A stretch of 64,000 bases of DNA, taken from NCBI RefSeq assembly GCF_008014775.2, contig NZ_CP144914.1, forward strand, positions 3,100,001 through 3,164,000, read 5' to 3'. Made by a program: the position numbers and the translations under genes. Positions 1-64,000 of this stretch are shown here, one piece after another (the first letter of the stretch is position 1; each line of letters begins with the position of its first letter). This stretch comes from Alkalicoccus halolimnae (GTDB taxonomy: Bacteria > Bacillota > Bacilli > Bacillales > Salisediminibacteriaceae). The notes beneath the pieces are model-generated. The model saw nothing but the letters and a program-made list of their open reading frames with translations, had not been told where the DNA came from and searched no databases.

Positions 1-300
1 AGCGTAAATGTAATCCGCCAGTCCAAAAGATTTCTCTACATCGCTGAAGCTGTTCGAGCTTGAAGCGGCAGGCAGATTTAAAGCTCGGGATAAAAAGGCA
101 GAAAACTGCGCCCTTGTAACGGAGTCGTCAGCTCCAAATTTTCCTCCCCCGTAGCCTTTCATTATTTCAAGATCAATCGCTTCACGCATTTCCTTTTCAA
201 GATTATGTCCCTTAATATCCTGAAAATCGTCTGCATAGGCTGTAGAAGCCCCCCAAAACATGACTGCTGCTAAAAGCATCAACATTGCTTTTTTGAACAT
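1..300 (-). CDS. SLH-domain S-layer/cell-wall protein, N-terminal 100 codons only
   Basis: This is the 5' end of a gene that runs off the left edge of the window. The start is the ATG at 298-300, preceded on the minus strand by GGGGAGG at a normal distance. Residues 1-22 form a typical Sec signal peptide (basic MFKK start, hydrophobic core, AYA cleavage motif). The mature part begins DDFQDIKGHNLEKEM and goes on to GYGGGKFGADDSVTRAQF, the pattern of an S-layer homology (SLH) domain, and a second SLH-like segment (SFSDVEKSF) begins near the edge. SLH domains bind pyruvylated secondary cell-wall polymer, so the product should be attached to the wall. What follows the SLH region cannot be seen, so the catalytic or structural role is unknown. 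Confidence 0.85.
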   Translation of the reverse strand, partial: MFKKAMLMLLAAVMFWGASTAYADDFQDIKGHNLEKEMREAIDLEIMKGYGGGKFGADDSVTRAQFSAFLSRALNLPAASSSNSFSDVEKSFGLADYIYA

Positions 301-603
301 CTTTTTTCCTCCCCGTATATCTTGTTTAAATTTCCACCTATTGTTCTCTTAAGTCAACTTTTCTGCCACAGCTTTTCCACCACTTTCCTTGCAGCTGCCC
401 CCTGTTTCTCTATAATTTTTAATTCTGTGCTCATTATACATGATTTAATACAATTTAAAGGTTACAATTTCATTATTTTTTAGATTACCCCTGCTGATTT
501 ATGGAAATTAATTGACATGGGGTGGAGGCGGTCAGCTGAGGGCTCCCCTTTGCACCATGGAAAAGGAGCTGTCCTAGAAGGATAGCAGCACGGCTTCACA
601 CAG
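301..603. other. Intergenic region upstream of the SLH gene
   Basis: No gene is supported here. It holds the leader and presumed promoter of the minus-strand SLH gene in an AT-rich stretch (about 400-520), then a GC-richer segment with a small inverted repeat (CTCCCCTTT / AAAAGGAG, about 543-568). That segment leads directly into the R2 hairpin repeat. Confidence 0.5.
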
Positions 604-645
604 ACAAAAGCCTGTTAGACAAATTCCCGTCTAACAGGCTTTTTA
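604..645 (+). repeat. R2 repeat copy 1 (terminator-like hairpin)
   Basis: Inverted repeat with arms AAAGCCTGTTAGAC / GTCTAACAGGCTTT and a short loop, followed by a T-rich tail. Nearly the same hairpin recurs at 6831-6870, 10077-10118 and 39425-39468 in unrelated gene contexts, so it is a dispersed family and not only a local terminator. Here it lies between the 5' end of the SLH gene and the 3' end of the CAP gene. Confidence 0.75.
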
Positions 646-789
646 ACAAGTTGAACATATGAACTGGAAAAGCATGTGTCTTCACCTGGGTGCAAAAGCA
701 GCGCAGTATTTTTAAGAGCAGATATTCCCACTGCAGGCTGCATATGACAAAACAATAAAAAGAAAGTCTTTCACCGGCAGCCGAAGGAG

Positions 790-905
790 AAACAGGGTGA
801 CTCCAGGACGACAGAAGACGAGGCGGAAATTCATTTCAGCAGGAAGGACGAAAACAGCTGAGGCCTTCCTGCCCGGAAAGCGTTCCTGTGGAAACGAAGG
901 TTGTT
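790..905 (+). repeat. R1 repeat, right-module core fragment
   Basis: The segment carries the core shared by all R1 copies: GACTCCAGG near its start, a short hairpin-forming region, AGCTGAGGCC, then CCCGGAAAGCGTTCC and TGTGGAAACGAA. It stops just short of the stop codon of the CAP-domain gene. The outer parts seen in full R1 copies are missing. Confidence 0.6.
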
Positions 906-911
906 CTGATT

Positions 912-2282
912 TTATCTCGTATAAAATTTCTGCGTATAGAAAGGACGGTTTTCCATATCAAAAGCCGTGCCGACGCCGAGTTCCCGGTAATACTGGTTCA
1001 AAATATTCTCGCGGTGTCCCGGCGAGTTCATCAGACCTCTCTGAGCCATCACAGCACTCGGCTGTCCCGAGGCAATGTTTTCTCCTGCTCGTGTATAGCT
1101 GATACCCGCCTCGCGGATTCGGTCAAACGGGGAGGCGCCTTCCAGGTTTTCGTGACTGAAATACTGCTGTTCAGCCATGTCTTCACTATGATCAATGCTG
1201 ACAGCCGCTATTTCGTCATTCCAGTCCAGCGGGTCCAGGTCGAATTCCACTCTGTCCGCATTAACAAGGTCAAACATCTGTCTCGAAAAGTCCTCCGCCA
1301 GCTGTGCTGACCCTTCGGCGTAATAACCGGAAAGTGACTGCTCTGCATCTTCCCCGATAAGCTGATACGCCGTGGCTTTATTATCCTGATGGATATCATA
1401 GTAAACCGTCAAATATCCTTCTTCTATTGGAAATAAATCCGACTCTTCCGTTTCACTTAACGAATAACGCGTATTCCCCTTAACTATCGCCGTCTCCGGA
1501 TCTCCCATTTTATCTCTTACTTCCTGACGGGAAAGGTTTTGACTCAGTCCTTCAGGCGAACGGACTTCCGAAGTATTTGTATATAAAGCCGTCACTTCTC
1601 CGTCTGCCACTCCTGCCATTCGGAAATTTTTATAGTTATCGTGATAAGCATACCATTCAAACCCATAGTGACTTTCAGTAATCCGCTCCGGTTCTCCCCA
1701 CATTTGCTCTAATAAATTTACATCATCTCCGACGGAAATGCCGGCAGCCTGAAACATGTCTGCATTTCCTTGTGCCTGAGACTGCTCTTCTTCCAAAGGC
1801 TGCTCTACAGGAGCGAGAATTTCTTTATTGTCATATTCAATAAGCATGGCATGCTCCGCGTCTTCCCAGCTCACTTCTCCACCTAACGATTCTGCGATGA
1901 AGCGGGCGGGAGCATATAAAGTATTCCCCTCTCTGTTTGCAGGCAATTCAAGCTCTGCTTCTTCCCCATTAAGAGAGGCTGAGCCGCTTCCCTCAGTAAG
2001 CTCGATGGTTATATCTCCTTTTTCTGCAGTAACGGCTTCTGCGTCATTTTCAATAATTACCGCGTCCATTTCTTCAAGTAAACGGACTGCCGGCGCCATA
2101 GTATGGCCGTCTTTCATAACAGATCCTTCAAGGCTGACTTTCTCGGTAGATAAGGTTTCCGTATTTTGAAAACTTTCATCTCGTAATTCCTCCGTTTCTT
2201 CGAACGGATACCACCAGACGAATACGATAACTGCTATAAAGAAAAAAATTGAAAAACCGGATCCCCGGTTGTAATATCTCAT
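912..2282 (-). CDS. Membrane-anchored CAP (SCP/PR1, YkwD-like) domain protein with stalk domain
   Basis: The start chosen is the ATG at 2280-2282 (MRYYNRGSGF), with GGAGGAG nine bases upstream; the longer reading frame has no such site. The product has 456 residues. An N-terminal hydrophobic segment (about 8-24) anchors it outside the cell. Residues about 50-145 resemble the copper-amine-oxidase-N/stalk domain (APAVRLLEEM, LYAPARFIAESLGGEV). Residues about 175-320 match the CAP-associated N region (GDDVNLLEQMWGEPERI). Residues about 335-456 are a CAP domain with LVNADRVEFDLDPLDWND, SEDMAEQQYFSHEN, GENIASG and SPGHRENIL, keeping the usual His/Glu/His set. Bacterial CAP proteins are secreted and wall-associated; the substrate or partner of this group is not known. 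The gene is monocistronic and its 3' end abuts an R1 repeat fragment. Confidence 0.85.
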   Translation of the reverse strand: MRYYNRGSGFSIFFFIAVIVFVWWYPFEETEELRDESFQNTETLSTEKVSLEGSVMKDGHTMAPAVRLLEEMDAVIIENDAEAVTAEKGDITIELTEGSGSASLNGEEAELELPANREGNTLYAPARFIAESLGGEVSWEDAEHAMLIEYDNKEILAPVEQPLEEEQSQAQGNADMFQAAGISVGDDVNLLEQMWGEPERITESHYGFEWYAYHDNYKNFRMAGVADGEVTALYTNTSEVRSPEGLSQNLSRQEVRDKMGDPETAIVKGNTRYSLSETEESDLFPIEEGYLTVYYDIHQDNKATAYQLIGEDAEQSLSGYYAEGSAQLAEDFSRQMFDLVNADRVEFDLDPLDWNDEIAAVSIDHSEDMAEQQYFSHENLEGASPFDRIREAGISYTRAGENIASGQPSAVMAQRGLMNSPGHRENILNQYYRELGVGTAFDMENRPFYTQKFYTR

Positions 2283-2449
2283 TAGTATTCTGCTCCTCCA
2301 TTCGCTTTCAATCTGCGTCGGGCAGTCCAGCTGTATAAACAGGCCCGATCCTTTTGAATACATATACGGTTGGACCTGTATGCAGGTTTCCTTATTGTAA
2401 CGGAGACAGCCGTAAAGGGGAAAGAATCTTTCTGGAAGTTACATATTTT

Positions 2450-2652
2450 TTAGTTCGGTGAAGACCGCGTAATGCTGAGAACTCCGTCTGCTACCGGCTC
2501 TTTTTCAAGGATAATTTTATCCGGGGCCCCGGGGACAGAAATCCTGCACGGGAAAACGCTGGAGTCTCTGCAGAGCGTGGGTACATTCATCGTTGTACTT
2601 CCCGATGCTTCTACGCCGGCCAGAACGGCATTCTTGAATTCTCCTCTCTAAA
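2450..2652 (-). pseudogene. Possible small-gene remnant without a start codon
   Basis: On the minus strand an open frame of about 63 codons ends at TAA 2450-2452. Its translation has the look of a real protein (for example GVEASGSTTMNVPTLC, ISVPGAPDKIILEKEP). An AGAGAGGAG ribosome site lies at the upstream end, but the ATG it would serve is in another frame and stops after six codons. A one- or two-base indel near 2635 would join them. I do not recognise the family. It could equally be chance coding in a GC-richer spacer. Confidence 0.2.
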
Positions 2653-2682
2653 AAACGTCATGACAGAAATACGTCATGACGC
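2653..2682 (-). terminator. Intrinsic terminator downstream of the HhH gene
   Basis: Read on the minus strand, CGTCATGAC and GTCATGACG pair around an eight-base loop and are followed by TTTTTT. It is the first terminator after the helix-hairpin-helix gene ending at 2864. Confidence 0.7.
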
Positions 2683-2863
2683 CTCAGGGGGATATTAAAT
2701 ACGAATATACATATTAAGTGAACTTTTGAAGCCTGCCTCTAAAACTTTTGTCTCTGCTGCTGTCAAAAGGAATGTGGAGCTGCCTAATAAAGCCGGTTCA
2801 CCTACAGAAATGTTGGGAGGCCTATCCAACCGGTAAAAAGGATGGATGTGCGTCCGTTCTTCT

Positions 2864-3802
2864 TTACACATCAACGAACCGTTTAATTTGAGTAAGTTTT
2901 CTTTCTCCTACTCCTCTTATTTCTGCCAGGTCATCGACCGATTGAAAATCTCCGTGTTCTTTTCGATGTTTTACTATTTTTTCAGCCAGATCGGTTCCGA
3001 TACTAGGAACATTCACTAAATCTTCAGCCGTTGCTTCATTTAATTTATAAAAAACAGGACCTTCTTTCTCGGGCTCGCTATCTGATTCTTCCGGTTCTGT
3101 GTTGTCGGCACCGGCTGAAGTTTCTTTCCCAGCCGGGCTTTCTTTACTCGTCTCTTCTTCCTTTTCTTCATCCTGCTTTTCTTCTATCTGCTCTTTTTCT
3201 GCGTTTTTCTCGTCTGCCGTTTCTTTGGCTTGCCCGGAATCAGCCGATACGGGTTCTTCCGCTTCGGAAGATTTTACAGCAGGTTCCTCTTTATCGGAGG
3301 TTTCTGCAGCATGCAGTTCCGAGTCCTCTTTTTGTTCCGGACTTCCTCCCGTTTCTTCATTTATATTTACTTCTTTCTCCTTTTCCTGTTGATCCCGCTT
3401 CTCTTCTTTCTCCGACGGTACACCGGCAGTTTCCCTATCTTTCTTTTTAGAAGAGGTTTTCGGTTTTTGTACTTCTTTTTCTTCACTGTTTTCCTGGGAC
3501 TGCTTTTTTTCAGCTTCTGCTTTGTTTTTCTTAGCGGAAGACGATTTCGAATCTTTTTTCGCGCCGGACGTTGATTTCTGCTTCTTTTTCGTTTCTACTT
3601 CGGTTTCTCTGCGGCGCTTACTTGAAGCTGCCTTCTTTGCTTTAATTTCGGAGGAAGTGTCAGCACTTTCAAGCTTCTTTTTCTCCGATGTTTTATCTTT
3701 GTTTTCACCATCTTCCAGCCAATTTAATATTTTTGTGCGCGCCTGTGGAATAATCGTCCATGCCGCTGCAGCTGAAGTTACCATTGCAAACCATTTCTTC
3801 AT
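2864..3802 (-). CDS. Membrane-anchored helix-hairpin-helix (ComEA-like) protein with long charged linker
   Basis: The start is the ATG at 3800-3802 (MKKWFAMV), eight bases after AGTGAGGT; a GTG five codons earlier is less likely because it lies inside the ribosome site. The product has 312 residues. A short N-terminal hydrophobic segment (about 3-20) is followed by about 220 residues made almost only of K, E, S, D, Q and A. It closes with a ComEA-type HhH DNA-binding module (about 255-312: YKLNEATAEDLVNVPSIG, ISL-type second hairpin EIRGVGERKL). ComEA binds DNA at the outer face of the membrane during transformation. This protein has the same end domain but lacks the ComEA N-terminal SLBB domain, and no comEB/comEC is nearby, so a competence role is only inference. 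It might also act on nucleoid or extracellular DNA. Confidence 0.75.
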   Translation of the reverse strand: MKKWFAMVTSAAAAWTIIPQARTKILNWLEDGENKDKTSEKKKLESADTSSEIKAKKAASSKRRRETEVETKKKQKSTSGAKKDSKSSSAKKNKAEAEKKQSQENSEEKEVQKPKTSSKKKDRETAGVPSEKEEKRDQQEKEKEVNINEETGGSPEQKEDSELHAAETSDKEEPAVKSSEAEEPVSADSGQAKETADEKNAEKEQIEEKQDEEKEEETSKESPAGKETSAGADNTEPEESDSEPEKEGPVFYKLNEATAEDLVNVPSIGTDLAEKIVKHRKEHGDFQSVDDLAEIRGVGERKLTQIKRFVDV

Positions 3803-4145
3803 AAATAAATACCTCACTTCCTGAATTCGTAGTTATTGATATTTTGCTTATTCTTGTAGTATTCTCCCGTAAATGAATTCATAGAATAAGTTTTCCCTTT
3901 CTTGCTCTTAAAAACACCTCTTTTCCGCAGAAAGTCAACTTTTTCATTTTTTGAAAGGAATTCATGAATAATTGTCGAATATATGTTTGTCTATCCCAGT
4001 ATCTGCGTTTCCGGATTCCAGCATGAGAATCCGGCAGTAAATCGTTATTTCCCTGCCTGAATGAAGAATTAGTTCCACTGCCTTAAACGAAATCGTTCCA
4101 ACATCTCTGCCCTTCATGACTATGCTTTATAAAGGATGAAGTCTT
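3803..4145. other. Intergenic region between divergent genes
   Basis: No gene is seen. It must hold the promoters of the minus-strand HhH gene and of the plus-strand transposase-like gene. A perfect small hairpin (CCGGATTC, 8-base loop, GAATCCGG) lies at 4011-4034 without a following T-run. Confidence 0.4.
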
Positions 4146-4808
4146 ATGTTCCATTTAACCCAGCTTCCTGATCAACCTGCCATTTACTATCATGCCTCTG
4201 CGGACCAGGCGGTATTTCTGCGGAGAGAAGACTTTCAAAAGTATCTTAAGCTGCTTTCAGGATCGAAACAGAAATATTCTTTTCAGCTTCTGGCCTATTC
4301 TTTAACTACTTCCGACGTTCATCTTCTTATAGAACCGGGCAGCTTTCCACCTGAAAAAATCATTCATTTTATTCATCATCAATACGCTTTTTATATAAAA
4401 AAGAAATATGGTATCAGCAGACCTGTCTTTTCTGACAGTCGGACGTTACCGGTTCTGAATACAAGAAGCTGTCTGGAAATATGTAAATATATTCATTTAT
4501 TTCCTTTTTTAACAGAGAGATGTTCGCGGCCGCTTCTCTACCGCTGGAACAGCTACCAGGCTTACATATTAAATACTTCTCTGGATCTTACAGATAAATC
4601 ACTGATCTATTCATATTTTCCATTGGAAACACAGAGCTCCATGCAGGAATTTCATGAAAGAGAAATTTCTCTGTTTGCTTCTCCAGTTGACATGAAAAGT
4701 TTTCTTGCTGCCTATGTTGAAACGGCTTTTCAATTTGCCCTCGGTTTTAACACGCCGGGTATATCCCAGACATTTCTCTTGTCTTCTCCTGCTCCGGAAC
4801 GGGGATAA
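4146..4808 (+). CDS. RAYT-like (REP-associated tyrosine) transposase homologue with degenerate HUH motif
   Basis: The 220-residue product follows the Y1_Tnp/RAYT pattern along its first 140 residues: IYYHASADQAVFLRREDF in place of the usual RGN..IF..D.D.., then LLAYSLTTSDVHLLIEP in place of AY.LM.NHVHLL., then CKYIHLFPFL in place of RYIHLNPVRAG, and YRWNSYQAYI in place of YRWSSY..Y. In working family members NHVHLL supplies the two metal-binding histidines; here the first is Asp (S-D-V-H), while the Tyr of KYIHL is kept. The last 70 residues have no obvious domain. RAYTs are domesticated single-copy relatives of IS200/IS605 transposases that act on REP palindromes, and this genome is full of repeats. 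Activity is doubtful given the lost histidine. AAAGGATGA precedes the ATG. Confidence 0.75.
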   Translation: MFHLTQLPDQPAIYYHASADQAVFLRREDFQKYLKLLSGSKQKYSFQLLAYSLTTSDVHLLIEPGSFPPEKIIHFIHHQYAFYIKKKYGISRPVFSDSRTLPVLNTRSCLEICKYIHLFPFLTERCSRPLLYRWNSYQAYILNTSLDLTDKSLIYSYFPLETQSSMQEFHEREISLFASPVDMKSFLAAYVETAFQFALGFNTPGISQTFLLSSPAPERG

Positions 4809-4969
4809 AGGTCATTACTCCTCATTTACCAGAAAATTTAGTATAATAGCACTTACATCTGGTGGTAAGAAAAAGTTCTGTTTTCTCAAGCCTGCCCCCA
4901 GGCAGCATCCACCATAGGATGCGACCTTATTCATGCACCAGGAAACCCACATAGAAAGGACGCTAAACT

Positions 4970-5989
4970 ATGATGAACCGATCTGCCTGTACAGCTGCTT
5001 TTTTCTTCAGTCTTTTGTTGATCTTTATGATTCCGCTGCAGGCAAATGCTTCCAGCGGAAAGACAGCTTTCGATTCAAACGCCGGCAAACAGGTGAAGCA
5101 GATTCCTCAGTACGATGCAAGCGGACTTCAGGGTAAAAGCTCTCTTTCTGTTGATGAGCATTTTGATATTTCCGGACAGACAAATGCTGCAGGATCACTT
5201 ATAGCCGCTAATTCCATCGAAACGATTGCTTATCACAAAAATGGAAAATCGAGGTTTTATCCCTCCAGCACGACTAAAATTATGACGCTTTATACAGCTT
5301 TAAAGCATGGAAATCTGGACGAGGAAGTACTTATTCCTGTGGAAGCAGTGGATGTCCCTTACGACAGCTCGCTCGCCGAAGTTCGTCCCGGGGAAAAAAT
5401 GTCTCTCGAAACCCTTCTGTACGGACTTATGCTGCCTTCAGGAAACGACGCTGCAGTCGCGACAGCTCACCATATCAGTGGTTCTACAGAAAAGTTTATG
5501 GAACTTGTTAACGACGAGGCTGCTGCTATGGGCGCAGAAGATACTCACTTTGTTAATCCGCACGGATACCACGATCCAGAGCACTATACCACCCCTTATG
5601 ATCTGGCTCTGATGATGTTTGAACTTTTGAAGCAGGAAGATGCAGAACAGTTTTTAACTACCCACACTTATAAAGGAGACTATACGGACCCATTTGGAGA
5701 AAATAAACAGAGAGTATGGACGACGACAAACGAACAAATTTATCCTGTTTCAAAATCATACTCTCCTTTTGTGACCGGGGGGAAAACAGGCTATACGAGC
5801 CAGGCACGCTATAATCTGGTCAGTTTCACTAATGCCGGCGGAAACTTATATGTGACCGCAGCGATGCGGGGCGGCAAAGAAAACCGCTACACTGATACCG
5901 CTTATCTGGTAACAAGCGCGCTCGCCGAAACAGAAATACCGCATTCTCCCGTCGAACAAATATCCGGCTTTACTTTTTGGAAAAAATAA
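4970..5989 (+). CDS. Serine D-Ala-D-Ala carboxypeptidase (peptidase S11, low-molecular-mass PBP)
   Basis: The 339-residue product has a signal peptide (about 1-27, cleavage near QANA) and the three penicillin-binding active-site motifs: SxxK at S100-T-T-K103, SGN at 157-159 and KTG at 272-274. It should trim the terminal D-Ala from peptidoglycan stem peptides outside the membrane. It ends about 65 residues after KTG, so the C-terminal PBP5_C domain and the amphipathic membrane anchor of DacA-type enzymes are missing; DacF and a number of Bacillus paralogues are also short, but this one may be freely secreted. The start is ATG 4970 or the next codon (MM), with AAAGGA upstream. A TATAAT at 4842-4847 could be the -10 box. 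A strong terminator follows. Confidence 0.88.
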   Translation: MMNRSACTAAFFFSLLLIFMIPLQANASSGKTAFDSNAGKQVKQIPQYDASGLQGKSSLSVDEHFDISGQTNAAGSLIAANSIETIAYHKNGKSRFYPSSTTKIMTLYTALKHGNLDEEVLIPVEAVDVPYDSSLAEVRPGEKMSLETLLYGLMLPSGNDAAVATAHHISGSTEKFMELVNDEAAAMGAEDTHFVNPHGYHDPEHYTTPYDLALMMFELLKQEDAEQFLTTHTYKGDYTDPFGENKQRVWTTTNEQIYPVSKSYSPFVTGGKTGYTSQARYNLVSFTNAGGNLYVTAAMRGGKENRYTDTAYLVTSALAETEIPHSPVEQISGFTFWKK

Positions 5990-6014
5990 AGCGGCAGATC
6001 AAGTTCCACATAAA

Positions 6015-6050
6015 ATGCCCGGGGGCCCCCGCTTTTGCCCCCGGGCATAT
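6015..6050 (+). terminator. Terminator after the D,D-carboxypeptidase gene
   Basis: An 11-bp GC-rich stem (ATGCCCGGGGG / CCCCCGGGCAT) with a 12-base loop is followed by ATTTCTT, 26 bases after the stop codon. Confidence 0.8.
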
Positions 6051-6058
6051 TTCTTAAG

Positions 6059-6630
6059 CTGTATTAAAATCTGTTGTTGATACATGTAGAAAACTCCGCT
6101 TCCACTGGCATGTTTCCGCTTCGTTTTAATTTTCCAATACAGAAAGCCCTCTGGTTAAATAAAGAAGGCAGAAAGGTAGAAACAATGCCAGGGCGGAAAC
6201 GCCTGCGGAAAAAGAAAGCAGGAAGATCCTCCCGGACGATAGAGAGGGAGAGCTGAAGGCTTTCTCCGCGGCAGGCGGAGGAGCCGCAGGCACTTCAAAA
6301 ACAACACGGAGCTTTAACAGAGACACTCATCCAAATATTTTTGCACCATGAAGCATGAAAATGCCCTTTTACAAGAATAGAATTTCTATCTATAAAGGTG
6401 GTATGAAAGATGTTCAAGAAAGGATCTTCTTTAGTAGGCGGCAGATACTTCTCTATCTTTTTACCGTAAGCTGGAGTGGACATGGGTCGACTCCGGGGCG
6501 AATAAGGACGAGCACCACCCCTGCCGAGCGCAGGGAGGAAGGGATTAGCTGAGACCGGCCGCCCGGAAAGCGTCCCGATGGAAACGAAAGCGACCATTCA
6601 TTGCTTATCTGTTTTATTTTCAAGGCAGCC
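6059..6630 (+). repeat. R1 repeat, near-complete copy (both modules)
   Basis: The left module starts at about 6059 (TGTATTAAAATC) and holds CGCCTGCGGAAAAAGAAAG, the GGAAGATCCTCCCGG hairpin and GGAGCCGCAGGC. It ends in GAGCTTTAACAGAGACACTC. The right module follows directly: GCACCATGAAGCATGAAAATG, a TATAAAGGTGGTATGAA block, TTTTTACCGTAAGCTGGAG, ACTCCGGGGCGAATAAGGAC, then GGAAAGCGTCCC, TGGAAACGAAAGC and the end TTTTCAAGGCAGCC. The pieces appear in this order in every long copy in the window. Open frames inside it are not conserved between copies, so it is treated as non-coding. Confidence 0.85.
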
Positions 6631-6654
6631 ATAAAAAAAGTGATTTTCTCTGCC

Positions 6655-6810
6655 GTGTCCGGCGGGGACGCCAGTGGGGTTAAAGCGCCGCCTGAAGATC
6701 CTCTCCAATTAATCCGGGAATTGGAAATAGCTGAAGACAAACCCCACGGCAGGCTTCCGCCGGTAAGCGGAGGAGAAAATACAAGGAATAGAATACATAG
6801 ACTTTTTTCT
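6655..6810 (-). repeat. Scrambled R1-like segment
   Basis: The segment GGCAGGCTTCCGCCGGTAAG followed by CGGAGGAGAAAATACAAGG is the reverse complement of the sequence that opens the R1 copy at about 46050-46105. It sits directly after the R1 copy ending at 6630, so the gap is a nest of rearranged repeats. Confidence 0.45.
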
Positions 6811-6828
6811 TTACTTAATCAACACTCT

Positions 6829-6940
6829 GAAAGCCTGTTAGACAAATTCCTGTCTAACAGGCTTTTTAACACCTTTTCCGTTTCCGTAAGTTCTTCCCGG
6901 ACTGTCTCGATAGACCTTTTGAGACAGCGCCTTGAAACTG
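6829..6940 (-). repeat. R2 repeat copy 2 with flank
   Basis: It contains the hairpin AAGCCTGTTAGACA / TGTCTAACAGGCTT (6831-6867) and, 30 bases on, the block CTGTCTCGATAGACC / TTTTGAGACAG. The second block is the reverse complement of the left flank of the R2 copy at 39358-39506, showing that the repeat unit is longer than the hairpin alone. Confidence 0.65.
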
Positions 6941-7018
6941 TGGAAGTCTTTGGCTAAAGTTCTTCTCACTTTTTTAGTCGATTTTGAACTTTCCCTCTAT
7001 TTTTATAACCTTTTCGAT

Positions 7019-7342
7019 TTATGAAGTAGTTTTCTTTCTTCTCTGCTTTTTCATTGGAATAATAATAAACAAATTAATAAGCCCGGATATAATCGCGGCA
7101 GCTGCGAGAGTTATCAAAAACAGCGACACGCTCGTTCCGATCCCCATAACTTCACCTGCAAAACCGATCCCCCCGACTAAAGTAATGAATCCAATGAAGG
7201 TCACTGAGTTAACAGCGTCCCCGGCAAAATCAAGCAGACCTTCGAGCATTTCACCAATAAATACATAGAGGAAAGCGAGACTGACTCCTGCAAATAGTAG
7301 AATGAGATAGACGGTCGTCATCGGAAATCCAAATAGCTCCAT
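7019..7342 (-). CDS. YuaF/NfeD-like membrane protein, transmembrane part only
   Basis: The start is ATG 7340-7342 (MELFGFPMTTVYL), with AAGGAGG eight bases upstream. The 107-residue product has three hydrophobic segments (about 8-30, 45-68, 72-98) and ends in a basic tail (MKKQRRKKTTS). The N-terminal layout with GEMLEGLLD resembles YuaF of the YuaF-FloT membrane-fluidity system, but YuaF proteins continue for about 70 residues into a soluble OB-fold domain that is missing here. The reading frame stops just before a block of R1/R2 repeats, so a 3' truncation by repeat insertion is possible; no OB-like sequence is readable in the spacer. No floT gene is next to it. Confidence 0.5.
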   Translation of the reverse strand: MELFGFPMTTVYLILLFAGVSLAFLYVFIGEMLEGLLDFAGDAVNSVTFIGFITLVGGIGFAGEVMGIGTSVSLFLITLAAAAIISGLINLFIIIPMKKQRRKKTTS

Positions 7343-7443
7343 TTTCAATTCCTCCTTCTCTCCTGCTTGTTAATCGAAATACCAGATATTTTTCCGTTAC
7401 TGTTAAAAATTGAGAACCTTCTCATGAAAAAAACAAGATTCGG

Positions 7444-7490
7444 AAGAGGGAAACTGTTGAAGATTGTCCGTACCCTTCTTCCCTCTTTAT
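7444..7490 (-). terminator. Terminator after the GH42 gene
   Basis: Arms AAGAGGGAA / TTCCCTCTT pair around a 26-base loop. On the minus strand a T-rich run (TTGTTTTTTTC) lies a few bases beyond. Confidence 0.5.
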
Positions 7491-7637
7491 TACTGTATTT
7501 CCCTTTTTTCAATTCAAATTAAACGCAGGTGAAAAGTTTTTATTGGAAGCTCTGTTTGAAAATTTCAGTCAGGATTCAAGTAATCAGCGTTAAAAGAAAT
7601 AATGACGCTGCACCATACACCTTCTGCCGATTGTCCG

Positions 7638-9662
7638 TTATGTTATTTTTGGTTTCTGAAGCACGATGCTCGTCAGTGGCGGAAGAGTAATCAGTCCTTT
7701 AAAGACGTGTTCGTTTTCTTTCTCTGAAGCATTCTTCCAGCTGCCAGCGGGAAGTTCCACGTGTTCCGCGGTTTCTGTACTATGGTTCATCACGGATAAA
7801 TAATCGACATCCCCGGAGGCCCGGCGAACTGTTTCGACAGCTGTATTCTCCATTTGCAGGGACAGCCCGGCTTCCGTGAAAGCTTCTTTATATAGTCGAA
7901 GAAGCATATCCCTGTTCAAGCCGCTGCCAACATAATAAACCGTTCCTTTTCCATACTGATTTTTCGTTACTGCTGCTTTCCCGTCAAACCATGTATCCTC
8001 ATAAACAGCGAGCACTTCTGCTGAAATCGGTTCAATAAAATCGCACCAGACTTCCGTATTTCCTCCCGTACCGCCAAGGGCACCCCTGACTCCCCGGACA
8101 GAACCTTTTCTTTCCCCGCGCAGGGAATCATATTCGTGTACTTCAATCCCGCACAGCTCAGCGAGCTCACCTGGAAGCGTCTGATCAGTGACGACATTAT
8201 CAGCATCTTTTACGCCGGTCCGGTAACTGAATATGATCGTGCCGCCTGCTTCCGCGAACTGTTTAAATTTCTCATTCATTTCTTTTTTAGCTAAAAAATA
8301 AACCGGGACGATGAGCACTTTATAGTCCGTCAGGTCCTCTTTTTCCCGGAAGATATCTGTCTGCATCTGCAGCGCATGAGCCGGTTCATAAAAACGAAGC
8401 ACCTCCTGAGGGTAGGAAAAGTTGTCGGACTGCGGCTGTATATTCCATGCCCACTCGTTTTCCGGATCGTGATAAAAACCAATTTCTTTAGGGAAGACAG
8501 CTTCCAGAAAATCATCGGCAAAAGGCTCCAGTGATTGAATAACACCACGGACCTCTTCGAACTTTCTGCGCGGTTTTCCGTCGTGGTCCAGTATGCCGTG
8601 GCAGAACTGCTCGGTTCCGAACCGTGCCGCTCTCCAACGAAAGTATACGATCGCTTCCGCTCCACGGGAAATGGCCTGATAGGTCCATAATTTCAGATGC
8701 CCCGGCCGCGGAAGGTAGCCTATCTGGCTCCACCCCTGTGCCCCGGAAAGTTCCTCCATGACCCAGTAGCCTTTCCCCTGCTTTGTCGCGCGGCAGAGAT
8801 CATGCTGACGGGCAATCGCAGCAGGGTGGATCGGCTCTGCCAATCCTCCCCAGACGGGATAGTTATCAAAAGAAATGAAATCGAGATCTTCTGCTATCGC
8901 ATTTTGATCCTGGGCAAGACCGGTATAAACAAAGTTATGGGTAATAAACTGCCTTTTATCGATCCTCGCCCGCAGAGCATCTGTCTGCATTTTATTATAG
9001 GAAGTATAAGCATCCGCACAGAAGCGGTCAAAATCCAGCAGCAGAGAAGGATTATGTTCCTGAAAAACTTTTCGCGGAACCGGGATCTGCGCCCAGTCTG
9101 TATAAATCTGGCTCCAGAAAACCGTCCCCCATCTTCTGTTAAGGTCGTCAAGCGAACCGTACTTTTCTTTCAGCCAGTCCTGAAAAGCTTTTTGATCCCG
9201 CGGACCATAGCTGCGGTCGGACTTCTCATGACCGTATTCATTATCTGTCTGCCAGCCGATGACAGCTTCGAGACTGCCGTACCGGCGTGCCATCGCTTCC
9301 ACAATGTGCCGGGACATCCTTCTGAACACCCGGCTGTTCACTGTATAATGTCTGCGTGCACCAAATCCTATCGTCTGTCCGTCCTCCTGAACAGGAAGAA
9401 CTTCCGGGTATTTTTGCACAAGCCAGGCCGGCGGGGTTGCCGTCGGAGTTCCCAGTACAACTTTCATCCCGTAGGAAGCAATAAAGCTGACTGCTTCATC
9501 AAGCAGCCTGAAGTCGTAGCTTCCCTCTTCCGGCTCCAGGAGAGACCAGGAAAATTCTCCGATCCTTACTACATTTATGCCCAGTTCCTTCATCAATTCC
9601 AAATCTGTCTTCCATCGTTCTTTCGGCCATTGTTCAGGGTAATAATCTACACCAATATACAT
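7638..9662 (-). CDS. bgaB: Beta-galactosidase, glycoside hydrolase family 42
   Basis: The 674-residue product starts with the GH42 barrel signature (VDYYPEQWPKERWKTDL, RIGEFSWSLLEP). The acid/base Glu is E142 in WQTDNEYG. The nucleophile lies in VMEELSG (E303, by analogy with family members). The trimerisation domain (about 395-600) and a short C-terminal beta domain follow, giving the usual family length of about 670-690. It has no signal peptide, so it acts in the cytoplasm on imported galactosides. The start ATG follows AGGAG. No sugar transporter or dedicated regulator is adjacent, and the gene appears monocistronic. A cre-like site about 53 bases upstream suggests repression by CcpA when better sugars are present. 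Confidence 0.95.
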   Translation of the reverse strand: MYIGVDYYPEQWPKERWKTDLELMKELGINVVRIGEFSWSLLEPEEGSYDFRLLDEAVSFIASYGMKVVLGTPTATPPAWLVQKYPEVLPVQEDGQTIGFGARRHYTVNSRVFRRMSRHIVEAMARRYGSLEAVIGWQTDNEYGHEKSDRSYGPRDQKAFQDWLKEKYGSLDDLNRRWGTVFWSQIYTDWAQIPVPRKVFQEHNPSLLLDFDRFCADAYTSYNKMQTDALRARIDKRQFITHNFVYTGLAQDQNAIAEDLDFISFDNYPVWGGLAEPIHPAAIARQHDLCRATKQGKGYWVMEELSGAQGWSQIGYLPRPGHLKLWTYQAISRGAEAIVYFRWRAARFGTEQFCHGILDHDGKPRRKFEEVRGVIQSLEPFADDFLEAVFPKEIGFYHDPENEWAWNIQPQSDNFSYPQEVLRFYEPAHALQMQTDIFREKEDLTDYKVLIVPVYFLAKKEMNEKFKQFAEAGGTIIFSYRTGVKDADNVVTDQTLPGELAELCGIEVHEYDSLRGERKGSVRGVRGALGGTGGNTEVWCDFIEPISAEVLAVYEDTWFDGKAAVTKNQYGKGTVYYVGSGLNRDMLLRLYKEAFTEAGLSLQMENTAVETVRRASGDVDYLSVMNHSTETAEHVELPAGSWKNASEKENEHVFKGLITLPPLTSIVLQKPKIT

Positions 9663-9714
9663 GAAATCAACTCCTGTTTTATCAGTTTCTTCCCATTGAA
9701 CGTATTGTTAAGAT

Positions 9715-9728
9715 TGATAACGCTTTCT
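9715..9728 (-). promoter_or_regulatory. cre (catabolite-responsive element) upstream of bgaB
   Basis: Read on the minus strand the site is AGAAAGCGTTATCA, matching the CcpA consensus TGWAANCGNTNWCA at every defined position except the first. It lies 53-66 bases upstream of the bgaB start codon, where CcpA would block transcription. Confidence 0.6.
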
Positions 9729-9796
9729 CCCTTCATTCTACACGAAGAAAGAAATTCAGGAAAAGAACTTTTTTAAAATATTTAATTAAGGTGCAT

Positions 9797-9837
9797 AAAT
9801 TTCATAGTAGAAGTTCATCCTGTAATAACCGAATAAG
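9797..9837 (-). repeat. R4 short repeat, copy 1
   Basis: The segment TAGAAGTTCATCCTGTAA-TAACCGAATAAG and its left flank match 32804-32840 with only a few differences. Both copies lie in intergenic DNA. Nothing coding or structural explains the conservation. Confidence 0.5.
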
Positions 9838-10076
9838 GAAAAGGACCTCCGATGCCGACGGCCGCTCTCACGAGGGCTTATCTCCCGCTGACTTCCACGA
9901 AAAAACCTCCGTAAAATTGGATCTTCAGATGTCGCTTTCCCCCCTGCGGAACCCGCCGTCTTTCTCTGCACTCATTTTTTAATAGGGACGTTAAGGTAGA
10001 AAACGAAGTCAGCTTACAAAAAGAAAGGGACTGTCCCAAAAAGCCTGAAAAGTACACACATAACGGAAGAGGGTGT

Positions 10077-10160
10077 TAAAAAGCCTGTTAGACGGAGATT
10101 TGTCTAACAGGTCTTTGTCAGTACGAAGCCGTTCCCCCTATCCTTATCGGACAGCTCCCC
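10077..10160 (+). repeat. R2 repeat copy 3
   Basis: The hairpin GCCTGTTAGAC / GTCTAACAGG is followed by TTTGTCAGTACGAAGCCG and TATCCTTATCGGACAGCTCC. The same right flank occurs at 39460-39506 after that hairpin. It lies just beyond the 3' end of the minus-strand mgtC gene. Confidence 0.7.
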
Positions 10161-10166
10161 TATCTT

Positions 10167-10646
10167 TTATTTTTCTTCTTTTGCATCCATCCGGTCTTCA
10201 ATATAATTTCCAACCCGGGCCAGAATAACAGTTGTAATAACTGCTATGATCGAAAGGCCGTAAAATCCTGCAGCGATACCAATACCAACCCCACCTACAA
10301 AAAATATCATAGCTGCAGACGTCAGGCCGGTAACATTAAATCCGTCTTTTAGAATAACTCCTGCCCCGATAAATCCGAGTCCGGATACGATTTGCGCAGC
10401 CAGACGCATCGGATCCATCATGATATTATCTGATATTTCCGCAAAGTGCATGACGCTGTGAATGGAGACGAGAGTTATTAAACAACAGGAAGCGCAGACG
10501 TACATGTATGTCTTTATTCCTGCAGGTTTACTTTTTGAATAACGGTCCCATCCAATTAAAAAACCAAGGACGGCACTGCCGATAATCTGCACCAGCATTT
10601 CACCGTATGAAGTAACATATTCATTTGCTGTTAATATTTCAAACAT
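10167..10646 (-). CDS. MgtC/SapB family membrane protein
   Basis: The start is ATG 10644-10646 (MFEILTANEYV), preceded by AAGGAGGTGG; the upstream codons of the longer frame are inside that ribosome site. The product has 159 residues with about five transmembrane segments and the family signatures GFLIGWDRYSKSKPAGIKTY and AAQIVSGLGFIGAGVILKDG. It has the short form of the family, without the extra C-terminal soluble domain of Salmonella MgtC. Members are linked to Mg2+ homeostasis and acid or host stress; the biochemical activity is not settled. The gene is alone. Confidence 0.9.
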   Translation of the reverse strand: MFEILTANEYVTSYGEMLVQIIGSAVLGFLIGWDRYSKSKPAGIKTYMYVCASCCLITLVSIHSVMHFAEISDNIMMDPMRLAAQIVSGLGFIGAGVILKDGFNVTGLTSAAMIFFVGGVGIGIAAGFYGLSIIAVITTVILARVGNYIEDRMDAKEEK

Positions 10647-10937
10647 TCTGCCACCTCCTTCTCGTATACATTTTTGTAGAAGCTGCTCTATCTTCACCGG
10701 GAGATGTCCCCAAAATTTCTGCCGGATCAGAGAAGAAAGCTTCTGCTTCTTTTTTCTTTATTTGAGCAGTTAAAAGCTGCATTTTATTTATTAGTATACC
10801 CGATTGCTGCAATCAGAAAAAGTAACCTTATAAAAGTCTTCTTTCCCCCTGTTTCCGGCTTTTCTGTACAAGCCGGTGTTGAGGGTTTTCATTTTCAGGT
10901 TTTATTTAGTATCATAGTAGAAAAGGAGGTCGTGACC

Positions 10938-11270
10938 ATGAGTGAAGATAAACAGGAACTAAAAGACCGGGTAATGGCTGAGCTGGAGAATGTTGTTGAC
11001 CCTGAACTCGGTGTAGATATCGTAAACCTCGGGCTTATTTATGAAGTTGAGCTCGATGAAGAAGATAACGTAAAAGTAATTATGACCCTTACTTCAATGG
11101 GCTGCCCTCTTGCAGCAACTATTGTCAGCGACATTAAAAAAGCGCTGAGCGAACTTCAGGAAATTCAGGAAATTGGCGAAATTGATGTAGATATTACCTT
11201 CAACCCTCCCTGGGACAAGTCGATGATGTCCCGTTACGCCAAGCTGGCTCTCGGAGTACACGAAAGCTGA
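10938..11270 (+). CDS. yitW: MIP18/DUF59 family protein (SufT/YitW-like, Fe-S assembly)
   Basis: The start is ATG 10938 after AAAAGGAGG; the 78 codons upstream in the same frame have poor coding character. The 110-residue product is a typical stand-alone DUF59 protein: VVDPELGVDIVNLGLIYEVE, then MTLTSMGCPLA with the conserved Cys, and DVDITFNPPWDKSMMS near the end. Members help load or mature Fe-S clusters in the cytosol together with the SUF system. The gene is monocistronic, with its own terminator 40 bases downstream. Confidence 0.92.
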   Translation: MSEDKQELKDRVMAELENVVDPELGVDIVNLGLIYEVELDEEDNVKVIMTLTSMGCPLAATIVSDIKKALSELQEIQEIGEIDVDITFNPPWDKSMMSRYAKLALGVHES

Positions 11271-11310
11271 TTTCCGACGCAGGCGGCACAAAATAAAGTT
11301 CAGAAACTGG

Positions 11311-11349
11311 AAAAACCCTTCATGACCAGCATTGTCATGAAGGGTTTTT
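11311..11349 (+). terminator. Terminator after yitW
   Basis: A 16-bp perfect stem (AAAAACCCTTCATGAC / GTCATGAAGGGTTTTT) with a seven-base loop and a built-in T-tail. Confidence 0.9.
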
Positions 11350-11391
11350 GCTGTACATAACCGTCAAAACTTCCTGTTATCAGAAGAAAGC

Positions 11392-11420
11392 TTGAAAATT
11401 TCTATTCACTCTGTTTAAAT
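11392..11420 (+). promoter_or_regulatory. Probable promoter for rpsN2
   Basis: TTGAAA (11392-11397) and TTAAAT (11415-11420) are 17 bases apart. The -10 box overlaps the left half of the Zur operator, the arrangement expected for repression by Zur. Confidence 0.5.
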
Positions 11421-11445
11421 CGTAATAGTTACGATTTAAACAGAG
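11409..11445 (+). promoter_or_regulatory. Zur operator (zinc-uptake repressor box)
   Basis: A 17-bp perfect inverted repeat with a three-base centre. The inner 23 bases (11416-11438), TAAATCGTAAT-A-GTTACGATTTA, match the B. subtilis Zur consensus TAAATCGTAAT-N-ATTACGATTTA with one difference. The first gene downstream on this strand is the zinc-free S14 paralogue, a known Zur target in Bacillus. The operator now lies 377 bases from that start codon because an R1 half-element is inserted between them. Confidence 0.85.
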
Positions 11446-11500
11446 CAGGTTACTCTTCATATTTACAGATGTAAAAATCCCTTCATGAATTATTCTTCGT

Positions 11501-11805
11501 AACGAAATAGCAGTGTTAAAGTCTATGGTTCTTACGCATATAAAGGGGAACATTACTGCTCTTTATCATTTACAATCGCTTCCGCTTCGTTTTGATTTTC
11601 CAATACAGAAAACCCGCTGGTTAAATCAAGAATATACAAAGTTTGAAGCCAGTGCCAAAGTGATTTTTCAAGACGCCTGCGGAAAAAGAAAGCGGGAAGA
11701 TCCTCCCGGACGCAAGGGAACCCTAAGGCTTTCTCTGCGGCAGGCGGAAGAGCCGCAGGCCCTCCAAAAAAACAACACAGAGCTTTAACAGAGCCAACGA
11801 AATAG
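11501..11805 (+). repeat. R1 left-module insertion flanked by a 10-bp direct repeat
   Basis: AACGAAATAG occurs at 11501-11510 and again at 11796-11805. Between them lies 285 bp that begins CAGTGTTAAAG and ends CTTTAACAGAGCC, so the ends carry a short inverted repeat (TGTTAAAG / CTTTAACA). The inside is the R1 left module (CGCCTGCGGAAAAAGAAAG, GGAAGATCCTCCCGG, AGCCGCAGGC). Removing the insert and one copy of the 10-mer restores a continuous leader running into the AAAGGAG of rpsN2. This looks like a target-site duplication. Confidence 0.75.
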
Positions 11806-11822
11806 AAAGGAGACGCTTAAAA

Positions 11823-12092
11823 ATGGCTGAAAAATCTAAAATTGCAAAGGAAAAAAAGCGGGAGGCACTCGCAGCAGCTTATGCTGACCAGCGTCGTGAA
11901 TTAAAAGAAAAAGGAGATTACGAAGCGCTTCGCAAACTTCCACGTGACTCTTCTCCAACACGCCTCACAAACCGTTTCCAGGTAAACGGACGGCCGCGTG
12001 GAGTACTGCGAAAATTCAGGATGTCCCGAATTGCTTTCCGCGAACTCGCTCATAAAAATCAGGTACCCGGGGTAAAAAAATCCAGCTGGTAA
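11823..12092 (+). CDS. rpsN2: 30S ribosomal protein S14, zinc-independent (C-minus) paralogue
   Basis: The 89-residue product ([20 protein letters not shown]...[22 protein letters not shown]) is the long S14 form, lacking the two CxxC zinc motifs of the short form. It replaces the zinc-binding S14 in the small subunit when zinc is scarce and so frees zinc. The start follows AAAGGAGACGCTTAAAA. The Zur box at 11409-11445 is the expected regulator. Transcripts from that promoter would now carry a 0.3-kb R1 half-element with strong hairpins in their 5' leader. A terminator follows whose 3' arm is the next gene's ribosome site. Confidence 0.95.
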
Positions 12093-12123
12093 TTGATTTT
12101 TCTCTCTTCAGCTGTAAAAGCTT

Positions 12124-12172
12124 AACCTTCTTTCCTTACGGGTAACATACAGAAAGGAAGGGAGGTTTTTTT
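12124..12172 (+). terminator. Terminator of rpsN2 whose 3' arm is the ribosome binding site of the channel gene
   Basis: AACCTTCTTTCCTT (12124-12137) pairs over all 14 bases (two G-U) with AAGGAAGGGAGGTT (12154-12167). A run of T follows up to the ATG at 12173. The right arm contains GGAAGGGAGG, the only ribosome site of the K+ channel gene. Confidence 0.75.
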
Positions 12173-12580
12173 ATGCTGAATCTTATTCTTTTAGGCTTAG
12201 GCGTTCTTTTTATCCTTGCTAATCTTATTTATTTTTTCCGACAGGGCAGATTCAAAGAAAGTAAAGTACATACCGGTTTACTTTTGAAATTGTTCTTCAC
12301 CCTGACCGGGATTACTATCGGCTTTGCGTTCTTATATTATGTGCTTTCTTTTCAGGAAACGGTGCTGCGCATTAACGACCCCACTGACCAGGCTGTTGAT
12401 ATTACATTCCTGGAATCTTTATACTTCAGTGGTGTCACTATTCTATCGGTCGGTTACGGCGATTACGTTCCAGTAGGGTCAGCCCGTTTTTTTGCACTCT
12501 TGCAGGCAGCACTCGGTCTGCTTATTCCAAGTGCTTTCTTTCTGACTGTTCTTGGAGAAAAAATTCAGAAAAAGGAATAA
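12173..12580 (+). CDS. Two-transmembrane potassium channel (Ion_trans_2)
   Basis: The 135-residue product has an N-terminal membrane helix (1-21), a second helix (about 38-58), a pore loop with the K+ selectivity filter in LSVGYGDYVP (about 98-107) and a last helix (about 110-130). It ends right after the inner helix, so the RCK/TrkA_N gating domain of many prokaryotic K+ channels is absent. It would form a tetramer letting K+ across the membrane, important in saline or alkaline conditions. The ribosome site is embedded in the preceding terminator stem, so translation of read-through mRNA may be restrained. Whether it has its own promoter is not visible. Confidence 0.88.
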   Translation: MLNLILLGLGVLFILANLIYFFRQGRFKESKVHTGLLLKLFFTLTGITIGFAFLYYVLSFQETVLRINDPTDQAVDITFLESLYFSGVTILSVGYGDYVPVGSARFFALLQAALGLLIPSAFFLTVLGEKIQKKE

Positions 12581-12584
12581 AAGA

Positions 12585-14045
12585 CTAGTTTGAAGAAGAA
12601 TCCCTGATTTTTCGTGCTTCTTCGTGTTCAGCCCTTCGTTCCTCTGCAGAGTGTTCCAGCGGAACGAGAGGATAAGGGTAGTCACTTCCTAGTTGCAGCG
12701 CCGCTTCGATGAGGGCTAGTTCTTCCATTTCATACGGCGCATAAATGTATTCATTCGGAACAAACTGGAGTTCAGGAAGCCAATGTCTTACAAACACGCC
12801 GTCAGGATCAAAAAGCCTGCCCTGTTTTACGACGTCAAAAATACGGAACGTTGTGGCATCTGTCCCAACCCCTGCCACGTACTGCCAGTTTCCGTAGTTG
12901 CTGGCGGCATCGTAATCAATTAATTGGGACTCAAACCAGGCCGCCCCCCACCGCCAGTCAATTCCCAGGTTTTTGGTTAAAAAGGCAGCCGTGTTCTGCC
13001 TTCCACGATTGGACATGTACCCGGTCGCTTTCAACTGCCGCATCGAAGCATCCACCAATGGGTAGCCCGTCTTACCGGTGCACCACGCCTCGAACAGCCC
13101 GGCATCCTGCTTCCATACTACCGGCAGCTTTTGAATACCGGATTTCTTAAAAAAGGCGTGTTTTTCTTTTCGTAAAAGCATATGAAAATAATCTCTCCAG
13201 AGAAGTTCAAAAAAGAGCCAGTAGGTCGATTTATTCGCTTCCACAACCCGCTCAAAACGCTTCAGCTCCCAGTAGACTCTTCTTGGAGACAACGATCCGT
13301 TAGCAAGCCAGGGGGAAAGCTTCGAGCTGTCATCAAATTCAAAAAGACCGTTTCTCCTTTCTTTATAATGAAGCACGTGCCGGGTCAGGAAGAAGTAATC
13401 GTTTAAGCGTTTAAGCCCTTCCTTTTCCCCTCCGCTGACAAGTGTGGAGGCGTTCATAGTCCGGAACTGCTTCATCAGCTCTTCTCCGGTTTCAGCATGG
13501 TCTTCTAAGTAAAGTGGGGTCTGCTCCTGCGGCTCTCCGGCTTCCTGTCTTGGCAGGAGCCTGCTTTTTTCTATTTTTTTACGGTAGGCAGAAAAGCTTC
13601 CCGGAACTTCTTCCTGTGTAAATGGAAGATCCGTTTCATGAAACAACGTCTCTCCCTCGTAAAGGGTCAACGTACTTCCAAATTGACGTACCGCTTCTTC
13701 CACCGCCTGTGCTTCTTCTATTTCTTCTACACCAGGATAAGAGAAGGCCCTTACGTGGGAGAGGGGATACTGCTGGAACCAGTTCCTGATTTCGCGTGCA
13801 GTATCTCCATGGGCAGTCACCAGCGGGACTCCAAGACGGCCGAGCTGCTGATGCAGATCAAGGAGACTTTCAATTAAAAAGCGGCGGCGTTTTTTATCCA
13901 TGCGCGGAAAACCGTTTTCCGTCACACTATCATGCTTCCGGTCAAAAACGTAGCCTGCCATCACCGGCGTCCCCGATGCAAGAGCATCAACAAGAGGCTG
14001 ATGATCGTGGATCCGCAGATCATTTCGTAACCAGACAAATTCCAT
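12585..14045 (-). CDS. Cryptochrome/photolyase of the DASH type
   Basis: The 486-residue product has the N-terminal photolyase alpha/beta domain (MEFVWLRNDLRIHDHQPLV) and the FAD-binding helical domain. The latter includes KLSPWLANGSLSPR, STYWLFFELLWRDYF, GYPLVDASMRQLKATGYMSN, DWRWGAAWFESQLIDYD and SNYGNWQYVAGVG. The YEGETLFHETDLPF and NxSTYW patterns are typical of CRY-DASH and not of class I CPD photolyases. Such enzymes use FAD and an antenna cofactor to repair cyclobutane dimers, mainly in single-stranded or loop DNA. The stop codon lies 5 bases from the stop of the convergent channel gene. A CPD-photolyase role cannot be excluded without a tree. Confidence 0.88.
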   Translation of the reverse strand: MEFVWLRNDLRIHDHQPLVDALASGTPVMAGYVFDRKHDSVTENGFPRMDKKRRRFLIESLLDLHQQLGRLGVPLVTAHGDTAREIRNWFQQYPLSHVRAFSYPGVEEIEEAQAVEEAVRQFGSTLTLYEGETLFHETDLPFTQEEVPGSFSAYRKKIEKSRLLPRQEAGEPQEQTPLYLEDHAETGEELMKQFRTMNASTLVSGGEKEGLKRLNDYFFLTRHVLHYKERRNGLFEFDDSSKLSPWLANGSLSPRRVYWELKRFERVVEANKSTYWLFFELLWRDYFHMLLRKEKHAFFKKSGIQKLPVVWKQDAGLFEAWCTGKTGYPLVDASMRQLKATGYMSNRGRQNTAAFLTKNLGIDWRWGAAWFESQLIDYDAASNYGNWQYVAGVGTDATTFRIFDVVKQGRLFDPDGVFVRHWLPELQFVPNEYIYAPYEMEELALIEAALQLGSDYPYPLVPLEHSAEERRAEHEEARKIRDSSSN

Positions 14046-14142
14046 AATCTCTCCCCTCCCTGTTTACGAACGTATTCCCTAGTTATAAGCTGGGAAAACA
14101 CCCCAGTCTTCATGTATACTAAACCTCAAAGGAGGCTAAATC

Positions 14143-14946
14143 ATGCTGCTGAAAACAGCTTTAGTACAAATGGATATCGCATTCGGAAATCCGGAAGTGA
14201 ACTATGAAAATGCTTCCGCTAACATTGCCGAAGCTGTCAGCTCCGGTGCCGATGTTATCCTTCTGCCGGAACTATGGACGACCGGCTATGATTTTTCATA
14301 TATGAAAGAAAACCCTGACGAAGAAGCGAGTGAAGCGGTGACGTTTCTGTCAGAGCAGGCAAGAAAGCACCGTGTCAACCTCGTTGCTGGTTCTGTCGCT
14401 AAAAAAACGGACGAAGGTTTCTTTAATACGATGCTCGTCTTTAACCGGCACGGAGCTTTCGTTAGAGAATACAGCAAAGCGCACCTCTTCCGGCTTATGG
14501 AGGAAGAAAAACATCTTCAGGAGGGAAATGAGGGCAGTTTATTCAAGCTAGAACATGGCTGGGCTGCCGGCTTTATCTGCTACGACATCCGCTTCCCGGA
14601 GTGGATACGCACCCATATGCTTCACCCTGAACATAAGCCGTCTGTACTTTACGTCGTCGCTGAGTGGCCTCAACCCCGTATCGACCAGTGGAGGTCCCTG
14701 CTCATCGCGCGGGCTATCGAAAACCAGTGCTTTGTCGCTGCCTGCAACCGTACTGGTTCTGACCCGAATAATACGTATGGCGGACATTCCATTGTAATAA
14801 GCCCGCTCGGCAAAGTGATTGCGGAAGCAGGAGAAGCAGAAGACACGATCCTCTATGCTGATATAGAAACCGATGATGTCCACGAAATCCGGGAAAACAT
14901 CCCCGTACTGCGCGACCGGCGTCCCGAACTTTACAGAAATGAATAA
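14143..14946 (+). CDS. Nitrilase-superfamily carbon-nitrogen hydrolase (omega-amidase-like)
   Basis: The 267-residue product keeps the catalytic triad of the superfamily: E43 in LLPELWTTGYD, K112 in EYSKAHLF and C146 in GFICYDIRFPEW. Length and motifs fit the omega-amidase/MtnU-YafV branch, which hydrolyses alpha-ketoglutaramate or similar keto-acid amides made by transaminases of the methionine salvage pathway. Other small-amide substrates are possible. AAAGGAGG precedes the ATG. It is transcribed away from the photolyase gene and ends in a clear terminator. Confidence 0.85.
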   Translation: MLLKTALVQMDIAFGNPEVNYENASANIAEAVSSGADVILLPELWTTGYDFSYMKENPDEEASEAVTFLSEQARKHRVNLVAGSVAKKTDEGFFNTMLVFNRHGAFVREYSKAHLFRLMEEEKHLQEGNEGSLFKLEHGWAAGFICYDIRFPEWIRTHMLHPEHKPSVLYVVAEWPQPRIDQWRSLLIARAIENQCFVAACNRTGSDPNNTYGGHSIVISPLGKVIAEAGEAEDTILYADIETDDVHEIRENIPVLRDRRPELYRNE

Positions 14947-14956
14947 ATGAAAGAAG

Positions 14957-15001
14957 AAGCTGCCCCGCAAATCTGCAAAACAGACGAGGGCAGCTTTTTT
15001 C
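14957..15001 (+). terminator. Terminator after the nitrilase-like gene
   Basis: AAGCTGCCC / GGGCAGCTT stem with a 22-base loop, followed by TTTTTTC. Confidence 0.8.
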
Positions 15002-15046
15002 TATCGACTTCCATTCACAACAGAGCTGAAGAGAAGATTTCTGCAT

Positions 15047-15180
15047 GTGTTAAAACCAGCTTTAACAGAGACACTTATGCAAAATCCTTGCACCATAACC
15101 AAGATGGATGAATATGCTTTTTACAGGAATGGAGCTTCCCCTCTAAACAGGTGGAGTGAAGGAAGCTCTTCGAGATGAAC
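15047..15180 (+). repeat. R1 repeat fragment spanning the module junction
   Basis: It contains AGCTTTAACAGAGACACT, ATGCAAAATCCTTGCACCAT, TTACAGGAATGGAGCTTCC and an AACAGGTGGAGTGAA block, in the same order as the junction of left and right modules in full R1 copies. It stops at the 3' end of the TauE gene. Confidence 0.65.
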
Positions 15181-15189
15181 GGAGCGCCA

Positions 15190-15921
15190 TTAAAAAAAGA
15201 TTAAATTTAATGCCGCAAGAGCTACAACAGCACCCGCTGCCCTGCGCATATTTTCCTGGGATATATAACGGAAACATTTCACCCCGAGTCTCGTGCCGAC
15301 AAGGACGGTCCCAATACCGATTAAAAAGTACAGCAGAAACTCCCCGCTGAAATCTCCATTCACTCCATGCAAAATGACCGTCATGGAGTTCGTAAAGAGA
15401 AATGTCAGCTGCAGATTGGCGCTGTACGCGTATTTATCATCTGCAAAAACGAGGAGAAGGTAAAACACGAAGAAAGGCCCTCCAACAGCGAAAATACCCC
15501 CGACGAATCCTCCCATCATTCCAAACACAATTGGGATCCATAGGGTATCTGCAGATAATCCCCCTGCCCGCTTCGCACCAAAAAACAAATAAAGAACGAC
15601 GAGAAGCAGGAAAACCCCTAAAAAATCTCTCATCACATCGAGTTCCCCGTAATTGCTCAATACGTAAAAAGCACCGATTCTTCCGAAAAACGCTGCACTT
15701 AATAGTATGATAAGAGAGCGCCACCTCATATGCTGCCATATCTGGATCGCGATGCTTGCCGCGACAAAAAGCGAAAGCGACATTACGAGCAGGGTGCTTT
15801 CTTTAACGGTAAACAGAAGCGGCAGGAAGCTCATTGCAATTAATCCGAAGCCAAAACCGCTGACCCCTTGAATAAAGCTTCCGGCGAGAAGTACAATAAA
15901 CACAACAAGTAATTCCACCAT
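15190..15921 (-). CDS. TauE/SafE family membrane exporter
   Basis: The 243-residue product is nearly all hydrophobic, with about eight membrane segments. It carries both family repeats: GSFIQGVSGFGFGLIAMSFL near the N-terminus and GMMGGFVGGIFAVGGPFFVF in the middle. Members export or import sulfite, sulfoacetate or other organic anions; the substrate cannot be read here. The start ATG (15919-15921) has only a weak AAGG site. The gene is monocistronic with no sulfur-metabolism neighbour. Confidence 0.85.
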   Translation of the reverse strand: MVELLVVFIVLLAGSFIQGVSGFGFGLIAMSFLPLLFTVKESTLLVMSLSLFVAASIAIQIWQHMRWRSLIILLSAAFFGRIGAFYVLSNYGELDVMRDFLGVFLLLVVLYLFFGAKRAGGLSADTLWIPIVFGMMGGFVGGIFAVGGPFFVFYLLLVFADDKYAYSANLQLTFLFTNSMTVILHGVNGDFSGEFLLYFLIGIGTVLVGTRLGVKCFRYISQENMRRAAGAVVALAALNLIFF

Positions 15922-15924
15922 ATG

Positions 15925-16465
15925 TATAACCTTGCTTTCCCAGCGTTCAGCGCTGCTGTAACACTGTTATTTTAATCACTCCTGCCTTCAGGACAAGAAA
16001 GCATGGAAACGATCTGAAGCCCCTTACGCAAAACACCATAGATGCTCATTAATAATAACAGCTATGAAACTTTACTCGTATTGTAACTGAATGTGCAGAC
16101 TTTCCCAACTGCCATTCCTGAAAATGCCGGAAACGATTAACGCAAACCTTTTGTCGGTAGAGAAAATCCATTGAACAGCTCAAAATAATATAGAGTGCAG
16201 TGTGCAGACACTTCTGTTTTATCCTTCGTTCACACCGGCTGAAACTATTCTGCTTGTCTACTGCTTTGTTTGATGAAGAACTTTGAATCGGTCTTCTGAT
16301 GACAGAGATCCGGATGCAGAAGCGAAAATCCATTCAGGAGAATGAAATCAGCTGAGTCCTTCGGCAGCGGAGCTCATCTGACTTATACGGTTTTTACAGG
16401 GCTGACTTCTGTTATGAAATTCATTCTTGTAAATAAACCTTGGAATTACTCGAAGCTGGAGGTCA
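15925..16465. other. Long intergenic region without a supported gene
   Basis: It separates the divergent TauE and AEC genes. A 94-codon minus-strand frame at 16049-16333 is rich in Cys, His and Arg, has no ribosome site and matches no family I recognise. Nothing else is seen besides the presumed promoters. Confidence 0.35.
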
Positions 16466-16469
16466 TGTC

Positions 16470-17405
16470 ATGGAAGTAGCCGTTGTAGCGACGGCAATTA
16501 CTGTCATGGGCATTATGGTTGCCCTTGGTGTACTTGTCGCTTCACAAATACATATCACCCGGGAAACAAAGCAGCTGCTTGTTATTGTCGTACTTAATAT
16601 CGCCGTGCCTTCGGTGATTTTAAACGGAGTATTTAACACAGATGTATCGGATCAGCTTCTCCGCCAGGTCGCGGTGATCTTCGTTCTTTCGATCATTTTT
16701 CACCTCGCAGCTATTGGGGCTGCGCTGATTTTCGCACGCATAGCCGGCTTCAAATCTGATTTCGCCAAACGAATGACTATCCTCGCCGCTCTCGGCAATA
16801 CCGGATTTATCGGCATTCCGCTGTGTGCCACTATCTTCGGTCCGACCGGAGGCCTGCTTGCAGCTATTTTCGACGCCGGCCTTGATTTTGTTATTTTTAC
16901 TGTCGGGCTTTACCTGCTTCAATCCGGACGCACTTTCCGTTTAAGCCAGCTGAAATCTTTGCTGAATCTGCCGCTTGCGGCCGTCATTGTCGGCATCAGC
17001 TCTGCTTTTCTGGAATTGGAGCCGCCTGCTGTCCTGCGCCAGCTGGTCGAACTGCTTTCCGGCCTTGCTGCCCCGCTGGCTATGCTCTACATCGGTATCC
17101 TGCTTCAGCAGCTGCTGAAACGCACAGGATTCCGCGTATTTCCCCAAATATGGTTTCCGTTGACGGTAAGACTGCTGCTTATTCCGGCTGTTACCCTGGC
17201 GGTGCTTCCTTTTCTTCCACTTGAAGAATTGACACGCAACGTCGTTATTGTCCTTTCCGGCATGCCTACATTTATGCTTGCTGCGATTTTATTTTCCCGA
17301 TACACAGACGAGGAAGATACGGCTGTAATGACAATCTCTTTTTCTACAATATTGTCACTCGTGACGATTCCGCTTATCGCCTACGCTGCCACTTTTTTAT
17401 TCTAG
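16470..17405 (+). CDS. AEC (auxin efflux carrier) family transporter
   Basis: The start chosen is ATG 16470 (MEVAVVATAITVMG), six bases after GGAGGT; the frame extends ten codons upstream to a TTG without a ribosome site. The 311-residue product has about ten membrane segments in two halves. It carries typical family features: NIAVPSVILNGVF in the first half, LAALGNTGFIGIPLCATIFG for the first discontinuous helix, and LAAPLAMLYIGILLQQ and SGMPTFMLAAILFSRY in the second. AEC members such as MleP or MdcF move organic anions; the substrate is unknown. Confidence 0.85.
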   Translation: MEVAVVATAITVMGIMVALGVLVASQIHITRETKQLLVIVVLNIAVPSVILNGVFNTDVSDQLLRQVAVIFVLSIIFHLAAIGAALIFARIAGFKSDFAKRMTILAALGNTGFIGIPLCATIFGPTGGLLAAIFDAGLDFVIFTVGLYLLQSGRTFRLSQLKSLLNLPLAAVIVGISSAFLELEPPAVLRQLVELLSGLAAPLAMLYIGILLQQLLKRTGFRVFPQIWFPLTVRLLLIPAVTLAVLPFLPLEELTRNVVIVLSGMPTFMLAAILFSRYTDEEDTAVMTISFSTILSLVTIPLIAYAATFLF

Positions 17406-17427
17406 CATTTCTTTTAATAAAATAGAG

Positions 17428-17485
17428 AGCGGGGAAGCCTTTATCCATCAGAATGTTGATGGATAAAGGCTTCCCCGCTTCTTTT
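17428..17485 (+). terminator. Strong bidirectional terminator between convergent genes
   Basis: A 23-bp perfect stem (left arm begins AGCGGGGAAGCC, right arm ends GGCTTCCCCGCT) with a six-base loop and T-runs on both sides. It serves the AEC gene on the plus strand and the DUF418 gene on the minus strand. Confidence 0.92.
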
Positions 17486-17520
17486 TTCCGCTCATTGCCG
17501 GAGTAATTTTTCATAAACGT

Positions 17521-18726
17521 TCAGCCCGTTTTTCTTAAACTGGTTTTCACAGCCCCTGCGTAAGTTCCTTTCCGCCAAAGTGCTTCCAGAGGGCCGTACT
17601 GATATTTTTTCAACAGCAGCGGACTCCACCACAGCTGAAGCATAATGACAGAAGCTGCAAGCAGCATATTCCCCCATACAGGAAGCTCTCCAAATAATCC
17701 GGTAGTGTGAACAAAGAATACAACGAGCACCGTATGGCTTAAATAGTTTGTAAGTGCCATCCTTCCCATCGCTTCTATCCTTTTAAAAAAGCTTGTGAAT
17801 TTTCCAGATGTAACAAGCAGCGTAATTATACTGATATAACACATCGCCAGGGGAAGCGCCCCCAGCCGAAGCAGCAGGTCGTACATAAAGTAGGCGGACA
17901 TATCAGCTCCCAGATCGTTCTGTAACCTTACATAAGTCATGCCTGCCCAGAAGGGAAGAGCCAGAACCAGTCCCGCTGCCGCAATTTTTTTGAAAAGCGG
18001 GCGATTTGCCGAAAGATTGCGGAACCATCCTTTTCTTGCTGTGTAAAAACCGAGCAGGAACAATCCAAGAACATAAGGGATAAGAAAGACTACCTGACCG
18101 AGAGCAAGCGGCACTTCCACATTCAGCCGAAACAGCCACCATTCGAAAGATACAGCCTGGCTGTAAGCCTGCGAAGCAGCGGCAATCGCTGTTTCTCCTT
18201 CAGTCTGCATCGATTGCTGAAATGATTCTGGAATAAAGATCTGTGAAGCGTATAAAGTATAGAACACGGTTAATAGTATTGCAGACCATATGAGGAGCGT
18301 CCTGTCCTTCACTTTATAAAAAAGCAGAAGGGCAAATCCGCTGACGGCATAATAAAAGAGAATATCACCTATCCAGAAAAATATAAGATGACCTAATCCG
18401 AACAGCCCCAGTATCAGAAGGCGCCTTACAAAAAGCTTTTTCTCCTGCCATCCTTTACTTTTGGCTTTTGTCATGAACAAGTAGAAGCCGATTCCGAAGA
18501 GAATAGAAAAGATTGAAATAAACGATCCTTCCACAAAAAACTCTACTATCAGGCTGATCCAGTAATCGACTGTCCCCGCTTCCGGCACCTGTTTCATACC
18601 AAAGCTCATGTAGTAAAACGACAGCGACGTCATTAGATGAACGTTGACGACAAGAATTCCTATCAATGCAAAGCCGCGGATAATATCCAATACCGCCATT
18701 CTTTCTCTGCCATCTCCTTGTTTCAT
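17521..18726 (-). CDS. DUF418 (YeiB-type) membrane protein
   Basis: The 401-residue product begins RMAVLDIIRGFALIGILVVN, the standard start of the YeiB/DUF418 group. About ten membrane segments follow, and it ends with the DUF418 signature region (RMALTNYLSHTVL, LQLWWSPLLLKKYQYGPLEALWR). Members are predicted membrane acyltransferase-like or transporter-like proteins with no firm activity. AAGGGTGAAG precedes the ATG. No functionally linked neighbour is seen. Confidence 0.85.
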   Translation of the reverse strand: MKQGDGRERMAVLDIIRGFALIGILVVNVHLMTSLSFYYMSFGMKQVPEAGTVDYWISLIVEFFVEGSFISIFSILFGIGFYLFMTKAKSKGWQEKKLFVRRLLILGLFGLGHLIFFWIGDILFYYAVSGFALLLFYKVKDRTLLIWSAILLTVFYTLYASQIFIPESFQQSMQTEGETAIAAASQAYSQAVSFEWWLFRLNVEVPLALGQVVFLIPYVLGLFLLGFYTARKGWFRNLSANRPLFKKIAAAGLVLALPFWAGMTYVRLQNDLGADMSAYFMYDLLLRLGALPLAMCYISIITLLVTSGKFTSFFKRIEAMGRMALTNYLSHTVLVVFFVHTTGLFGELPVWGNMLLAASVIMLQLWWSPLLLKKYQYGPLEALWRKGTYAGAVKTSLRKTG

Positions 18727-18908
18727 CGTTCTTCACCCTTTCAAGAGAGTTTGTACTTTTATCGTACGGAGTTTCTCTCTTTTTCAACACTGCCCTCAGT
18801 CACCACTCTGCCTCCTGAAAAGTGACCCGGGTCATTTTTTAAAATACTTCCTTTATCTTATTGGCTGCCAACCTTAAAAATAAAACATCTATTTATATGC
18901 TGCACATA

Positions 18909-18980
18909 ATTATTAGTTTCCGCTTCTGTAAACAGCCGCTTATCGCTTATCGACTTTATTTTCAAGGCAGCCTTCAATAA
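18909..18980 (+). repeat. R1 right-end fragment
   Basis: GACTTTATTTTCAAGGCAGCC is the right terminus of the R1 family. It is preceded by TTAGTTTCCGCTTCTGTA-AACAGCC, which recurs with few changes at about 56316-56343. The 437-base gap between the DUF418 and nuclease genes holds nothing else but this and a terminator. Confidence 0.5.
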
Positions 18981-19103
18981 AAGAAGTGGAAACAAGGAAG
19001 TCGATAAATCCTTTTGCAGAAGCCTGGCTCCTACAAAAACTCCTGATGACGAGTCCTGTCAAAAGTCAAATGTGTCTCTCATTTTTCCCTTAACAATCTG
19101 CAC

Positions 19104-19146
19104 AAAAAGCCCGCTGCCATCGTTCTCCCGGCAGCGGGCTTTTTAA
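19104..19146 (-). terminator. Terminator after the ExeM-like nuclease gene
   Basis: A 15-bp stem (AAAAAGCCCGCTGCC / GGCAGCGGGCTTTTT) around an 11-base loop, 18 bases past the stop codon. Confidence 0.9.
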
Positions 19147-19163
19147 TGGAGGTGCGGAGACAC

Positions 19164-22100
19164 CTACTGCTTTTCTACTTCGACATTATCGAGAAGAATA
19201 TGTTCTCCTGTTGTATTTCTTACAGAAAAAATGATCTCTGCTTCCCCGTTCCCCGGAGCTTCATATTCCCACGTTACTTCCTGCCAGTCCGATTCATCAA
19301 GAATCGTATAGTCAGAATAGGCACTGTAATTATTCCCATGAAATCCAACGGCATACATCGCATTGCGGATTTCTCCGCTGCCTTTCACCTGGAAGGTTAC
19401 TTCATAAACAGATCCTTCTTCCATGCTGTACGCCTCTGTCGTAAAACGCTGATGACCTGTATTATCACGTACAAGCTGTGTCGCGTAATCACCGGTAAAA
19501 GCATCCTCCGATTGATTAACCCGGGACTGGGCCATACTTGTTGATTCTCCCATCCAGTTTACCGGCAGGTCATTTTCCCACTCGGCAAACGTCCCGTTTT
19601 GAATCGTTTCCAGTCCTTCTGCCGTCGACTGCACTACGACAGTTAAGGTTAGAATTCCTGTGTTTCCGGAAGAATCGGTAACTTCGTAGCGGACCTGGTA
19701 AGTACCAGGATTCTCAGAGTCCACGTTATCAGTAACAGTGACATCTTCTGTCACATCACCATCCGTATCGTCGACCGCGGTTACTTCCGGCACTTCGAAA
19801 TCATCTCCCGCAGAGATTTCCATATAAGCTTCTTCATTCAGGCTTTCATCTGTAAAGGTTATTTCCGGAGGCGTTGTATCTCCCATGTCGTAATCGGGAT
19901 CAATATCCGGAATAGTCAGCTGGACCATGATCGGATCGTGGTCGCTTGCACGTCCGTGTGTTTCCATAAATTCAGAGTTGATCGCCATCGCATCTACGTC
20001 CATCCCGTTCTGCAGGTGCTCCGAAACGAGAATAGAGTCGAGCGATTGAGAACTGCCGTTATAGTTATACGTGTACTGTTCATTACGTGGAAGTTCCAGA
20101 ATCGAATTATAGAGATTACCTTTGTCTGCAAGAGTTTCTACAGGAGGAGACCATGGGAAATCATTAAAATCTCCAAGAACTACGACGTTTGGATCTTCTA
20201 CTGCTTCATTGAGTTCCTGAACAAATCCGCCTACTACCTGGGCAATTTCTTCACGCTGTTCCCGGCTTCCCTGTACCGGAGGCTGCTCCATTCCGTAAGG
20301 AGCAAGGTCCCCGCGCTTCGAGTTCCAGTGGTTGCCGATGACGTAAACAGGCTCTCCTTTAAAAATAAATTCAGATACGACAGGCTTTCTCGAATTCGTG
20401 AAAGCGTCATTCATCGGATCAATGAAGCCCGTGCCGTAGCTGAGCTCTCCGTTTTCTCCGATTTCCACCGCTTCTGTCGGTTCTGCCGTGCTTTCATCTG
20501 CCAGCTCCACGCGGTCCGTACGGTAAATATGTCCAACACGGATGTTCCCGCCCGGAATACCACCGTCCATACCATCGACAGGAGCGACATCTGTATAAGC
20601 ATACTGAGGTCCGCCCTGTTCCCGGATCTCGTCAATCAGCGTCTGATAACTTTCCCCTGCATCTGTATTGCCGCTGTCTGTCGCACCGTCGTTATCCATA
20701 ACTTCCACGAGCGTAATAATATCCGGCGCATTCAATTCGTTCGCCATCGAGTCCGCCAGCCGCTCTGTTTTCTGATCTGAAACGCCTGGATAATAGTTTT
20801 CTACGTTATAGGTGGCAACTGTCAGCTCATCTTCTTCGAAAGAAATCGTTGTCTCGTCCCGGCGTTCATTTCCTCCGTCTTTCAGTTCAGGAAGACCGCC
20901 GTCCACAGGCTCCACTTTGTAGTTGCCAAAATTATAGCCCAAGACACCCGTAACATTTTCTTCAAAGTAATCGCCTGTTTTAGCAACCGTATTGTAAGGG
21001 GCGTTAATAAACATAATTTCTGTGTTGAGTTCAGCATCAAACTCGGATTGTTCAAGATAGACGCCGCCGGAATCGGTTCTGTTATCCAGACCCCACTCTT
21101 CGGATACTACGGTCAGTTCGTCATACTTCTGCGGGCCTGTCACCGTGACCTGCCCCGGAATTTCAATAAGCATTCCTTCGATACTTTCATAAAAGTCGAG
21201 GGCATTCGTTTCTGCATTAAACGTATCGCCGTCCGCTATGTCATAACTCTCCGGATCAGCTACAAGCGCTTCCGGAATATCACGGTCCACGCCGATCACG
21301 ACCGGATCCGGCAGGTCGTTTCCGCTGGATACAATATCGACAGCAGAACCGGTAATCTGCGTTGTAGTCAGGTCATCGTTATCATCGTACCCGTCTTCTT
21401 CCCACTCTGTAACAGTTCCTGAGACCTGAACTTCATCTCCGACGGATACTCCGTGATTGGAACGATAGACATAAATACCTTCCGACGAATTTACATCGCC
21501 GTCCGATTCCGCACTCTGGAAGTAAAACCCGTTGTTTTCGGTATGTGTCACAATACCAGGAACCGCAGTAACAGACTGGTCTTCATAAGGAGAAACATGC
21601 GCTCCTCCCTGGATATCGTAAATCTCCACTTCGCCTGCTTCCGCCTGAATTGTGTAAGAGAATTCTCTTACAGCACTCGGCTCCAGACCTTCCGCAACAG
21701 CCACAGCTTTAATCGTAACTGCTTCTTCCACTACAATCGGTTCTTCATAAAGAGTACTGTCCACGGAAGGCTCACTTCCGTCTACTGTGTAGTAAATATC
21801 CGCTCCGTCACTTGGAGAAGAAAGCATGACTTCCGTTCCCTCTGCTGTCTCTCCAGGTTCAGGACTTGCCTGTACCGGACGTGTCAGACTCGCATCTTCT
21901 ATCAGATCATCGTTGTTTCTCGGCATTAATTTGTGTTCTGAAAAATGATAGTTCACGACGCCGACTAATGCGTCATAATCTGTGTTTTCCGTGACATCTG
22001 CATATTGGCCGAGGACAAGGAAGTTTTCCCCTGCTCCGTCTTCAGCATTAAAGTCACTGAAATCAATATTATCCAGAACAGAAGCATCCTGAATTTCAAT

Positions 22101-22871
22101 CAGCTTCGCCTGAATGTCGTCAGCATCCTGTTCAAAGAAAGATGCATCAACCACTTCCGGTTCTATATCTCCGGCATTTTCTTCAATCAGCTCGGAATCA
22201 TCCACCAGGAGCTGCAGCATATCCTGATAGTTGTTCAGTTCACCAGAAAAAGAGACACGGTCACCGATATTGTATTCCGCTCCCAGGCCAGATCCACGCA
22301 CAAGTATGGCGGCTGTTTCATCCTCGACATACATGTTCGTCTGACCGCCGGCTTCAAAATGAGCAGTAACTGTACCGGTTACTGTCTGTTCTGTCCCCTG
22401 TTCTTCTGCACGAACCTCTGCAATCGTCGGACCTTCAGGTTCTTCTTCCTCTTCTAAAAAGTTAAAAGAAGCTGTATTTCCGTTGACCGCAAATTCTCCG
22501 GCAAGGCCAGAAAGATCGTCATTTTTATGTTCAACAACTACATTCGAACGATTATCGGAATCAACTTTATAATCGGTCAGTTCGGGCTCAATCTCTTCCC
22601 CATCGGTTAAAGTAACGAGGACGTCCAGCATGCGGTCCACATGGATGCCCTTAGGATACGTTTTATCAAATTCGACGTTGAAGCTTGTTTCATCAAGAAC
22701 GGTTACTTCCTGTACTTCGCGTTTAGGTCCGCTGCCTCCGGGGCCTTCCCCTGATCCACCGTTGCCATTGCCGTTATTCGCAAGTGCAGCGGGTGCAAAC
22801 GTTGTGACCGTCAACACAACAGCAAGGAAAGTAAAAAGAACCTTTTTGCTGACTGCTATCCAGGATTTCAA
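19164..22871 (-). CDS. Large secreted multidomain nuclease (ExeM/NucH family)
   Basis: The likely start is the TTG at 22869-22871 (MKSWIAVSKKVLF), eight bases after AGGAGG; a TTG two codons earlier is too close to that site. The 1235-residue product has a signal peptide (about 1-33, ending AALA), a GNGNGGSGEGPGGSGP linker, and an OB-fold nucleic-acid-binding region (about 150-330). A chitobiase-like Ig-type domain follows (about 330-410, ADIYYTVDGSEP), then a second OB region. The EEP nuclease domain (about 690-1000) has VATYNVENYYPG, LVEVMDN, GNHWNSKRGD, VVLGDFNDFP and ASDHDPIMVQL. It ends with a DUF5011 Ig-like domain (about 1005-1090) and a carbohydrate-binding-like jelly roll (about 1095-1235). 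It probably degrades extracellular DNA or RNA for phosphate, nucleosides or biofilm turnover. No sorting signal is seen. Confidence 0.88.
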   Translation of the reverse strand: MKSWIAVSKKVLFTFLAVVLTVTTFAPAALANNGNGNGGSGEGPGGSGPKREVQEVTVLDETSFNVEFDKTYPKGIHVDRMLDVLVTLTDGEEIEPELTDYKVDSDNRSNVVVEHKNDDLSGLAGEFAVNGNTASFNFLEEEEEPEGPTIAEVRAEEQGTEQTVTGTVTAHFEAGGQTNMYVEDETAAILVRGSGLGAEYNIGDRVSFSGELNNYQDMLQLLVDDSELIEENAGDIEPEVVDASFFEQDADDIQAKLIEIQDASVLDNIDFSDFNAEDGAGENFLVLGQYADVTENTDYDALVGVVNYHFSEHKLMPRNNDDLIEDASLTRPVQASPEPGETAEGTEVMLSSPSDGADIYYTVDGSEPSVDSTLYEEPIVVEEAVTIKAVAVAEGLEPSAVREFSYTIQAEAGEVEIYDIQGGAHVSPYEDQSVTAVPGIVTHTENNGFYFQSAESDGDVNSSEGIYVYRSNHGVSVGDEVQVSGTVTEWEEDGYDDNDDLTTTQITGSAVDIVSSGNDLPDPVVIGVDRDIPEALVADPESYDIADGDTFNAETNALDFYESIEGMLIEIPGQVTVTGPQKYDELTVVSEEWGLDNRTDSGGVYLEQSEFDAELNTEIMFINAPYNTVAKTGDYFEENVTGVLGYNFGNYKVEPVDGGLPELKDGGNERRDETTISFEEDELTVATYNVENYYPGVSDQKTERLADSMANELNAPDIITLVEVMDNDGATDSGNTDAGESYQTLIDEIREQGGPQYAYTDVAPVDGMDGGIPGGNIRVGHIYRTDRVELADESTAEPTEAVEIGENGELSYGTGFIDPMNDAFTNSRKPVVSEFIFKGEPVYVIGNHWNSKRGDLAPYGMEQPPVQGSREQREEIAQVVGGFVQELNEAVEDPNVVVLGDFNDFPWSPPVETLADKGNLYNSILELPRNEQYTYNYNGSSQSLDSILVSEHLQNGMDVDAMAINSEFMETHGRASDHDPIMVQLTIPDIDPDYDMGDTTPPEITFTDESLNEEAYMEISAGDDFEVPEVTAVDDTDGDVTEDVTVTDNVDSENPGTYQVRYEVTDSSGNTGILTLTVVVQSTAEGLETIQNGTFAEWENDLPVNWMGESTSMAQSRVNQSEDAFTGDYATQLVRDNTGHQRFTTEAYSMEEGSVYEVTFQVKGSGEIRNAMYAVGFHGNNYSAYSDYTILDESDWQEVTWEYEAPGNGEAEIIFSVRNTTGEHILLDNVEVEKQ

Positions 22872-23237
22872 ATACAACTCCTCCTTCTAGATTATGTATT
22901 GTGGGAAAACACCATAATTTTCAGTATTTTCAAGCAGATCATACCATGAAAGCAGTCTTGAATAAACGGAGAAGAATGATAGCTAAATGAATAAAACCAT
23001 GCTTTAAGACCTTAAATTTTGAGATTATTTTCCTTTTTATCTCCCTCTTTCGGTATGTAATAAGATGTATAAAATCTATTTCAAATTATTCAGAAAATAC
23101 GTTCAACTAATTAATGACGTCAGTTTCGATAAATTATGCTCATTATTCTTTATAAAGAACAAGAAAAATGGAAGGGAAACAATCCGGATGAAATTATGTT
23201 TGCATACTCCATAAATAGATATAAGAACGAAAAAAAT
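22872..23237. other. AT-rich upstream region of the nuclease gene
   Basis: This is the leader and promoter side of the nuclease gene. A 103-codon minus-strand frame (23103-23414) overlaps the adjacent terminator, lacks a ribosome site and matches no family, so it is not called. Confidence 0.35.
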
Positions 23238-23262
23238 GGGCATAAATAGTAAATTTATGCCC
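23238..23262 (-). terminator. Terminator of the pxp operon
   Basis: GGGCATAAAT / ATTTATGCCC stem with a five-base loop, followed on the minus strand by ATTTTTTTCG. It lies 167 bases after the pxpC stop codon. Confidence 0.75.
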
Positions 23263-23428
23263 TTCTGCACGGGAAAATATCTGTGCTGTTGTTGAAGAAA
23301 TGCCTGAAATGGAAAGTAGAAGAGTCTGAAATAAGAGAACAGCTGATTGATTTCCTGTACAGGTAAATAAATCTTTATACCCACATATTGGTTTTCCAAC
23401 AATTTATCACCCAAAAATTAGACAATGG

Positions 23429-24373
23429 TCACGTAAGAGCGAGCCTGGCAAAACAGCGGAATCTTTTTTCGCGGCGGGCATAGATCTCCTGTGCTTTTTT
23501 AACGCTGACTGCTGTAAAACGCACTGGTTCCCCAGGACCGCACTGAGCAACCCTCGGCAGATCTTCCTGAATAACTGTACCGATGCGGGCGTACCCACCG
23601 GAAGTCTGGCGATCAGCCATGAGAAGCATCGGCAGACCGTCACCTGGAATTTGTATAGTTCCCATTGTTGTCGCATCAGACAGAATACCAGAACCTTCTT
23701 CAGGAGGCACAGACGGTCCTTCCATACGGCATCCCATTCTGTCTACTTCATTGGTGAGATAAAATTTTGAATCATAAAATATATCTTTCGTTTCTCCCGA
23801 AAATAACTTCTCATCCGGTCCTTCGATAACCCTGATCGGTGTTCCTTTATCATAGTTTGGAAGCAGCGCAGGATGAAGACGCCGCCGGCATGGAAAGCGC
23901 TGCACAGAAAAGATATTTACCTCATCTCCGGCCTGCAGTTCTCTACCGTGAAAACCGCCGATTTCTGCTTTTAAATAGGTGGCTCTGCTTCCCATTTCTT
24001 CAGGGACGTCAATGCCTCCGGCAAAAGCAATATAAGCCCTCACTCCAAAACGGGGTTCTCCGAAGCTGATCCGCTGGCCGGCATAGACTTTTACTGCTGT
24101 CCACATTGGAATTTCCCGGCCGTCCACCGCTGCCGATAAATCTCCCCCTCCTACCGAAATCATGCTGTCTGCTGTCATTATCAGTTCCGGTCCCATCATT
24201 GTCACTTCGAGACCGGCAGCACTATCAGGATTGCCGACAACCGCGTTAGCGAGACGAAGGGCCAATGGATCTACTGCCCCGCTTACGACGATGCCATACT
24301 GCTGATACCCCATTCTTCCTTTATCCTGTACTGTCGTTAATAATCCCTGTTTTTCAACTTTAAATCCGCTCAT
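23429..24373 (-). CDS. pxpC: 5-oxoprolinase subunit PxpC (KipA homologue)
   Basis: The 314-residue product is a biotin-dependent-carboxylase-like (AHS2) protein: VEKQGLLTTVQDKGRMGYQQ at the start, GAVDPLALRLANAVVGN, then RVIEGPDEKLF, DRMGCRMEGP and MLLMADRQTSGGYARIGTV. With PxpA and PxpB it forms the ATP-dependent bacterial 5-oxoprolinase that opens pyroglutamate to glutamate. In B. subtilis the homologue KipA also relieves KipI inhibition of the sporulation kinase KinA. The start overlaps the pxpA stop by four bases (ATGA), so translation is coupled. It is the last gene of the operon. Confidence 0.93.
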   Translation of the reverse strand: MSGFKVEKQGLLTTVQDKGRMGYQQYGIVVSGAVDPLALRLANAVVGNPDSAAGLEVTMMGPELIMTADSMISVGGGDLSAAVDGREIPMWTAVKVYAGQRISFGEPRFGVRAYIAFAGGIDVPEEMGSRATYLKAEIGGFHGRELQAGDEVNIFSVQRFPCRRRLHPALLPNYDKGTPIRVIEGPDEKLFSGETKDIFYDSKFYLTNEVDRMGCRMEGPSVPPEEGSGILSDATTMGTIQIPGDGLPMLLMADRQTSGGYARIGTVIQEDLPRVAQCGPGEPVRFTAVSVKKAQEIYARREKRFRCFARLALT

Positions 24374-25137
24374 CGTCTCACCGCCCCGGCTGCAACAATT
24401 TCCACGCCAGCCTGTTCCAGTTCTTTTTTTAGTTCTATAGCAAAGACTGCAGCATTTTTTCCGTCACCGTGAATGCAAACGGTATCTGCCTGCAGAATAA
24501 TTTCCGATCCATCCACTGCCCGGACTCTTCCTTCTTTCACCATCCGCACCGCTCTTTCCACTACTTCAGACGGATCGGTAAGAACAGCTTCCCTGTGCGA
24601 ACGGGGAGTTAATGTCCCATCCGGCTGATAGCTTCTGTCAGCAAAAACTTCCTGCACAACAGCAAGCCCTGCTTTTTCGCCGGCATGAATCAACCGGCTT
24701 CCGGAAAGACCGAAAAGAAGCAGGGACGGATCGGCATCACGCACCGCCTCCGCTATCGCTGCTGCTGTTGCATCATCGAGAGATGCTTTATTGAAGAGAG
24801 CCCCATGCGGCTTCACGTGATGCATTTCTACGCCATATGCTTTACAGAAGGAGTGCAGCGCCCCGATCTGATAAAGAACCGTGTGATAAATATCTTCCGG
24901 TGTCGTATCAATATGACGCCGTCCAAAGCCCATTAAATCGTTATACCCCGGATGGGCTCCGACATTGACGCCATGGATTTTCGCTAATTTAACTGTCTCA
25001 GCCATAATGTTATGATCGCCTGCATGATATCCGCAGGCAATATTGACAGAGGTGACGTGCGGGAGAACTTCCTCATCTCCTCCTATAACATATGCGCCGA
25101 AGCTTTCTCCGAGATCACAGTTTAAATCCACTCTCAT
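24370..25137 (-). CDS. pxpA: 5-oxoprolinase subunit PxpA (LamB/YcsF family)
   Basis: The 255-residue product starts VDLNCDLGESFGAYVIG and has VNIACGYHAGDHNIM, VGAHPGYNDLMGFGRR, VKPHGALFNKA and CIHGDGKNA, all family signatures with the metal- and substrate-facing His, Asp and Lys residues. It is the substrate-cleaving subunit of cytoplasmic 5-oxoprolinase. It overlaps pxpB upstream and pxpC downstream by four bases each, so the three subunits should be made in step. Confidence 0.95.
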   Translation of the reverse strand: MRVDLNCDLGESFGAYVIGGDEEVLPHVTSVNIACGYHAGDHNIMAETVKLAKIHGVNVGAHPGYNDLMGFGRRHIDTTPEDIYHTVLYQIGALHSFCKAYGVEMHHVKPHGALFNKASLDDATAAAIAEAVRDADPSLLLFGLSGSRLIHAGEKAGLAVVQEVFADRSYQPDGTLTPRSHREAVLTDPSEVVERAVRMVKEGRVRAVDGSEIILQADTVCIHGDGKNAAVFAIELKKELEQAGVEIVAAGAVRR

Positions 25138-25853
25138 CGTTGCTCCCCCCTTAGTCGTTCCAGTTCAAAATTTCCTTCTTCCACTTTCTGTTGAATTTCC
25201 TGGAACTGCTGTTTTGTCACAGCTTGGAAGCGGAGTTTATCTCCTGCTTCCAGAAAGACAGGCAGTGTTTTCTTACGATCATAAAGTTTAAGGGGTGTCC
25301 GGCCGATAATCCGCCAGCCTCCCGGACTTGTCAGAGAGTAAATGCCCGTCTGCTCACCGGCAATTCCTACAGAACCGGCGGGTACCGATGACCTTGGTTT
25401 CTCCAGTCTTGGAGCAGCTATGGAACTATCCATCCCTCCTAAATATGGAAAGCCGGGTATAAATCCGAGCATAAAGATAGTATATAACGGCTTCGTGTGC
25501 CGATCGATGATCTCGTTCGGATGAAGACCAAGCCTTTCGCCTACTCCTTCTATATCCGGGGCAAACTCCTCTTCATAGCAGACGGGAATGCTCCATGTGC
25601 GCGCCGGTATTGTTTCCACGCTGTCCAAATCTTTTACGAGTACCTTTACCCACTCCTCTGTTTCCTTATAGGAAAAATGAAGAGCATCATAAAATATCGT
25701 TACCGCGGTATAGGAAGGCATCCATTCGATAATACCGGAGGGCTTCATTTCTTCAAGAATTCTGCAGAATGCACGGACTTTTCCATGCACCTGTTCGGAT
25801 ATTTCCTTCCCGAAAACTACTCTCACTGCACTGTCCCCAAGGGGTTGAATCAT
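25134..25853 (-). CDS. pxpB: 5-oxoprolinase subunit PxpB (KipI homologue)
   Basis: The 239-residue product is an AHS1/KipI-family protein: PLGDSAVRVVFG at the start, YTAVTIFYDA, then TKPLYTIFMLGFIPGFPYLGGMD, PAGSVGIAGEQTGIYSLTSPGGWRIIGRTP near the C-terminus. It is the partner subunit that with PxpC handles the ATP-dependent step. In B. subtilis KipI binds the dimerisation domain of histidine kinase KinA and blocks its autophosphorylation. Here the gene starts 16 bases after the stop of a membrane histidine kinase, with AAAGGAGG in the gap, so both must share a transcript. A regulatory contact between the two is inferred, not shown. Confidence 0.93.
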   Translation of the reverse strand: MIQPLGDSAVRVVFGKEISEQVHGKVRAFCRILEEMKPSGIIEWMPSYTAVTIFYDALHFSYKETEEWVKVLVKDLDSVETIPARTWSIPVCYEEEFAPDIEGVGERLGLHPNEIIDRHTKPLYTIFMLGFIPGFPYLGGMDSSIAAPRLEKPRSSVPAGSVGIAGEQTGIYSLTSPGGWRIIGRTPLKLYDRKKTLPVFLEAGDKLRFQAVTKQQFQEIQQKVEEGNFELERLRGEQR

Positions 25854-25869
25854 TTGAGTTAACCTCCTT

Positions 25870-27681
25870 TCACGCTTCTTTTTGAAGTGGGAATTCCAGA
25901 CAGAAAACGGTTCCTGCCGGTGAAGTTTCCACTAAATATATCCTGCCTTTATGGTTATCCATAATTCGTTCGGCAATTGTCAATCCAAGGCCTGTACCCG
26001 AATCTTTCGACGTCGAAAAAGGCTCAAACATGACTTCCGCTTCTTCTTCAGGAATTCCCGGCCCGTTATCGAGGACGCGGATGCAGTAAAGGTCCTCTTT
26101 TATTTTGCCTTCGATCTTAATTTTCCCGCCTTCTTCCATTGCTTCCGCACTGTTACGAATTAAGTTGTGGAAAACCTGTTTCATCTGGCTGCTGTCGATA
26201 TACAGCTTCACTTTTTCCAATTCCATATCACAAGATATTTTATATACATCAAGCGTTTCCTTAATTAATGGGAAAATTTCGTCCATCACGTCCTGAAGAT
26301 ACCTTTCTTCAAAACGGGGCGCTCCTGGTTTGGACAGCATGAGCATTTCTTCGATAATGCCATTAATCCGTTCAATTTCTTTCAGCAGAAGCGAAAGATG
26401 AAATTTCTCTATTTCCTCTTCGGATAGAGACTGTTTCATTAAACTGAGGAATCCGTCAATAACAGCCAGTGGATTACGGATTTCGTGCGCTGCTCCGGCA
26501 GACAGTTCGCCGATCAGCGCCAGTTTTTCGGTCCGGCGGACTTTCTGCTCGAGACGCTCTGTTTCTGTAATATCAATAAAGTAAAATATTTTCCCTATTG
26601 CTTCCTGGCTCTCATTAACCAGCTCGGACCGCGAAGCAAGAAACGTACATTCCTCTTCCCCATCCGTATACCACACCTTTTCGTTTTGAAACATTTCTTC
26701 AGACGTGAGTACTTCCCAGAAGCGGTGACGCCCCTCTGCCTTCTTCTTCAGCTCCGGAAGCTCCTCGATCTTGAAATCCACCCCCATGACTTTACGTGCG
26801 GTCTGGTTCAGCTGTACGTCTCCCGTCCGCTCGTCCACTGTTACTATGCCAACCGGCAGCGAATCGAGAATCTGTTCCCGGTATCGTTTATCTGCTACCA
26901 GCATATCGAACGACCGTTTCAGCTGATAGGACATCTCATTGATCGAACGCGTTAACGGTTCGAGTTCCACCTGTTTCGTATTTTCTACAGACGCTCCATA
27001 ATTGCCGGCTGCAATGTGCTGCAGCTGGTCTTCCATTTTTTTAACCGGACGAGTAAATCCTGCACTTAACCGGTAGGAAAAAAGCAGGGCAAGCAGGAAA
27101 ACGACTGCTGTTACTATGAGAAGCAGATCCACTGCTTCGGAAATAATGGTATCAAAACGATCATTTTCGTTATATAATGTCATATTAACAGCCTGGCGTT
27201 CCGACTCGATGTTACTGCGCAGCTGCTCCAGTGCAGGGAAATAGTTATTCTCCAAATATTCAGCTGCACCTTCCGTCTCTCCTCCCTCAATTACACCTGC
27301 GAGGTTGTTTAATACAATAAAATCCAGCAGTTCCAATTCTCTTTCCAGTGCTTCGAGGGAGGAAGGAGGCGGTTCATAAACGTCTTCCATCGTTTCCCTT
27401 CCATCGATTCTCATTTCTTCGTATCTGGAAATAAACTCACAGCAGAAGTCGGTTTCCACTCCTACTTCTACATACTGCTCTTTCATATAAATCTGTGACT
27501 CCCAGTGGGAAAGCCACAGCAGTTCAGGAACATTTTCTGTTGTTATCGACTCGCTGACGTCACTCATTTCACCAAGAGAGCTGACGAAAAAAAACGAAAG
27601 ACTGCTGAGTACAGCAGTCAATAGCAGCAGCACAACTAATATTTTTGAACGAAGGCTCCATTTATTTTTTCCCGTGTTCAC
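25870..27681 (-). CDS. Membrane sensor histidine kinase (HAMP-PAS-HisKA-HATPase)
   Basis: The start is GTG 27679-27681, with GGAGGG upstream. The 603-residue product has a membrane helix (about 12-34), an extracytoplasmic segment (about 35-185, with adjacent Cys in DFCCEF), a second helix (about 186-208), HAMP (about 209-265), PAS (about 275-385), HisKA with the phospho-accepting His in AAHEIRNPLAVIDGF (about 400) and a HATPase_c domain with NLIRNSAEAM, DNGPGIPEEE and GTGLGLTIAERIM. This plan is that of KinB/KinD-like orphan kinases. No response regulator gene is adjacent. It sits between a BMP/Med-like gene (31 bases upstream) and pxpB (16 bases downstream). Confidence 0.92.
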   Translation of the reverse strand: MNTGKNKWSLRSKILVVLLLLTAVLSSLSFFFVSSLGEMSDVSESITTENVPELLWLSHWESQIYMKEQYVEVGVETDFCCEFISRYEEMRIDGRETMEDVYEPPPSSLEALERELELLDFIVLNNLAGVIEGGETEGAAEYLENNYFPALEQLRSNIESERQAVNMTLYNENDRFDTIISEAVDLLLIVTAVVFLLALLFSYRLSAGFTRPVKKMEDQLQHIAAGNYGASVENTKQVELEPLTRSINEMSYQLKRSFDMLVADKRYREQILDSLPVGIVTVDERTGDVQLNQTARKVMGVDFKIEELPELKKKAEGRHRFWEVLTSEEMFQNEKVWYTDGEEECTFLASRSELVNESQEAIGKIFYFIDITETERLEQKVRRTEKLALIGELSAGAAHEIRNPLAVIDGFLSLMKQSLSEEEIEKFHLSLLLKEIERINGIIEEMLMLSKPGAPRFEERYLQDVMDEIFPLIKETLDVYKISCDMELEKVKLYIDSSQMKQVFHNLIRNSAEAMEEGGKIKIEGKIKEDLYCIRVLDNGPGIPEEEAEVMFEPFSTSKDSGTGLGLTIAERIMDNHKGRIYLVETSPAGTVFCLEFPLQKEA

Positions 27682-27712
27682 TGGTTAACCCCCTCCATTC
27701 AAATTCCATTGG

Positions 27713-28702
27713 TCATTCCTGCAGCATATCTATTTTTTCGTTTACTCTGTATAGTTCCTCTTCCGTAAACATCGGACCGAAAGAACTGATCCCGTAAACG
27801 CTGTCTTCAAGCGTCAGCCTCTGCACATTCCCCGGCAGCCCGTCACCAGAAAGATAATCACTCATCATCCGCTCGTAAATGGCAGGAATATCAACGACCA
27901 CACTCGTGAGAACGCAGCCTTCTCCTAAATAAGCCTGATCCTCAATGAATCCGATAACGTAAAAATCCCTTTTTCTCGCTTGATCAATAACATACCGGTT
28001 AAACATGTTGCCACGTGAATAAATAACGTCTGCGCCTCCTTCCAGCAGAACATCCAGTGCCTCGAGAGCCTCTCCTTTATCATTTCTGCTATCTACCGTT
28101 TCATACATAATTTCGATATCTTCATAAAAATTTTCCAGCGTGCTTTTTATTTCGTCATAACCTTGCCAATCTCCTTCTTTACCCAGCACACCTATTTTTT
28201 TAGTCGTTGAAATTTCTGCACCGCTGATAAGTGCCCGGGTTTCCGCGTCGGTAATATCGAAAGTGTAGACCGTATGATTGGCATGCGCAGAGTCTCCGTG
28301 AAGGGTCACAAACTCAGTATCGGGATGCTGCGGGGCATATTTCTTGAAAACTTCCGAAAATTCTCCGCCGTGCCCTATTATAATATCCGCTGTATTATCC
28401 AGCTCTTTTTCTGTACGGAATTCCTTGAGCATGTCTGTCGTTAAGTTCGGATAAATTTCCACGTCGGCATCGAAATGCTCCTCCAAATGAATCTGGCTGT
28501 AAAAAGCATGGCTTCCCCAGCTCTGATCGTGTACGGAATCAGAAGTTAATATAACTGTTTCCGGGTTCTGTTCTGTTCTGTCTTTTTCAGCTTCGACAAA
28601 CATGTATTCGGAAAAATAGTAGAGAAGTCCAATAAGCAGTATAGCTCCGGCAAAGGCAATGGAAATGATGATTCTGCTTTGTTTCAGCTGCGGCTGCAAC
28701 AT
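27713..28702 (-). CDS. Membrane-anchored BMP-family (Med-like) substrate-binding protein
   Basis: The 329-residue product has one N-terminal membrane helix (about 10-31) and no lipobox cysteine, so it is an uncleaved anchored protein. The rest is a periplasmic-binding fold of the BMP family: VHDQSWGSHAFYSQIHLEE, IIIGHGGEFSEVF, IGVLGKEGDWQG, GADVIYSRGNMFNRYVIDQA and YVIGFIEDQAYLGEGCVLTSVVVD. BMP proteins usually bind nucleosides for ABC importers; the membrane-anchored B. subtilis relative Med promotes comK expression. No ABC transporter genes are here. As first gene of an operon with a sensor kinase and pxpBAC, it may be the ligand-binding partner of the kinase (inference). AAAGGTGGG precedes the ATG. 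Confidence 0.8.
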   Translation of the reverse strand: MLQPQLKQSRIIISIAFAGAILLIGLLYYFSEYMFVEAEKDRTEQNPETVILTSDSVHDQSWGSHAFYSQIHLEEHFDADVEIYPNLTTDMLKEFRTEKELDNTADIIIGHGGEFSEVFKKYAPQHPDTEFVTLHGDSAHANHTVYTFDITDAETRALISGAEISTTKKIGVLGKEGDWQGYDEIKSTLENFYEDIEIMYETVDSRNDKGEALEALDVLLEGGADVIYSRGNMFNRYVIDQARKRDFYVIGFIEDQAYLGEGCVLTSVVVDIPAIYERMMSDYLSGDGLPGNVQRLTLEDSVYGISSFGPMFTEEELYRVNEKIDMLQE

Positions 28703-28829
28703 AATCCCACCTTTCCGTTTTCAGCAAATTCCGACAGTATTCGAGTTTATCTCTCTTTATTCTACTTCAAAAGACACAGGAACGTCTATACTTCACCAAA
28801 AATCCTCTTAAAGCAGGAGTTGGAAGATC

Positions 28830-28900
28830 CCGCAGAGACCCAGCCTTCCCGGAAAGCTCCTTCTCGGCAGGCATGCCAAGTTGGGAGTTTCCTTTAATAG
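28830..28900 (+). repeat. R1-like right-core fragment
   Basis: CCTTCCCGGAAAGCTCCTTC-TCGGCAGGC matches the variant right core at about 56659-56686 (CCGTCCGGAAAGCTCCTCC-ACGGCAGG). It is upstream of the BMP-kinase-pxp operon and close to the promoter side of that operon. Confidence 0.4.
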
Positions 28901-28964
28901 CAATAGGAATAGCTAAATCAGTCAAAACAAAGCTGCACTAAACAGAACTTTTAAAATAGGCTGT

Positions 28965-29605
28965 CTTGAAAGTGAAATAGACAAGCGGTAAACGTGCGAT
29001 TTCGTTTCCATGGGGGCGCAGGGCCGGACTCAGCTAATCCCTTCCTCCCTGCGGTCGCGGGAGGGGGAGGGCTCGTCCTTGACCACCCCCGAGCCGCCCC
29101 ATGTCTGCTTACGGTAAAAAGACAGAGCAGGAACTGCCTTCTAAATAAAGAAGCCCCCTTCTGACCATCCTTCCGTCTGTAAAGAGGAAAAGTTCCATTC
29201 CTGTAGAAGGAAATTTTCATGCCTCATGGTGCAGCGATCCTGCATGAGGGTCTCTGTTAAAGCTCCGTGTTGTTATTGGAGGGCATGTGGCTTCCCTGGC
29301 CTCCGGGAGGATCTTTCTGCTTTCTTTTTCCGCAGGCGCCTTGAAAAATCGACTTGACACTGGTTTCTACCTTTGTACCTTCTTAATTCAACCAGTGTGC
29401 CTTCTGTACCGGAAAACCAAAACGAAACGGATACAAGCCCGTGGAAGAAGGAGATAGAAATATTTTTCAGAGACAAATCCCTTCCGAAAATCTCTTCCGC
29501 TGCAGTGCTGAAGCAGAGTTTTCTACATGTATCAACGACAAACTTTAATACAGCGAAGAGTAAAAAATTCACTTTTTATGCGCAAGAGCCGTAGATTTAA
29601 ACACA
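28965..29605 (-). repeat. R1 repeat, complete reversed copy
   Basis: Read in reverse, all parts of the element are in the standard order: left end GTTTAAATCTACGGCTCTTG, a TGTATTAAAGTTTGTCG block, CGCCTGCGGAAAAAGAAAG, CAGAAAGATCCTCCCGG, GAGCTTTAACAGAGACCCTC, the TGAGGCATGAAAATTTCC block, TTTTTACCGTAAGCAGACA, the ACGAGCCCTCCCCC hairpin and TGGAAACGAAATCG, ending at TTTCAAGACAGCC. The length is about 640 bp. It lies between the BMP operon promoter and the ppc terminator. No frame in it is kept in other copies. Confidence 0.85.
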
Positions 29606-29615
29606 GCTTAAAATA

Positions 29616-29646
29616 AAATCGGCCATGGCAGGGCCATGACCGATTT
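29616..29646 (-). terminator. Terminator after ppc
   Basis: AAATCGGCCATGGC / GCCATGACCGATTT hairpin with one mismatch, followed on the minus strand by TTTTATTTTAAG, about 50 bases past the ppc stop codon. Confidence 0.75.
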
Positions 29647-29693
29647 GAACCAAATTTATTCTTTTCTTATGAGAAAGCCGGCTGAAACGTTTA

Positions 29694-32456
29694 TCAACCA
29701 GTGTTTAACAGCCCGGCTGCCACTCCGCTGATAGTCAGCAGAACATCCGTCAGAATTTCTTCTGTATGCTCTTCCTCATCCGTTGCACGCAGTTTCTGAA
29801 TAAGGTCCACCTGCAGGAAGTTCATAGGATCCACATACGGGTTACGCAGGTGTACCGATCCTTGAATATTCGGAGAGAAATCAAGCAGCTTTTCGGAATT
29901 GGAGATTTCCAGAAGGATATTTTTTGTGCGGTCAAATTCTTCTGAAATGAGGCCGAATATTCGATTGCCGATTTCTTCATCTTCCACAAGGTTTACGTAT
30001 TCTTTTGCTGTTGTCAGATCAGCTTTCATAAGAGCCATCTGCAGATTATTAACCGTCGATCGGAAAAACGGCCAGTTCTCATACATATCTTTCAAGGTCT
30101 GGAGTTCTTTTTCCCCTTTTTCTGCAAAACTGGCAAGGCCTGTGCCGGAAGCATACCAGGCTGGTATCATCTGGCGGCACTGCGTCCAGGCAAATACCCA
30201 TGGAATAGCTCTCAGATCTTCAAACTTCTCGCTGTTTTTTCGGCTCATTGGACGCGAACCGATATTCAGTTCACGCAGCTCATTGAGCGGCGTCGTCTGT
30301 TTAAAGTAGGTAAGAAAATCCGGATCTCCGAATACCAGATCCTGATACTTTTTCAGAGAGTTGTCGGAGATTTCGTCGATCGCTTTTTCCCACTCAGGTT
30401 TCAAGCCGGTTACCTGTTCTTTTTCATGATGTACTTTCGACGTTGACTGTATGAGAGCAGAAGCTGCCTGCTCCAGATTTCGAAAGGCAATATCTCCAAG
30501 CATATAGCGGGAAGAAAGTACTTCCCCCTGTTCGGTAATTTTCACACCATCTCCGAGAGTTTCCGCCGGCTGGGATACAATGCTTCGATTGAGCGGACCG
30601 CCTCCGCGTCCGAGAGAACCTCCGCGTCCATGGAAGAACTTCAGGCGGATATCATATTCGCGTGCCATATTATGAATTTCCTGCTGGGCTTTAAACAGCT
30701 TCCAGTTCGCTGTAAGTGTCCCTCCGTCTTTGCTGCCGTCCGAATAACCAAGCATAATTTCCTGGTGATTGCCTCGGTTCGTAATGTGGCTTCGGTAAAG
30801 GTCCATATCAAATAGGGTTTTCATAATTTCGGGACCGGCAATCAGATCATCAACTGTTTCAAGAAGCGGAGCGACGTTTAAATTGCTTTCTACGGTGCCG
30901 TCGACGTGAACGCGGTAGATACCCGCTTCCTTCGCCAGGACAAGCACTTCAAGCAGGTCACTTGGTGACTGGGTCATGCTGATAAGATAAACTTCAATGG
31001 ACCGCTTCCCAAACTCCTCATGAGCGCTCTGAATCATTTTGAATACGTTGAAAATATCACGCGTTCCTTCTGAATAGTCTTCATTTAACAGCATAAGAGG
31101 GCGGGGATCTTTCAATACTTTATCAAGTACTGCCAGCTTATCCTTTTCTTCAAGAGAAGCGTAATCGTCCTCCAGGCCGACAACCTTCAGCATTTCTGCA
31201 ACTGCAGACTCATGTTCGCCGCTGTGATTCCGCACATCTAAGGTAGCTAAATGAAATCCAAAAAGCTGGACCTGACGGATCAGCTTATTCAATTTTTTCA
31301 GCTTTACATTTTCCAGCTGGTTTTTCTGCGCGCTTTCCTGAATAACGAGCAGATCCTGCAGAAGTTCCTCTGCATGGTCATAAGCATTTTTCGATTTGGC
31401 ATTAACCTGGCGCAGACGCTTCAGCATAACGGCGAATTTACGGCGGTATATTTCACTGTCAATCTGCCATTTTTCCCGGCCTGTTAAGTATTTCTTCTCT
31501 TCTTCCTCCACGTGCTTAATGAAGTCGTCAGATATATCCACACGTGTCGTCGACTGACTGAACCGCTTCATTAAATCTGTCAGTGCTTCATCATATTTTT
31601 TTACCGCAAGATCCCGCTGGAGTTTGAGCGTTTCCCATGTCACTTCCGGAGTAACAAACGGATTGCCGTCCCGGTCTCCGCCGATCCACGATCCGAAGTT
31701 CAGGAAGTTAGGAATTTTCCAGTTTTTATTTGGGAAATAATCATTCAACTGGTCTTCCAGCTCCTGATGCACGGCCGGAAGTACATCGAACAATGTCTGA
31801 TCAAAATAATAAAGCCCGTTTTTCACTTCATCAAGGACAGTCGGCTTCCGGTGACGGAGTTCGTCTGTCTGCCAGAGGACAGTCACTTCATTAGCAAGGC
31901 TCTCTTCCAGATTCCGGCGTTTTTTGTAAGGCTGGCCCGGCTGGTCGAGTTTCTGCAGAATCGTTGCGATCCGCTTCTGAATCTCAAGGACCGTCCGCTT
32001 CGTTGCTTCCGTCGGGTGAGCTGTCATAATTAACTCGATGGAAAGGTCGTTTACAATCTGCTGTATTTTTTCATCAGAATGATTATCTGATTTCAGCGCT
32101 AAAATAGCTTCCTGAATGGAGTGCTTCTGCACATCGCTGTCCCGCTCGAGCCGGTAAAACTGGGCACGGCGAATCCGGTGATTCTGTTCTGCAATATTAA
32201 TAAGGTGGAAGTAGATCGAGAAAGCTCGGATAACCTGCTGTCTCATCGGTGATTCCAGCTTGGAAATTTCCGATTTCAGGTGCGTATATTTGTCTTCATT
32301 GTAGTTTTCCCGCAGCCCTTTAGTGATCTCACGTATGTCTTCAACCTTGTTAAACAGTTCTTCGCCTCCATGCTTTTTAAGCACTTCACCGAGGATTGTC
32401 CCCAGCATTTTCACATCGTTTCTCAGCTGCGTATTTTGATCCTGTGTTTCTATCAT
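29694..32456 (-). CDS. ppc: Phosphoenolpyruvate carboxylase
   Basis: The 920-residue product is a full-length bacterial-type PEPC. It has the catalytic His in MTAHPTEATKRTV (H147), the GDRDGNPFVT loop, VRNHSGEH, the glycine-rich FHGRGGSLGRGGGP, the MLGYSDGSKDGG loop, SRPMSRKNSEKFEDLRAIPW, FAWTQCRQMIPAWYASG and a C-terminal NTG, the usual last residues. It fixes bicarbonate onto PEP to give oxaloacetate, feeding the TCA cycle; many bacilli use pyruvate carboxylase instead or as well. The N-terminal phosphorylatable serine of plant enzymes is absent. GGAGGG precedes the ATG. It is monocistronic. Confidence 0.96.
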   Translation of the reverse strand: MIETQDQNTQLRNDVKMLGTILGEVLKKHGGEELFNKVEDIREITKGLRENYNEDKYTHLKSEISKLESPMRQQVIRAFSIYFHLINIAEQNHRIRRAQFYRLERDSDVQKHSIQEAILALKSDNHSDEKIQQIVNDLSIELIMTAHPTEATKRTVLEIQKRIATILQKLDQPGQPYKKRRNLEESLANEVTVLWQTDELRHRKPTVLDEVKNGLYYFDQTLFDVLPAVHQELEDQLNDYFPNKNWKIPNFLNFGSWIGGDRDGNPFVTPEVTWETLKLQRDLAVKKYDEALTDLMKRFSQSTTRVDISDDFIKHVEEEEKKYLTGREKWQIDSEIYRRKFAVMLKRLRQVNAKSKNAYDHAEELLQDLLVIQESAQKNQLENVKLKKLNKLIRQVQLFGFHLATLDVRNHSGEHESAVAEMLKVVGLEDDYASLEEKDKLAVLDKVLKDPRPLMLLNEDYSEGTRDIFNVFKMIQSAHEEFGKRSIEVYLISMTQSPSDLLEVLVLAKEAGIYRVHVDGTVESNLNVAPLLETVDDLIAGPEIMKTLFDMDLYRSHITNRGNHQEIMLGYSDGSKDGGTLTANWKLFKAQQEIHNMAREYDIRLKFFHGRGGSLGRGGGPLNRSIVSQPAETLGDGVKITEQGEVLSSRYMLGDIAFRNLEQAASALIQSTSKVHHEKEQVTGLKPEWEKAIDEISDNSLKKYQDLVFGDPDFLTYFKQTTPLNELRELNIGSRPMSRKNSEKFEDLRAIPWVFAWTQCRQMIPAWYASGTGLASFAEKGEKELQTLKDMYENWPFFRSTVNNLQMALMKADLTTAKEYVNLVEDEEIGNRIFGLISEEFDRTKNILLEISNSEKLLDFSPNIQGSVHLRNPYVDPMNFLQVDLIQKLRATDEEEHTEEILTDVLLTISGVAAGLLNTG

Positions 32457-32524
32457 AAGAATCCCTCCTAGAAAACTTTAAATGAACCTGCGCCAAATGG
32501 CACAACCTTTATTAGGTTTGCAAA

Positions 32525-32564
32525 GTGGGACAGTTTATGTCCGCCATGACGTAAACTGTCCCAC
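32525..32564 (-). terminator. Hairpin upstream of ppc
   Basis: GTGGGACAGTTTA / TAAACTGTCCCAC stem with a 14-base loop. The T-run after it is weak on either strand. It may end transcription from the DUF3100 genes before ppc, or fold in the ppc leader. The GGGACAG arm resembles the ends of R2 and the hairpin at 34351. Confidence 0.45.
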
Positions 32565-32803
32565 CCTGGCCATACGTTTCTGCGGCGTTCGATAACCAAC
32601 ATAATAACAGAAAGTTTGTTTAATAATCAATTTTTTCTTACTATTTCCTTCTTTAAAGAGCTATTCCCAGAAAGGATAGGGAAAGCAGCGATCATCCCTT
32701 GAGATAACGATTTTCCGCTTATTAACGACTCTTCTTCCGCTTCAGCGAATTTGCAATACCTTCGTATTCTCTGAAGTTCGAACACCGGTGTTAATAAATC
32801 TAT

Positions 32804-32873
32804 TTCACAATAGAAGTTAATCCTGTAAAACCCGAATAAGATGCGCTCATGACAAATGTCTCTCATGAGCGCA
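32804..32873 (-). repeat. R4 short repeat, copy 2, with adjoining hairpin
   Basis: TAGAAGTTAATCCTGTAA-AACCCGAATAAG (to 32840) matches R4 copy 1 at 9797-9837. Directly after it lies an inverted repeat TGCGCTCATGA / TCATGAGCGCA (32842-32873) that is not part of the other copy. Confidence 0.5.
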
Positions 32874-32907
32874 TGCAGCCTCTTCTGTATCCTGTTGTGA
32901 ACCTACG

Positions 32908-33360
32908 CTAAATAATTCCCTGCATCCTTAAAACTACTTCTGCAATTAAAGCTGATCCGATAAAGGTTCCAAGCAGAACAAGGCTTGCGACGATAAGGGT
33001 TCTCCAGCCAAGGCGCGCAAAATCAGCCCAGGACCGGCCGATAGCGATGCCTGCATAAGCGAGAATGGGAGTCGTTAATGCCAGAAGTTCCACCTGGGCG
33101 GTCCATTCATTAATATAATCCGCTCCCGGAGTCCAGGGAGAAGAAACGATAATACCAATAATCGCAATGTATGCAACGCTCGGAAAATTGATCGGAATCC
33201 ATTCATTCAGCACAAAACCGGCAAGACAGATAAGTATCAGTACAATCATCCCCGGAAGCGCATCGAGGGGCATGATATCATAGCCGACCCAGTTTCCAGC
33301 AAGAGCGGAAATCCCAAAAATACTTAGCAGCAGTGACCATTCCTGTATATTTTTCAACAT
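32908..33360 (-). CDS. Small membrane protein, partner of the DUF3100 protein
   Basis: The 150-residue product has four to five hydrophobic segments (about 8-24, 33-53, 60-75, 90-108, 122-145) and no soluble domain. Its ATG follows the DUF3100 stop codon with no gap, and the ribosome site lies inside the end of that gene, so the two are translationally coupled. The pair looks like the two halves of one transporter. I do not recognise a substrate, and no catabolic gene sits beside it. Confidence 0.7.
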   Translation of the reverse strand: MLKNIQEWSLLLSIFGISALAGNWVGYDIMPLDALPGMIVLILICLAGFVLNEWIPINFPSVAYIAIIGIIVSSPWTPGADYINEWTAQVELLALTTPILAYAGIAIGRSWADFARLGWRTLIVASLVLLGTFIGSALIAEVVLRMQGII

Positions 33361-34158
33361 TTATTTCTTCGCCTCCCGTCTTCTTGCCATAACCGCATAA
33401 AGCTTTTCTGTCAGTGGCAGCCCGATAAAGATACTTAAATAGAGACCGGTCGACAGAGACAGCAGGTTGCTCGCCCCTGCAAAGGCGACGATCTGTTCTT
33501 CCATATCCGGAAAGGCACCGATCAGCGAGCCGCTTGCAGCAGCCATCATACTGCCGCTCCCTATTCCGGAGGCCATCGCAAAAGATAAAGGATGGAGTGG
33601 AGTCAGCGTCGCTAAGAACCCGGCAATCAGCCCCATAAATACAGCTCCAAACACCGTACCAAAAATATAAACAGCCATGACGCCGCGCCCTTCGGCAGAG
33701 TTTATTCCATATTTATCCATTATCAGCCCGACGTTCGGCTCCCTGGCTACCGAGTGTGTCATTCCTATCGCTTCCCTGCGCAGACCGAGCATGACAGCTA
33801 CCGGAAGTGCAAGAAAGATTGTCCCGAGGTTTCCCAGCTCCTGTAGAAGCAGCGCAGGACCTGCTGCAATAAGTTCAGGCAGAGACGGTCCGATGATGAC
33901 GCCAATTTTAGCCAGAAGCAGTGCCACCCCTAAAATAATCAAAGGTTCTGCATTTTTAGCCTGTTTTTCCGATACAAGAGGAGTAAAGAAAATAATTAAC
34001 CCGATTATAATCGCGTAAAGCATCGGCAGAAGCAGGACAACTCCCGGTCCTACGTTAAAACTGAACTGCCCGATAGAGTCTGCGAGAATAACAATACCAA
34101 ATACAATTACATGCAGTTTCCAGTCTTTCCACAATCCATAAGCTTTTTCCTGTGCCAT
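33361..34158 (-). CDS. DUF3100 family membrane protein
   Basis: The start is ATG 34156-34158 (MAQEKAYGLWKDWKL), eight bases after AAAGGG; a GTG three codons earlier is possible. The 265-residue product has about eight membrane segments and the long conserved central stretch of DUF3100 (LALPVAVMLGLRREAIG, THSVAREPNVGLIMDKYG, GRGVMAVYIFGTVFGAVFMG, FAMASGIGSGSMMAAASGSL). Family members are uncharacterised and usually occur with a second small membrane protein, as here. Transport of a small organic acid is plausible but unproven. Confidence 0.8.
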   Translation of the reverse strand: MAQEKAYGLWKDWKLHVIVFGIVILADSIGQFSFNVGPGVVLLLPMLYAIIIGLIIFFTPLVSEKQAKNAEPLIILGVALLLAKIGVIIGPSLPELIAAGPALLLQELGNLGTIFLALPVAVMLGLRREAIGMTHSVAREPNVGLIMDKYGINSAEGRGVMAVYIFGTVFGAVFMGLIAGFLATLTPLHPLSFAMASGIGSGSMMAAASGSLIGAFPDMEEQIVAFAGASNLLSLSTGLYLSIFIGLPLTEKLYAVMARRREAKK

Positions 34159-34350
34159 GTCTCCCACCCTTTCCCGGTTTACTATTGCCTGGATACTGGC
34201 AGCTTACTGCCATATATCAGGCCTCCATAAATTTAGTCTCTGTTAAAGCATTTAGTCACTGAAACTAATTAATTGTACAGAATTTTCAGATTAATAAGGG
34301 AAGACCTGTATCTTTTGGCTTTTCGTTTCCAAAAGTCTTTTTTATATAAA

Positions 34351-34385
34351 CAAGCTGTCCCAAAGTACTTTGGGACAGCTTGAAG
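34351..34385 (-). terminator. Terminator after putP (perfect palindrome)
   Basis: AAGCTGTCCCAAAGT and its exact complement form a 30-base perfect palindrome extended to CAAG/CTTG, followed on the minus strand by TGTTTATATAAAAAAG. It is about 95 bases after the putP stop codon. The rest of the 34159-34479 gap shows no gene. Confidence 0.65.
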
Positions 34386-34479
34386 AAAAGAAAAAAGAGG
34401 AGAGGAGCCATTTATACAGCACCTGCATGGGAGCATCCTCCTCCGGCAGCGCAAAATGCTTGCGCCTGCCGTATTTTTA

Positions 34480-35961
34480 TTAATTACCCTTATTCATTGC
34501 GCGTGCCTTTTCAAAATCCGCTTCCATTTCCGCTGTTGGTCCCGGACCGATGTAGCTGAAGATCACTATCATCAATGCAGAAATGATAAATCCTGGTACA
34601 AGCTCGTAAAGATCAAAGATTCCTCCGGCTTCCACCTGAACCCAAAGCAGAACTGTCGCTCCGCCGGAAATCATCCCGGCGAGGGCTCCGTTTCTCGTCA
34701 TCCGCTTCCAGAATAACGATAGGAGAACGAGGGGCCCGAACGTTGCTCCGAGTCCGGCCCAGGCGTAGGCAACAAGATCAAGAACCGTACTGTCCGGATC
34801 CTGGGCGAGGATGAGCGCAATACCTGCAATCGCCAGAACGCCGAAACGTCCGACCATAACGAGCTCTTTCTGTGAAGCATTTTTGCGAAGGAAGCCTTTG
34901 TAAAAGTCTTCCGCAAGAGCAGAAGAGGATACAAGCAGCTGGGAGTCAACTGTACTCATGATCGCTGCCAGAACCGCAGCAAGAAGGACACCCGCTACAA
35001 CAGGATGAAACAATACCTGTGTAAAGGAAAGGAAGATAGTTTCCGGGTTATCAAGCGGCTGGTCGGCAAAGTAGGCAATACCTACCAGACCGGTAAATAC
35101 CGCACCCGTCATTGATAAAAGCACCCAGCCGATACCAATCGTCTGAGCTTTTGGCAGTTCCTTCATGGACCGGATAGCCATAAAACGGACGATAATATGC
35201 GGCTGGCCGAAATAACCCAGTCCCCAGCCGAGCAGGGAAATAACGCCGATAAATCCAACTCCGCTGAAGAGCTGCATATTGGCAGGGTCCACACTGCGGA
35301 CCGCATCAAATGTTGGCCCGATTCCTCCTAAGTCGAAAATAGCTACAACTGGAATGATAATAAGTGCCAGGAACATGAGAATACCCTGCACAAAGTCTGT
35401 CCAGCTTACAGCCAGAAACCCGCCGAGGAACGTATAGGAAATAATAACAATCGCTCCTACCCACAAAGCCAAAGTCTGATCCATTCCAAAGGAGCTTTCA
35501 AATAAGATTGCCCCGCCGACAAGACCTGAAGAAGTATAGAATGTGAAGAAAATTAAAATAAGTACTGCAGACACGATCCGAAGGGAACGGGAACGGTCTT
35601 TAAAACGGTTTTCAAAAAAGTCCGGAAGTGTAATGGAATCATTGGCAACTTCCGTATAAGCCCGAAGCCTGCCCGCTACAAACATCCAGTTAATTACCGC
35701 ACCGATTGCGAGTCCAATGGCAATCCATGCTTCCACGAGGCCGGAGGCATACAGGGCACCCGGAAGCCCGAGTAACAGCCAGCTGCTCATGTCCGAAGCA
35801 CCGGCTGATAGAGCAGCAACTCCTGCACTTAATCGTCTGCCGCCAAGCACATAGTCTGATAAATTGTCCGTCATCTTGTAGGCGATCAGACCCAGAGCCA
35901 GCATACCAAGAAGATAGACGATAAACGTTATAATAATCGGTAATGTATCCTCAACAAACAT
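34480..35961 (-). CDS. putP: Sodium/proline symporter
   Basis: The start is ATG 35959-35961 (MFVEDTLPIIITFIVYL), with AAAGGGGG upstream; seven extra codons in the open frame precede the ribosome site. The 493-residue product is a sodium:solute symporter family member with 13 predicted helices. It has LGGRRLSAGVAALSAGASDMSSWLLLG, the SWTDFVQG region, GYFGQPHIIVRFMAIRS and STVDSQLLVSSSALAEDFY (Na+-binding Ser/Thr region), all typical of PutP/OpuE. It imports proline with Na+, for use as carbon or nitrogen source or as osmoprotectant. It is transcribed away from an aldehyde dehydrogenase gene, with no proline dehydrogenase nearby. Confidence 0.93.
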   Translation of the reverse strand: MFVEDTLPIIITFIVYLLGMLALGLIAYKMTDNLSDYVLGGRRLSAGVAALSAGASDMSSWLLLGLPGALYASGLVEAWIAIGLAIGAVINWMFVAGRLRAYTEVANDSITLPDFFENRFKDRSRSLRIVSAVLILIFFTFYTSSGLVGGAILFESSFGMDQTLALWVGAIVIISYTFLGGFLAVSWTDFVQGILMFLALIIIPVVAIFDLGGIGPTFDAVRSVDPANMQLFSGVGFIGVISLLGWGLGYFGQPHIIVRFMAIRSMKELPKAQTIGIGWVLLSMTGAVFTGLVGIAYFADQPLDNPETIFLSFTQVLFHPVVAGVLLAAVLAAIMSTVDSQLLVSSSALAEDFYKGFLRKNASQKELVMVGRFGVLAIAGIALILAQDPDSTVLDLVAYAWAGLGATFGPLVLLSLFWKRMTRNGALAGMISGGATVLLWVQVEAGGIFDLYELVPGFIISALMIVIFSYIGPGPTAEMEADFEKARAMNKGN

Positions 35962-36343
35962 CAGTGATTCCCCCTTTAACATAAATTAATACTTATGTCT
36001 ACGGCCCTCCCCTCAAAAAATGTGGAATTTTTGTTTCTTATCTTATTATAGACGTAAAGATTCCGTAATGCTACAGGAGATTCACAGACAATACTCGTAT
36101 ATGTAAGGAATTTATTTCCTTTATTGCCCGTAAACAAAAAGAAATACCCTTGGAAACAGCCGCTTTTAAAATTTTTTCGATTGAATCCATTTCGTAAGTA
36201 TATTCCTTGAGAAATATATGCAAATTTACGTAATTTTATATTTAAACGATATGTTTACTCAATTTCTCATAGGGGAATCCAGACTCTGTACTTTAAAAAT
36301 GAAAGCTCGTTACTCATCGACAGCAAAGAGGAGGAATTACTAG
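35962..36343. other. Divergent promoter region of putP and the aldehyde dehydrogenase gene
   Basis: An AT-rich spacer of 382 bases without coding capacity. It must hold both promoters. No palindrome strong enough to call an operator is seen. Confidence 0.45.
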
Positions 36344-37792
36344 ATGACTAATTACAATAAACAATTTATAAATGGAGCCTGGAAAGAAGGATCCAGTGAG
36401 AAGACTCTTGAAAACATTAATCCATATTCCCAGGAATCTATTTTTATGATGAATTCAGCATCGGAAGAAGATCTTAACCGTGCCTACAATGCGGCGGCTG
36501 ATGCTTTTCCTGCCTGGAAAGATACAGCTCCAGCTGAAAAACAGAAATTAATGCACAACGTCGCACGTGTCATGACTGAAAGAAAAAAAGAAATAATAAG
36601 CTGGCTTATAAAAGAGGCAGGAAGTTCTTCCGTTAAAGCGGAGGTTGAGTTTGGCGCAGCTCTCGCTATCGTCAATGAATCTGCTTCTTTTCCGCACAGA
36701 GTAAAAGGGCAGATTATGGCATCGGACATTCCCGGAAAAGAGAATCGTATTTACCGCTCGCCAAAAGGGGTTATCGGCGTCATCGGACCATGGAATTTCC
36801 CATTTCATTTATCTATGCGGTCCGTAGCGCCGGCTGTTGCTGCAGGAAATACAGTTGTTCTTAAGCCTGCTTCCGATACTGTCGTTACCGCCGGTACACT
36901 GATAGCGGATATTTTCAAGGAGGCAGGAGCGGCGGCCGGCGTTCTCAACGTCACCGCCGGCCGCGGATCGGAAATCGGAGACGCGTTTGTCACTCATCCT
37001 GTCCCAAAAGTTATTTCTTTTACCGGCTCCACCGAAGTCGGTTCCCACATTGCCGAGCTTGCAGGCAGACACATCAAAGAAACCGCACTCGAGCTCGGAG
37101 GTAATAATGCCTTCATCGTTCTTCCTGATGCCGACCTCGAACAAGCTGTTAATTCAGCCATATTCGGCAAATTTCTTCATCAGGGGCAGATCTGCATGAG
37201 TATTAACCGTCTGCTCGTCCACGAAGATGTATACGATGAATTTACCTCTTTATTTAAAGAAAGAGCCGCCTCTCTTCCTGTCGGTGATCCCGCCGACCAG
37301 AATACCGTTGTCGGACCACTTATTAAAGTCGAACAGGTCGAACGGATCCTGGCAGATATAAAAGCTTCTGTCGAACAGGGAGCATCGTTAATTTACGGCG
37401 GACAAACTGACGGCACATTAATGCATCCTGCCGTTTTGACAGACGTAACACAGGGGATGCCAATAGCTGAAAATGAGATTTTCGGTCCCGCCGCTCCGAT
37501 TATCCGCTTCTCCACGGAAGAAGAAGCAGTGAAACTGGCCAATGCCACCCCTTACGGTTTAAGTGGCGCGGTACACTCCAGCGCACTCCACCGGGCAGCA
37601 GAACTTGCTAAACAAATCGATTCCGGAATGGTCCACATTAATGATCAGCCTGTAAACGATGAACCTCATGCCGCTTTTGGAGGGGAAAAACAATCCGGAC
37701 TCGGCCGCTTCGGCGGAGAATGGGCACTCGACAAATTCACGACGGAAAAATGGATTTCTGTACAGTCTGAAAAGCGCAGTTACCCCTTTTAG
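36344..37792 (+). CDS. NAD(P)-dependent aldehyde dehydrogenase
   Basis: The 482-residue product is a standard aldehyde dehydrogenase: the oxyanion Asn N151 in IGPWNFP, the cofactor loop SFTGSTEVG, the general base E250 in ALELGGNN and the nucleophile C284 in GQICMSINR. It ends with a normal oligomerisation region. Overall style (FINGAWKEG start, GEKQSGLGRFGGEW end) resembles the benzaldehyde/vanillin dehydrogenase (YfmT) group rather than glycine betaine aldehyde or P5C dehydrogenases. The physiological substrate is not clear. GAGGAGG precedes the ATG. The gene is single and divergent from putP; a link to proline breakdown is not supported because PutC-type enzymes are longer. Confidence 0.9.
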   Translation: MTNYNKQFINGAWKEGSSEKTLENINPYSQESIFMMNSASEEDLNRAYNAAADAFPAWKDTAPAEKQKLMHNVARVMTERKKEIISWLIKEAGSSSVKAEVEFGAALAIVNESASFPHRVKGQIMASDIPGKENRIYRSPKGVIGVIGPWNFPFHLSMRSVAPAVAAGNTVVLKPASDTVVTAGTLIADIFKEAGAAAGVLNVTAGRGSEIGDAFVTHPVPKVISFTGSTEVGSHIAELAGRHIKETALELGGNNAFIVLPDADLEQAVNSAIFGKFLHQGQICMSINRLLVHEDVYDEFTSLFKERAASLPVGDPADQNTVVGPLIKVEQVERILADIKASVEQGASLIYGGQTDGTLMHPAVLTDVTQGMPIAENEIFGPAAPIIRFSTEEEAVKLANATPYGLSGAVHSSALHRAAELAKQIDSGMVHINDQPVNDEPHAAFGGEKQSGLGRFGGEWALDKFTTEKWISVQSEKRSYPF

Positions 37793-37856
37793 AACCGAGT
37801 CAGAGGTTCCGAAAAAAGCCTGTAAATGACAATCAACAAGCTTAATTTTTTTATAT

Positions 37857-37942
37857 AATGGCTGCCTTGAAAATAAAGTAGGTCCCATTTTGACCATCAT
37901 TCATTCCAACTGTATAAAGGGGAAATTCCATTCCTAATAAAT
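37857..37942 (-). repeat. R1 deletion derivative
   Basis: The right end (GGCTGCCTTGAAAATAAAG, reversed) is fused directly to the inner block TGACCATCATTCATTCCAAC-TGTATAAAGGGGAAATTCC, which in full copies lies about 180 bases away. This is a clean internal deletion of the element. Confidence 0.65.
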
Positions 37943-37966
37943 ATTAAGTTCAATTTTTATATCTCA

Positions 37967-38010
37967 AAAAAGACTGACTCCAGCAAATTTGTGGAGTCAG
38001 TCTTTTTATT
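37967..38010 (+). terminator. Terminator in the spacer after the aldehyde dehydrogenase gene
   Basis: AAAAGACTGACTCCA / TGGAGTCAGTCTTTT stem with a short loop and T-tail. It lies beyond the R1 derivative, 175 bases after the stop codon. Confidence 0.8.
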
Positions 38011-38094
38011 GGGAAGCATCTACTCAAACTATAGACAAAATTCAGTTTCCTGAAGGGAAGGGCAGCTGCTTAATAGCCGCCCTTTCAAAAATAC

Positions 38095-38345
38095 ACTGCC
38101 AGTGTTTAACGTTGTTATTCAAGGACGCCTGAGGCCCCTTTTTCTTGATGTGCCCCAGAGAAAGCCTTCGGGTTCCCTTGCATCCGGGAGGATCTTCCCG
38201 CTTTCTTTTTCCGCAGGCGTCTTGAAAAATCGCCCTGGCACTGGTTTCTGCCTCGGTACCTTCTTGATTCAACCAGCAGGCTTTCTGTATTGGAAAATCA
38301 AAACGAAGCGGAAATCTTCCCGTGGAAGAAAGAGGCTGGAATTAG
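38095..38345 (-). repeat. R1 left-module copy (reversed)
   Basis: Reading in reverse: CGCTTCGTTTTGATTTTCC, AAGCCTGCTGGTTGAATCAAG, CCAGTGCCAGGGCGATTTTTC, CGCCTGCGGAAAAAGAAAG, GGAAGATCCTCCCGG, AAGGCTTTCTCTGGGGCAC and GTTAAACACTG at the end. It is the closest relative in content to the rpsN2 insertion, also a left module on its own. Confidence 0.75.
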
Positions 38346-38436
38346 CTGATAACTTCCCAATCGTCCCCGTGAAAAGGAAAGCAGGCTTGTACAGCAGCGG
38401 TCCTAAAAATAAATTTCATCTTATATATACACTGAT

Positions 38437-39273
38437 TTATTTTCTTTCGACTTTCAAACCAACCCAGTTCAGCGCCTCTTCCATAGACGGTTTAATAACG
38501 ATCTCGTGAGCCATCATCTGCTGAGCATGAAGGGAAACAGCCTGATCCGGCCTCACACCGATGATGATGGCAGTAGTCCCGACAAGCTCCAGACAATTGA
38601 CGAGATAAAGAAGCTTATCTGTCATGGCTTCTTCTTTTTCCACCAGACCGGAAACATCAATGATCATGTAATCAGCCGTTTCTTCCGTACAGTAAGCAAG
38701 TACCCGGCTCAAAATCGCCTCTGCCCGTTCTTCCGTCACCGTACCTGTAAGCGGAAGTATGATTACTCCTTTACCTATTGGCACAAGCGGCACATTAGCT
38801 GTCTGCATTTTATGGCGCTCCATATCAACATCTATGACGTACCCGAGCAGTCTGCCCATGACAGAAAACAAATTTATTTCATTTTCTGTGAATTTTCTCG
38901 GCTCACTGTCAAGCGCACAAAGTGTTCCGTAGCCTTCTCCACTCTGCACTAAAATGGGAACACCGAGCAGCGTAGAAGCATTAAGTTTCTCAGTCACCTG
39001 CATTCCGCCTGTTATCGGATGTATTTGTAAATTTTCAACGACGAACGGCTCACGGCCGTTACATTCGATATACTGTCAGTACGAATCTTCGTAGCTGACC
39101 TGATAGCCGGACTCAACTAACGTATATTTATGATTATACGCGTGAACAACTTTCACCTGTTCTTTATCATTTTCAGCAATATAAACTGTATTTATATTCA
39201 ATATCTCACTGAGACGATGCAGCACAGAAACAGCCGCTTCTCTCAATTCATGATATGAACCGTCATATTTCAT
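38437..39273 (-). pseudogene. GAF-STAS protein gene interrupted by one in-frame TGA
   Basis: A single reading frame of 278 codons runs from ATG 39273 to the stop at 38437, broken only by TGA at 39076-39078. The upstream part (65 residues) begins MKYDGSYHELREAAVSVL and ends VSYEDSY. The downstream part continues without a frame change through QYIECNGREPFVVENLQ, SGEGYGTLCALDSEPRKF (GAF domain) and a STAS domain (VPIGKGVIILPLTGTVTEER, YMIIDVSGL). Related Bacillus GAF-STAS proteins have a Cys after ESY, so the change looks like TGT/TGC to TGA. STAS proteins of this kind are RsbR-like, possible stressosome or sigma-B regulators. A second start at 39003 could give a STAS-containing fragment. Sequencing error remains possible. 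Confidence 0.75.
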
Positions 39274-39357
39274 TTAGTATAGAGCCTCCTCTTCTGCTTA
39301 AAGCAAAGTATTTCCATTGTACCACCCTCATTCCTTTCTGTCTTTATTCACCCTTTT

Positions 39358-39506
39358 CCAGAGGCTGTCTCAAAAGATATATCGAGACGGTCGGAAAACA
39401 TGCGATGAGCCGGACAAGCGGTTAAAAAGCCTGTTAGACAGGAATTTGTCTAACAGGCTTTTGTCCGCGCGAAGCCGCGCTCTTATACTTATAGGACAGC
39501 TCCAAT
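39358..39506 (+). repeat. R2 repeat copy 4 (longest)
   Basis: It starts GAGGCTGTCTCAAAAG, holds the hairpin AAAGCCTGTTAGACA / TGTCTAACAGGCTTT (39426-39466) and ends TTATAGGACAGCTCC, so the ends form an imperfect inverted repeat (GGCTGTC / GGACAGC). It stands between two divergently transcribed genes, where a terminator would not normally be expected. Confidence 0.7.
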
Positions 39507-39649
39507 GAACGTCCAGCAGCGTTGAACAGACCATCAGTTCAAAAACGATAGATTCCGTCTTATTTTGAATTTTCTATTACCGAACCCTACACTCTATACT
39601 AATCTAAGCTATAATGAACTTACTACAGACGACCTAAGGAGGAACGCTC

Positions 39650-40708
39650 ATGAAAATAGTTATTGCACCCGGAGCTTTTACAAAATACATTTTGGCGGCC
39701 TCTGCTGCAGAAGCGATGAAAAAAGGCGTGCACAATGCTTTACCTGAATCGGAAATTATCGTCCTTCCAATGGCGGACGGAGGTATTGGAAGCAGCGAAG
39801 CGCTTCTCTACCACCAAAACTTCACGTGGAGGACCATTTCTATTCACGATCCCCAGAAACAGAAAAAAACCTTTTCCTACTGTATAACGGAAGATCATAA
39901 AGCATATATCGATGCCGAGTCCGTACTTGAAGAAGCGCCTGAAACAGCTCACAGCCGCCCGCTTCTCGATTCATCAAGCAGCGGACTAGGAGAAGTCATT
40001 TCTGATGCTTCTGATTATACCGATGAAATTATCATATCCCTCGGCCATTCTTCAGCTGCCGATATGGGCTTCGGGATGCTCGAAGTGCTCGGGGCAGAAT
40101 TTTTTAACGAAACAGGGGATAGAATCACCGGACTTAGTACGAAAGACATTTCCTCCGTTGAAAAAGTTAAGATTGATAATCTCCACTCCCCTCCGATAAC
40201 AGTGCTGACAAAAACGAGCGGGCCGCTCACAGGTTCTGAAGGAGCGGCAGCCATGACTGGAATGCAGACCGGAGAAACGTCAAGCGTGATTGAGTTTCTC
40301 GAACGGGCGATGGATCGTACAGCCGGTCTGTTTCCAGATGGGACCGAATTGAAAAAGAGTCTCGGAGCGGGAGCCTCCGGCGGAACAGGATTTGCCTTCC
40401 TTACGATGGGAGCATCTCTCCACAGCGCCGCTGCCTACTCTGCTTCCCAGCATAATCTGGAAGAGCATCTGCAGGAAGCAGATCTTGTTCTGACAGGAGA
40501 AAGACGAACAGAATTTGCGCAAGATCTAACAGGTTTCGTCACAAAAACAGCCGAAGCGGCAGGTATTGAAGTCGTTGTCCTTACTTCTCCCGAAGAAAAA
40601 GCTTTTTTCTCAGCAGGATCGACAGCAGAAGAACCCGGGGCCGAACCGTATCTGCTTCAGAAAATAGAAGAAACTGCCGGGCTCGCAGTTAAAAGCCGCC
40701 TGGACTGA
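39650..40708 (+). CDS. Glycerate kinase family protein, divergent
   Basis: The 352-residue product follows the GarK/GlxK fold end to end: MKIVIAPGAFTKYI, VLPMADGGIGSSEALL, SSSGLGEVISDA, LGHSSAADMGFGML, GASGGTGFAFLTMGA and DLVLTGERR. In active enzymes the start reads APDSFKGSL and the late motif reads TGEGRLDxQTxxGK. Here these are APGAFTKYIL and TGERRTEFAQDLTGF, so the conserved Asp, Ser and Lys of the first motif and the late Asp/Gln/Gly-Lys are changed. It may be an inactive or repurposed relative. AAGGAGG precedes the ATG. An R2 repeat stands upstream and an R1 copy follows. Confidence 0.8.
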   Translation: MKIVIAPGAFTKYILAASAAEAMKKGVHNALPESEIIVLPMADGGIGSSEALLYHQNFTWRTISIHDPQKQKKTFSYCITEDHKAYIDAESVLEEAPETAHSRPLLDSSSSGLGEVISDASDYTDEIIISLGHSSAADMGFGMLEVLGAEFFNETGDRITGLSTKDISSVEKVKIDNLHSPPITVLTKTSGPLTGSEGAAAMTGMQTGETSSVIEFLERAMDRTAGLFPDGTELKKSLGAGASGGTGFAFLTMGASLHSAAAYSASQHNLEEHLQEADLVLTGERRTEFAQDLTGFVTKTAEAAGIEVVVLTSPEEKAFFSAGSTAEEPGAEPYLLQKIEETAGLAVKSRLD

Positions 40709-40732
40709 AAACCGTCAGATCACCGAGACTGC

Positions 40733-40786
40733 AGTTGACTCAATTTCATAATTTACTTTTCAAGTTATTTTAACGAACATGTTACG
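40733..40786 (-). repeat. R3 element end fragment
   Basis: ACTCAATTTCATAATTTAC, TTTTCAAGTTATTTTAACGAACATGTTA matches the left end of the R3 element at 48422-48474. It runs straight into the right end of the R1 copy that starts at 40787, so two families are joined here. Confidence 0.55.
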
Positions 40787-41515
40787 TAATGGCTGCCTTG
40801 AAAATAAAGTATTGAATCGATGAACGTGCGCTTTCGTTTCCATGGGGACGCTTTCCGGGCGGGCCGGCCTCAGCTGATTCCGTCCTCCCTTCCGTCGGGC
40901 GGAGTGGGGCTCGTCCTTGATCGCCCCGGAGCCGCCCCATGTCCACTCCAGCTTACGGCAAAAAATACAGATCAGGGTCTGCCTTCTAATAACGAAGATC
41001 CCGTTTGATCATTATTCATTCTACTTGTATAAAGGGAAAGCTCCATTTCATAGAAGGACATTTTCATCCCTCATGGTGCAAGGATTTTGCATGAGTGTCT
41101 CTGCTAAAGCTCCATGTTGTTTTTGGCGTGCCTGCAGCTCTTTCGCCTGCCGCGGAGAAAGCATGCGTTTTCCCTTGCGTCCGGGAGGATCTGCGCGCCT
41201 TCCGCAGGCGCCTTGAAAAACCGCCCTGGCCCTGGTTTTCACCTTGGTCACTTCTTGATTCAACCAGAAGGCTTGCTGTATTGGAAAATTACAACGAAAC
41301 GGAGTTTTCTATGTTTATCAACAACAGACTTGGTTCTTACGCGAAAAGGGGAACTTGTCTTTCCGGATTACGATGACAGAAAATAAGTCTACTTAAAAAG
41401 CTGATGGCCCAGGCTTAAACGATAGAAGGTTTAAAGGTGAAATTATCTTTTTTTGTCAAATATAGTTTGTTTTCCCCAAATGTGCGTAAGAGCCACAGAC
41501 TTTAACACAGCTGAA
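40787..41515 (-). repeat. R1 repeat, complete reversed copy (longest)
   Basis: Beginning with the reversed right end (ATGGCTGCCTTGAAAATAAAG), it carries in order GCGCTTTCGTTTCCATGGGG, GACGCTTTCCGGGCGGGCC, the GGAGTGGGGCTCGTCC hairpin, CCGCCCCATGTCCACTCC, the TATAAAGGGAAAGCTCC block, CTCATGGTGCAAGG, GTGTCTCTGCTAAAGCTCC, CGTCCGGGAGGATCTGCGC, CGCAGGCGCCTTGAAAAAC, TGATTCAACCAGAAGG and a last block GTGCGTAAGAGCCACAGACT-TTAACAC. The last block is the same end as in the rpsN2 insertion. About 730 bp. Confidence 0.85.
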
Positions 41516-41742
41516 AGAATAATAAAAACAGTGGAAGAGCTGAAGCATGTTAAGCTCTTCCACTGTTTCCTGTTTTAAACTCTTTTCCAATGACCACACC
41601 TAATTTATCTATTGCAGAAGACCCACATTTTTACACAATATACGATCTTTTGACAGGTCATTTTTCCTGTCTCCCGACCTATAACGTGATACAATAGATT
41701 TTGTATTAACATGAACAATCGTTCAAGAAAGGAATGAATCCA

Positions 41743-42039
41743 TTGGCGAGATTACGATCATTTAGAGGAGATTCCTATCAGGGAACTCTCGTCATTCTGG
41801 ACATTGCCAGAACTGCCGAAGATCAGACGGTTTATTATTCCGGCGTCCTGCTGAGTGAACAGGATGAGCCATCATTTGAGTGGGTGCGCGAAGATGATCC
41901 GCGTATCATAGAAGGAAGAGAAAGTCATATGTATGTCAGTCCTTTTCTTAAAAACTTCGGTGGGCGCGTAGGTTTAGGTACAAAACTGCGTGAAATTCTG
42001 GAGAATGAGGATTTTCCTGCACCAAGTCAAACCTCATAG
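41743..42039 (+). CDS. Conserved small hypothetical protein
   Basis: I do not recognise the family. The likely start is TTG 41743 (MARLRSFRGDSYQG), nine bases after AAAGGA; the ATG at 41734 touches the ribosome site directly. The product has about 98 residues, is acidic, has no membrane segment, and reads like a small beta-rich cytoplasmic protein (GTLVILDIARTAEDQTVYYS, VYYSGVLLSEQDEPSFEW) with a helical end (LGTKLREILENED). It has its own terminator. A TTGACA at 41653-41658 lies upstream, but no -10 box at the right distance stands out. Confidence 0.65.
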   Translation: MARLRSFRGDSYQGTLVILDIARTAEDQTVYYSGVLLSEQDEPSFEWVREDDPRIIEGRESHMYVSPFLKNFGGRVGLGTKLREILENEDFPAPSQTS

Positions 42040-42080
42040 AATACATTATAATGAGCGGAGCTGCAATTTTCTCCGCACAC

Positions 42081-42117
42081 TCCTTTCGACCTATACGGGC
42101 GGAAGGATTTTTGTTTT
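42081..42117 (+). terminator. Terminator after the small hypothetical gene
   Basis: TCCTTTCG / CGGAAGGA stem (one G-U) with an 11-base loop, followed by TTTTTGTTTTTT. A second hairpin (GCGGAG / CTCCGC) lies just before it. Confidence 0.7.
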
Positions 42118-42324
42118 TTAAGAGGCTGTTTTATGAGTTATTTAGATGGAAAGTTCGCTTCAACTCTGCCTTGGAATAAATATTCAGGCGCCTGACGTCT
42201 GCGAAATCTTTCGGTCTCCTTCTCCACGAGCCGGTTCCTCCTCGTGTTTTTTAGATCTCAGAAAAAATACAAACCGCTGCTCTTTTAACAGCATGAATCA
42301 TCCCCCCTTTGACAGCCTTCCCAA

Positions 42325-42390
42325 CCAGGCGCCGTCAAGGCCGTTCCTCCCGGACAGCGTACCCATGGAAACGAAAGCTGTCATTTATTA
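42325..42390 (+). repeat. R1 right-core fragment
   Basis: TCCCGGACAGCGTACCCATG-GAAACGAAAGCTGTC matches the CCGGAAAGCGTCCCCATGG-AAACGAAAGC core of R1. The left part of the 42118-42324 spacer shows nothing recognisable. Confidence 0.5.
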
Positions 42391-42415
42391 AAGCGGGAAT
42401 GTCATAAGATCTTTT

Positions 42416-43303
42416 TTAAATGCGGGAGAGGCTGCCCAGTCCGGCAGCGCCTACGACCCCGACGTGCGCTCCAAGCAGTGCAGGAAGAATGACGACCTGC
42501 TCCCGGAGACTGGCATATACTTTTTCACGGACAACCGGCATCAGCCTGGGAATGATGAAGTCTGCTTCGTTCATCACGCCTCCCCCGAGGATTACCGCTT
42601 CCGGGTTAATCGTATGTATTACATTGGCAATCCCGCGGGCCGTATAGTCAAGCCAGATTTCGAAAATCCTTTCCGCATCACGGTCTCCTTCTTTTAACAG
42701 TGTAAAAAGCTTTTCCGCCCCACCGTGAATCCCTTTTTCTTCGGCTGCTTTTCCGAGTGCTGTACCGGAAGCAAGCGATTCCCAGGAGCCGGAATTCATC
42801 CCTTCCTGATAAGGTCCCTGATCTGCAATAATAAGATTTCCAACTTCTCCTGCAATGGACTGAGCTCCCGACAGCAGAGCGTTTCCAACGATGATCCCTG
42901 CCCCTACACCGGTACTGATCGTAATATAGACGATGCTCCCGTACCCTTTTCCAGCTCCTGCTGTGAATTCTCCTGCAGCAGCGGCATTCGCATCGTTTTC
43001 TACAAGACACGCTCTTCCCAGCACTTCACTAAGCCTGTCTCTTAAAGCAAAACCGTGCCATCCTGGAAGATTGGGGGGATCGTGAAATACTCCGGATTTT
43101 GTATCCAGCGGCCCCGGAGCCGCAGCTCCAACTATTTCTTCTGTTACCTCCAGCCATGCTTCAACCATTTTTTTCATCAACATGATTCCCGTTTCTCCAT
43201 CTGCAGGGGTTTCTTCCCGCTTGAAATCAATCACCCTGCCTTCCTCTACAAGTGCAGCTTTAATAGCTGTCCCGCCTATATCTATACCAATCCTTTTTTT
43301 CAT
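42416..43303 (-). CDS. ROK family sugar kinase (glucokinase-like) lacking the zinc motif
   Basis: The start is ATG 43301-43303 (MKKRIGIDIGG), with GGAGGG upstream; 51 extra open codons before it are non-coding in character. The 295-residue product has the ATP-binding DIGGTAIKAALV, the sugar-binding VENDANAAAAGE with the catalytic Asp, and the STGVGAGIIV loop. The ROK zinc site (CxCGxxGCxE) is replaced by NSGSWESLASG, which keeps only the Glu. Some Firmicute ROK kinases share this loss. It should phosphorylate glucose or a related hexose in the cytoplasm. It is monocistronic. Confidence 0.85.
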   Translation of the reverse strand: MKKRIGIDIGGTAIKAALVEEGRVIDFKREETPADGETGIMLMKKMVEAWLEVTEEIVGAAAPGPLDTKSGVFHDPPNLPGWHGFALRDRLSEVLGRACLVENDANAAAAGEFTAGAGKGYGSIVYITISTGVGAGIIVGNALLSGAQSIAGEVGNLIIADQGPYQEGMNSGSWESLASGTALGKAAEEKGIHGGAEKLFTLLKEGDRDAERIFEIWLDYTARGIANVIHTINPEAVILGGGVMNEADFIIPRLMPVVREKVYASLREQVVILPALLGAHVGVVGAAGLGSLSRI

Positions 43304-43960
43304 AAGACTTCCCTCCACTTCAGATATTTTCCGGAAAATAAAGCAGTGCTCCATTATCAGCTCCTGAGGAAGAAGGTTTCTGCTGCACGGGGCGAAATTT
43401 TCTGAAAAAGCAGCAGGAAACGTTCTCCAACCTGAATGTATACATCTTTGAAACATCTTTCAACCAGTATAGCAGAGTTTAATTTTCAGTGTGTCATCAC
43501 TGGGCTGTAATGATAAAAATACATATTGCCAGGGGAAAACTCTAAAGAAAGCAGTGGTCTCCTCCGCCCGCTGGCTGATAGAACAGAATCAGCTGAGAAC
43601 AGGCCCTCCGGAAAGCATTTCAGGAAAATGAAGACAGCCATTTACCGAAGAAGAGGCTAATGAACATAAAAAAATCCGCTTTAAGCTGGGCCGGCTTAAA
43701 GCGGTAAGGGCGCGAAGCAGCTTGGACAGAGCTGCATTCGCAAAAAGGGGGTTGGACAATGGATACAGAGGCGTTAAGGGTGCGGAAGCTGAATCATCTT
43801 CCGGTTGAGCCTCATTCTGTAGCATAATTGTATTATAATACATCGTTTATAAGTCTGTATTCCGCTTCTAAGTCCATTTTCAGCAATTATCCTCCATTTT
43901 CGATATTTCCACTTTCATGAACACTTATATTATTCATATATGAATATAGAAATTCACTCT
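43304..43960. other. Long intergenic region between the ROK kinase gene and htpG
   Basis: No gene is supported. About 43595-43635 (CCCTCCGGAAAGCATTTCAG) looks like a worn R1 right core. A loose inverted pair GCTTTAAGC / GCTTAAAGC at about 43678-43702 may be a weak hairpin. The htpG promoter follows. Confidence 0.4.
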
Positions 43961-43965
43961 TATAA

Positions 43966-43993
43966 TTGACAATCACAATGAATTTAGTAAAAT
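43966..43993 (+). promoter_or_regulatory. Vegetative (sigma-A) promoter of htpG
   Basis: TTGACA (43966-43971), 16-base spacer, TAAAAT (43988-43993). The CIRCE element starts 11 bases further on, at the expected transcription start. Confidence 0.75.
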
Positions 43994-44003
43994 AATAAAT
44001 GGA

Positions 44004-44030
44004 TTAGCACTCCGAACTAGAGAGTGCTAA
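44004..44030 (+). promoter_or_regulatory. CIRCE element (HrcA operator)
   Basis: TTAGCACTC-N9-GAGTGCTAA, a perfect match to the consensus, 35 bases before the htpG start codon and overlapping the predicted transcription start. HrcA bound here would repress htpG until heat shock titrates GroEL. Confidence 0.95.
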
Positions 44031-44065
44031 TAAACGACATTTTCAAAAGAAAAGGGGTTTCCTTT

Positions 44066-45949
44066 ATGGTACAAAAAGAATTCAAAGCTGAATCGAAAAG
44101 ACTCCTGGAAATGATGGTCAACTCCATCTATTCCCAGAAAGAAATTTTTCTGCGTGAACTGATCTCCAATGCCAGTGACGCAATTGATAAAATGTACTAC
44201 CGGGCGTTAACAGACGATACACTCGCCTTTAACCAGGAAGACTTCTACATCCGTGTTTCTGCCGATAAAGAATCACGTACGCTTACGATCGCCGATACCG
44301 GAATCGGCATGACCGAGGAAGAGCTGGAACGCAACCTTGGCACCATTGCAGAAAGCGGGTCCCTCGCTTTCAAAAAAGAAAATGAAGTGGAAGACGGCCG
44401 CGATATTATCGGCCAGTTCGGCGTCGGTTTCTATTCCGCCTTCATGGTTGCTGACCGCGTTATTGTTAATACGAAATCAGCAGATTCCGATCAGGCCTTC
44501 CGCTGGGAGTCCAACGGCGTTGACGGGTATACGATCGAACCCGGAGAGAAAACGGAAGCAGGAACAACCATTACTATTTATATGAAGGAAAACGGAGAAG
44601 AGGATTCCTACGATCAATTTCTTGAAGAGAACAACCTCCAGTCCATCATCAAAAAGTACTCGGACTTCATCCGCTATCCTATCCTGATGAACGTTACTGT
44701 GCAGAAGCCGGCTGAGGAAGAAAACGGCGAAACGGAAGAAGTCGGGGAAGAACAGACCATCAACAGCATGGTTCCTATCTGGCGCAAAGATAAATCCGAG
44801 CTTTCAGACGAAGACTATACGAATTTTTATCACGAAAAACATTACGGTTTCGATCAGCCGCTCAAGCACATTCACATTAATGTTGACGGAACGATCCGCT
44901 ACAGCTCGATTCTGTTCATTCCGGAAACAACGCCTTTCGACTTTTATTCCAAGGAATTTGAAAAAGGGCTGGAGCTTTATTCCAGCGGCGTACTGATCAT
45001 GGAAAAATGTCCGGACCTGCTCCCTGATTACTTCAGCTTCGTCAAAGGAATGGTCGATTCCGAAGATCTTTCCCTGAACATTTCCCGGGAAATGCTTCAG
45101 CATGACCGTCAGCTGAAAATGATCGCTAAAAACATTAAAACAAAAGTGAAAAAAGAACTGCAGACGATGCTTAAAAACGACCGCGAAAACTACGAGAAAT
45201 TCTTCCAGGCATTCGGACGGCAGCTGAAGTTCGGTGTTTACAGTGACTTCGGTCAAAACGCGGATGACTTAAAAGATCTGCTTCTTTTCCACTCGTCCGC
45301 CGAGAAAAAACCAGTAAGTCTCGCCGAGTATGTGGAGCGCATGCCGGAGGAGCAGCAGTACATCTACTACGCTTCCGGTGAATCAATCGATCGTATCGAC
45401 AAGCTTCCTCAGACAGAGCTCGTCAAAGACAAAGGCTATGAACTGCTTTACTTCACTGAAGAAGTTGACGAATTTGCGATTAAAATGATGCGGGAATACG
45501 AAGGCAAAGAATTCAAGTCGGTTTCCAGCGGGGATCTCGGCCTTGAATCGGAAGAAGAAAAAAAGGAATCCGAAGAAACCGCCAGTGAGCACAAGGAAAT
45601 GTTCGAAAAAATGCAGAATATCCTTGGCAGTAAAGTAAACGGCGTCCGCCTTTCCAAACGTCTGAAGTCACACCCGGTGTGCCTGACTGCTGAAGGTGAA
45701 GTGACGATTGAAATGGAAAAAATCCTCGCTCAAATGCCGGAGAACCAGGGCGTTGAAGCAGATAAAGTGCTGGAAATTAACCATCAGCATGACGTCTTTC
45801 AATCCTTGAAAAAGGCGCATGAAGAAAACGACGAAGCCACTTTCGACCTGTATACGAACCTGCTGTACAACCAGGCTCGACTTATCGAAGGTCTTTCTGT
45901 AGAAGACCCTGTCGCCTTCACTAACGATGTCTGCCGGATCATGAAATAA
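44066..45949 (+). CDS. htpG: Hsp90 family chaperone HtpG
   Basis: The start is ATG 44066 ([17 protein letters not shown]) after AAAGGGG; 14 extra codons upstream overlap the CIRCE region. The 627-residue product has the GHKL ATPase domain ([47 protein letters not shown]), the middle domain (about 230-500, with [25 protein letters not shown] region and the catalytic Arg) and the C-terminal dimerisation domain. It is a cytosolic ATP-dependent chaperone. In B. subtilis htpG is a class III heat-shock gene without CIRCE; here it is under a textbook CIRCE, so it should belong to the HrcA regulon with groESL and dnaK. Confidence 0.97.
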
Positions 45950-45990
45950 ATTCTGATAATATATTGAACTGCAGAACATGCCGGCATGAA

Positions 45991-46029
45991 GAAAAGGCCT
46001 CCAGGACACAAGTCCCGGAGGCCTTTTCA
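45991..46029 (+). terminator. Terminator after htpG
   Basis: GAAAAGGCCTCC / GGAGGCCTTTTC stem with a 14-base loop and T-tail, 42 bases after the stop codon. Confidence 0.88.
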
Positions 46030-46039
46030 CCGTGTTGAT

Positions 46040-46455
46040 AAAGTAAAGATAGAGGTCTATTTATTCTATTCCTTGTATTTTTTCCTCCGCTTACCGTCGG
46101 AAGTTTGCCGCAGGGGCCTCCAAAAACAATACAGAGCTTTAACAGAGACACTCATGCAAAAAGCCTTGGACCATGAAGCATGAAAATGGTCTTCTATAGG
46201 AATGGACCTTCTTCTTTATACCGGTGGAATCAATGATGTTCAGGAACGGGGTTTTTCTATGAAAAGGCAGCTCCTGCTCTGGCTTTTTACCGTAAGCTGA
46301 AGAGGACATGGGGCGGCTCCAGGGCGATCAAGGACGAGCCCCACCCCGCCCGACCGGAGGGTGGAAGGGATTAGCTGAGGCCGGCCCGGAAAGCGTCCCT
46401 ATGGAAACGAAAGCGCCCGTTCATTGCTTATCTCCTTTATTTTCAAGGCAGCCTT
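46040..46455 (+). repeat. R1 repeat copy with truncated left module
   Basis: The left module is reduced to the end part (GCCGCAGGGGCCTCCAAAAA, GAGCTTTAACAGAGACACTC). The right module is complete: GGACCATGAAGCATGAAAATG, TATACCGGTGGAATCAATG, TTTTTACCGTAAGCTGAAG, GGACGAGCCCCACCCCGCCC with its complement in GGAGGGTGGAAGG, GGAAAGCGTCCC, TGGAAACGAAAGCG and CTTTATTTTCAAGGCAGCC. It lies between the htpG terminator and the next regulator gene. Confidence 0.85.
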
Positions 46456-46601
46456 TGGTTAAGAGCGGAGTTTTCCAGAATATTTATCACGCGCACTATC
46501 AAAAAGGAAATAATAAACACCTGCTCTTCTCATTAATTACCAGCTTTACTCCCTGAATTTTTAAGCTATAATCTAAGTACTAAGAAAGGGGGACAACGCC
46601 C

Positions 46602-48380
46602 ATGGATACAGAAAAGAAACTGCTCAGCCTGATCAGCTCCACGCGCGTCATGACATCAACCCTTGATTTGGACGAAGTTCTTCATCAGCTTATTAGAGAA
46701 GTACTGAATGTCATTGATGGAGCAAACGCCAGTGTCCTGTTTTTATATGACGAAAAAATTAATAAACTTTACGCAAAAGCCGCCGTCGGTTTTGACATGA
46801 CTTATCTGCGACACGCAAGGCTCGCGCCGGGAGAAGGGATGAGCGGCTCCACATTTCTCGCAAAGAAAGGCCAGATTTTCCTCTCGCAGGATGATACGTT
46901 TCAGCATATGAATAACATCAGTCCTGAGACGAAGGAATCCTACACCCGTTCGCTCGGAGAATATAAACTGCCTACAAGTGCCCTTTCCGTCCCTCTAATA
47001 TCAAAAGGAGACTGTATCGGCGTACTGACTGTGGACATTTACGAAAAAAACGCGAAGTTTGATAAGCAGAATCTTAAACTCCTGGAAACATTCGGTGCCC
47101 AGGCAACGATTGCAATCGAAAATGCGACACTGTTCTCACGCAACGAGCGGACGACGAAAATTCATGAGAAGCTGTCTAAAGCTGCGATCTCCCAGGGCGG
47201 GGTCAAGGAAATTACGAAAACCCTCGCTGAACTAATTGAACATGGAGTCGTTGTTTACAATGAATTTTTTGACCTTCTTGAACCTTCTTCCTATCAAACA
47301 GGCAAAGATGCAGAAAAGCTCTTAGAATCGCTGGGTGATAGTATCCGCGACTATATATCAGAAGACCACGTCTCCTCCGCCTCCACCTCTATCTATGAAA
47401 GACCGCTGGAGGCCGTGCACTTCCCTATTAAATCAGATGCTTACACAATCGGCTACTTAACCATTCTCCTCCATGATCACGAAACGCTGGACCCGCTCGA
47501 CCGCTTTGCTATCGAACAGGCAAGTCTTATATTCGCCCTCGAAATGGCGAGACAGGAACGCACTGCTCTCAATGACCTTAAGCATTCCGGCTATGTCCTT
47601 GACCAGCTTCTCCACAGTGAATGGAATGAACTTTCGATGAATCAGATCGCAAAGCTTCCGGCTTTTTCTTCGGAAAAATGCCAGTACGTCATTGTGCACA
47701 TGGCAATTGATGATCCTATGCTTTCTTTTCACAATCTTTCTGCACAAAAAAATCAGCTGCTTCGGCTTATTTACCGTGAGGTTTTCTCCTACCGCTACAA
47801 AGCATTTGTCCTTGATCAAACGAGGGAAACGACTTTTCTGTTCGCTGCACCGGAAGACGTAAGTGAAAAAAAACTGCATGAAGAACTGGGAATTCTTTTC
47901 AGAACTATTCAGTATCGTTCGCGGGAACGCTTTGCCCTTTCTATTTCTGCAGGGCTCGGCCGGACGGTGAAACACCTGCGTGACATCAGGACCTCCCACC
48001 GTGATGCGAAAAAATGCGTGGATTACATTCAGACGAACCCTCAGTCAGAGAAGCTCGTGAGCTTTTACGAACTCGGCATCCAGCGTTTGTTTTTAAATAC
48101 GGAATGGAACGAACTTGAGGATTTTGTCAGCGATACGATCGGCCCCCTTCTTCAATATGATAAGGCTCATGACACCATGCTTTTTAATACGATGCAGACC
48201 TATCTGGAAACCACTTACAATATTACCCGTACTGCTAAAGCGATGTATGTGCATCCCAACACTGTAAAATACAGGCTGCAGGTTATTGCTTCTCTTTTTG
48301 AGCAGCCGGTCCTTCAGGGAAAAAAGGCTTTCGAAATGCAGCTGGGCATATATATTTATCACTATTTAAAAGGAAAATAA
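46602..48380 (+). CDS. GAF-domain PucR/CdaR-type transcriptional regulator
   Basis: The 592-residue product has an N-terminal GAF domain (about 20-185: LDLDEVLHQLIREVLNVI, APGEGMSGSTF, SALSVPLISKGDCIGVLTVD). A middle region (about 330-480) resembles the GGDEF-like segment of CdaR/PucR proteins (ISAGLGRTVKHLRDIRTSH, RDAKKCVDYI). The C-terminal PucR helix-turn-helix (about 520-585) reads TYNITRTAKAMYVHPNTVKYRL. PucR-type regulators activate purine, allantoin, sugar-acid and related catabolic genes in response to a ligand sensed by the N-terminal domain. The genes downstream (two M20 amidohydrolases and a TRAP importer) are likely targets, which is inference from position. AAGAAAGGGGG precedes the ATG. 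Confidence 0.88.
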   Translation: MDTEKKLLSLISSTRVMTSTLDLDEVLHQLIREVLNVIDGANASVLFLYDEKINKLYAKAAVGFDMTYLRHARLAPGEGMSGSTFLAKKGQIFLSQDDTFQHMNNISPETKESYTRSLGEYKLPTSALSVPLISKGDCIGVLTVDIYEKNAKFDKQNLKLLETFGAQATIAIENATLFSRNERTTKIHEKLSKAAISQGGVKEITKTLAELIEHGVVVYNEFFDLLEPSSYQTGKDAEKLLESLGDSIRDYISEDHVSSASTSIYERPLEAVHFPIKSDAYTIGYLTILLHDHETLDPLDRFAIEQASLIFALEMARQERTALNDLKHSGYVLDQLLHSEWNELSMNQIAKLPAFSSEKCQYVIVHMAIDDPMLSFHNLSAQKNQLLRLIYREVFSYRYKAFVLDQTRETTFLFAAPEDVSEKKLHEELGILFRTIQYRSRERFALSISAGLGRTVKHLRDIRTSHRDAKKCVDYIQTNPQSEKLVSFYELGIQRLFLNTEWNELEDFVSDTIGPLLQYDKAHDTMLFNTMQTYLETTYNITRTAKAMYVHPNTVKYRLQVIASLFEQPVLQGKKAFEMQLGIYIYHYLKGK

Positions 48381-48421
48381 CCGCCCGCTTCAAAGAAAAA
48401 CCCCCTTAAAAATAAAACAAC

Positions 48422-48689
48422 TGAATCAATTTCATAACATACTTTTCAAGTTTTTTTAACGAACATTTTATCAATTTACAGTGTAAATATTCGTCTATGA
48501 AATCGGATGATTGAAACGTAAGACAGCGACTCCGGCGGGAATAAGCGAAGTCTGAAAATCCATTCTTCCAGTGTACAGCACTGGAAGAATTAGTTGAAGA
48601 CGAGCCCCGCGGAAAGCGTCCGTCTGAAGTGGAAATCATTCACCATGTTCGGAAATCTCATTCTTACAGCGACTTATGAAATTGATTCA
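48422..48689 (+). repeat. R3 element with 16-bp terminal inverted repeats
   Basis: TGAATCAATTTCATAA at 48422-48437 is repeated as its exact complement at 48674-48689, enclosing 268 bp. The inside contains ACTCCGGCGGGAATAAGC, a hairpin CATTCTTCCAGTG / CACTGGAAGAATT, then CCCCGCGGAAAGCGTCC and GAAGTGGAAATC, a layout I recall from common non-coding repeats of other Bacillaceae genomes. The R1 right core has a similar plan (ACTCCGGGGCGAATAAG... CGGAAAGCGTCC...TGGAAACGAAAGC), so R1 and R3 may share ancestry. No target duplication is obvious. Confidence 0.75.
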
Positions 48690-48990
48690 ACTACATAAAT
48701 TGAACTCCATATTATTTATATAGATAGAAGGCATGACCACGAAAGCGGTCTTCTCTATCGAAGGAGAGAAGGATGTTCTCATTTTTAACGGCAGACCATT
48801 CTTGCAGGAAGAGCAGAAAAGGAGGACAGCCCGCTCGACCCTGCGCCCCCATGGAAACAAAAGCGGCTGGTTACAGAAGTGGAGACTAATTATTAAGTTC
48901 AACATGCACATTTCAACAGAAATAGAGAAACAGCACTGCTCATTGTCTATTTCAAACAAAAATAATGCTGAACGTTTGTGAATAAATGCT
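48690..48990. other. Spacer upstream of the first amidohydrolase gene
   Basis: No gene is supported. The part at about 48828-48875 (CGACCCTGCGCCCCCATG-GAAACAAAAGCGG) is a weak match to the R1 right core. The rest is AT-rich promoter-type sequence. Confidence 0.35.
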
Positions 48991-49013
48991 GTATCTGATT
49001 ATGTGAAATTATC

Positions 49014-49025
49014 TTATAATTTAGA
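49014..49025 (+). promoter_or_regulatory. Promoter block shared with the paralogous hydrolase gene
   Basis: TTATAATTTAGA, containing a consensus -10 TATAAT, lies 35 bases before the start codon. The identical 12-mer is found at 54061-54072, 33 bases before the start of the second amidohydrolase gene. No convincing -35 is visible, as expected for an activator-dependent promoter. Confidence 0.5.
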
Positions 49026-49059
49026 AAACATACAAAACTAACTGTTGAAGGAGGCTGCT

Positions 49060-50343
49060 ATGTACAAAAAATTACTCGATCATTACGATTCCTCCCTCAC
49101 TAAAAACGGGGTCGACGGGGAACGCCTGGCATCGAGGCTCGATGCTCTCTCTAAAATCGGTCTGACAGAAGATAACGGAAGCCGCCGCATTTCGTTTTCC
49201 CCCGAAGAACAACAGGCTAAAGACCTTGTCAAAGGCTGGATGGAAGAAGCCGGCTTAACCGTAACGCAGGACGGTGCAGCCAATGTTATCGGCAGGCTCG
49301 GCGGCAGCAGCTCATCCAAAACGATCATGGCCGGCTCCCACCTCGACAGCGTACCGAATGGCGGCCATTTTGACGGACCGCTCGGCGTGCTCGCTGCTCT
49401 TGAAGTAGCCCAGGCCTGGAAAGACAGTGGTTTTCACCCTGAAAAATCCTATGAAGTCATCATTTTCACAGATGAAGAAGGCTCCCGTTTTAACAGCGGG
49501 TTAACCGGGAGTCAGGCGATGACCGGTCAGTGGAGCGAAGAACAGAAAAGCAGTCTCACCGATGCTGTTGGCAGAACATTTACGAGTGTTCTAAAAGATA
49601 ATAACCTGAGTTTCCAGACGTTCCATGAAGCAGAACGGGACTTTTCCGACATCGAAGCCTTTGTGGAAGTTCACATTGAGCAGGGAAAGCGGCTGGAAAA
49701 AGAAAACCTTCCGACCGGTATTGTCGAAGGAATCGCAGGACCTTCCTGGCTGAATATCAGTTTTCACGGAAATGCCGGCCACGCTGGAAATACACCGATG
49801 GATGACAGAGAGGATGCCCTCATTGCAGCCGGCCAGTTTATCAGTGCTGTTGAAAACCTGCCTCCGCTCATCAGTCCTTCCTCCGTCGCTACAGTCGGAA
49901 AACTGGACGTAAAGCCGAACGGTGTCAACGTTATTCCGGGAGAAGTCTATCTGACTGTCGACGTCCGGGATATTCACGAAGAGACCCGGGACAAGCTCCG
50001 CGACTCCGTGCTGCTTTTAGCTGAAAAAATAGCTGAAAAGCGGAGGATTCAAGTAGATACAAAGGAAGTAATGTACGTTCAGCCGGTTCAAGTAACTCAA
50101 AACATGCAGCAGAAAGCCGGCAGAGCAGCCGAAGAAGTCCTCGGCAAAAAACCATTTTTTCTTCCGAGCGGTGCCGGTCATGACGCGATGATGATCGGAA
50201 GAAAAACCGATGTGGCAATGCTTTTCACAAGAAGTAAAGACGGGATCAGCCACAGTCCCGAAGAATGGTCGTCGCTCGATGACTGTGTTCAGACCGTTCA
50301 TGTCCTGAAAAAGCTGATCGAATCGCTTAGTTACGTTAAATAG
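49060..50343 (+). CDS. M20-family Zn-dependent amidohydrolase (allantoate/N-carbamoyl amino acid type), copy 1
   Basis: The start is ATG 49060 (MYKKLLDHYDSSL), after GAAGGAGG; a TTG five codons upstream overlaps that site. The 427-residue product has the di-metal motifs of the AllC/HyuC/AmaB group: AGSHLDSVPNGGHFDGPLG, FTDEEGSRF, VHIEQGKRLE and LPSGAGHDAMM near the end, with the lid dimerisation domain (about 215-330, GNAGHAGNTPMDDRED) between. Such enzymes hydrolyse allantoate, ureidoglycine or N-carbamoyl amino acids; which one cannot be read. It is followed 36 bases later by the TRAP binding protein gene and has a close paralogue at 54105. Confidence 0.9.
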   Translation: MYKKLLDHYDSSLTKNGVDGERLASRLDALSKIGLTEDNGSRRISFSPEEQQAKDLVKGWMEEAGLTVTQDGAANVIGRLGGSSSSKTIMAGSHLDSVPNGGHFDGPLGVLAALEVAQAWKDSGFHPEKSYEVIIFTDEEGSRFNSGLTGSQAMTGQWSEEQKSSLTDAVGRTFTSVLKDNNLSFQTFHEAERDFSDIEAFVEVHIEQGKRLEKENLPTGIVEGIAGPSWLNISFHGNAGHAGNTPMDDREDALIAAGQFISAVENLPPLISPSSVATVGKLDVKPNGVNVIPGEVYLTVDVRDIHEETRDKLRDSVLLLAEKIAEKRRIQVDTKEVMYVQPVQVTQNMQQKAGRAAEEVLGKKPFFLPSGAGHDAMMIGRKTDVAMLFTRSKDGISHSPEEWSSLDDCVQTVHVLKKLIESLSYVK

Positions 50344-50378
50344 ATTCAACCATAAACTACTTAAGAGGAGTGGGCATC

Positions 50379-51485
50379 ATGAAAAAAACGTACAGCTTAA
50401 CTGCAGGAGCCGCCGTGTTCCTTTTTCTCAGTGCATGCGGAGTCGAAAGCGGCGAAACTAACAACGCTGCCCAAGACAACGAAGAAACAAATAACAGCAC
50501 AGATAACGCCGCGGAGGAACCGGAAAATGACGAAGCATCAAATAACAGTGCAGACGCTGAACACGTCTGGCAGCTCGGCTGGAACTCCGGTCTGGATGAC
50601 GATTCCAAGGGAGAAGCAGCCAAAGCGTTTGCCGAGTATGTAAACGAAGAGTCGGACGGCCGTATCGATATTGAGTTTTTCCCGAACGAAACGTATGCCA
50701 CTTCTCCGGAAATGATCGAAGCTGTTCAGGTGGGGGCTCTTGATATGGCGCTGCCCGGGGCCAATGAACTGGCCGGCGTCGTTCCTGAATATGCCGCTTT
50801 ATCCCTTCCCTTCCTTACCGAAGGATTCGACGAAGCCCATGCCGTTCTTGACGGCCCTGTAGGAGACGATTTGAAGGCTATGGGAGAAGAAAACGGCTTT
50901 ATCACATTGAACGATGTGGAAATCGGCTTTGCACAAATTACAAATAATGTCCGTCCGATTGAAGAGCCGGAAGACATTGAGGGGCTTACGATCCGCTCCC
51001 CTAACGACGTCAGCCTGATCGAAACGTTCAATGCTCTCGGAGCTTCCGTTTCCACGATGGCTTATACGGAAATCTACAGCGGTCTCTCCCAGGGTGTTAT
51101 TGACGGACAGTTCAATCCGCTTCTCAGCATTTATGACCAGAATATGCAGGAAGTTCAGGATTACCTTTCCATTACGAATCACACGTATTACTATTCCTAT
51201 ATGATCATGGACGACGAACTGTTTAACGGGCTTGATGAAGAACTGCAGCAGATCGTGCGCGACGGTTCGGAACGCGGACGGGACGCAGCACGCGAATTTA
51301 TCGCTTCGGAAGAAGAAGCGGCACTGGAACGGGCCGAAGACGAGTTTGAAGAAGTTACTTACCCGGATCTGCCTCCTTTCCAGGAAGCAGTAGAACCTGT
51401 CTATACCGAAGTGGAAGATGTCATGGGAGCTGAGATTATTCAGGATATGAGAGATTTCCTCGAAGAGTACCGGAACGATCAGTAA
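50379..51485 (+). CDS. dctP: TRAP transporter solute-binding lipoprotein (DctP)
   Basis: The start is ATG 50379 (MKKTYSLTAGAAVFLFLSAC), after AGAGGAGTG. The 368-residue product has a lipoprotein signal with the lipobox LSAC and lipidated C20. An Asn/Glu-rich linker (about 21-60) follows, then a DctP fold: LGWNSGLDDDSKGEAAKAF, FFPNETYATSPEMIEAVQVG, the IRSPNDVSLIETFNALGAS region with the substrate-carboxylate Arg, and YTEIYSGLSQGVIDGQ. It captures an organic acid, probably bearing a carboxylate, outside the membrane and passes it to the DctQ-DctM permease encoded next. The operon order suggests a ligand that the adjacent amidohydrolase can cleave, such as an N-carbamoyl or N-acyl amino acid. 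Confidence 0.93.
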   Translation: MKKTYSLTAGAAVFLFLSACGVESGETNNAAQDNEETNNSTDNAAEEPENDEASNNSADAEHVWQLGWNSGLDDDSKGEAAKAFAEYVNEESDGRIDIEFFPNETYATSPEMIEAVQVGALDMALPGANELAGVVPEYAALSLPFLTEGFDEAHAVLDGPVGDDLKAMGEENGFITLNDVEIGFAQITNNVRPIEEPEDIEGLTIRSPNDVSLIETFNALGASVSTMAYTEIYSGLSQGVIDGQFNPLLSIYDQNMQEVQDYLSITNHTYYYSYMIMDDELFNGLDEELQQIVRDGSERGRDAAREFIASEEEAALERAEDEFEEVTYPDLPPFQEAVEPVYTEVEDVMGAEIIQDMRDFLEEYRNDQ

Positions 51486-51561
51486 AGAACTACAATAAGT
51501 GCGGAGACAGAGGCCTTTCGACGCAGGCCTCTTATTCGCTTAATGAAGGAGGCACCAGCTC

Positions 51562-52101
51562 ATGCCGCAGGAAGAAAAACGCCCCCCGCGCGGAAAAGTT
51601 GCCGTCATCATGCGTTATATTGAAGGAGTTTCCTCGTTTCTGCTGGCGGTGCTGACGGTCGTCGTATTCAGCGAAGTGCTGAGCCGTTATGTTTTCCAGA
51701 CACCGCTCGTTTTTTCCAATGAAATGACCCAGCTTTTGTTTCCGTGGATGATTTTTGTTGCTGCAATTGCCGTAACCCATGATGATGCCCATCTGTCCGT
51801 CTCCTATTTCCGGGACAGGCTCCCCTACTTTATGCAGAAAGGCCTGTACATGTTTTCTAAAGTGGTCATGCTCATATTCTCTGTCTTTATGATCGTATCG
51901 AGCATGCAGTTTGTCGGCAATGTTTCGGGCCAGGTTATGCCGGTGCTTCGTATTTCAAGCGGCTGGCTTGCCTCTTCTGTCGTCTTTTCGTTTATCTTCA
52001 TCAGCCTTGTACTTATTTATCAAATTTATTTAATTTCCACGAACAAAATGCTCGTGCCGGGAGAGGAGGAAGCCTACCTTGATATGGATAATGATCGCTA
52101 G
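51562..52101 (+). CDS. dctQ: TRAP transporter small permease (DctQ)
   Basis: The 179-residue product has four hydrophobic segments (about 17-38, 52-72, 94-114, 135-156) and the DctQ motifs EVLSRYVFQTPLVFSNEM and LLFPWMIFVAAIAVTHDDAHLSV. It forms the membrane complex with DctM and contacts the binding protein. GAAGGAGG precedes the ATG. The 3' end overlaps the start of dctM by 23 bases. Confidence 0.92.
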   Translation: MPQEEKRPPRGKVAVIMRYIEGVSSFLLAVLTVVVFSEVLSRYVFQTPLVFSNEMTQLLFPWMIFVAAIAVTHDDAHLSVSYFRDRLPYFMQKGLYMFSKVVMLIFSVFMIVSSMQFVGNVSGQVMPVLRISSGWLASSVVFSFIFISLVLIYQIYLISTNKMLVPGEEEAYLDMDNDR

Positions 52102-53356
52102 CTTTTTTCTATTAATTATTCTCGGTATACCGATCGCCTTTGCGATGGGTGCTTCCGCTCTGATGTATATTGTCGTAGCAGGTATTCCTCTGGAAATGCT
52201 TACACAGCGGTTCTTTTCCAACACCCAGTCCTTCGCCTTTCTTGCGATCCCTTTTTTCATACTGGCAGGAAACCTGATGATCCACGGCAACATCGCCCAG
52301 CGCATTATCAGCGTGGCTGATTCCATGGTCCGCCAGCTCCCGGGTGGTCTCGGCTGTGTCTCCGTTGTCACAAGTATGGGAATGGCTGGCGTATCCGGTT
52401 CGTCTATTGCTGATGCAGCTTCTACCGGGAGCGTGCTCATTCCGGAAATGAAAAAGAAGGGTTACAGTGCCAAGTTTGCGGCCTCGATCAACGCTTCCAG
52501 TTCCGTTGTCGGCATTATCATTCCCCCAAGTTCGACGATGATCATTATCGCCTGGCTTGTCGGATCAGACATTTCCGTTGGTGAAATGTTTATTGCCGGC
52601 ATCGTTCCCGGCATTCTCATAGGAATTGCCTATTTAATAACTACCGTTCTGATCGCATTGAAGCGGGGCTATCCAAGTGAAAAAAAACCGACACTAAAAG
52701 AATTTCTATCCAATCTACGCAGAGCTTCCCTCGCCCTTCTGCTGCCTTTTCTATTAATCAGTGCAATTATTTTCGGGGTGGCAACGGCGACCGAAGCAGC
52801 CGCTCTTGCAGTTGTTTATGCGCTCCTGCTCGGTCTTTTCGTTTATAAAACGCTGAACTGGAATAACATTGTCAGGTCTTTAAAAGAATCCGCCCACGGG
52901 ACGAGTATCGTCATGGTTACAATCTGTGCGTCGATGATCTTTACGTGGGTACTCATTTCCGAAGGGATTCCACGGATGATTTCCGATGCGCTCACCGGAC
53001 TCGGCCTCCCTTCGTGGGGACTTCTGCTCGTACTTGTGGCGATTATGCTCGTAGCCGGAATGATTATGGAACTTGTCCCGAATTTATTTTTGTTTATTCC
53101 GATTTTCATGCCGATTGCAACTGACATCATCGGCATGGACCCGATGCACTTTGCGATGATCATGCTCGTCACCTTCGCCCTCGGTATGTTCACACCGCCG
53201 GTCGGCGCGACGCTTTTCATTTCCTGCTTCATTGCCAAAGTAAAAATAGAAGAAACGGTCATGGATGTCCTTCCGTACTTTCTTGCAGGCGTAGCTGTCG
53301 TATTAATTATTTCCTTCTTTCCATTCACCGTTCTTCTGCTGCCTTCGCTGTTTTAG
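52079..53356 (+). CDS. dctM: TRAP transporter large permease (DctM)
   Basis: The 425-residue product has about 12 membrane segments and the DctM signatures GIPIAFAMGASALMY, FLAIPFFILAGNLM, GVSGSSIADAASTGSVLIP, ASSSVVGIIIPPSSTMIII and LGMFTPPVGATLFISC. It carries the Na+-coupled transport step. A TTG at 52079 nine bases after GAGGAGG is the best start; an ATG four codons later is possible. Translation is coupled to dctQ through the overlap. A terminator follows at 53435. Confidence 0.93.
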   Translation: MIWIMIASFFLLIILGIPIAFAMGASALMYIVVAGIPLEMLTQRFFSNTQSFAFLAIPFFILAGNLMIHGNIAQRIISVADSMVRQLPGGLGCVSVVTSMGMAGVSGSSIADAASTGSVLIPEMKKKGYSAKFAASINASSSVVGIIIPPSSTMIIIAWLVGSDISVGEMFIAGIVPGILIGIAYLITTVLIALKRGYPSEKKPTLKEFLSNLRRASLALLLPFLLISAIIFGVATATEAAALAVVYALLLGLFVYKTLNWNNIVRSLKESAHGTSIVMVTICASMIFTWVLISEGIPRMISDALTGLGLPSWGLLLVLVAIMLVAGMIMELVPNLFLFIPIFMPIATDIIGMDPMHFAMIMLVTFALGMFTPPVGATLFISCFIAKVKIEETVMDVLPYFLAGVAVVLIISFFPFTVLLLPSLF

Positions 53357-53434
53357 CGAAAAATATTTGAAGGGTGGTTCGGTATTCAAGAGCCATATAA
53401 CAAATAACAGATCAGCAAATGTTTTAACACCCTC

Positions 53435-53470
53435 AGCCAAAGGAGAAGTTTTTATGCTCCTTTGGCTCCT
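53435..53470 (+). terminator. Terminator of the hydrolase-TRAP operon
   Basis: AGCCAAAGGAG / CTCCTTTGGCT stem with an 11-base loop, followed by CCTTTTATG, 78 bases after the dctM stop codon. Confidence 0.75.
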
Positions 53471-53499
53471 TTTATGTGTTTCTGTAACTGCCGGAGAAA

Positions 53500-53935
53500 G
53501 AATGGGATGATTTAGGGGCGATTGAGGCGGCCCGCCCGGAAAGCGTCCCTGTGGGAACGAAAGCTTACGTCTATCGCTTATCTGCTTTATCTTCAAGGCA
53601 GCTTATTTTTAAGGTATACACTTATGCAAAAGCCTTGCACCGTGAAGGAGGAAAAACCCTTCTACAGGAATGGAATTTCCCATCTGTAAAAGTAGTATGA
53701 ATGATGTTCAAGAAAGGATTTTCTTTATTAGATGGAAGATACTTCACTATCTTTTTACCGTGAGCCGGAGTGGAGATGGGGCGACTCCGGGGCGATGAAG
53801 GACGAGCGGAAGATCCATTCCGTCCGACGGAAGGGAGGGCGGAATTAGCTGAAGCCGGTCCGCCCGGAAAGCGTCCCCATGGAAACGAAAGCGCACGTTC
53901 ACCGATTTTCTACTTTATTTTCAAGGCAGCTTAAA
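53500..53935 (+). repeat. R1 right modules in tandem
   Basis: The first unit is only the right core and end (CCCGGAAAGCGTCCCTGTG to TCTTCAAGGCAGC, about 53515-53600). A full right module follows, beginning ACACTTATGCAAAAGCC and TGCACCGTGAAGG, then TTTTTACCGTGAGCCGG, GACTCCGGGGCGATGAAGG, the inverted pair CATTCCGTCCGACGG / GGAGGGCGGAAT, CGGAAAGCGTCC and TTATTTTCAAGGCAGC. It stands between the TRAP operon and the second hydrolase gene. Confidence 0.8.
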
Positions 53936-54060
53936 ACTTAAGTTCAGCTAATATAATTACTGGGATTTTTTTATTTCCATTCTCTTGCTGCGATTTTAAC
54001 TACATTTAACCTTTCCCCCAAAGTGGTAAATAACGGTATATCTTATTAAGCTGAATTATT

Positions 54061-54072
54061 TTATAATTTAGA
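54061..54072 (+). promoter_or_regulatory. Promoter block of the second hydrolase gene
   Basis: TTATAATTTAGA, identical to 49014-49025, contains TATAAT (54062-54067) and lies 33 bases before the start codon. The match extends loosely on both sides, suggesting that the promoter was duplicated with the gene and kept. Confidence 0.5.
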
Positions 54073-54104
54073 TAATATGGTATGCAAATTAAAGGAGGAT
54101 GACT

Positions 54105-55382
54105 ATGTACGATAAACTCGTTCGCTCATATAACAAAGAACTTTCCTATAATGGAGTCGAGGGAGAACGAATTGCCAGACGACTTCACGCTATTTCCCGC
54201 ATCGGCAGGACAAAGCAGGAAGGAAGCCGGCGGCTTGCTTTTACGCCGGAAGAAACCGAAGCCAAAGAAATGGTCTGGGAATGGATGGAAAAGGCAGGGC
54301 TTCAAGTTCGAAAAGATGGAGCTGGCAATATTATCGGCCGGTTTGAAGGGAATTCTTCTCAGACAATTATCTCCGGCTCCCATTTAGACAGCGTCCCGAA
54401 CGGCGGACATTTTGACGGCCCGCTCGGCGTCCTTGCTGCTCTTGAAGTAGCCCAGGCATGGAAAGATACCGGTTTTAAGCCGGAAAAATCATATGAAGTC
54501 GTCATATTTACAGATGAAGAAGGTGCACGTTTCCGCAGTGGATTTACAGGCAGCCAGGCAATGACCGGCCTCTGGGAACAGGAGGTAAAAGAAAAGCTCA
54601 CCGACGAAAATGGTAAGACTTTTTCCCAGGTTCTTCAGGAAAACGGACTGAGTTTTGATACGATGCGCAGTGCAGAACGCGATTTCCGATCCATTGAAGC
54701 TTTTATCGAAGTTCATATTGAACAGGGCAAACGTCTCGAAAAGGAAGACCTGCCGGTAGGTATCGTCCAGGGAATTGCCGGTCCCTGCTGGCTCAACGTC
54801 CGGTTCCACGGAACAGCAGGGCACGCCGGCAACACGCCGATGAACGACCGCAGAGATGCCCTTGTCGCCGCCAGTCAGTTCGTACAGGCTGTGGAAGAGC
54901 TTCCCCCTCTTATCAGCCGTTCCTCTGTCGCTACCGTCGGAAAAATGGAAGTATCACCGAACGGCGTGAACGTGATCCCGGGTGAAGTCAACCTCACTGT
55001 GGATCTGCGTGATATTCATGAAGGAAACAGAGATAAGTTAAAAGAGGCTGTACTTCTGCTTGCTGGTAAAATAGCCGACACAAGAGGCGTGACAGTTACA
55101 ACAGAAGAAAAAATTAACGTCACTCCCGTGCAGGTAAACAGGGATATGCAGCAAAGAGCAGCACAGGCAATGTATGATACGTTAAAGCAGGAACCATTTT
55201 TTCTTCCGAGCGGAGCTGGTCACGACGCCATGGTCATGGGGCAGAAAACAGATATTGCAATGCTTTTTACGAGAAGCAAAGACGGTGTCAGCCATACCCC
55301 GGAGGAATGGTCTTCCCTGGATGACTGCACCCAGACTGTTCATGTACTGAAAAAGCTGATAGAAGATCTCTGCAGAAACTGA
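54105..55382 (+). CDS. M20-family Zn-dependent amidohydrolase, copy 2
   Basis: The start is the second ATG (54105, MYDKLVRSYNKEL), six bases after AAAGGAGG; the ATG at 54099 is too close. The 425-residue product aligns with the copy at 49060 without large gaps and keeps every metal and substrate motif (GSHLDSVPNGGHFDGPLGV, FTDEEGARF, HIEQGKRLEKEDLP, LPSGAGHDAM). Differences are spread along the chain, so the duplication is not recent. It is on its own transcript downstream of the TRAP operon, with the same promoter block. Different chain-length or stereochemical preference is possible but not visible. Confidence 0.9.
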   Translation: MYDKLVRSYNKELSYNGVEGERIARRLHAISRIGRTKQEGSRRLAFTPEETEAKEMVWEWMEKAGLQVRKDGAGNIIGRFEGNSSQTIISGSHLDSVPNGGHFDGPLGVLAALEVAQAWKDTGFKPEKSYEVVIFTDEEGARFRSGFTGSQAMTGLWEQEVKEKLTDENGKTFSQVLQENGLSFDTMRSAERDFRSIEAFIEVHIEQGKRLEKEDLPVGIVQGIAGPCWLNVRFHGTAGHAGNTPMNDRRDALVAASQFVQAVEELPPLISRSSVATVGKMEVSPNGVNVIPGEVNLTVDLRDIHEGNRDKLKEAVLLLAGKIADTRGVTVTTEEKINVTPVQVNRDMQQRAAQAMYDTLKQEPFFLPSGAGHDAMVMGQKTDIAMLFTRSKDGVSHTPEEWSSLDDCTQTVHVLKKLIEDLCRN

Positions 55383-55593
55383 CTACAGGAATCATTTTCT
55401 CCACAAAATCCTCTGACTTTACGTTTATTGTCTGCATGGCGGGGGTAAGCTCTCTTAGTAGAGATAAAAATAAGCTTCGTTAAAGCTTCCTGCTGCCTCA
55501 CATTTCTTGGCGTTAACCGGCTTTTAAAGTATTTTCCCCCGGACTATGCAGCAACGAACGCTAACAGGCCAGAAATAAAGGATGAGATAGAAA

Positions 55594-56112
55594 ATGAAAA
55601 AAATAGCTCTTAGTCTAACAGCCTCCATGTTTTTTTTAGGAGCTTGCGGAGAAAGCAATAACGAAGAAACTCCCCAAGCAGAGGAGCCGGAACTGAACAT
55701 AGGGAATGGAAACGAGAACGATCCGGAACCGTTCAACGGTGATTCCGTATCCAATGATGAAGACGAAATCGACTCCATTCTCCAGCAGGGAATTGGTGTA
55801 TTTGAACTTCACATCACGCTTGTCGATGAAAGTGAGTGGAGTTTTACTTACACACCCCCTCAGTCAGCGGATGAACAAGCGGACGCAATGATCCACAGCG
55901 AAGAAATTGATATCCAGGGAGAAGCAGCGGCATCAGAAATGGAAGAGCTGCTGGCAGATCTTCATTTTGATGCAGCCAGTGATATGGAAGTTATTACAGA
56001 AGAAATCGCGGAGACATTCGATTTTAATGAGGGAGATATTCAGGAATATACGTTAATGATCCACTTCCCGCAGCAGGACAGCCCGACCGAATGGACCTAT
56101 AACCAGGGGTGA
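55594..56112 (+). CDS. YusW-like acidic lipoprotein
   Basis: The 172-residue product has a lipoprotein signal (MKKIALSLTASMFFLGAC, lipidated C18), a strongly acidic linker rich in Glu and Asn (about 19-65), and a compact domain (about 66-172). The domain has FELHITLVDESEWSFTY, EMEELLADLHFDAASDMEVI, TFDFNEGDIQEYTLMIHFP and ends in EWTYNQG. This resembles B. subtilis YusW, a lipoprotein of unknown function. It would sit on the outer face of the membrane. The ribosome site is poor (GGATGAGATAG). The 210-base gap upstream shows no gene. Confidence 0.7.
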   Translation: MKKIALSLTASMFFLGACGESNNEETPQAEEPELNIGNGNENDPEPFNGDSVSNDEDEIDSILQQGIGVFELHITLVDESEWSFTYTPPQSADEQADAMIHSEEIDIQGEAAASEMEELLADLHFDAASDMEVITEEIAETFDFNEGDIQEYTLMIHFPQQDSPTEWTYNQG

Positions 56113-56205
56113 TCATACCAGCTGCCTTTATCCAGACATAAGGAAGGTTAACCTCTGTACAAAAAAAGAAACACTCCGCTCCCGCTAATAAAATAGTAAT
56201 ATAGT

Positions 56206-56245
56206 AAACCCCCTCCGGCCTACAGCTGTTAGAGGGGGTTTTCGC
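56206..56245 (+). terminator. Terminator after the YusW-like gene
   Basis: AAACCCCCTC / GAGGGGGTTT stem with a 16-base loop, followed by TTCGCC, 94 bases after the stop codon. Confidence 0.7.
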
Positions 56246-56384
56246 CTATGCAGCCCTTGCTTAATAAGAGGAATGGCCTGGCTCCTGTGAAAAAAGAACA
56301 GCCATTCCCCCTTTTATTAGTTTCTGCTTCTGCAGACAGCCGGTTCCGCTTTCATAGGAGAGCAAGTCCGGGTTGGAGTCAAGT

Positions 56385-56735
56385 TTTTCTACATTTATAA
56401 ACACCGGCCTTTAACAGAGACACTCGTGCAAAAACCTTGCATCATAATAGATAAAAAAGGATTTCTATAGGAATGAACCTTCCGATCTATACAGGTGGTA
56501 TGAATGATTTTCAGGAAGAGGTCTTCGTTATTAGAAGGCAGATTCTGCTCTGTCTTTTTACCGTAAGCTGAAGGTCACATGGGGGCGACTCCCTCGGAAA
56601 AGGTCGAGCTCCACTCCACCCGACGGAAGGGAGGGTGGAATTAGCTGATGCAGGTCCGTCCGGAAAGCTCCTCCACGGCAGGTCAGTTGAAGCGAAGTTT
56701 CCTATATTTATCAACAATAGACTTTGCCACAGCTT
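56385..56735 (+). repeat. R1 repeat, rearranged copy
   Basis: A short left end (TTTTTCTACATTTATAAACA) leads directly into CTTTAACAGAGACACTCGTG, then the right module (TATACAGGTGGTATGAATG, TTTTTACCGTAAGCTGAAGG, GACTCCCTCGG, GGGAGGGTGGAATTAGCTGA, CCGGAAAGCTCC). It does not end with the usual TTCAAGGCAGCC but with an inverted left end (GCGAAGTTTCCTATATTT, ATCAACAATAGACTTTG). So this copy has left ends on both sides. The whole 56113-56788 gap holds only this and the terminator. Confidence 0.75.
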
Positions 56736-56788
56736 ATTTTAAAGCCGGTTTTTGACCCATTTTCCTTGATTAAACTCCTCGAACCTGC

Positions 56789-57679
56789 TTATACCTGAAT
56801 GAAGATAAACGCCATTATGGCAAAGGTAACGGCTAAAACACCCCGCCTGTAACGGCTTTCTTCCCTTCTTATAATCGCATTTATCCATAGAAGAAAATAA
56901 CCGAGGCACAACAGAAAAGTTATAGTAAACAGTCCGTCGCGCACATTCCCGATATCATCAGCGAACAGGACAAAGAATGCTCCGGTAATAAACGTCCATA
57001 ACGGCAGGTGGTAATCAGGGAGCTCCCTTCTTTTTCGTCCTGAAAAATACAGCTTCAAAAACCACAGAACCCCCGTCAGGTTCAGGATAATCCCAGATTC
57101 CATCCAGTAGCCTGTAACGTAGGAAATAAGCAGAAAAGCAAGAGCCGCTGTGCTTACCATCAGACCGTAGCGCTGCCACCAGAGCAGCATGTTATTTGAC
57201 GCCGCCGCTTCAAAAAAGGGAACTTTCCCCTTATACAGACTTACATAACTAAGCAGCCGTCCGCTTTCACCATTCTCAATCATTTTTAACAGCAGCCGCT
57301 CACTGAGCGCCCGCCGGTCAAATATCCTTATGTCAGCGCCATTATGCAGCATCTCCTGGGCCATTAAGGATTCCCCCAGACACGCAAGGTAGACTAAAAG
57401 TGTAGGATACCCTGCCATTGAAATATCCGGGTTAATCTTTTCTTGCTGGATCATCTGCTTCAGGCTTTCCGGATCACGGTCTGTAACGGCCTTTTTCACG
57501 AGAAGGCGATGTTTTTCGGCAGCAGGGCTGTGATCGTGTTCGTAGCAGTACCCAAAGCCGACATGACCAGTTTTTGCCCCTGAAGCATTAGTACAGTCCG
57601 TCCCATCCTCCAAACGCATGCTGCAAAGTTTCAAGCCGCACCACCCCTGTTTTAATCTCGAATACCTTCTCCTGTTCAT
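56789..57679 (-). CDS. Zinc-finger-like, ankyrin-like multi-pass membrane protein
   Basis: I do not recognise the full-length family. The start chosen is ATG 57677-57679 (MNRRRYSRLKQGW), with AAGGGA upstream. The 296-residue product has a Cys/His-rich N-terminus (WCGLKLC, DGTDCTNASG, GYCYEHDH) that could bind zinc. About residues 55-140 form helical pairs resembling ankyrin repeats (AVTDRDPESLKQMIQQE, GYPTLLVYLACLGESLMAQE, MLHNGADIRIFDRRALSERL). Five or six membrane segments follow (about 160-296). The soluble part should face the cytoplasm. It is divergent from the AbgT transporter gene and has no operon partner. A membrane sensor or scaffold is a guess. Confidence 0.65.
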   Translation of the reverse strand: MNRRRYSRLKQGWCGLKLCSMRLEDGTDCTNASGAKTGHVGFGYCYEHDHSPAAEKHRLLVKKAVTDRDPESLKQMIQQEKINPDISMAGYPTLLVYLACLGESLMAQEMLHNGADIRIFDRRALSERLLLKMIENGESGRLLSYVSLYKGKVPFFEAAASNNMLLWWQRYGLMVSTAALAFLLISYVTGYWMESGIILNLTGVLWFLKLYFSGRKRRELPDYHLPLWTFITGAFFVLFADDIGNVRDGLFTITFLLCLGYFLLWINAIIRREESRYRRGVLAVTFAIMAFIFIQV

Positions 57680-57922
57680 TTTAACATTTCCCTTACAAAT
57701 AAATACAGAAAGCTTAGGAAAACCTTCCATAAAGACCGCAAAAAATTTTTGAATTCTCTGAACTATGCCACTATTAAAAATTCATAAAAGAGTATTCAAA
57801 TTATCGTAAAATACCTTTATACTGATTTGAGAAATAAAATACCGTTCATTTTAATTATAACTTTTGTACATAATTTTCAGAATGTTGTTTATTATGAACG
57901 ATTGAAATTGGAGGTAATCAGC

Positions 57923-59458
57923 GTGACCGTTCAGCAGAAGCGTAAAGGGTTTTTTCAGAAATTTTTGGATATGATCGAGGTTACGGGAAACAGACTTCCC
58001 CACCCGGTCACGATTTTTGCAATATTATCACTCGTTGTGATTGGTCTTTCCGCCGTCGTTTCCAGTCTTGGAATTCGCGTGGAGCACCCCGGCGAAGAGG
58101 GAGAGATTGTTGAAGTAACCAACCTGATGAATGCAGAAGGACTTCAGTATATTCTCACCTCCATGGTAGATAACTTTATCGGCTTTGCCCCGCTTGGCGT
58201 CGTACTTGCCACTATGCTTGGAATTGGACTTGCTGAGCGTACGGGGCTTATCAGTGCCTGTCTGCGCGGGTTTGTACTTTCTGTACCGAAAGTACTTATT
58301 ACAGGAGGTCTCGTTTTTGCAGGGATTATGTCGAGTGTCGCTTCTGACGCCGGCTATGTTGTCCTGCCGCCACTAGGTGCTGTAATTTTTGCTGCTCTCG
58401 GACGTCATCCGCTCGCTGGACTCGCAGCGGCCTTTGCCGGAGTATCGGCCGGATTCAGTGCCAATCTTTTCCTTTCTGCGACAGACCCAATGCTCGGCGA
58501 ACTGACGATTTCCGCCGCAGCCATTATTGACCCTGCCTATGCGGAAGGCATGAACATCGCAATGAACTATTACTTCATTGCTGCTTCCGTCTTTTTGCTG
58601 ACGATCGTCGGTGCCTGGGTTACCGAAAGAATTGTCGAGCCGCGTCTTGGAGAATATAAAGGGGATTACCGTGAAGAATTAAACGGCCTTACTTCTTTAG
58701 AGAAAAAGGGCCTTCTCTGGGCAGGAATTTCCCTGCTCACAGGTGTTGTCCTCTTTGCACTTACAATCGTTCCTGCAGGCGGTGCCCTGCGTGGAGAAGA
58801 CGGCGCTGTTATGCAGTCTCCGTTTATGGATTCACTCGTGCCGATCATTGCTATTCTCTTCTTCCTGCCGGGTCTGGCCTATGGCCTGGCAACGAAAAAT
58901 ATCCGCAATGATAAAGATGTGGCCAATCAGCTCTCAGATACGATGGCCGCAATGGGTATGTTCATCGTACTTGCCTTTACAGCCGGTCAGTTCGTGGCCT
59001 ACTTTGCTGAATCGAATATGGGACTCGTTCTCGGAGTTTACGGTGCAGAAGCACTTGAAGCAATGAACTTAACCGGAATACCGCTGATTCTTGGATTTAT
59101 AGTCGTCGCAGGGTTTATCAACCTGTTTATTGGCAGTGCCTCTGCCAAATGGGCGATGATGGCGCCGGTATTTGTTCCGATCATGATGCAGCTCGGCTAT
59201 TCTCCTGAGATGACACAGATGGCCTACCGTATTGCGGATTCGACGACAAACATCATAACCCCGTTGATGACGTATTTCGCAATCATTATTGCCTTTGCTC
59301 AAAAATACGATAAGAAAATGGGAATCGGTACTCTTATATCCGTTATGTTCCCTTATTCGATTATCTTCATGATTTTCTGGACCATTATGCTTATCGTATG
59401 GATGCTGCTGGGACTCGATCTTGGGCCCGGTTCACCTATTCAATACAACCCTCAATAG
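57923..59458 (+). CDS. abgT: AbgT-family transporter
   Basis: The start is GTG 57923 (MTVQQKRKGFFQKFLDM), seven bases after GGAGGT; the frame extends 32 codons upstream in AT-rich non-coding-looking sequence. The 511-residue product has the AbgT signatures VTGNRLPHPVTIFAILSL at the N-terminus, GFAPLGVVLATMLGIGLAER, ASDAGYVVLPPLGAVIFAALGRHP, AGVSAGFSANLFLSATDP, GSASAKWAMMAPVFVPIMM and RIADSTTNIITPLMTYFA. Members take up p-aminobenzoyl-glutamate or, in the MtrF branch, export sulfonamides. No abgA/abgB peptidase is adjacent, so the substrate is open; the M20 hydrolases 3.9-9 kb upstream could be functional partners, but that is speculation. Confidence 0.92.
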   Translation: MTVQQKRKGFFQKFLDMIEVTGNRLPHPVTIFAILSLVVIGLSAVVSSLGIRVEHPGEEGEIVEVTNLMNAEGLQYILTSMVDNFIGFAPLGVVLATMLGIGLAERTGLISACLRGFVLSVPKVLITGGLVFAGIMSSVASDAGYVVLPPLGAVIFAALGRHPLAGLAAAFAGVSAGFSANLFLSATDPMLGELTISAAAIIDPAYAEGMNIAMNYYFIAASVFLLTIVGAWVTERIVEPRLGEYKGDYREELNGLTSLEKKGLLWAGISLLTGVVLFALTIVPAGGALRGEDGAVMQSPFMDSLVPIIAILFFLPGLAYGLATKNIRNDKDVANQLSDTMAAMGMFIVLAFTAGQFVAYFAESNMGLVLGVYGAEALEAMNLTGIPLILGFIVVAGFINLFIGSASAKWAMMAPVFVPIMMQLGYSPEMTQMAYRIADSTTNIITPLMTYFAIIIAFAQKYDKKMGIGTLISVMFPYSIIFMIFWTIMLIVWMLLGLDLGPGSPIQYNPQ

Positions 59459-59488
59459 AAACTCTGAATAAAAAAATGTTTTAAGAAA

Positions 59489-59530
59489 GAACCCCGATGG
59501 AGGCTGCCCTTCATTTCGGGGTTCTCTTTT
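59489..59530 (+). terminator. Terminator after abgT
   Basis: GAACCCCGA / TCGGGGTTC stem with an 18-base loop and TCTTTTTT, 31 bases after the stop codon. Confidence 0.85.
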
Positions 59531-59574
59531 TTCAAGACAGCCTTGAAATAAAACATCTTTTATATCTTGAATAC

Positions 59575-59672
59575 CATTTTTGTTTCCAAGGAGGCCCGCC
59601 CGGAAAGCGTCCCCATGGAAACGAAAGCGCACGTTCATTACTTAACTGCTTTATTTTCAAGGAAGCCATTTT
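59575..59672 (+). repeat. R1 right-end fragment
   Basis: GGCCCGCCCGGAAAGCGTCC, CCATGGAAACGAAAGCGCAC and GCTTTATTTTCAAGGAAGCC are the last 90 bases of the R1 right module. The upstream part is missing. Confidence 0.7.
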
Positions 59673-59734
59673 CAAAAGAAAAGGACCTCATCAGCTGCCC
59701 TTATCAGCTCATGAGATCCTTCTATTTTTATCTT

Positions 59735-59881
59735 TTAAGAATAATAATTCTGTTGCTCTCTTTTTTCTTCCCGGTAACTGATGAGAAATTCCCTTACTTC
59801 TTCCGGCCGAAGTCCGAGAATTTTTGCTTCCTGCATCAGTGTTTCCCACTGTCCCACTTCGTTCGCTGCCCTGTCCTGCAT
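59735..59881 (-). CDS. SinI-like anti-repressor family small protein
   Basis: The start is ATG 59879-59881 (MQDRAANEVGQWE), with AAAGGAGGG upstream; the 15 open codons before it have no ribosome site. The 48-residue product consists almost only of the SinI/SinR dimerisation helix-hook: EVGQWETLMQEAKILGLRPE followed by EVREFLISYREEK. The matching part of B. subtilis SinI reads LDQEWVELMVEAKEANISPE-EIRKYLL. SinI binds the master biofilm repressor SinR and removes it from DNA. No sinR is adjacent, unlike in B. subtilis, so this is an orphan that may target a SinR-like protein encoded elsewhere. Confidence 0.82.
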   Translation of the reverse strand: MQDRAANEVGQWETLMQEAKILGLRPEEVREFLISYREEKREQQNYYS

Positions 59882-59926
59882 AAAGAAACCCTCCTTTAGA
59901 AAATACACCCAAAAAATGTCTGTCAA

Positions 59927-60475
59927 CGTCTGTTATTGAGAATATATCACAGTTAAGGTAAAAGATATGCATAAATTTTCGGAAAATAAAGAAATATTAT
60001 AAAAACAGTTATTTAAGACTATTATTGTATTTTTTGATAAAAACACTTTAAAATAAGGAAAATAAAGGATTTATAGGTTTTTTATGTTTTTATTTTTAGG
60101 TATAAAGACTATCATACTTAATGAATTGGTAATTTAATTGTTTTCTAATTAATTAATAAAAGGGGCATTATTATTTCGTACTTTTGTTCTCTAAAAAGAA
60201 TTTTATATTTGACGCTGTTAAGGTTAAAAACTTTTCCGTGAATAAAGCGAGTTTTTTCTTAGTTTTCCATTACATTCTTTTCTGTATTGGAAAAGCTGAC
60301 AGAACAGACTCAACTGGATATAGGCATGCCGGACAATGATATTAATTATCAGATGTTACTCTTTACCAATCTCGTGTTAGTTCCACGCATTTTAGCAGCA
60401 CTTTATAATTAATAAAGCTTTCGTTCATTCCAAATCATTTTTAACTGCCGTTATAACGCCAAATCTCCCCCGTTC
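59927..60475. other. AT-rich gene-free island
   Basis: About 550 bases with much lower GC than the surroundings, especially 59990-60240, full of short A and T runs. No open frame with a ribosome site and no convincing RNA is seen. The part 60240-60440 is closer to normal composition. It includes the promoter side of the SinI-like gene. Confidence 0.5.
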
Positions 60476-60477
60476 AA

Positions 60478-60513
60478 AAAAAGCCTGCTTATCCTCGTTA
60501 TAACAGGCTTTTT
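60478..60513 (-). terminator. Terminator after rbsK
   Basis: AAAAAGCCTG / CAGGCTTTTT stem with a 16-base loop. On the minus strand it is followed by TTTTTTTGAACG, 38 bases after the rbsK stop codon. The arms share GCCTG with the R2 family, but the rest of R2 is missing. Confidence 0.8.
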
Positions 60514-60550
60514 ACTCTCATTTGTTTTCCATGCGGCAGAACGCTTACCG

Positions 60551-61456
60551 TTACAGCCGCTTTAATTCTTCAAGCCTTGCCATAGCGGGGGCTGTCCCTG
60601 TCCTCGTTACAGAAACAGCGGCAGCTCTGTTTGCCAGCAGGCATGCTTCATGAAGTTCCATTCCCGTGGAAATAAAATGAGCCAGTGCTCCATTAAAAGC
60701 GTCTCCCGCACCTGTTGTATCCACTGCTTTTACAGGTTCACCAGAAACAGTAAACTTTTCATAGTTGTTCATGACAAAGCAGCCTTTTCTCCCGAGAGTG
60801 ATAATAACGGTAGAAACCCCTCTGCTCAGAAGAATGGCCGCAGCTTTTTCGGCAGAATCTTTATCCGTCACGGCAACGCCTGTCATTTCCTCTGCTTCTG
60901 TTTCGTTCGGAGTCAAATAAGTTACTTTCTGCAGGAGGCGGTCAGGCAGCTCTCTGTAAGGAGCCGGATTTAATATTATCTCTGCACCTTTTCGGAAAGC
61001 AAGCTCTGCCGCTTTTTCTACTGCCCCCATGCCCGTCTCAAGCTGAAGCAGCAGAACCGGGGCTTCCTCAAATACTTTTTCTGCCTGTTCCACTTCGCCT
61101 GCGGAGAGATGGCCGCACGCTCCCGGAGTAACGACAATCATATTTTCCCCTTTATCATCAACTGCGATTAAAGCCGTTCCTGTAGGGGCTTCCTCGGTTT
61201 CTATAATATATGTATCTGCAATGCCTTCTTTCATAAAGTGATGCTTTGCCTGCTCTCCGAATGCATCCCTGCCTATTTTCGTCACAAATACGACTTCCGA
61301 TCCAAGCCGTGCCGCCGCTGCTGCCTGATTGCCTCCTTTCCCCCCGGGACCGGTCTGAAAGTCCGTGCCGATCACCGTTTCCCCCGGCTTCGGCAGCGCA
61401 GCTGTGCGGGCTGTTAAATCTGTAATATAGCTTCCAACAATAAGTACATCCGGCAT
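60551..61456 (-). CDS. rbsK: Ribokinase (PfkB family)
   Basis: The 301-residue product has the PfkB signature 1 (GPGGKGGNQAAAAARLG), the conserved TYIIETEEAPTGTALIAVD strand of the lid, NPAPYRELPD, LTPNETEAEEMTG and signature 2 DTTGAGDAFNGALAHF with the catalytic Asp. It phosphorylates ribose to ribose-5-phosphate in the cytoplasm. The ATG follows AAGGAGG. No rbsDACB transporter or RbsR gene is beside it, so it may serve nucleoside-derived ribose, for example from the secreted nuclease pathway (inference). Another PfkB sugar substrate is possible. Confidence 0.9.
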   Translation of the reverse strand: MPDVLIVGSYITDLTARTAALPKPGETVIGTDFQTGPGGKGGNQAAAAARLGSEVVFVTKIGRDAFGEQAKHHFMKEGIADTYIIETEEAPTGTALIAVDDKGENMIVVTPGACGHLSAGEVEQAEKVFEEAPVLLLQLETGMGAVEKAAELAFRKGAEIILNPAPYRELPDRLLQKVTYLTPNETEAEEMTGVAVTDKDSAEKAAAILLSRGVSTVIITLGRKGCFVMNNYEKFTVSGEPVKAVDTTGAGDAFNGALAHFISTGMELHEACLLANRAAAVSVTRTGTAPAMARLEELKRL

Positions 61457-61482
61457 TTCTCATTCCTCCTTATGGTTATCTG

Positions 61483-61491
61483 TTAACGTTA
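61483..61491. promoter_or_regulatory. Small palindrome in the rbsK leader
   Basis: TTAACGTTA with a TAACGTTA palindromic core and central CG, 27 bases before the rbsK start codon. LacI/RbsR-type operators often have such centres, but only eight to nine bases match, so this is a weak call. Confidence 0.25.
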
Positions 61492-61697
61492 CTAATTTTA
61501 AAGGGACAATGCCTCTTCCAGCCGACAGCAGGAAGCCCCGGCGTCTGCCGAATCATCTTCCCCTTTTAACGAGGCTTTCTTATTCAGCTTACTATACGCT
61601 TCCGGAAATACAAAATCATGCTTTCTGTTATTGGTTTATATAATCTTTACTGATAACAGGTAAACGCTGCCCTGCCCTCCGTACATCTGTAAAATTT

Positions 61698-61735
61698 AAA
61701 TGCCTTCCCAGCCGATGATGGGAAGGCATTTAAAA
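61698..61735 (-). terminator. Terminator after the GH32 gene
   Basis: AAATGCCTTCCCA / TGGGAAGGCATTT stem with an eight-base loop and flanking A/T runs, 63 bases after the stop codon. The remainder of the 61457-61797 gap is the rbsK promoter side and shows no gene. Confidence 0.75.
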
Positions 61736-61797
61736 TATTCACCTTTTTCGAGAATAAAATTTTCAGGAAGAGTTATTCTCTGGTTTTGGTTCGTTTC

Positions 61798-64000
61798 TTA
61801 ATTATTCTTCTGTCCCGGAGGTGTGTTTCCAGGAGGGCCGGGAGCCCACTCGGGTGGTCCCGGGGCCCAGTCCGGCCGGCCTTTGCCCTTTTTCTTCTTT
61901 TCTTTCTTTTCCTCGTCTTCTGCATGGTAATAGGTGACGAGTTCCTCATTATCAAACGTTGTATTTAAATCTACCGGAATATTAACATTGTCAAGATTAA
62001 TGTGGCCGAACCCTTCCGTGCGGTTATCCACTACCTGAAAATAAAATTCTTCTCCAACATCATCTGACATATCCCAGCTGACTCTTCTGTATTGCTCAGA
62101 TTGATTTCCTGTAGCGGTCTTGACCTTCGTTTCATCGTCAGCGCGTATAAGAGCCGCGTACAGGTTTTCCTCATCTCTTCCTCCGGATATCAGGAAGTCG
62201 ATCCGGCCATTGCCTCCGAGTGTAAACACTTCGGAACGCATTTCTCCGGTCAACTCGTCTCCTCCAAGCTCAGGATTAAAACCCCAGTAGTGGTAATGAT
62301 TCGGATCTACAGCAGTATGAGCCTGATTAAATGAACCTCCCCATCCCCAGTCATCTGCATCTGTTATATGTTCATCCTGAAAAGCATCACCTTCTGTCAC
62401 TTCCCATCCTGATAAATCACCTGTTTGGAAATCATGGTTCGGGAGTGACTTGTTAGGGGTCTCTTCCAGACTGTCTCCGCTCATCGGAGGAGTTTTTTCT
62501 CCATAGGCCGAGTTCATTTCCCAAATGTCAGCAGAGACAATTTCTGCCTCTCCACCTTCTGTCCATATATCAATTCCCATGGCATCAAGGGTTGGATAAA
62601 CTCTTGAAGTGAGGCTGCGCTTGCCTTCTGCATAAGCTTCAATCATGGAACGATCCAGGAAGATCTCAACCTCCAGCGTCTCATTATTAAGCTTCAGTTC
62701 TCCTTCATGTCTGCCTTTTCGAACGTCCGGGTCCAGACTCGACTGATTGCGGTCCAGTCCAAAACGCTCTTCTTCAAAGTTGTAGTACATCATCGTTTTC
62801 TCTTCTCCGCCTTCACTTTCTCTTAAATTCAAACCAACTATTTCAGCATTTACATTCTCAATTTCCAGATTTATTTCCAGTGTGTCGCCTTCGACTTCTT
62901 TTAATAGAGAACTCAGCTCTGCCGGTGTTGTATTTTTCTCGGAAAGCAGCTGTTTCCCACGCAGATTCTCAGTTTCCTCAATCGGTGCTATTCCCAGTTC
63001 ATTATCTTCCGTTAATGTCAGAGACAGCGGCAGTCCGGCATTATGTGCCCATCCTGCATCATAGTGAGCCTGTTCCGAACGGCGGTCCTGGGCTATGCTG
63101 TAAAGAATAGAACGTCCATCATGGTTTTCAAATCCGCTTGGACCCGTAAAGTGTTCCCCATAATCAAATAAACGAGGCTCCTCATGATCAGGGACAAATT
63201 TATTGTTTTCCCGGTCCCACTCGCCAATCCAGTGCCATACATATTTTACATCATGCTCACTGTAGCCGTCGTACCATGGATTAATAAAGAAAGCGTATTT
63301 GTCTGTTTCTTTTCCGTCTTCGTCTTTAAGCGGTAAAAAGACCGGAAGTTCCCAAACGTGTCCTGTAGCAGGATAGCTGCCGACATCTCCCGTGAAAAAC
63401 GGTCCTTCGTATTCCCATTCGTAAAGGTCTTCTGACGTATAAAGCAGCGCCGTTCCTCCGACGTGGGTCTCTCCGTCCTTAATGCCGGAACTGACGAGCT
63501 GATACCACGTGCCGTCTTCTTCCCAGACGTACGGATCACGGAACTGTCCGTACATGATTTCTCCTTCTTCTGCATGCAGATTTTCTTCCTGCACATTTAC
63601 CGGTTCATCATGCATGTTCCAATTGGGAAGATTGATGTTTCCATCGTCCGAAAACGTGCTTTCGGCAAGTCCTACCATCTGATTCGGTGTTTTACTGTCG
63701 TCTCCTGCTGTAAACAGAAGCACAGGCTCTCCTTCTTTATTAAATGCTGCATCACCGGACCATACGCCGTCCGGAGAGATCGAATCTCCTATCGGAGCGA
63801 GTGCAATCGGCATATCCTCCCAGTGAATCATATCGTCACTGACCGCATGCCCCCAGTGTATATGGTTCCAGTAAGGACCCTGTGGATTGTGCTGATAAAA
63901 GATATGATACCTGCCTTCATAATAAAAGGGAGCGTGTGGTTCATTCATCCAATGTTCCGGAGAAATCAGATGATACTGAGGGCGGTGCCGATCAGCGTCA
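61798..64000 (-). CDS. Glycoside hydrolase family 32 (levanase/fructanase-like), 5' end beyond window
   Basis: The frame is open to the window edge. Upstream of the first ATG (63948) it continues as DRHRPQYHLISPEHWMNEPH, the true GH32 N-terminal motif, so the gene starts outside. The visible 733 codons have the five-bladed propeller with WMNEPHAPFYY (the nucleophile motif, normally WMNDPNG), FYQHNPQGPYW, WSGDAAF, FRDPYVWEE (RDP motif) and GHVWELPVF (Glu of the usual EC motif). A GH32 C-terminal beta-sandwich (about 345-500), a further jelly-roll-like domain (about 525-690) and a K/E then PPG/WAPGPP tail complete it. It should cut beta-fructans or sucrose, probably outside the cell, though the signal peptide is out of view. 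Confidence 0.88.
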   Translation of the reverse strand, partial: DADRHRPQYHLISPEHWMNEPHAPFYYEGRYHIFYQHNPQGPYWNHIHWGHAVSDDMIHWEDMPIALAPIGDSISPDGVWSGDAAFNKEGEPVLLFTAGDDSKTPNQMVGLAESTFSDDGNINLPNWNMHDEPVNVQEENLHAEEGEIMYGQFRDPYVWEEDGTWYQLVSSGIKDGETHVGGTALLYTSEDLYEWEYEGPFFTGDVGSYPATGHVWELPVFLPLKDEDGKETDKYAFFINPWYDGYSEHDVKYVWHWIGEWDRENNKFVPDHEEPRLFDYGEHFTGPSGFENHDGRSILYSIAQDRRSEQAHYDAGWAHNAGLPLSLTLTEDNELGIAPIEETENLRGKQLLSEKNTTPAELSSLLKEVEGDTLEINLEIENVNAEIVGLNLRESEGGEEKTMMYYNFEEERFGLDRNQSSLDPDVRKGRHEGELKLNNETLEVEIFLDRSMIEAYAEGKRSLTSRVYPTLDAMGIDIWTEGGEAEIVSADIWEMNSAYGEKTPPMSGDSLEETPNKSLPNHDFQTGDLSGWEVTEGDAFQDEHITDADDWGWGGSFNQAHTAVDPNHYHYWGFNPELGGDELTGEMRSEVFTLGGNGRIDFLISGGRDEENLYAALIRADDETKVKTATGNQSEQYRRVSWDMSDDVGEEFYFQVVDNRTEGFGHINLDNVNIPVDLNTTFDNEELVTYYHAEDEEKKEKKKKGKGRPDWAPGPPEWAPGPPGNTPPGQKNN

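Follow-up and report, generated by a model that had tools for sequence, protein, structure and literature searches.

The window, the whole stretch of 64,000 nucleotides of Alkalicoccus halolimnae DNA analysed here, contains five open reading frames that are all on the minus strand and run from 28702 to 23429 in the order BMP, kinase, pxpB, pxpA and pxpC. The features are as follows.

27713..28702, minus strand: BMP/PnrA-like substrate-binding protein, Med-like, first gene of the operon (PF02608)
25870..27681, minus strand: orphan sensor histidine kinase, second gene of the operon (Pfam HAMP, HisKA and HATPase_c)
25134..25853, minus strand: pxpB, 5-oxoprolinase subunit B of the KipI family (PF02682, TIGR00370)
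24370..25137, minus strand: pxpA, 5-oxoprolinase subunit A, LamB/YcsF (PF03746)
23429..24373, minus strand: pxpC, 5-oxoprolinase subunit C of the KipA family (PF02626, TIGR00724)
23238..23262, minus strand: terminator-like hairpin of 10 pairs followed by a T run (pattern scan)

The intergenic gaps within the set are 31, 16, -4 and -4 bases, and the operon spacing described in the sequence-only reading, two short gaps and two 4-base overlaps ahead of a terminator, was found as described. Terminator-like sites numbered 10 in the scan against 6.4 (sd 2.4) in shuffled sequences, and the position of the hairpin is better evidence for a terminator than this count. The promoter scan gave 9 matches against 8.8 in shuffles and hence no promoter evidence; the Rfam search of the window and the tRNA scan each gave 0 matches. 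Co-transcription of pxpBAC with the kinase is probable. Two parts that differ in origin make up the operon, an old two-gene unit of BMP and kinase, probably a receptor, and pxpBAC; these are considered in turn.

The BMP protein has 329 residues and matches PF02608 with 81.4 bits, the cut-off being 24.1. The best fold match of its AlphaFold2 model (pLDDT 93.0) is Med of B. halodurans (2hqb, TM 0.76/0.88), which is the best profile match as well. Med is known as an activator of comK. The BMP relatives studied here differ from Med in that they precede a histidine kinase. A single N-terminal helix predicted at residues 3-43 of the model is taken as a membrane anchor. When the BMP profile was compared with the guanosine-binding Lbp, the DQ motif was kept, and the Asn (of SFN) and Lys of Lbp, which we take to contact the ligand, were aligned with Gly and Asn. 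We know of no ligand or target for the BMP-kinase pair.

The kinase is 603 residues long from a GTG start and consists of a transmembrane segment, a helical ectodomain, a second transmembrane segment, HAMP, a PAS-like domain, HisKA (with His399) and HATPase_c. Its model (pLDDT 82.4, pTM 0.42) predicts four long helices in the ectodomain. Among the best 25 of 88 named families, AtoS gave the highest score, 280.9 bits, far below its cut-off, and KinD gave 179.5 bits against a cut-off of 775. Since AtoS is ahead of KinD and both are far below cut-off, a Spo0F target is not readable from the sequence. The kinase keeps the HEIRNP box, which does not vary among 46 aligned relatives, and its His-box has D before GF, a position occupied by R in the second orphan kinase of this genome and in Geobacillus KinB.

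No receiver-domain match in the genome lies closer to the kinase than 38.7 kb. The 27 HATPase_c matches of this genome (G000), minus five judged by length and place to be something other than sensor kinases, gave 22 kinases, three of which are without a receiver within 5 kb; one of these three shares an ABC-transporter cluster with a receiver 6.8 kb away, which leaves two orphans. Of the 31 receiver matches, the one below the cut-off was dropped, and the receiver at 229560 is immediately preceded by a kinase-like ORF that was seen by eye only (L187). A receiver profile that matched 30 of 30 control loci (seven of them its own seed) was also run around the kinases in a scan of species genomes, where a receiver was found within 3 kb at 2 of 68 loci, the nearer one at 2.5 kb. 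An overlooked adjacent response regulator is ruled out by these searches of the genome and the 68 loci, and the kinase is an orphan as had been proposed. The further claim, that a membrane-anchored BMP-type protein heads the operon together with this membrane kinase, was likewise supported.

The kinase directly follows the BMP gene at all 68 loci and at all 22 family loci that were fetched at length. The median gap between the two genes, using longest-ORF starts, is 18 bases over 67 of the 68 loci (L140 is missing from the count), and in other genera the neighbours of the pair vary by genus. pxpB adjoins the pair at 6 of the 68 loci; five of these records carry the name Alkalicoccus in their titles and the sixth is a MAG labelled Bacillus sp. 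Kinase-pxpB as the conserved unit was therefore rejected: the conserved core is BMP-kinase. A predicted binding-protein fold next to a membrane kinase is what is seen in receptor pairs such as TorT/TorS and LuxP/LuxQ, and TorS also has a helical-bundle sensor like that predicted for the kinase here. The pair differs from these systems in that the binding protein is of the BMP/PnrA type with its own N-terminal helix and the kinase is without a receiver domain or neighbouring regulator. Distances between BMP proteins gave a partial r of 0.29 with those between ectodomains and of 0.47 with those between kinase domains, so the distance correlation does not single out coupling of BMP to the ectodomain. 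Many genera of the Bacillaceae type share the pair, which is a conserved unit resembling a receptor.

The second part of the operon is much more restricted. pxpBAC follows the kinase in 7 of 7 testable Alkalicoccus genomes and in one sister genus (g5) only, so that kinase-pxpB adjacency is kept in 8/8 testable genomes of two genera, and none of the 15 other family loci that were read has pxpBAC within about 9 kb. The expectation that the gene order would be conserved in relatives thus held within Alkalicoccus and its sister genus but failed across the 68 loci as a whole. The kinase-pxpB gaps in the eight genomes are about -20, -4, 2, 8, 16, 19, 66 and 219 bases, values uncertain by a few bases as the start codons of relatives were chosen by script. 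Three genes overlapped by antisense ORFs, pxpA and pxpC in G001 and pxpC in G007, were located by tblastn. Given that all eight testable genomes keep it, the adjacency is more than chance. It could still be plain synteny, pxpBAC having been inserted once behind the BMP-kinase pair and having stayed there with no functional link, given that PEPC is kept upstream in 8/8 linked loci and a nuclease-like gene downstream in 7/8 (it is missing in G001). However, six of the 8 genomes have a gap of at most 19 bases despite an identity of about 45% between window and g5 for both the kinase and PxpB, and we regard a placement of this kind as unlikely, though well worth keeping in mind.

In the tree of BMP and kinase, Alkalicoccus and g5 form one side of a branch (100/100), which fits a single arrival of pxpBAC. 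The trees of the Pxp proteins are less orderly. For PxpB, the seven Alkalicoccus rows are together (93/90) and g5 is elsewhere on a long branch; for PxpA, the Alkalicoccus rows are not together and one g7 row is among them. The combined PxpA+PxpB tree, from which six near-copies of 32 rows were dropped, places g5 apart and the g7 row among the Alkalicoccus rows where long branches meet, and it rejects neither a clade of Alkalicoccus with g5 (p-AU 0.1) nor one of Alkalicoccus alone (p-AU 0.18). G025 groups with G016/G018 for both PxpB (100/99) and PxpA (100/98). On these sequences pxpBAC itself has apparently moved between genera, which would sit well with insertion without a functional link.

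The three 5-oxoprolinase subunit families are all present and adjacent. PxpB matches PF02682 with 232.9 bits and TIGR00370 with 205.5 bits (cut-off 145.55), PxpA matches PF03746 with 336.4 bits, and PxpC matches PF02626 with 293.2 bits and TIGR00724 with 278.8 bits (cut-off 230.2); PxpC is below the NF045499 equivalog cut-off, with 242.5 against 500 bits. For PxpA and PxpB, the two proteins covered by the invariant-column comparison (16 of 32 rows aligned), nine chosen relatives define 74 invariant columns in PxpA and 49 in PxpB, of which the window proteins keep 72 and 47. Linked relatives keep fewer than the window, 60-72 of 74 for PxpA (lowest in g5) and 42-48 of 49 for PxpB. A purely regulatory PxpA/PxpB that has lost its core residues is rejected, as most invariant columns are kept. 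Given that pxpB is the only PF02682 match in this genome and that most invariant residues are kept, the straightforward reading is a functional 5-oxoprolinase, and pxpBAC, the only such set found in the cell, most likely works as an enzyme.

The KipI structures 2zp2 (154.4 bits) and 2kwa (47.3 bits) are among the PDB matches of PxpB, which confirms its proposed membership of the KipI family. KipI and KipA of B. subtilis are reportedly PxpB and PxpC of a 5-oxoprolinase. The protein families and the gene trio are the same here as in B. subtilis, but here the trio adjoins an orphan kinase in operon spacing and spore markers were not found in the genus. The sequence-only reading had proposed that the co-transcribed kinase is inhibited by PxpB, in the way that KinA is by KipI, that PxpC releases it and that 5-oxoproline or glutamate status feeds into a phosphorelay. 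Besides family membership and the adjacency in eight genomes, the kept HEIRNP box agrees with this. The pxp genes may also diverge faster in Alkalicoccus, where mean PxpA identity is 54% (15 pairs from 6 of 8 genomes), than in g6, where it is 76% for one pair with a kinase divergence like that in Alkalicoccus and 66% for all three pairs (3 of 8 genomes); fast divergence may equally be relaxed constraint. However, the His-box and the PxpB core residues are common to relatives without the linkage and so do not discriminate, and 61 loci have the pair with no pxpB in the stretch read, some stretches ending soon after the kinase. The His-box, compared by eye, hardly differs between relatives with pxpB and those without it and gave no sign of kinase-PxpB co-adaptation. 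The ordinary enzyme reading suffices for the pxp genes, and we consider gating of the kinase by PxpB and PxpC improbable. By analogy with KinA, additional inhibition of the BMP-coupled kinase by PxpB is possible; its fuller form, in which PxpB tracks the 5-oxoproline load as a brake encoded in the kinase's own operon and the kinase feeds Spo0F-Spo0A, is if anything more doubtful still. If true, an asporogenous genus would be using what was once a sporulation relay to link an external signal to damage in the glutamate pool inside the cell. The operon allows one to ask whether the KipI-type link from 5-oxoprolinase to kinases extends beyond KinA.

The target of the kinase was considered from the relay genes present. 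A homologue that we take to be Spo0F was found in 35/35 family genomes, Spo0A_C in 35/35 and SPOB_ab in 33/35, the SPOB_ab match in this genome being weak (43 bits). Within Alkalicoccus, Spo0F and Spo0A were found in 8/8 genomes and Spo0B in 6/8 at the threshold used. Phosphorelay kinases of B. subtilis are not known to have an adjacent receiver. Like KinA-KinE, the kinase here is an orphan with a HisKA domain whose genome also encodes Spo0F, Spo0B and Spo0A, but it is far below the KinD cut-off and is kept in genomes without two spore markers. As it is one of only two orphan kinases found in the genome, Spo0F is favoured as its target. The kinase might instead act on another receiver, and the genome does contain orphan receivers, among them a CheY-like one and an OmpR-type one beside a phosphate-transport cluster; AtoS rather than a sporulation kinase as the best named match would agree with this. 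Against it, the lack of an adjacent receiver at the 68 loci is as in the B. subtilis phosphorelay kinases and Spo0F is present throughout the family, and we hold such a receiver to be the less likely target.

A widespread BMP-kinase pair has, in one small lineage of salt-lake bacteria, gained as operon partners the trio of 5-oxoprolinase, an ordinary enzyme of metabolic repair. We propose that the BMP protein, anchored in the membrane outside the cell, probably recognises a small ligand there and, by analogy with TorT/TorS-type pairs, would set the activity of the kinase across the membrane. The kinase, with no response regulator nearby, would then most likely phosphorylate Spo0F and through Spo0B Spo0A. 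pxpBAC would have come to follow the kinase before Alkalicoccus and its sister genus diverged, and is probably transcribed with it and most likely acts as an enzyme. The proposal as a whole, a receptor feeding Spo0F with an enzymatic pxpBAC acquired behind its kinase, is one that we lean towards by a little.

SpoIVA and SASP were not found in 8/8 Alkalicoccus genomes, two of which are only about 80% complete, and of the 11 family genomes that lack these markers 10 retain the BMP-kinase pair. Sporulation is therefore unlikely to be the output of the operon in Alkalicoccus, including by a KipI-type role, and the relay in this apparently asporogenous genus would have some non-spore function. This makes Alkalicoccus a small system for asking what the relay does without spores. 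The sister genus g5 has both SpoIVA and SASP, and there sporulation may be the output.

The operon itself is real. A check of ORFs and spacing bore out the sequence-only reading of its positions, gaps and overlaps, and its five genes lie as follows.

28702-27713, minus strand: BMP gene
27681-25870, minus strand: kinase gene
continuing to 23429, minus strand: pxpB, pxpA and pxpC

A long match to the kinase at 40% identity or more was counted from match rows in 24 of the 35 family genomes, the match in the Alkalicoccus genome G006 being cut. The BMP gene lay immediately upstream of the kinase in all 22 family loci fetched at length and also directly before it in the window and in G006. A BMP-alignment scan of species genomes gave 68 loci, and the kinase followed BMP in every one (68/68, the kinase of locus L073 running off the contig end), though the scan patterns were built from kinase-adjacent BMP genes, find only this BMP subfamily and are silent on whether such kinases exist without BMP. 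Record titles of these loci include Halalkalibacter, Metabacillus, Priestia, Gracilibacillus, Aquibacillus and Domibacillus. The gap between the two genes has a median of 18 bases (range -98 to 178; 67 loci, longest-ORF starts). A receiver-domain profile, seeded with seven receivers of the host genome, matched 30/30 control loci, those seven included. It matched in 6 of the 68 BMP-kinase stretches; in two of these the receiver was less than 3 kb from the kinase, at 2549 and 2973 bases, though a number of the stretches are short, the smallest 3.8 kb, and receivers just past their ends could escape.

The BMP model (pLDDT 93.0) has a BMP/PnrA fold behind a single N-terminal helix, residues 3-43; its top fold match was 2hqb, Med of B. 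halodurans, with nucleoside-binding proteins next. The kinase model (pLDDT 82.4, pTM 0.42) shows four long helices through residue 224, two of which continue out of membrane segments. HAMP, HisKA and HATPase_c were found in 46/46 relatives of the kinase, PF00989 PAS in 23 and Pfam 4HB_MCP_1 in two (E 0.01). Residues 80-81 of the kinase, in its ectodomain, are a Cys-Cys pair, each position being Cys in 43 of 67 aligned rows.

Linkage to pxpBAC is much narrower. These genes follow the kinase in seven Alkalicoccus genomes and in G022 of the sister genus; no pxp genes were found at the remaining 15 family loci fetched at length. PF02682 occurs in 34/35 family genomes and was not found in the G006 assembly, which is ∼80% complete with the contig cut. 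Among the scan loci pxpB was present in six (L074-L079) and absent from the stretch examined in 61, while L073 ends within the kinase. Conversely, no ORF resembling the window's kinase at E 1e-8 was seen near pxpBAC in seven other genomes sampled (15-16 kb), a search that would miss kinases of another class. By eye, a RidA/YjgF-like gene, a metabolite-repair neighbour, follows pxpC in three of these seven (L188, L189, L192).

KipI is thought to touch the HEIRNP box in KinA, and the sequence-only reading had its homologue PxpB, together with PxpC, gating the operon's kinase. PxpB may do so. However, this adds a PxpB-kinase contact of which these comparisons give no specific sign: the HEIRNP box is invariant in 46 aligned relatives, with pxpB nearby or not, and the PxpB core is common to relatives without kinase linkage.

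A single arrival of pxpBAC behind the kinase fits the BMP and kinase tree, where Alkalicoccus and its sister genus form one side of a branch (100/100); long branches keep the pxp trees from giving a firm answer here. Mean identities across six Alkalicoccus were 83.9% for PEPC, 58.5% for the kinase, 48.8% for BMP, 48.7% for PxpB and 53.9% for both PxpA and PxpC. The Salipaludibacillus (g6) pair G026-G024 gave 61, 52, 61, 76 and 74% for kinase, BMP, PxpB, PxpA and PxpC. Its pxp values exceed the Alkalicoccus means, so that, judged from this single pair, kinase-linked pxp genes look to diverge faster. Three-pair g6 means including G025 were 49.5% (PxpB), 65.7% (PxpA) and 59.8% (PxpC). PxpB and PxpA of G025 (loci L054 and L194) cluster with the Evansella (g4) genomes G016 and G018 (100/99 and 100/98), a grouping against genus lines for which transfer of pxpBAC is the likely explanation.

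The host genome (3.69 Mb) has two kinases without a nearby receiver, the operon kinase and another of 712 aa that ends near 3494092 and carries a HEVRNPLTTIRGF box. A prominent single-domain orphan receiver in it is the homologue we take to be Spo0F from gene neighbours; a CheY-like orphan receiver is also there. Given these two orphan kinases and this receiver, the Spo0F relay is the favoured target of the operon kinase, at roughly an even chance. The Spo0F homologue and Spo0A_C were found in 35/35 family genomes and SPOB_ab in 33; for SPOB_ab two of the eight Alkalicoccus genomes fell below threshold, and the other six gave a weak match over the cut-off. SpoIVA and SASP were each found in 24/35; neither was found in the same 11 genomes, eight Alkalicoccus and three Salisediminibacterium, all of which keep Spo0F and Spo0A. 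Gene content thus suggests that the relay has apparently been kept without spores in both genera. BMP-kinase is retained in 10/11 genomes without the spore markers and in 14/24 with them, so the pair is used independently of spores.

Two further features were noted by eye. A large secreted nuclease-like protein is encoded at 19164-22877, and such a gene lies downstream of BMP-kinase at 6/7 Alkalicoccus loci, in the sister genus and at 7/8 g6 loci. At 49045-55382 a TRAP-type transporter sits between two mutually alike amidohydrolase-like genes.
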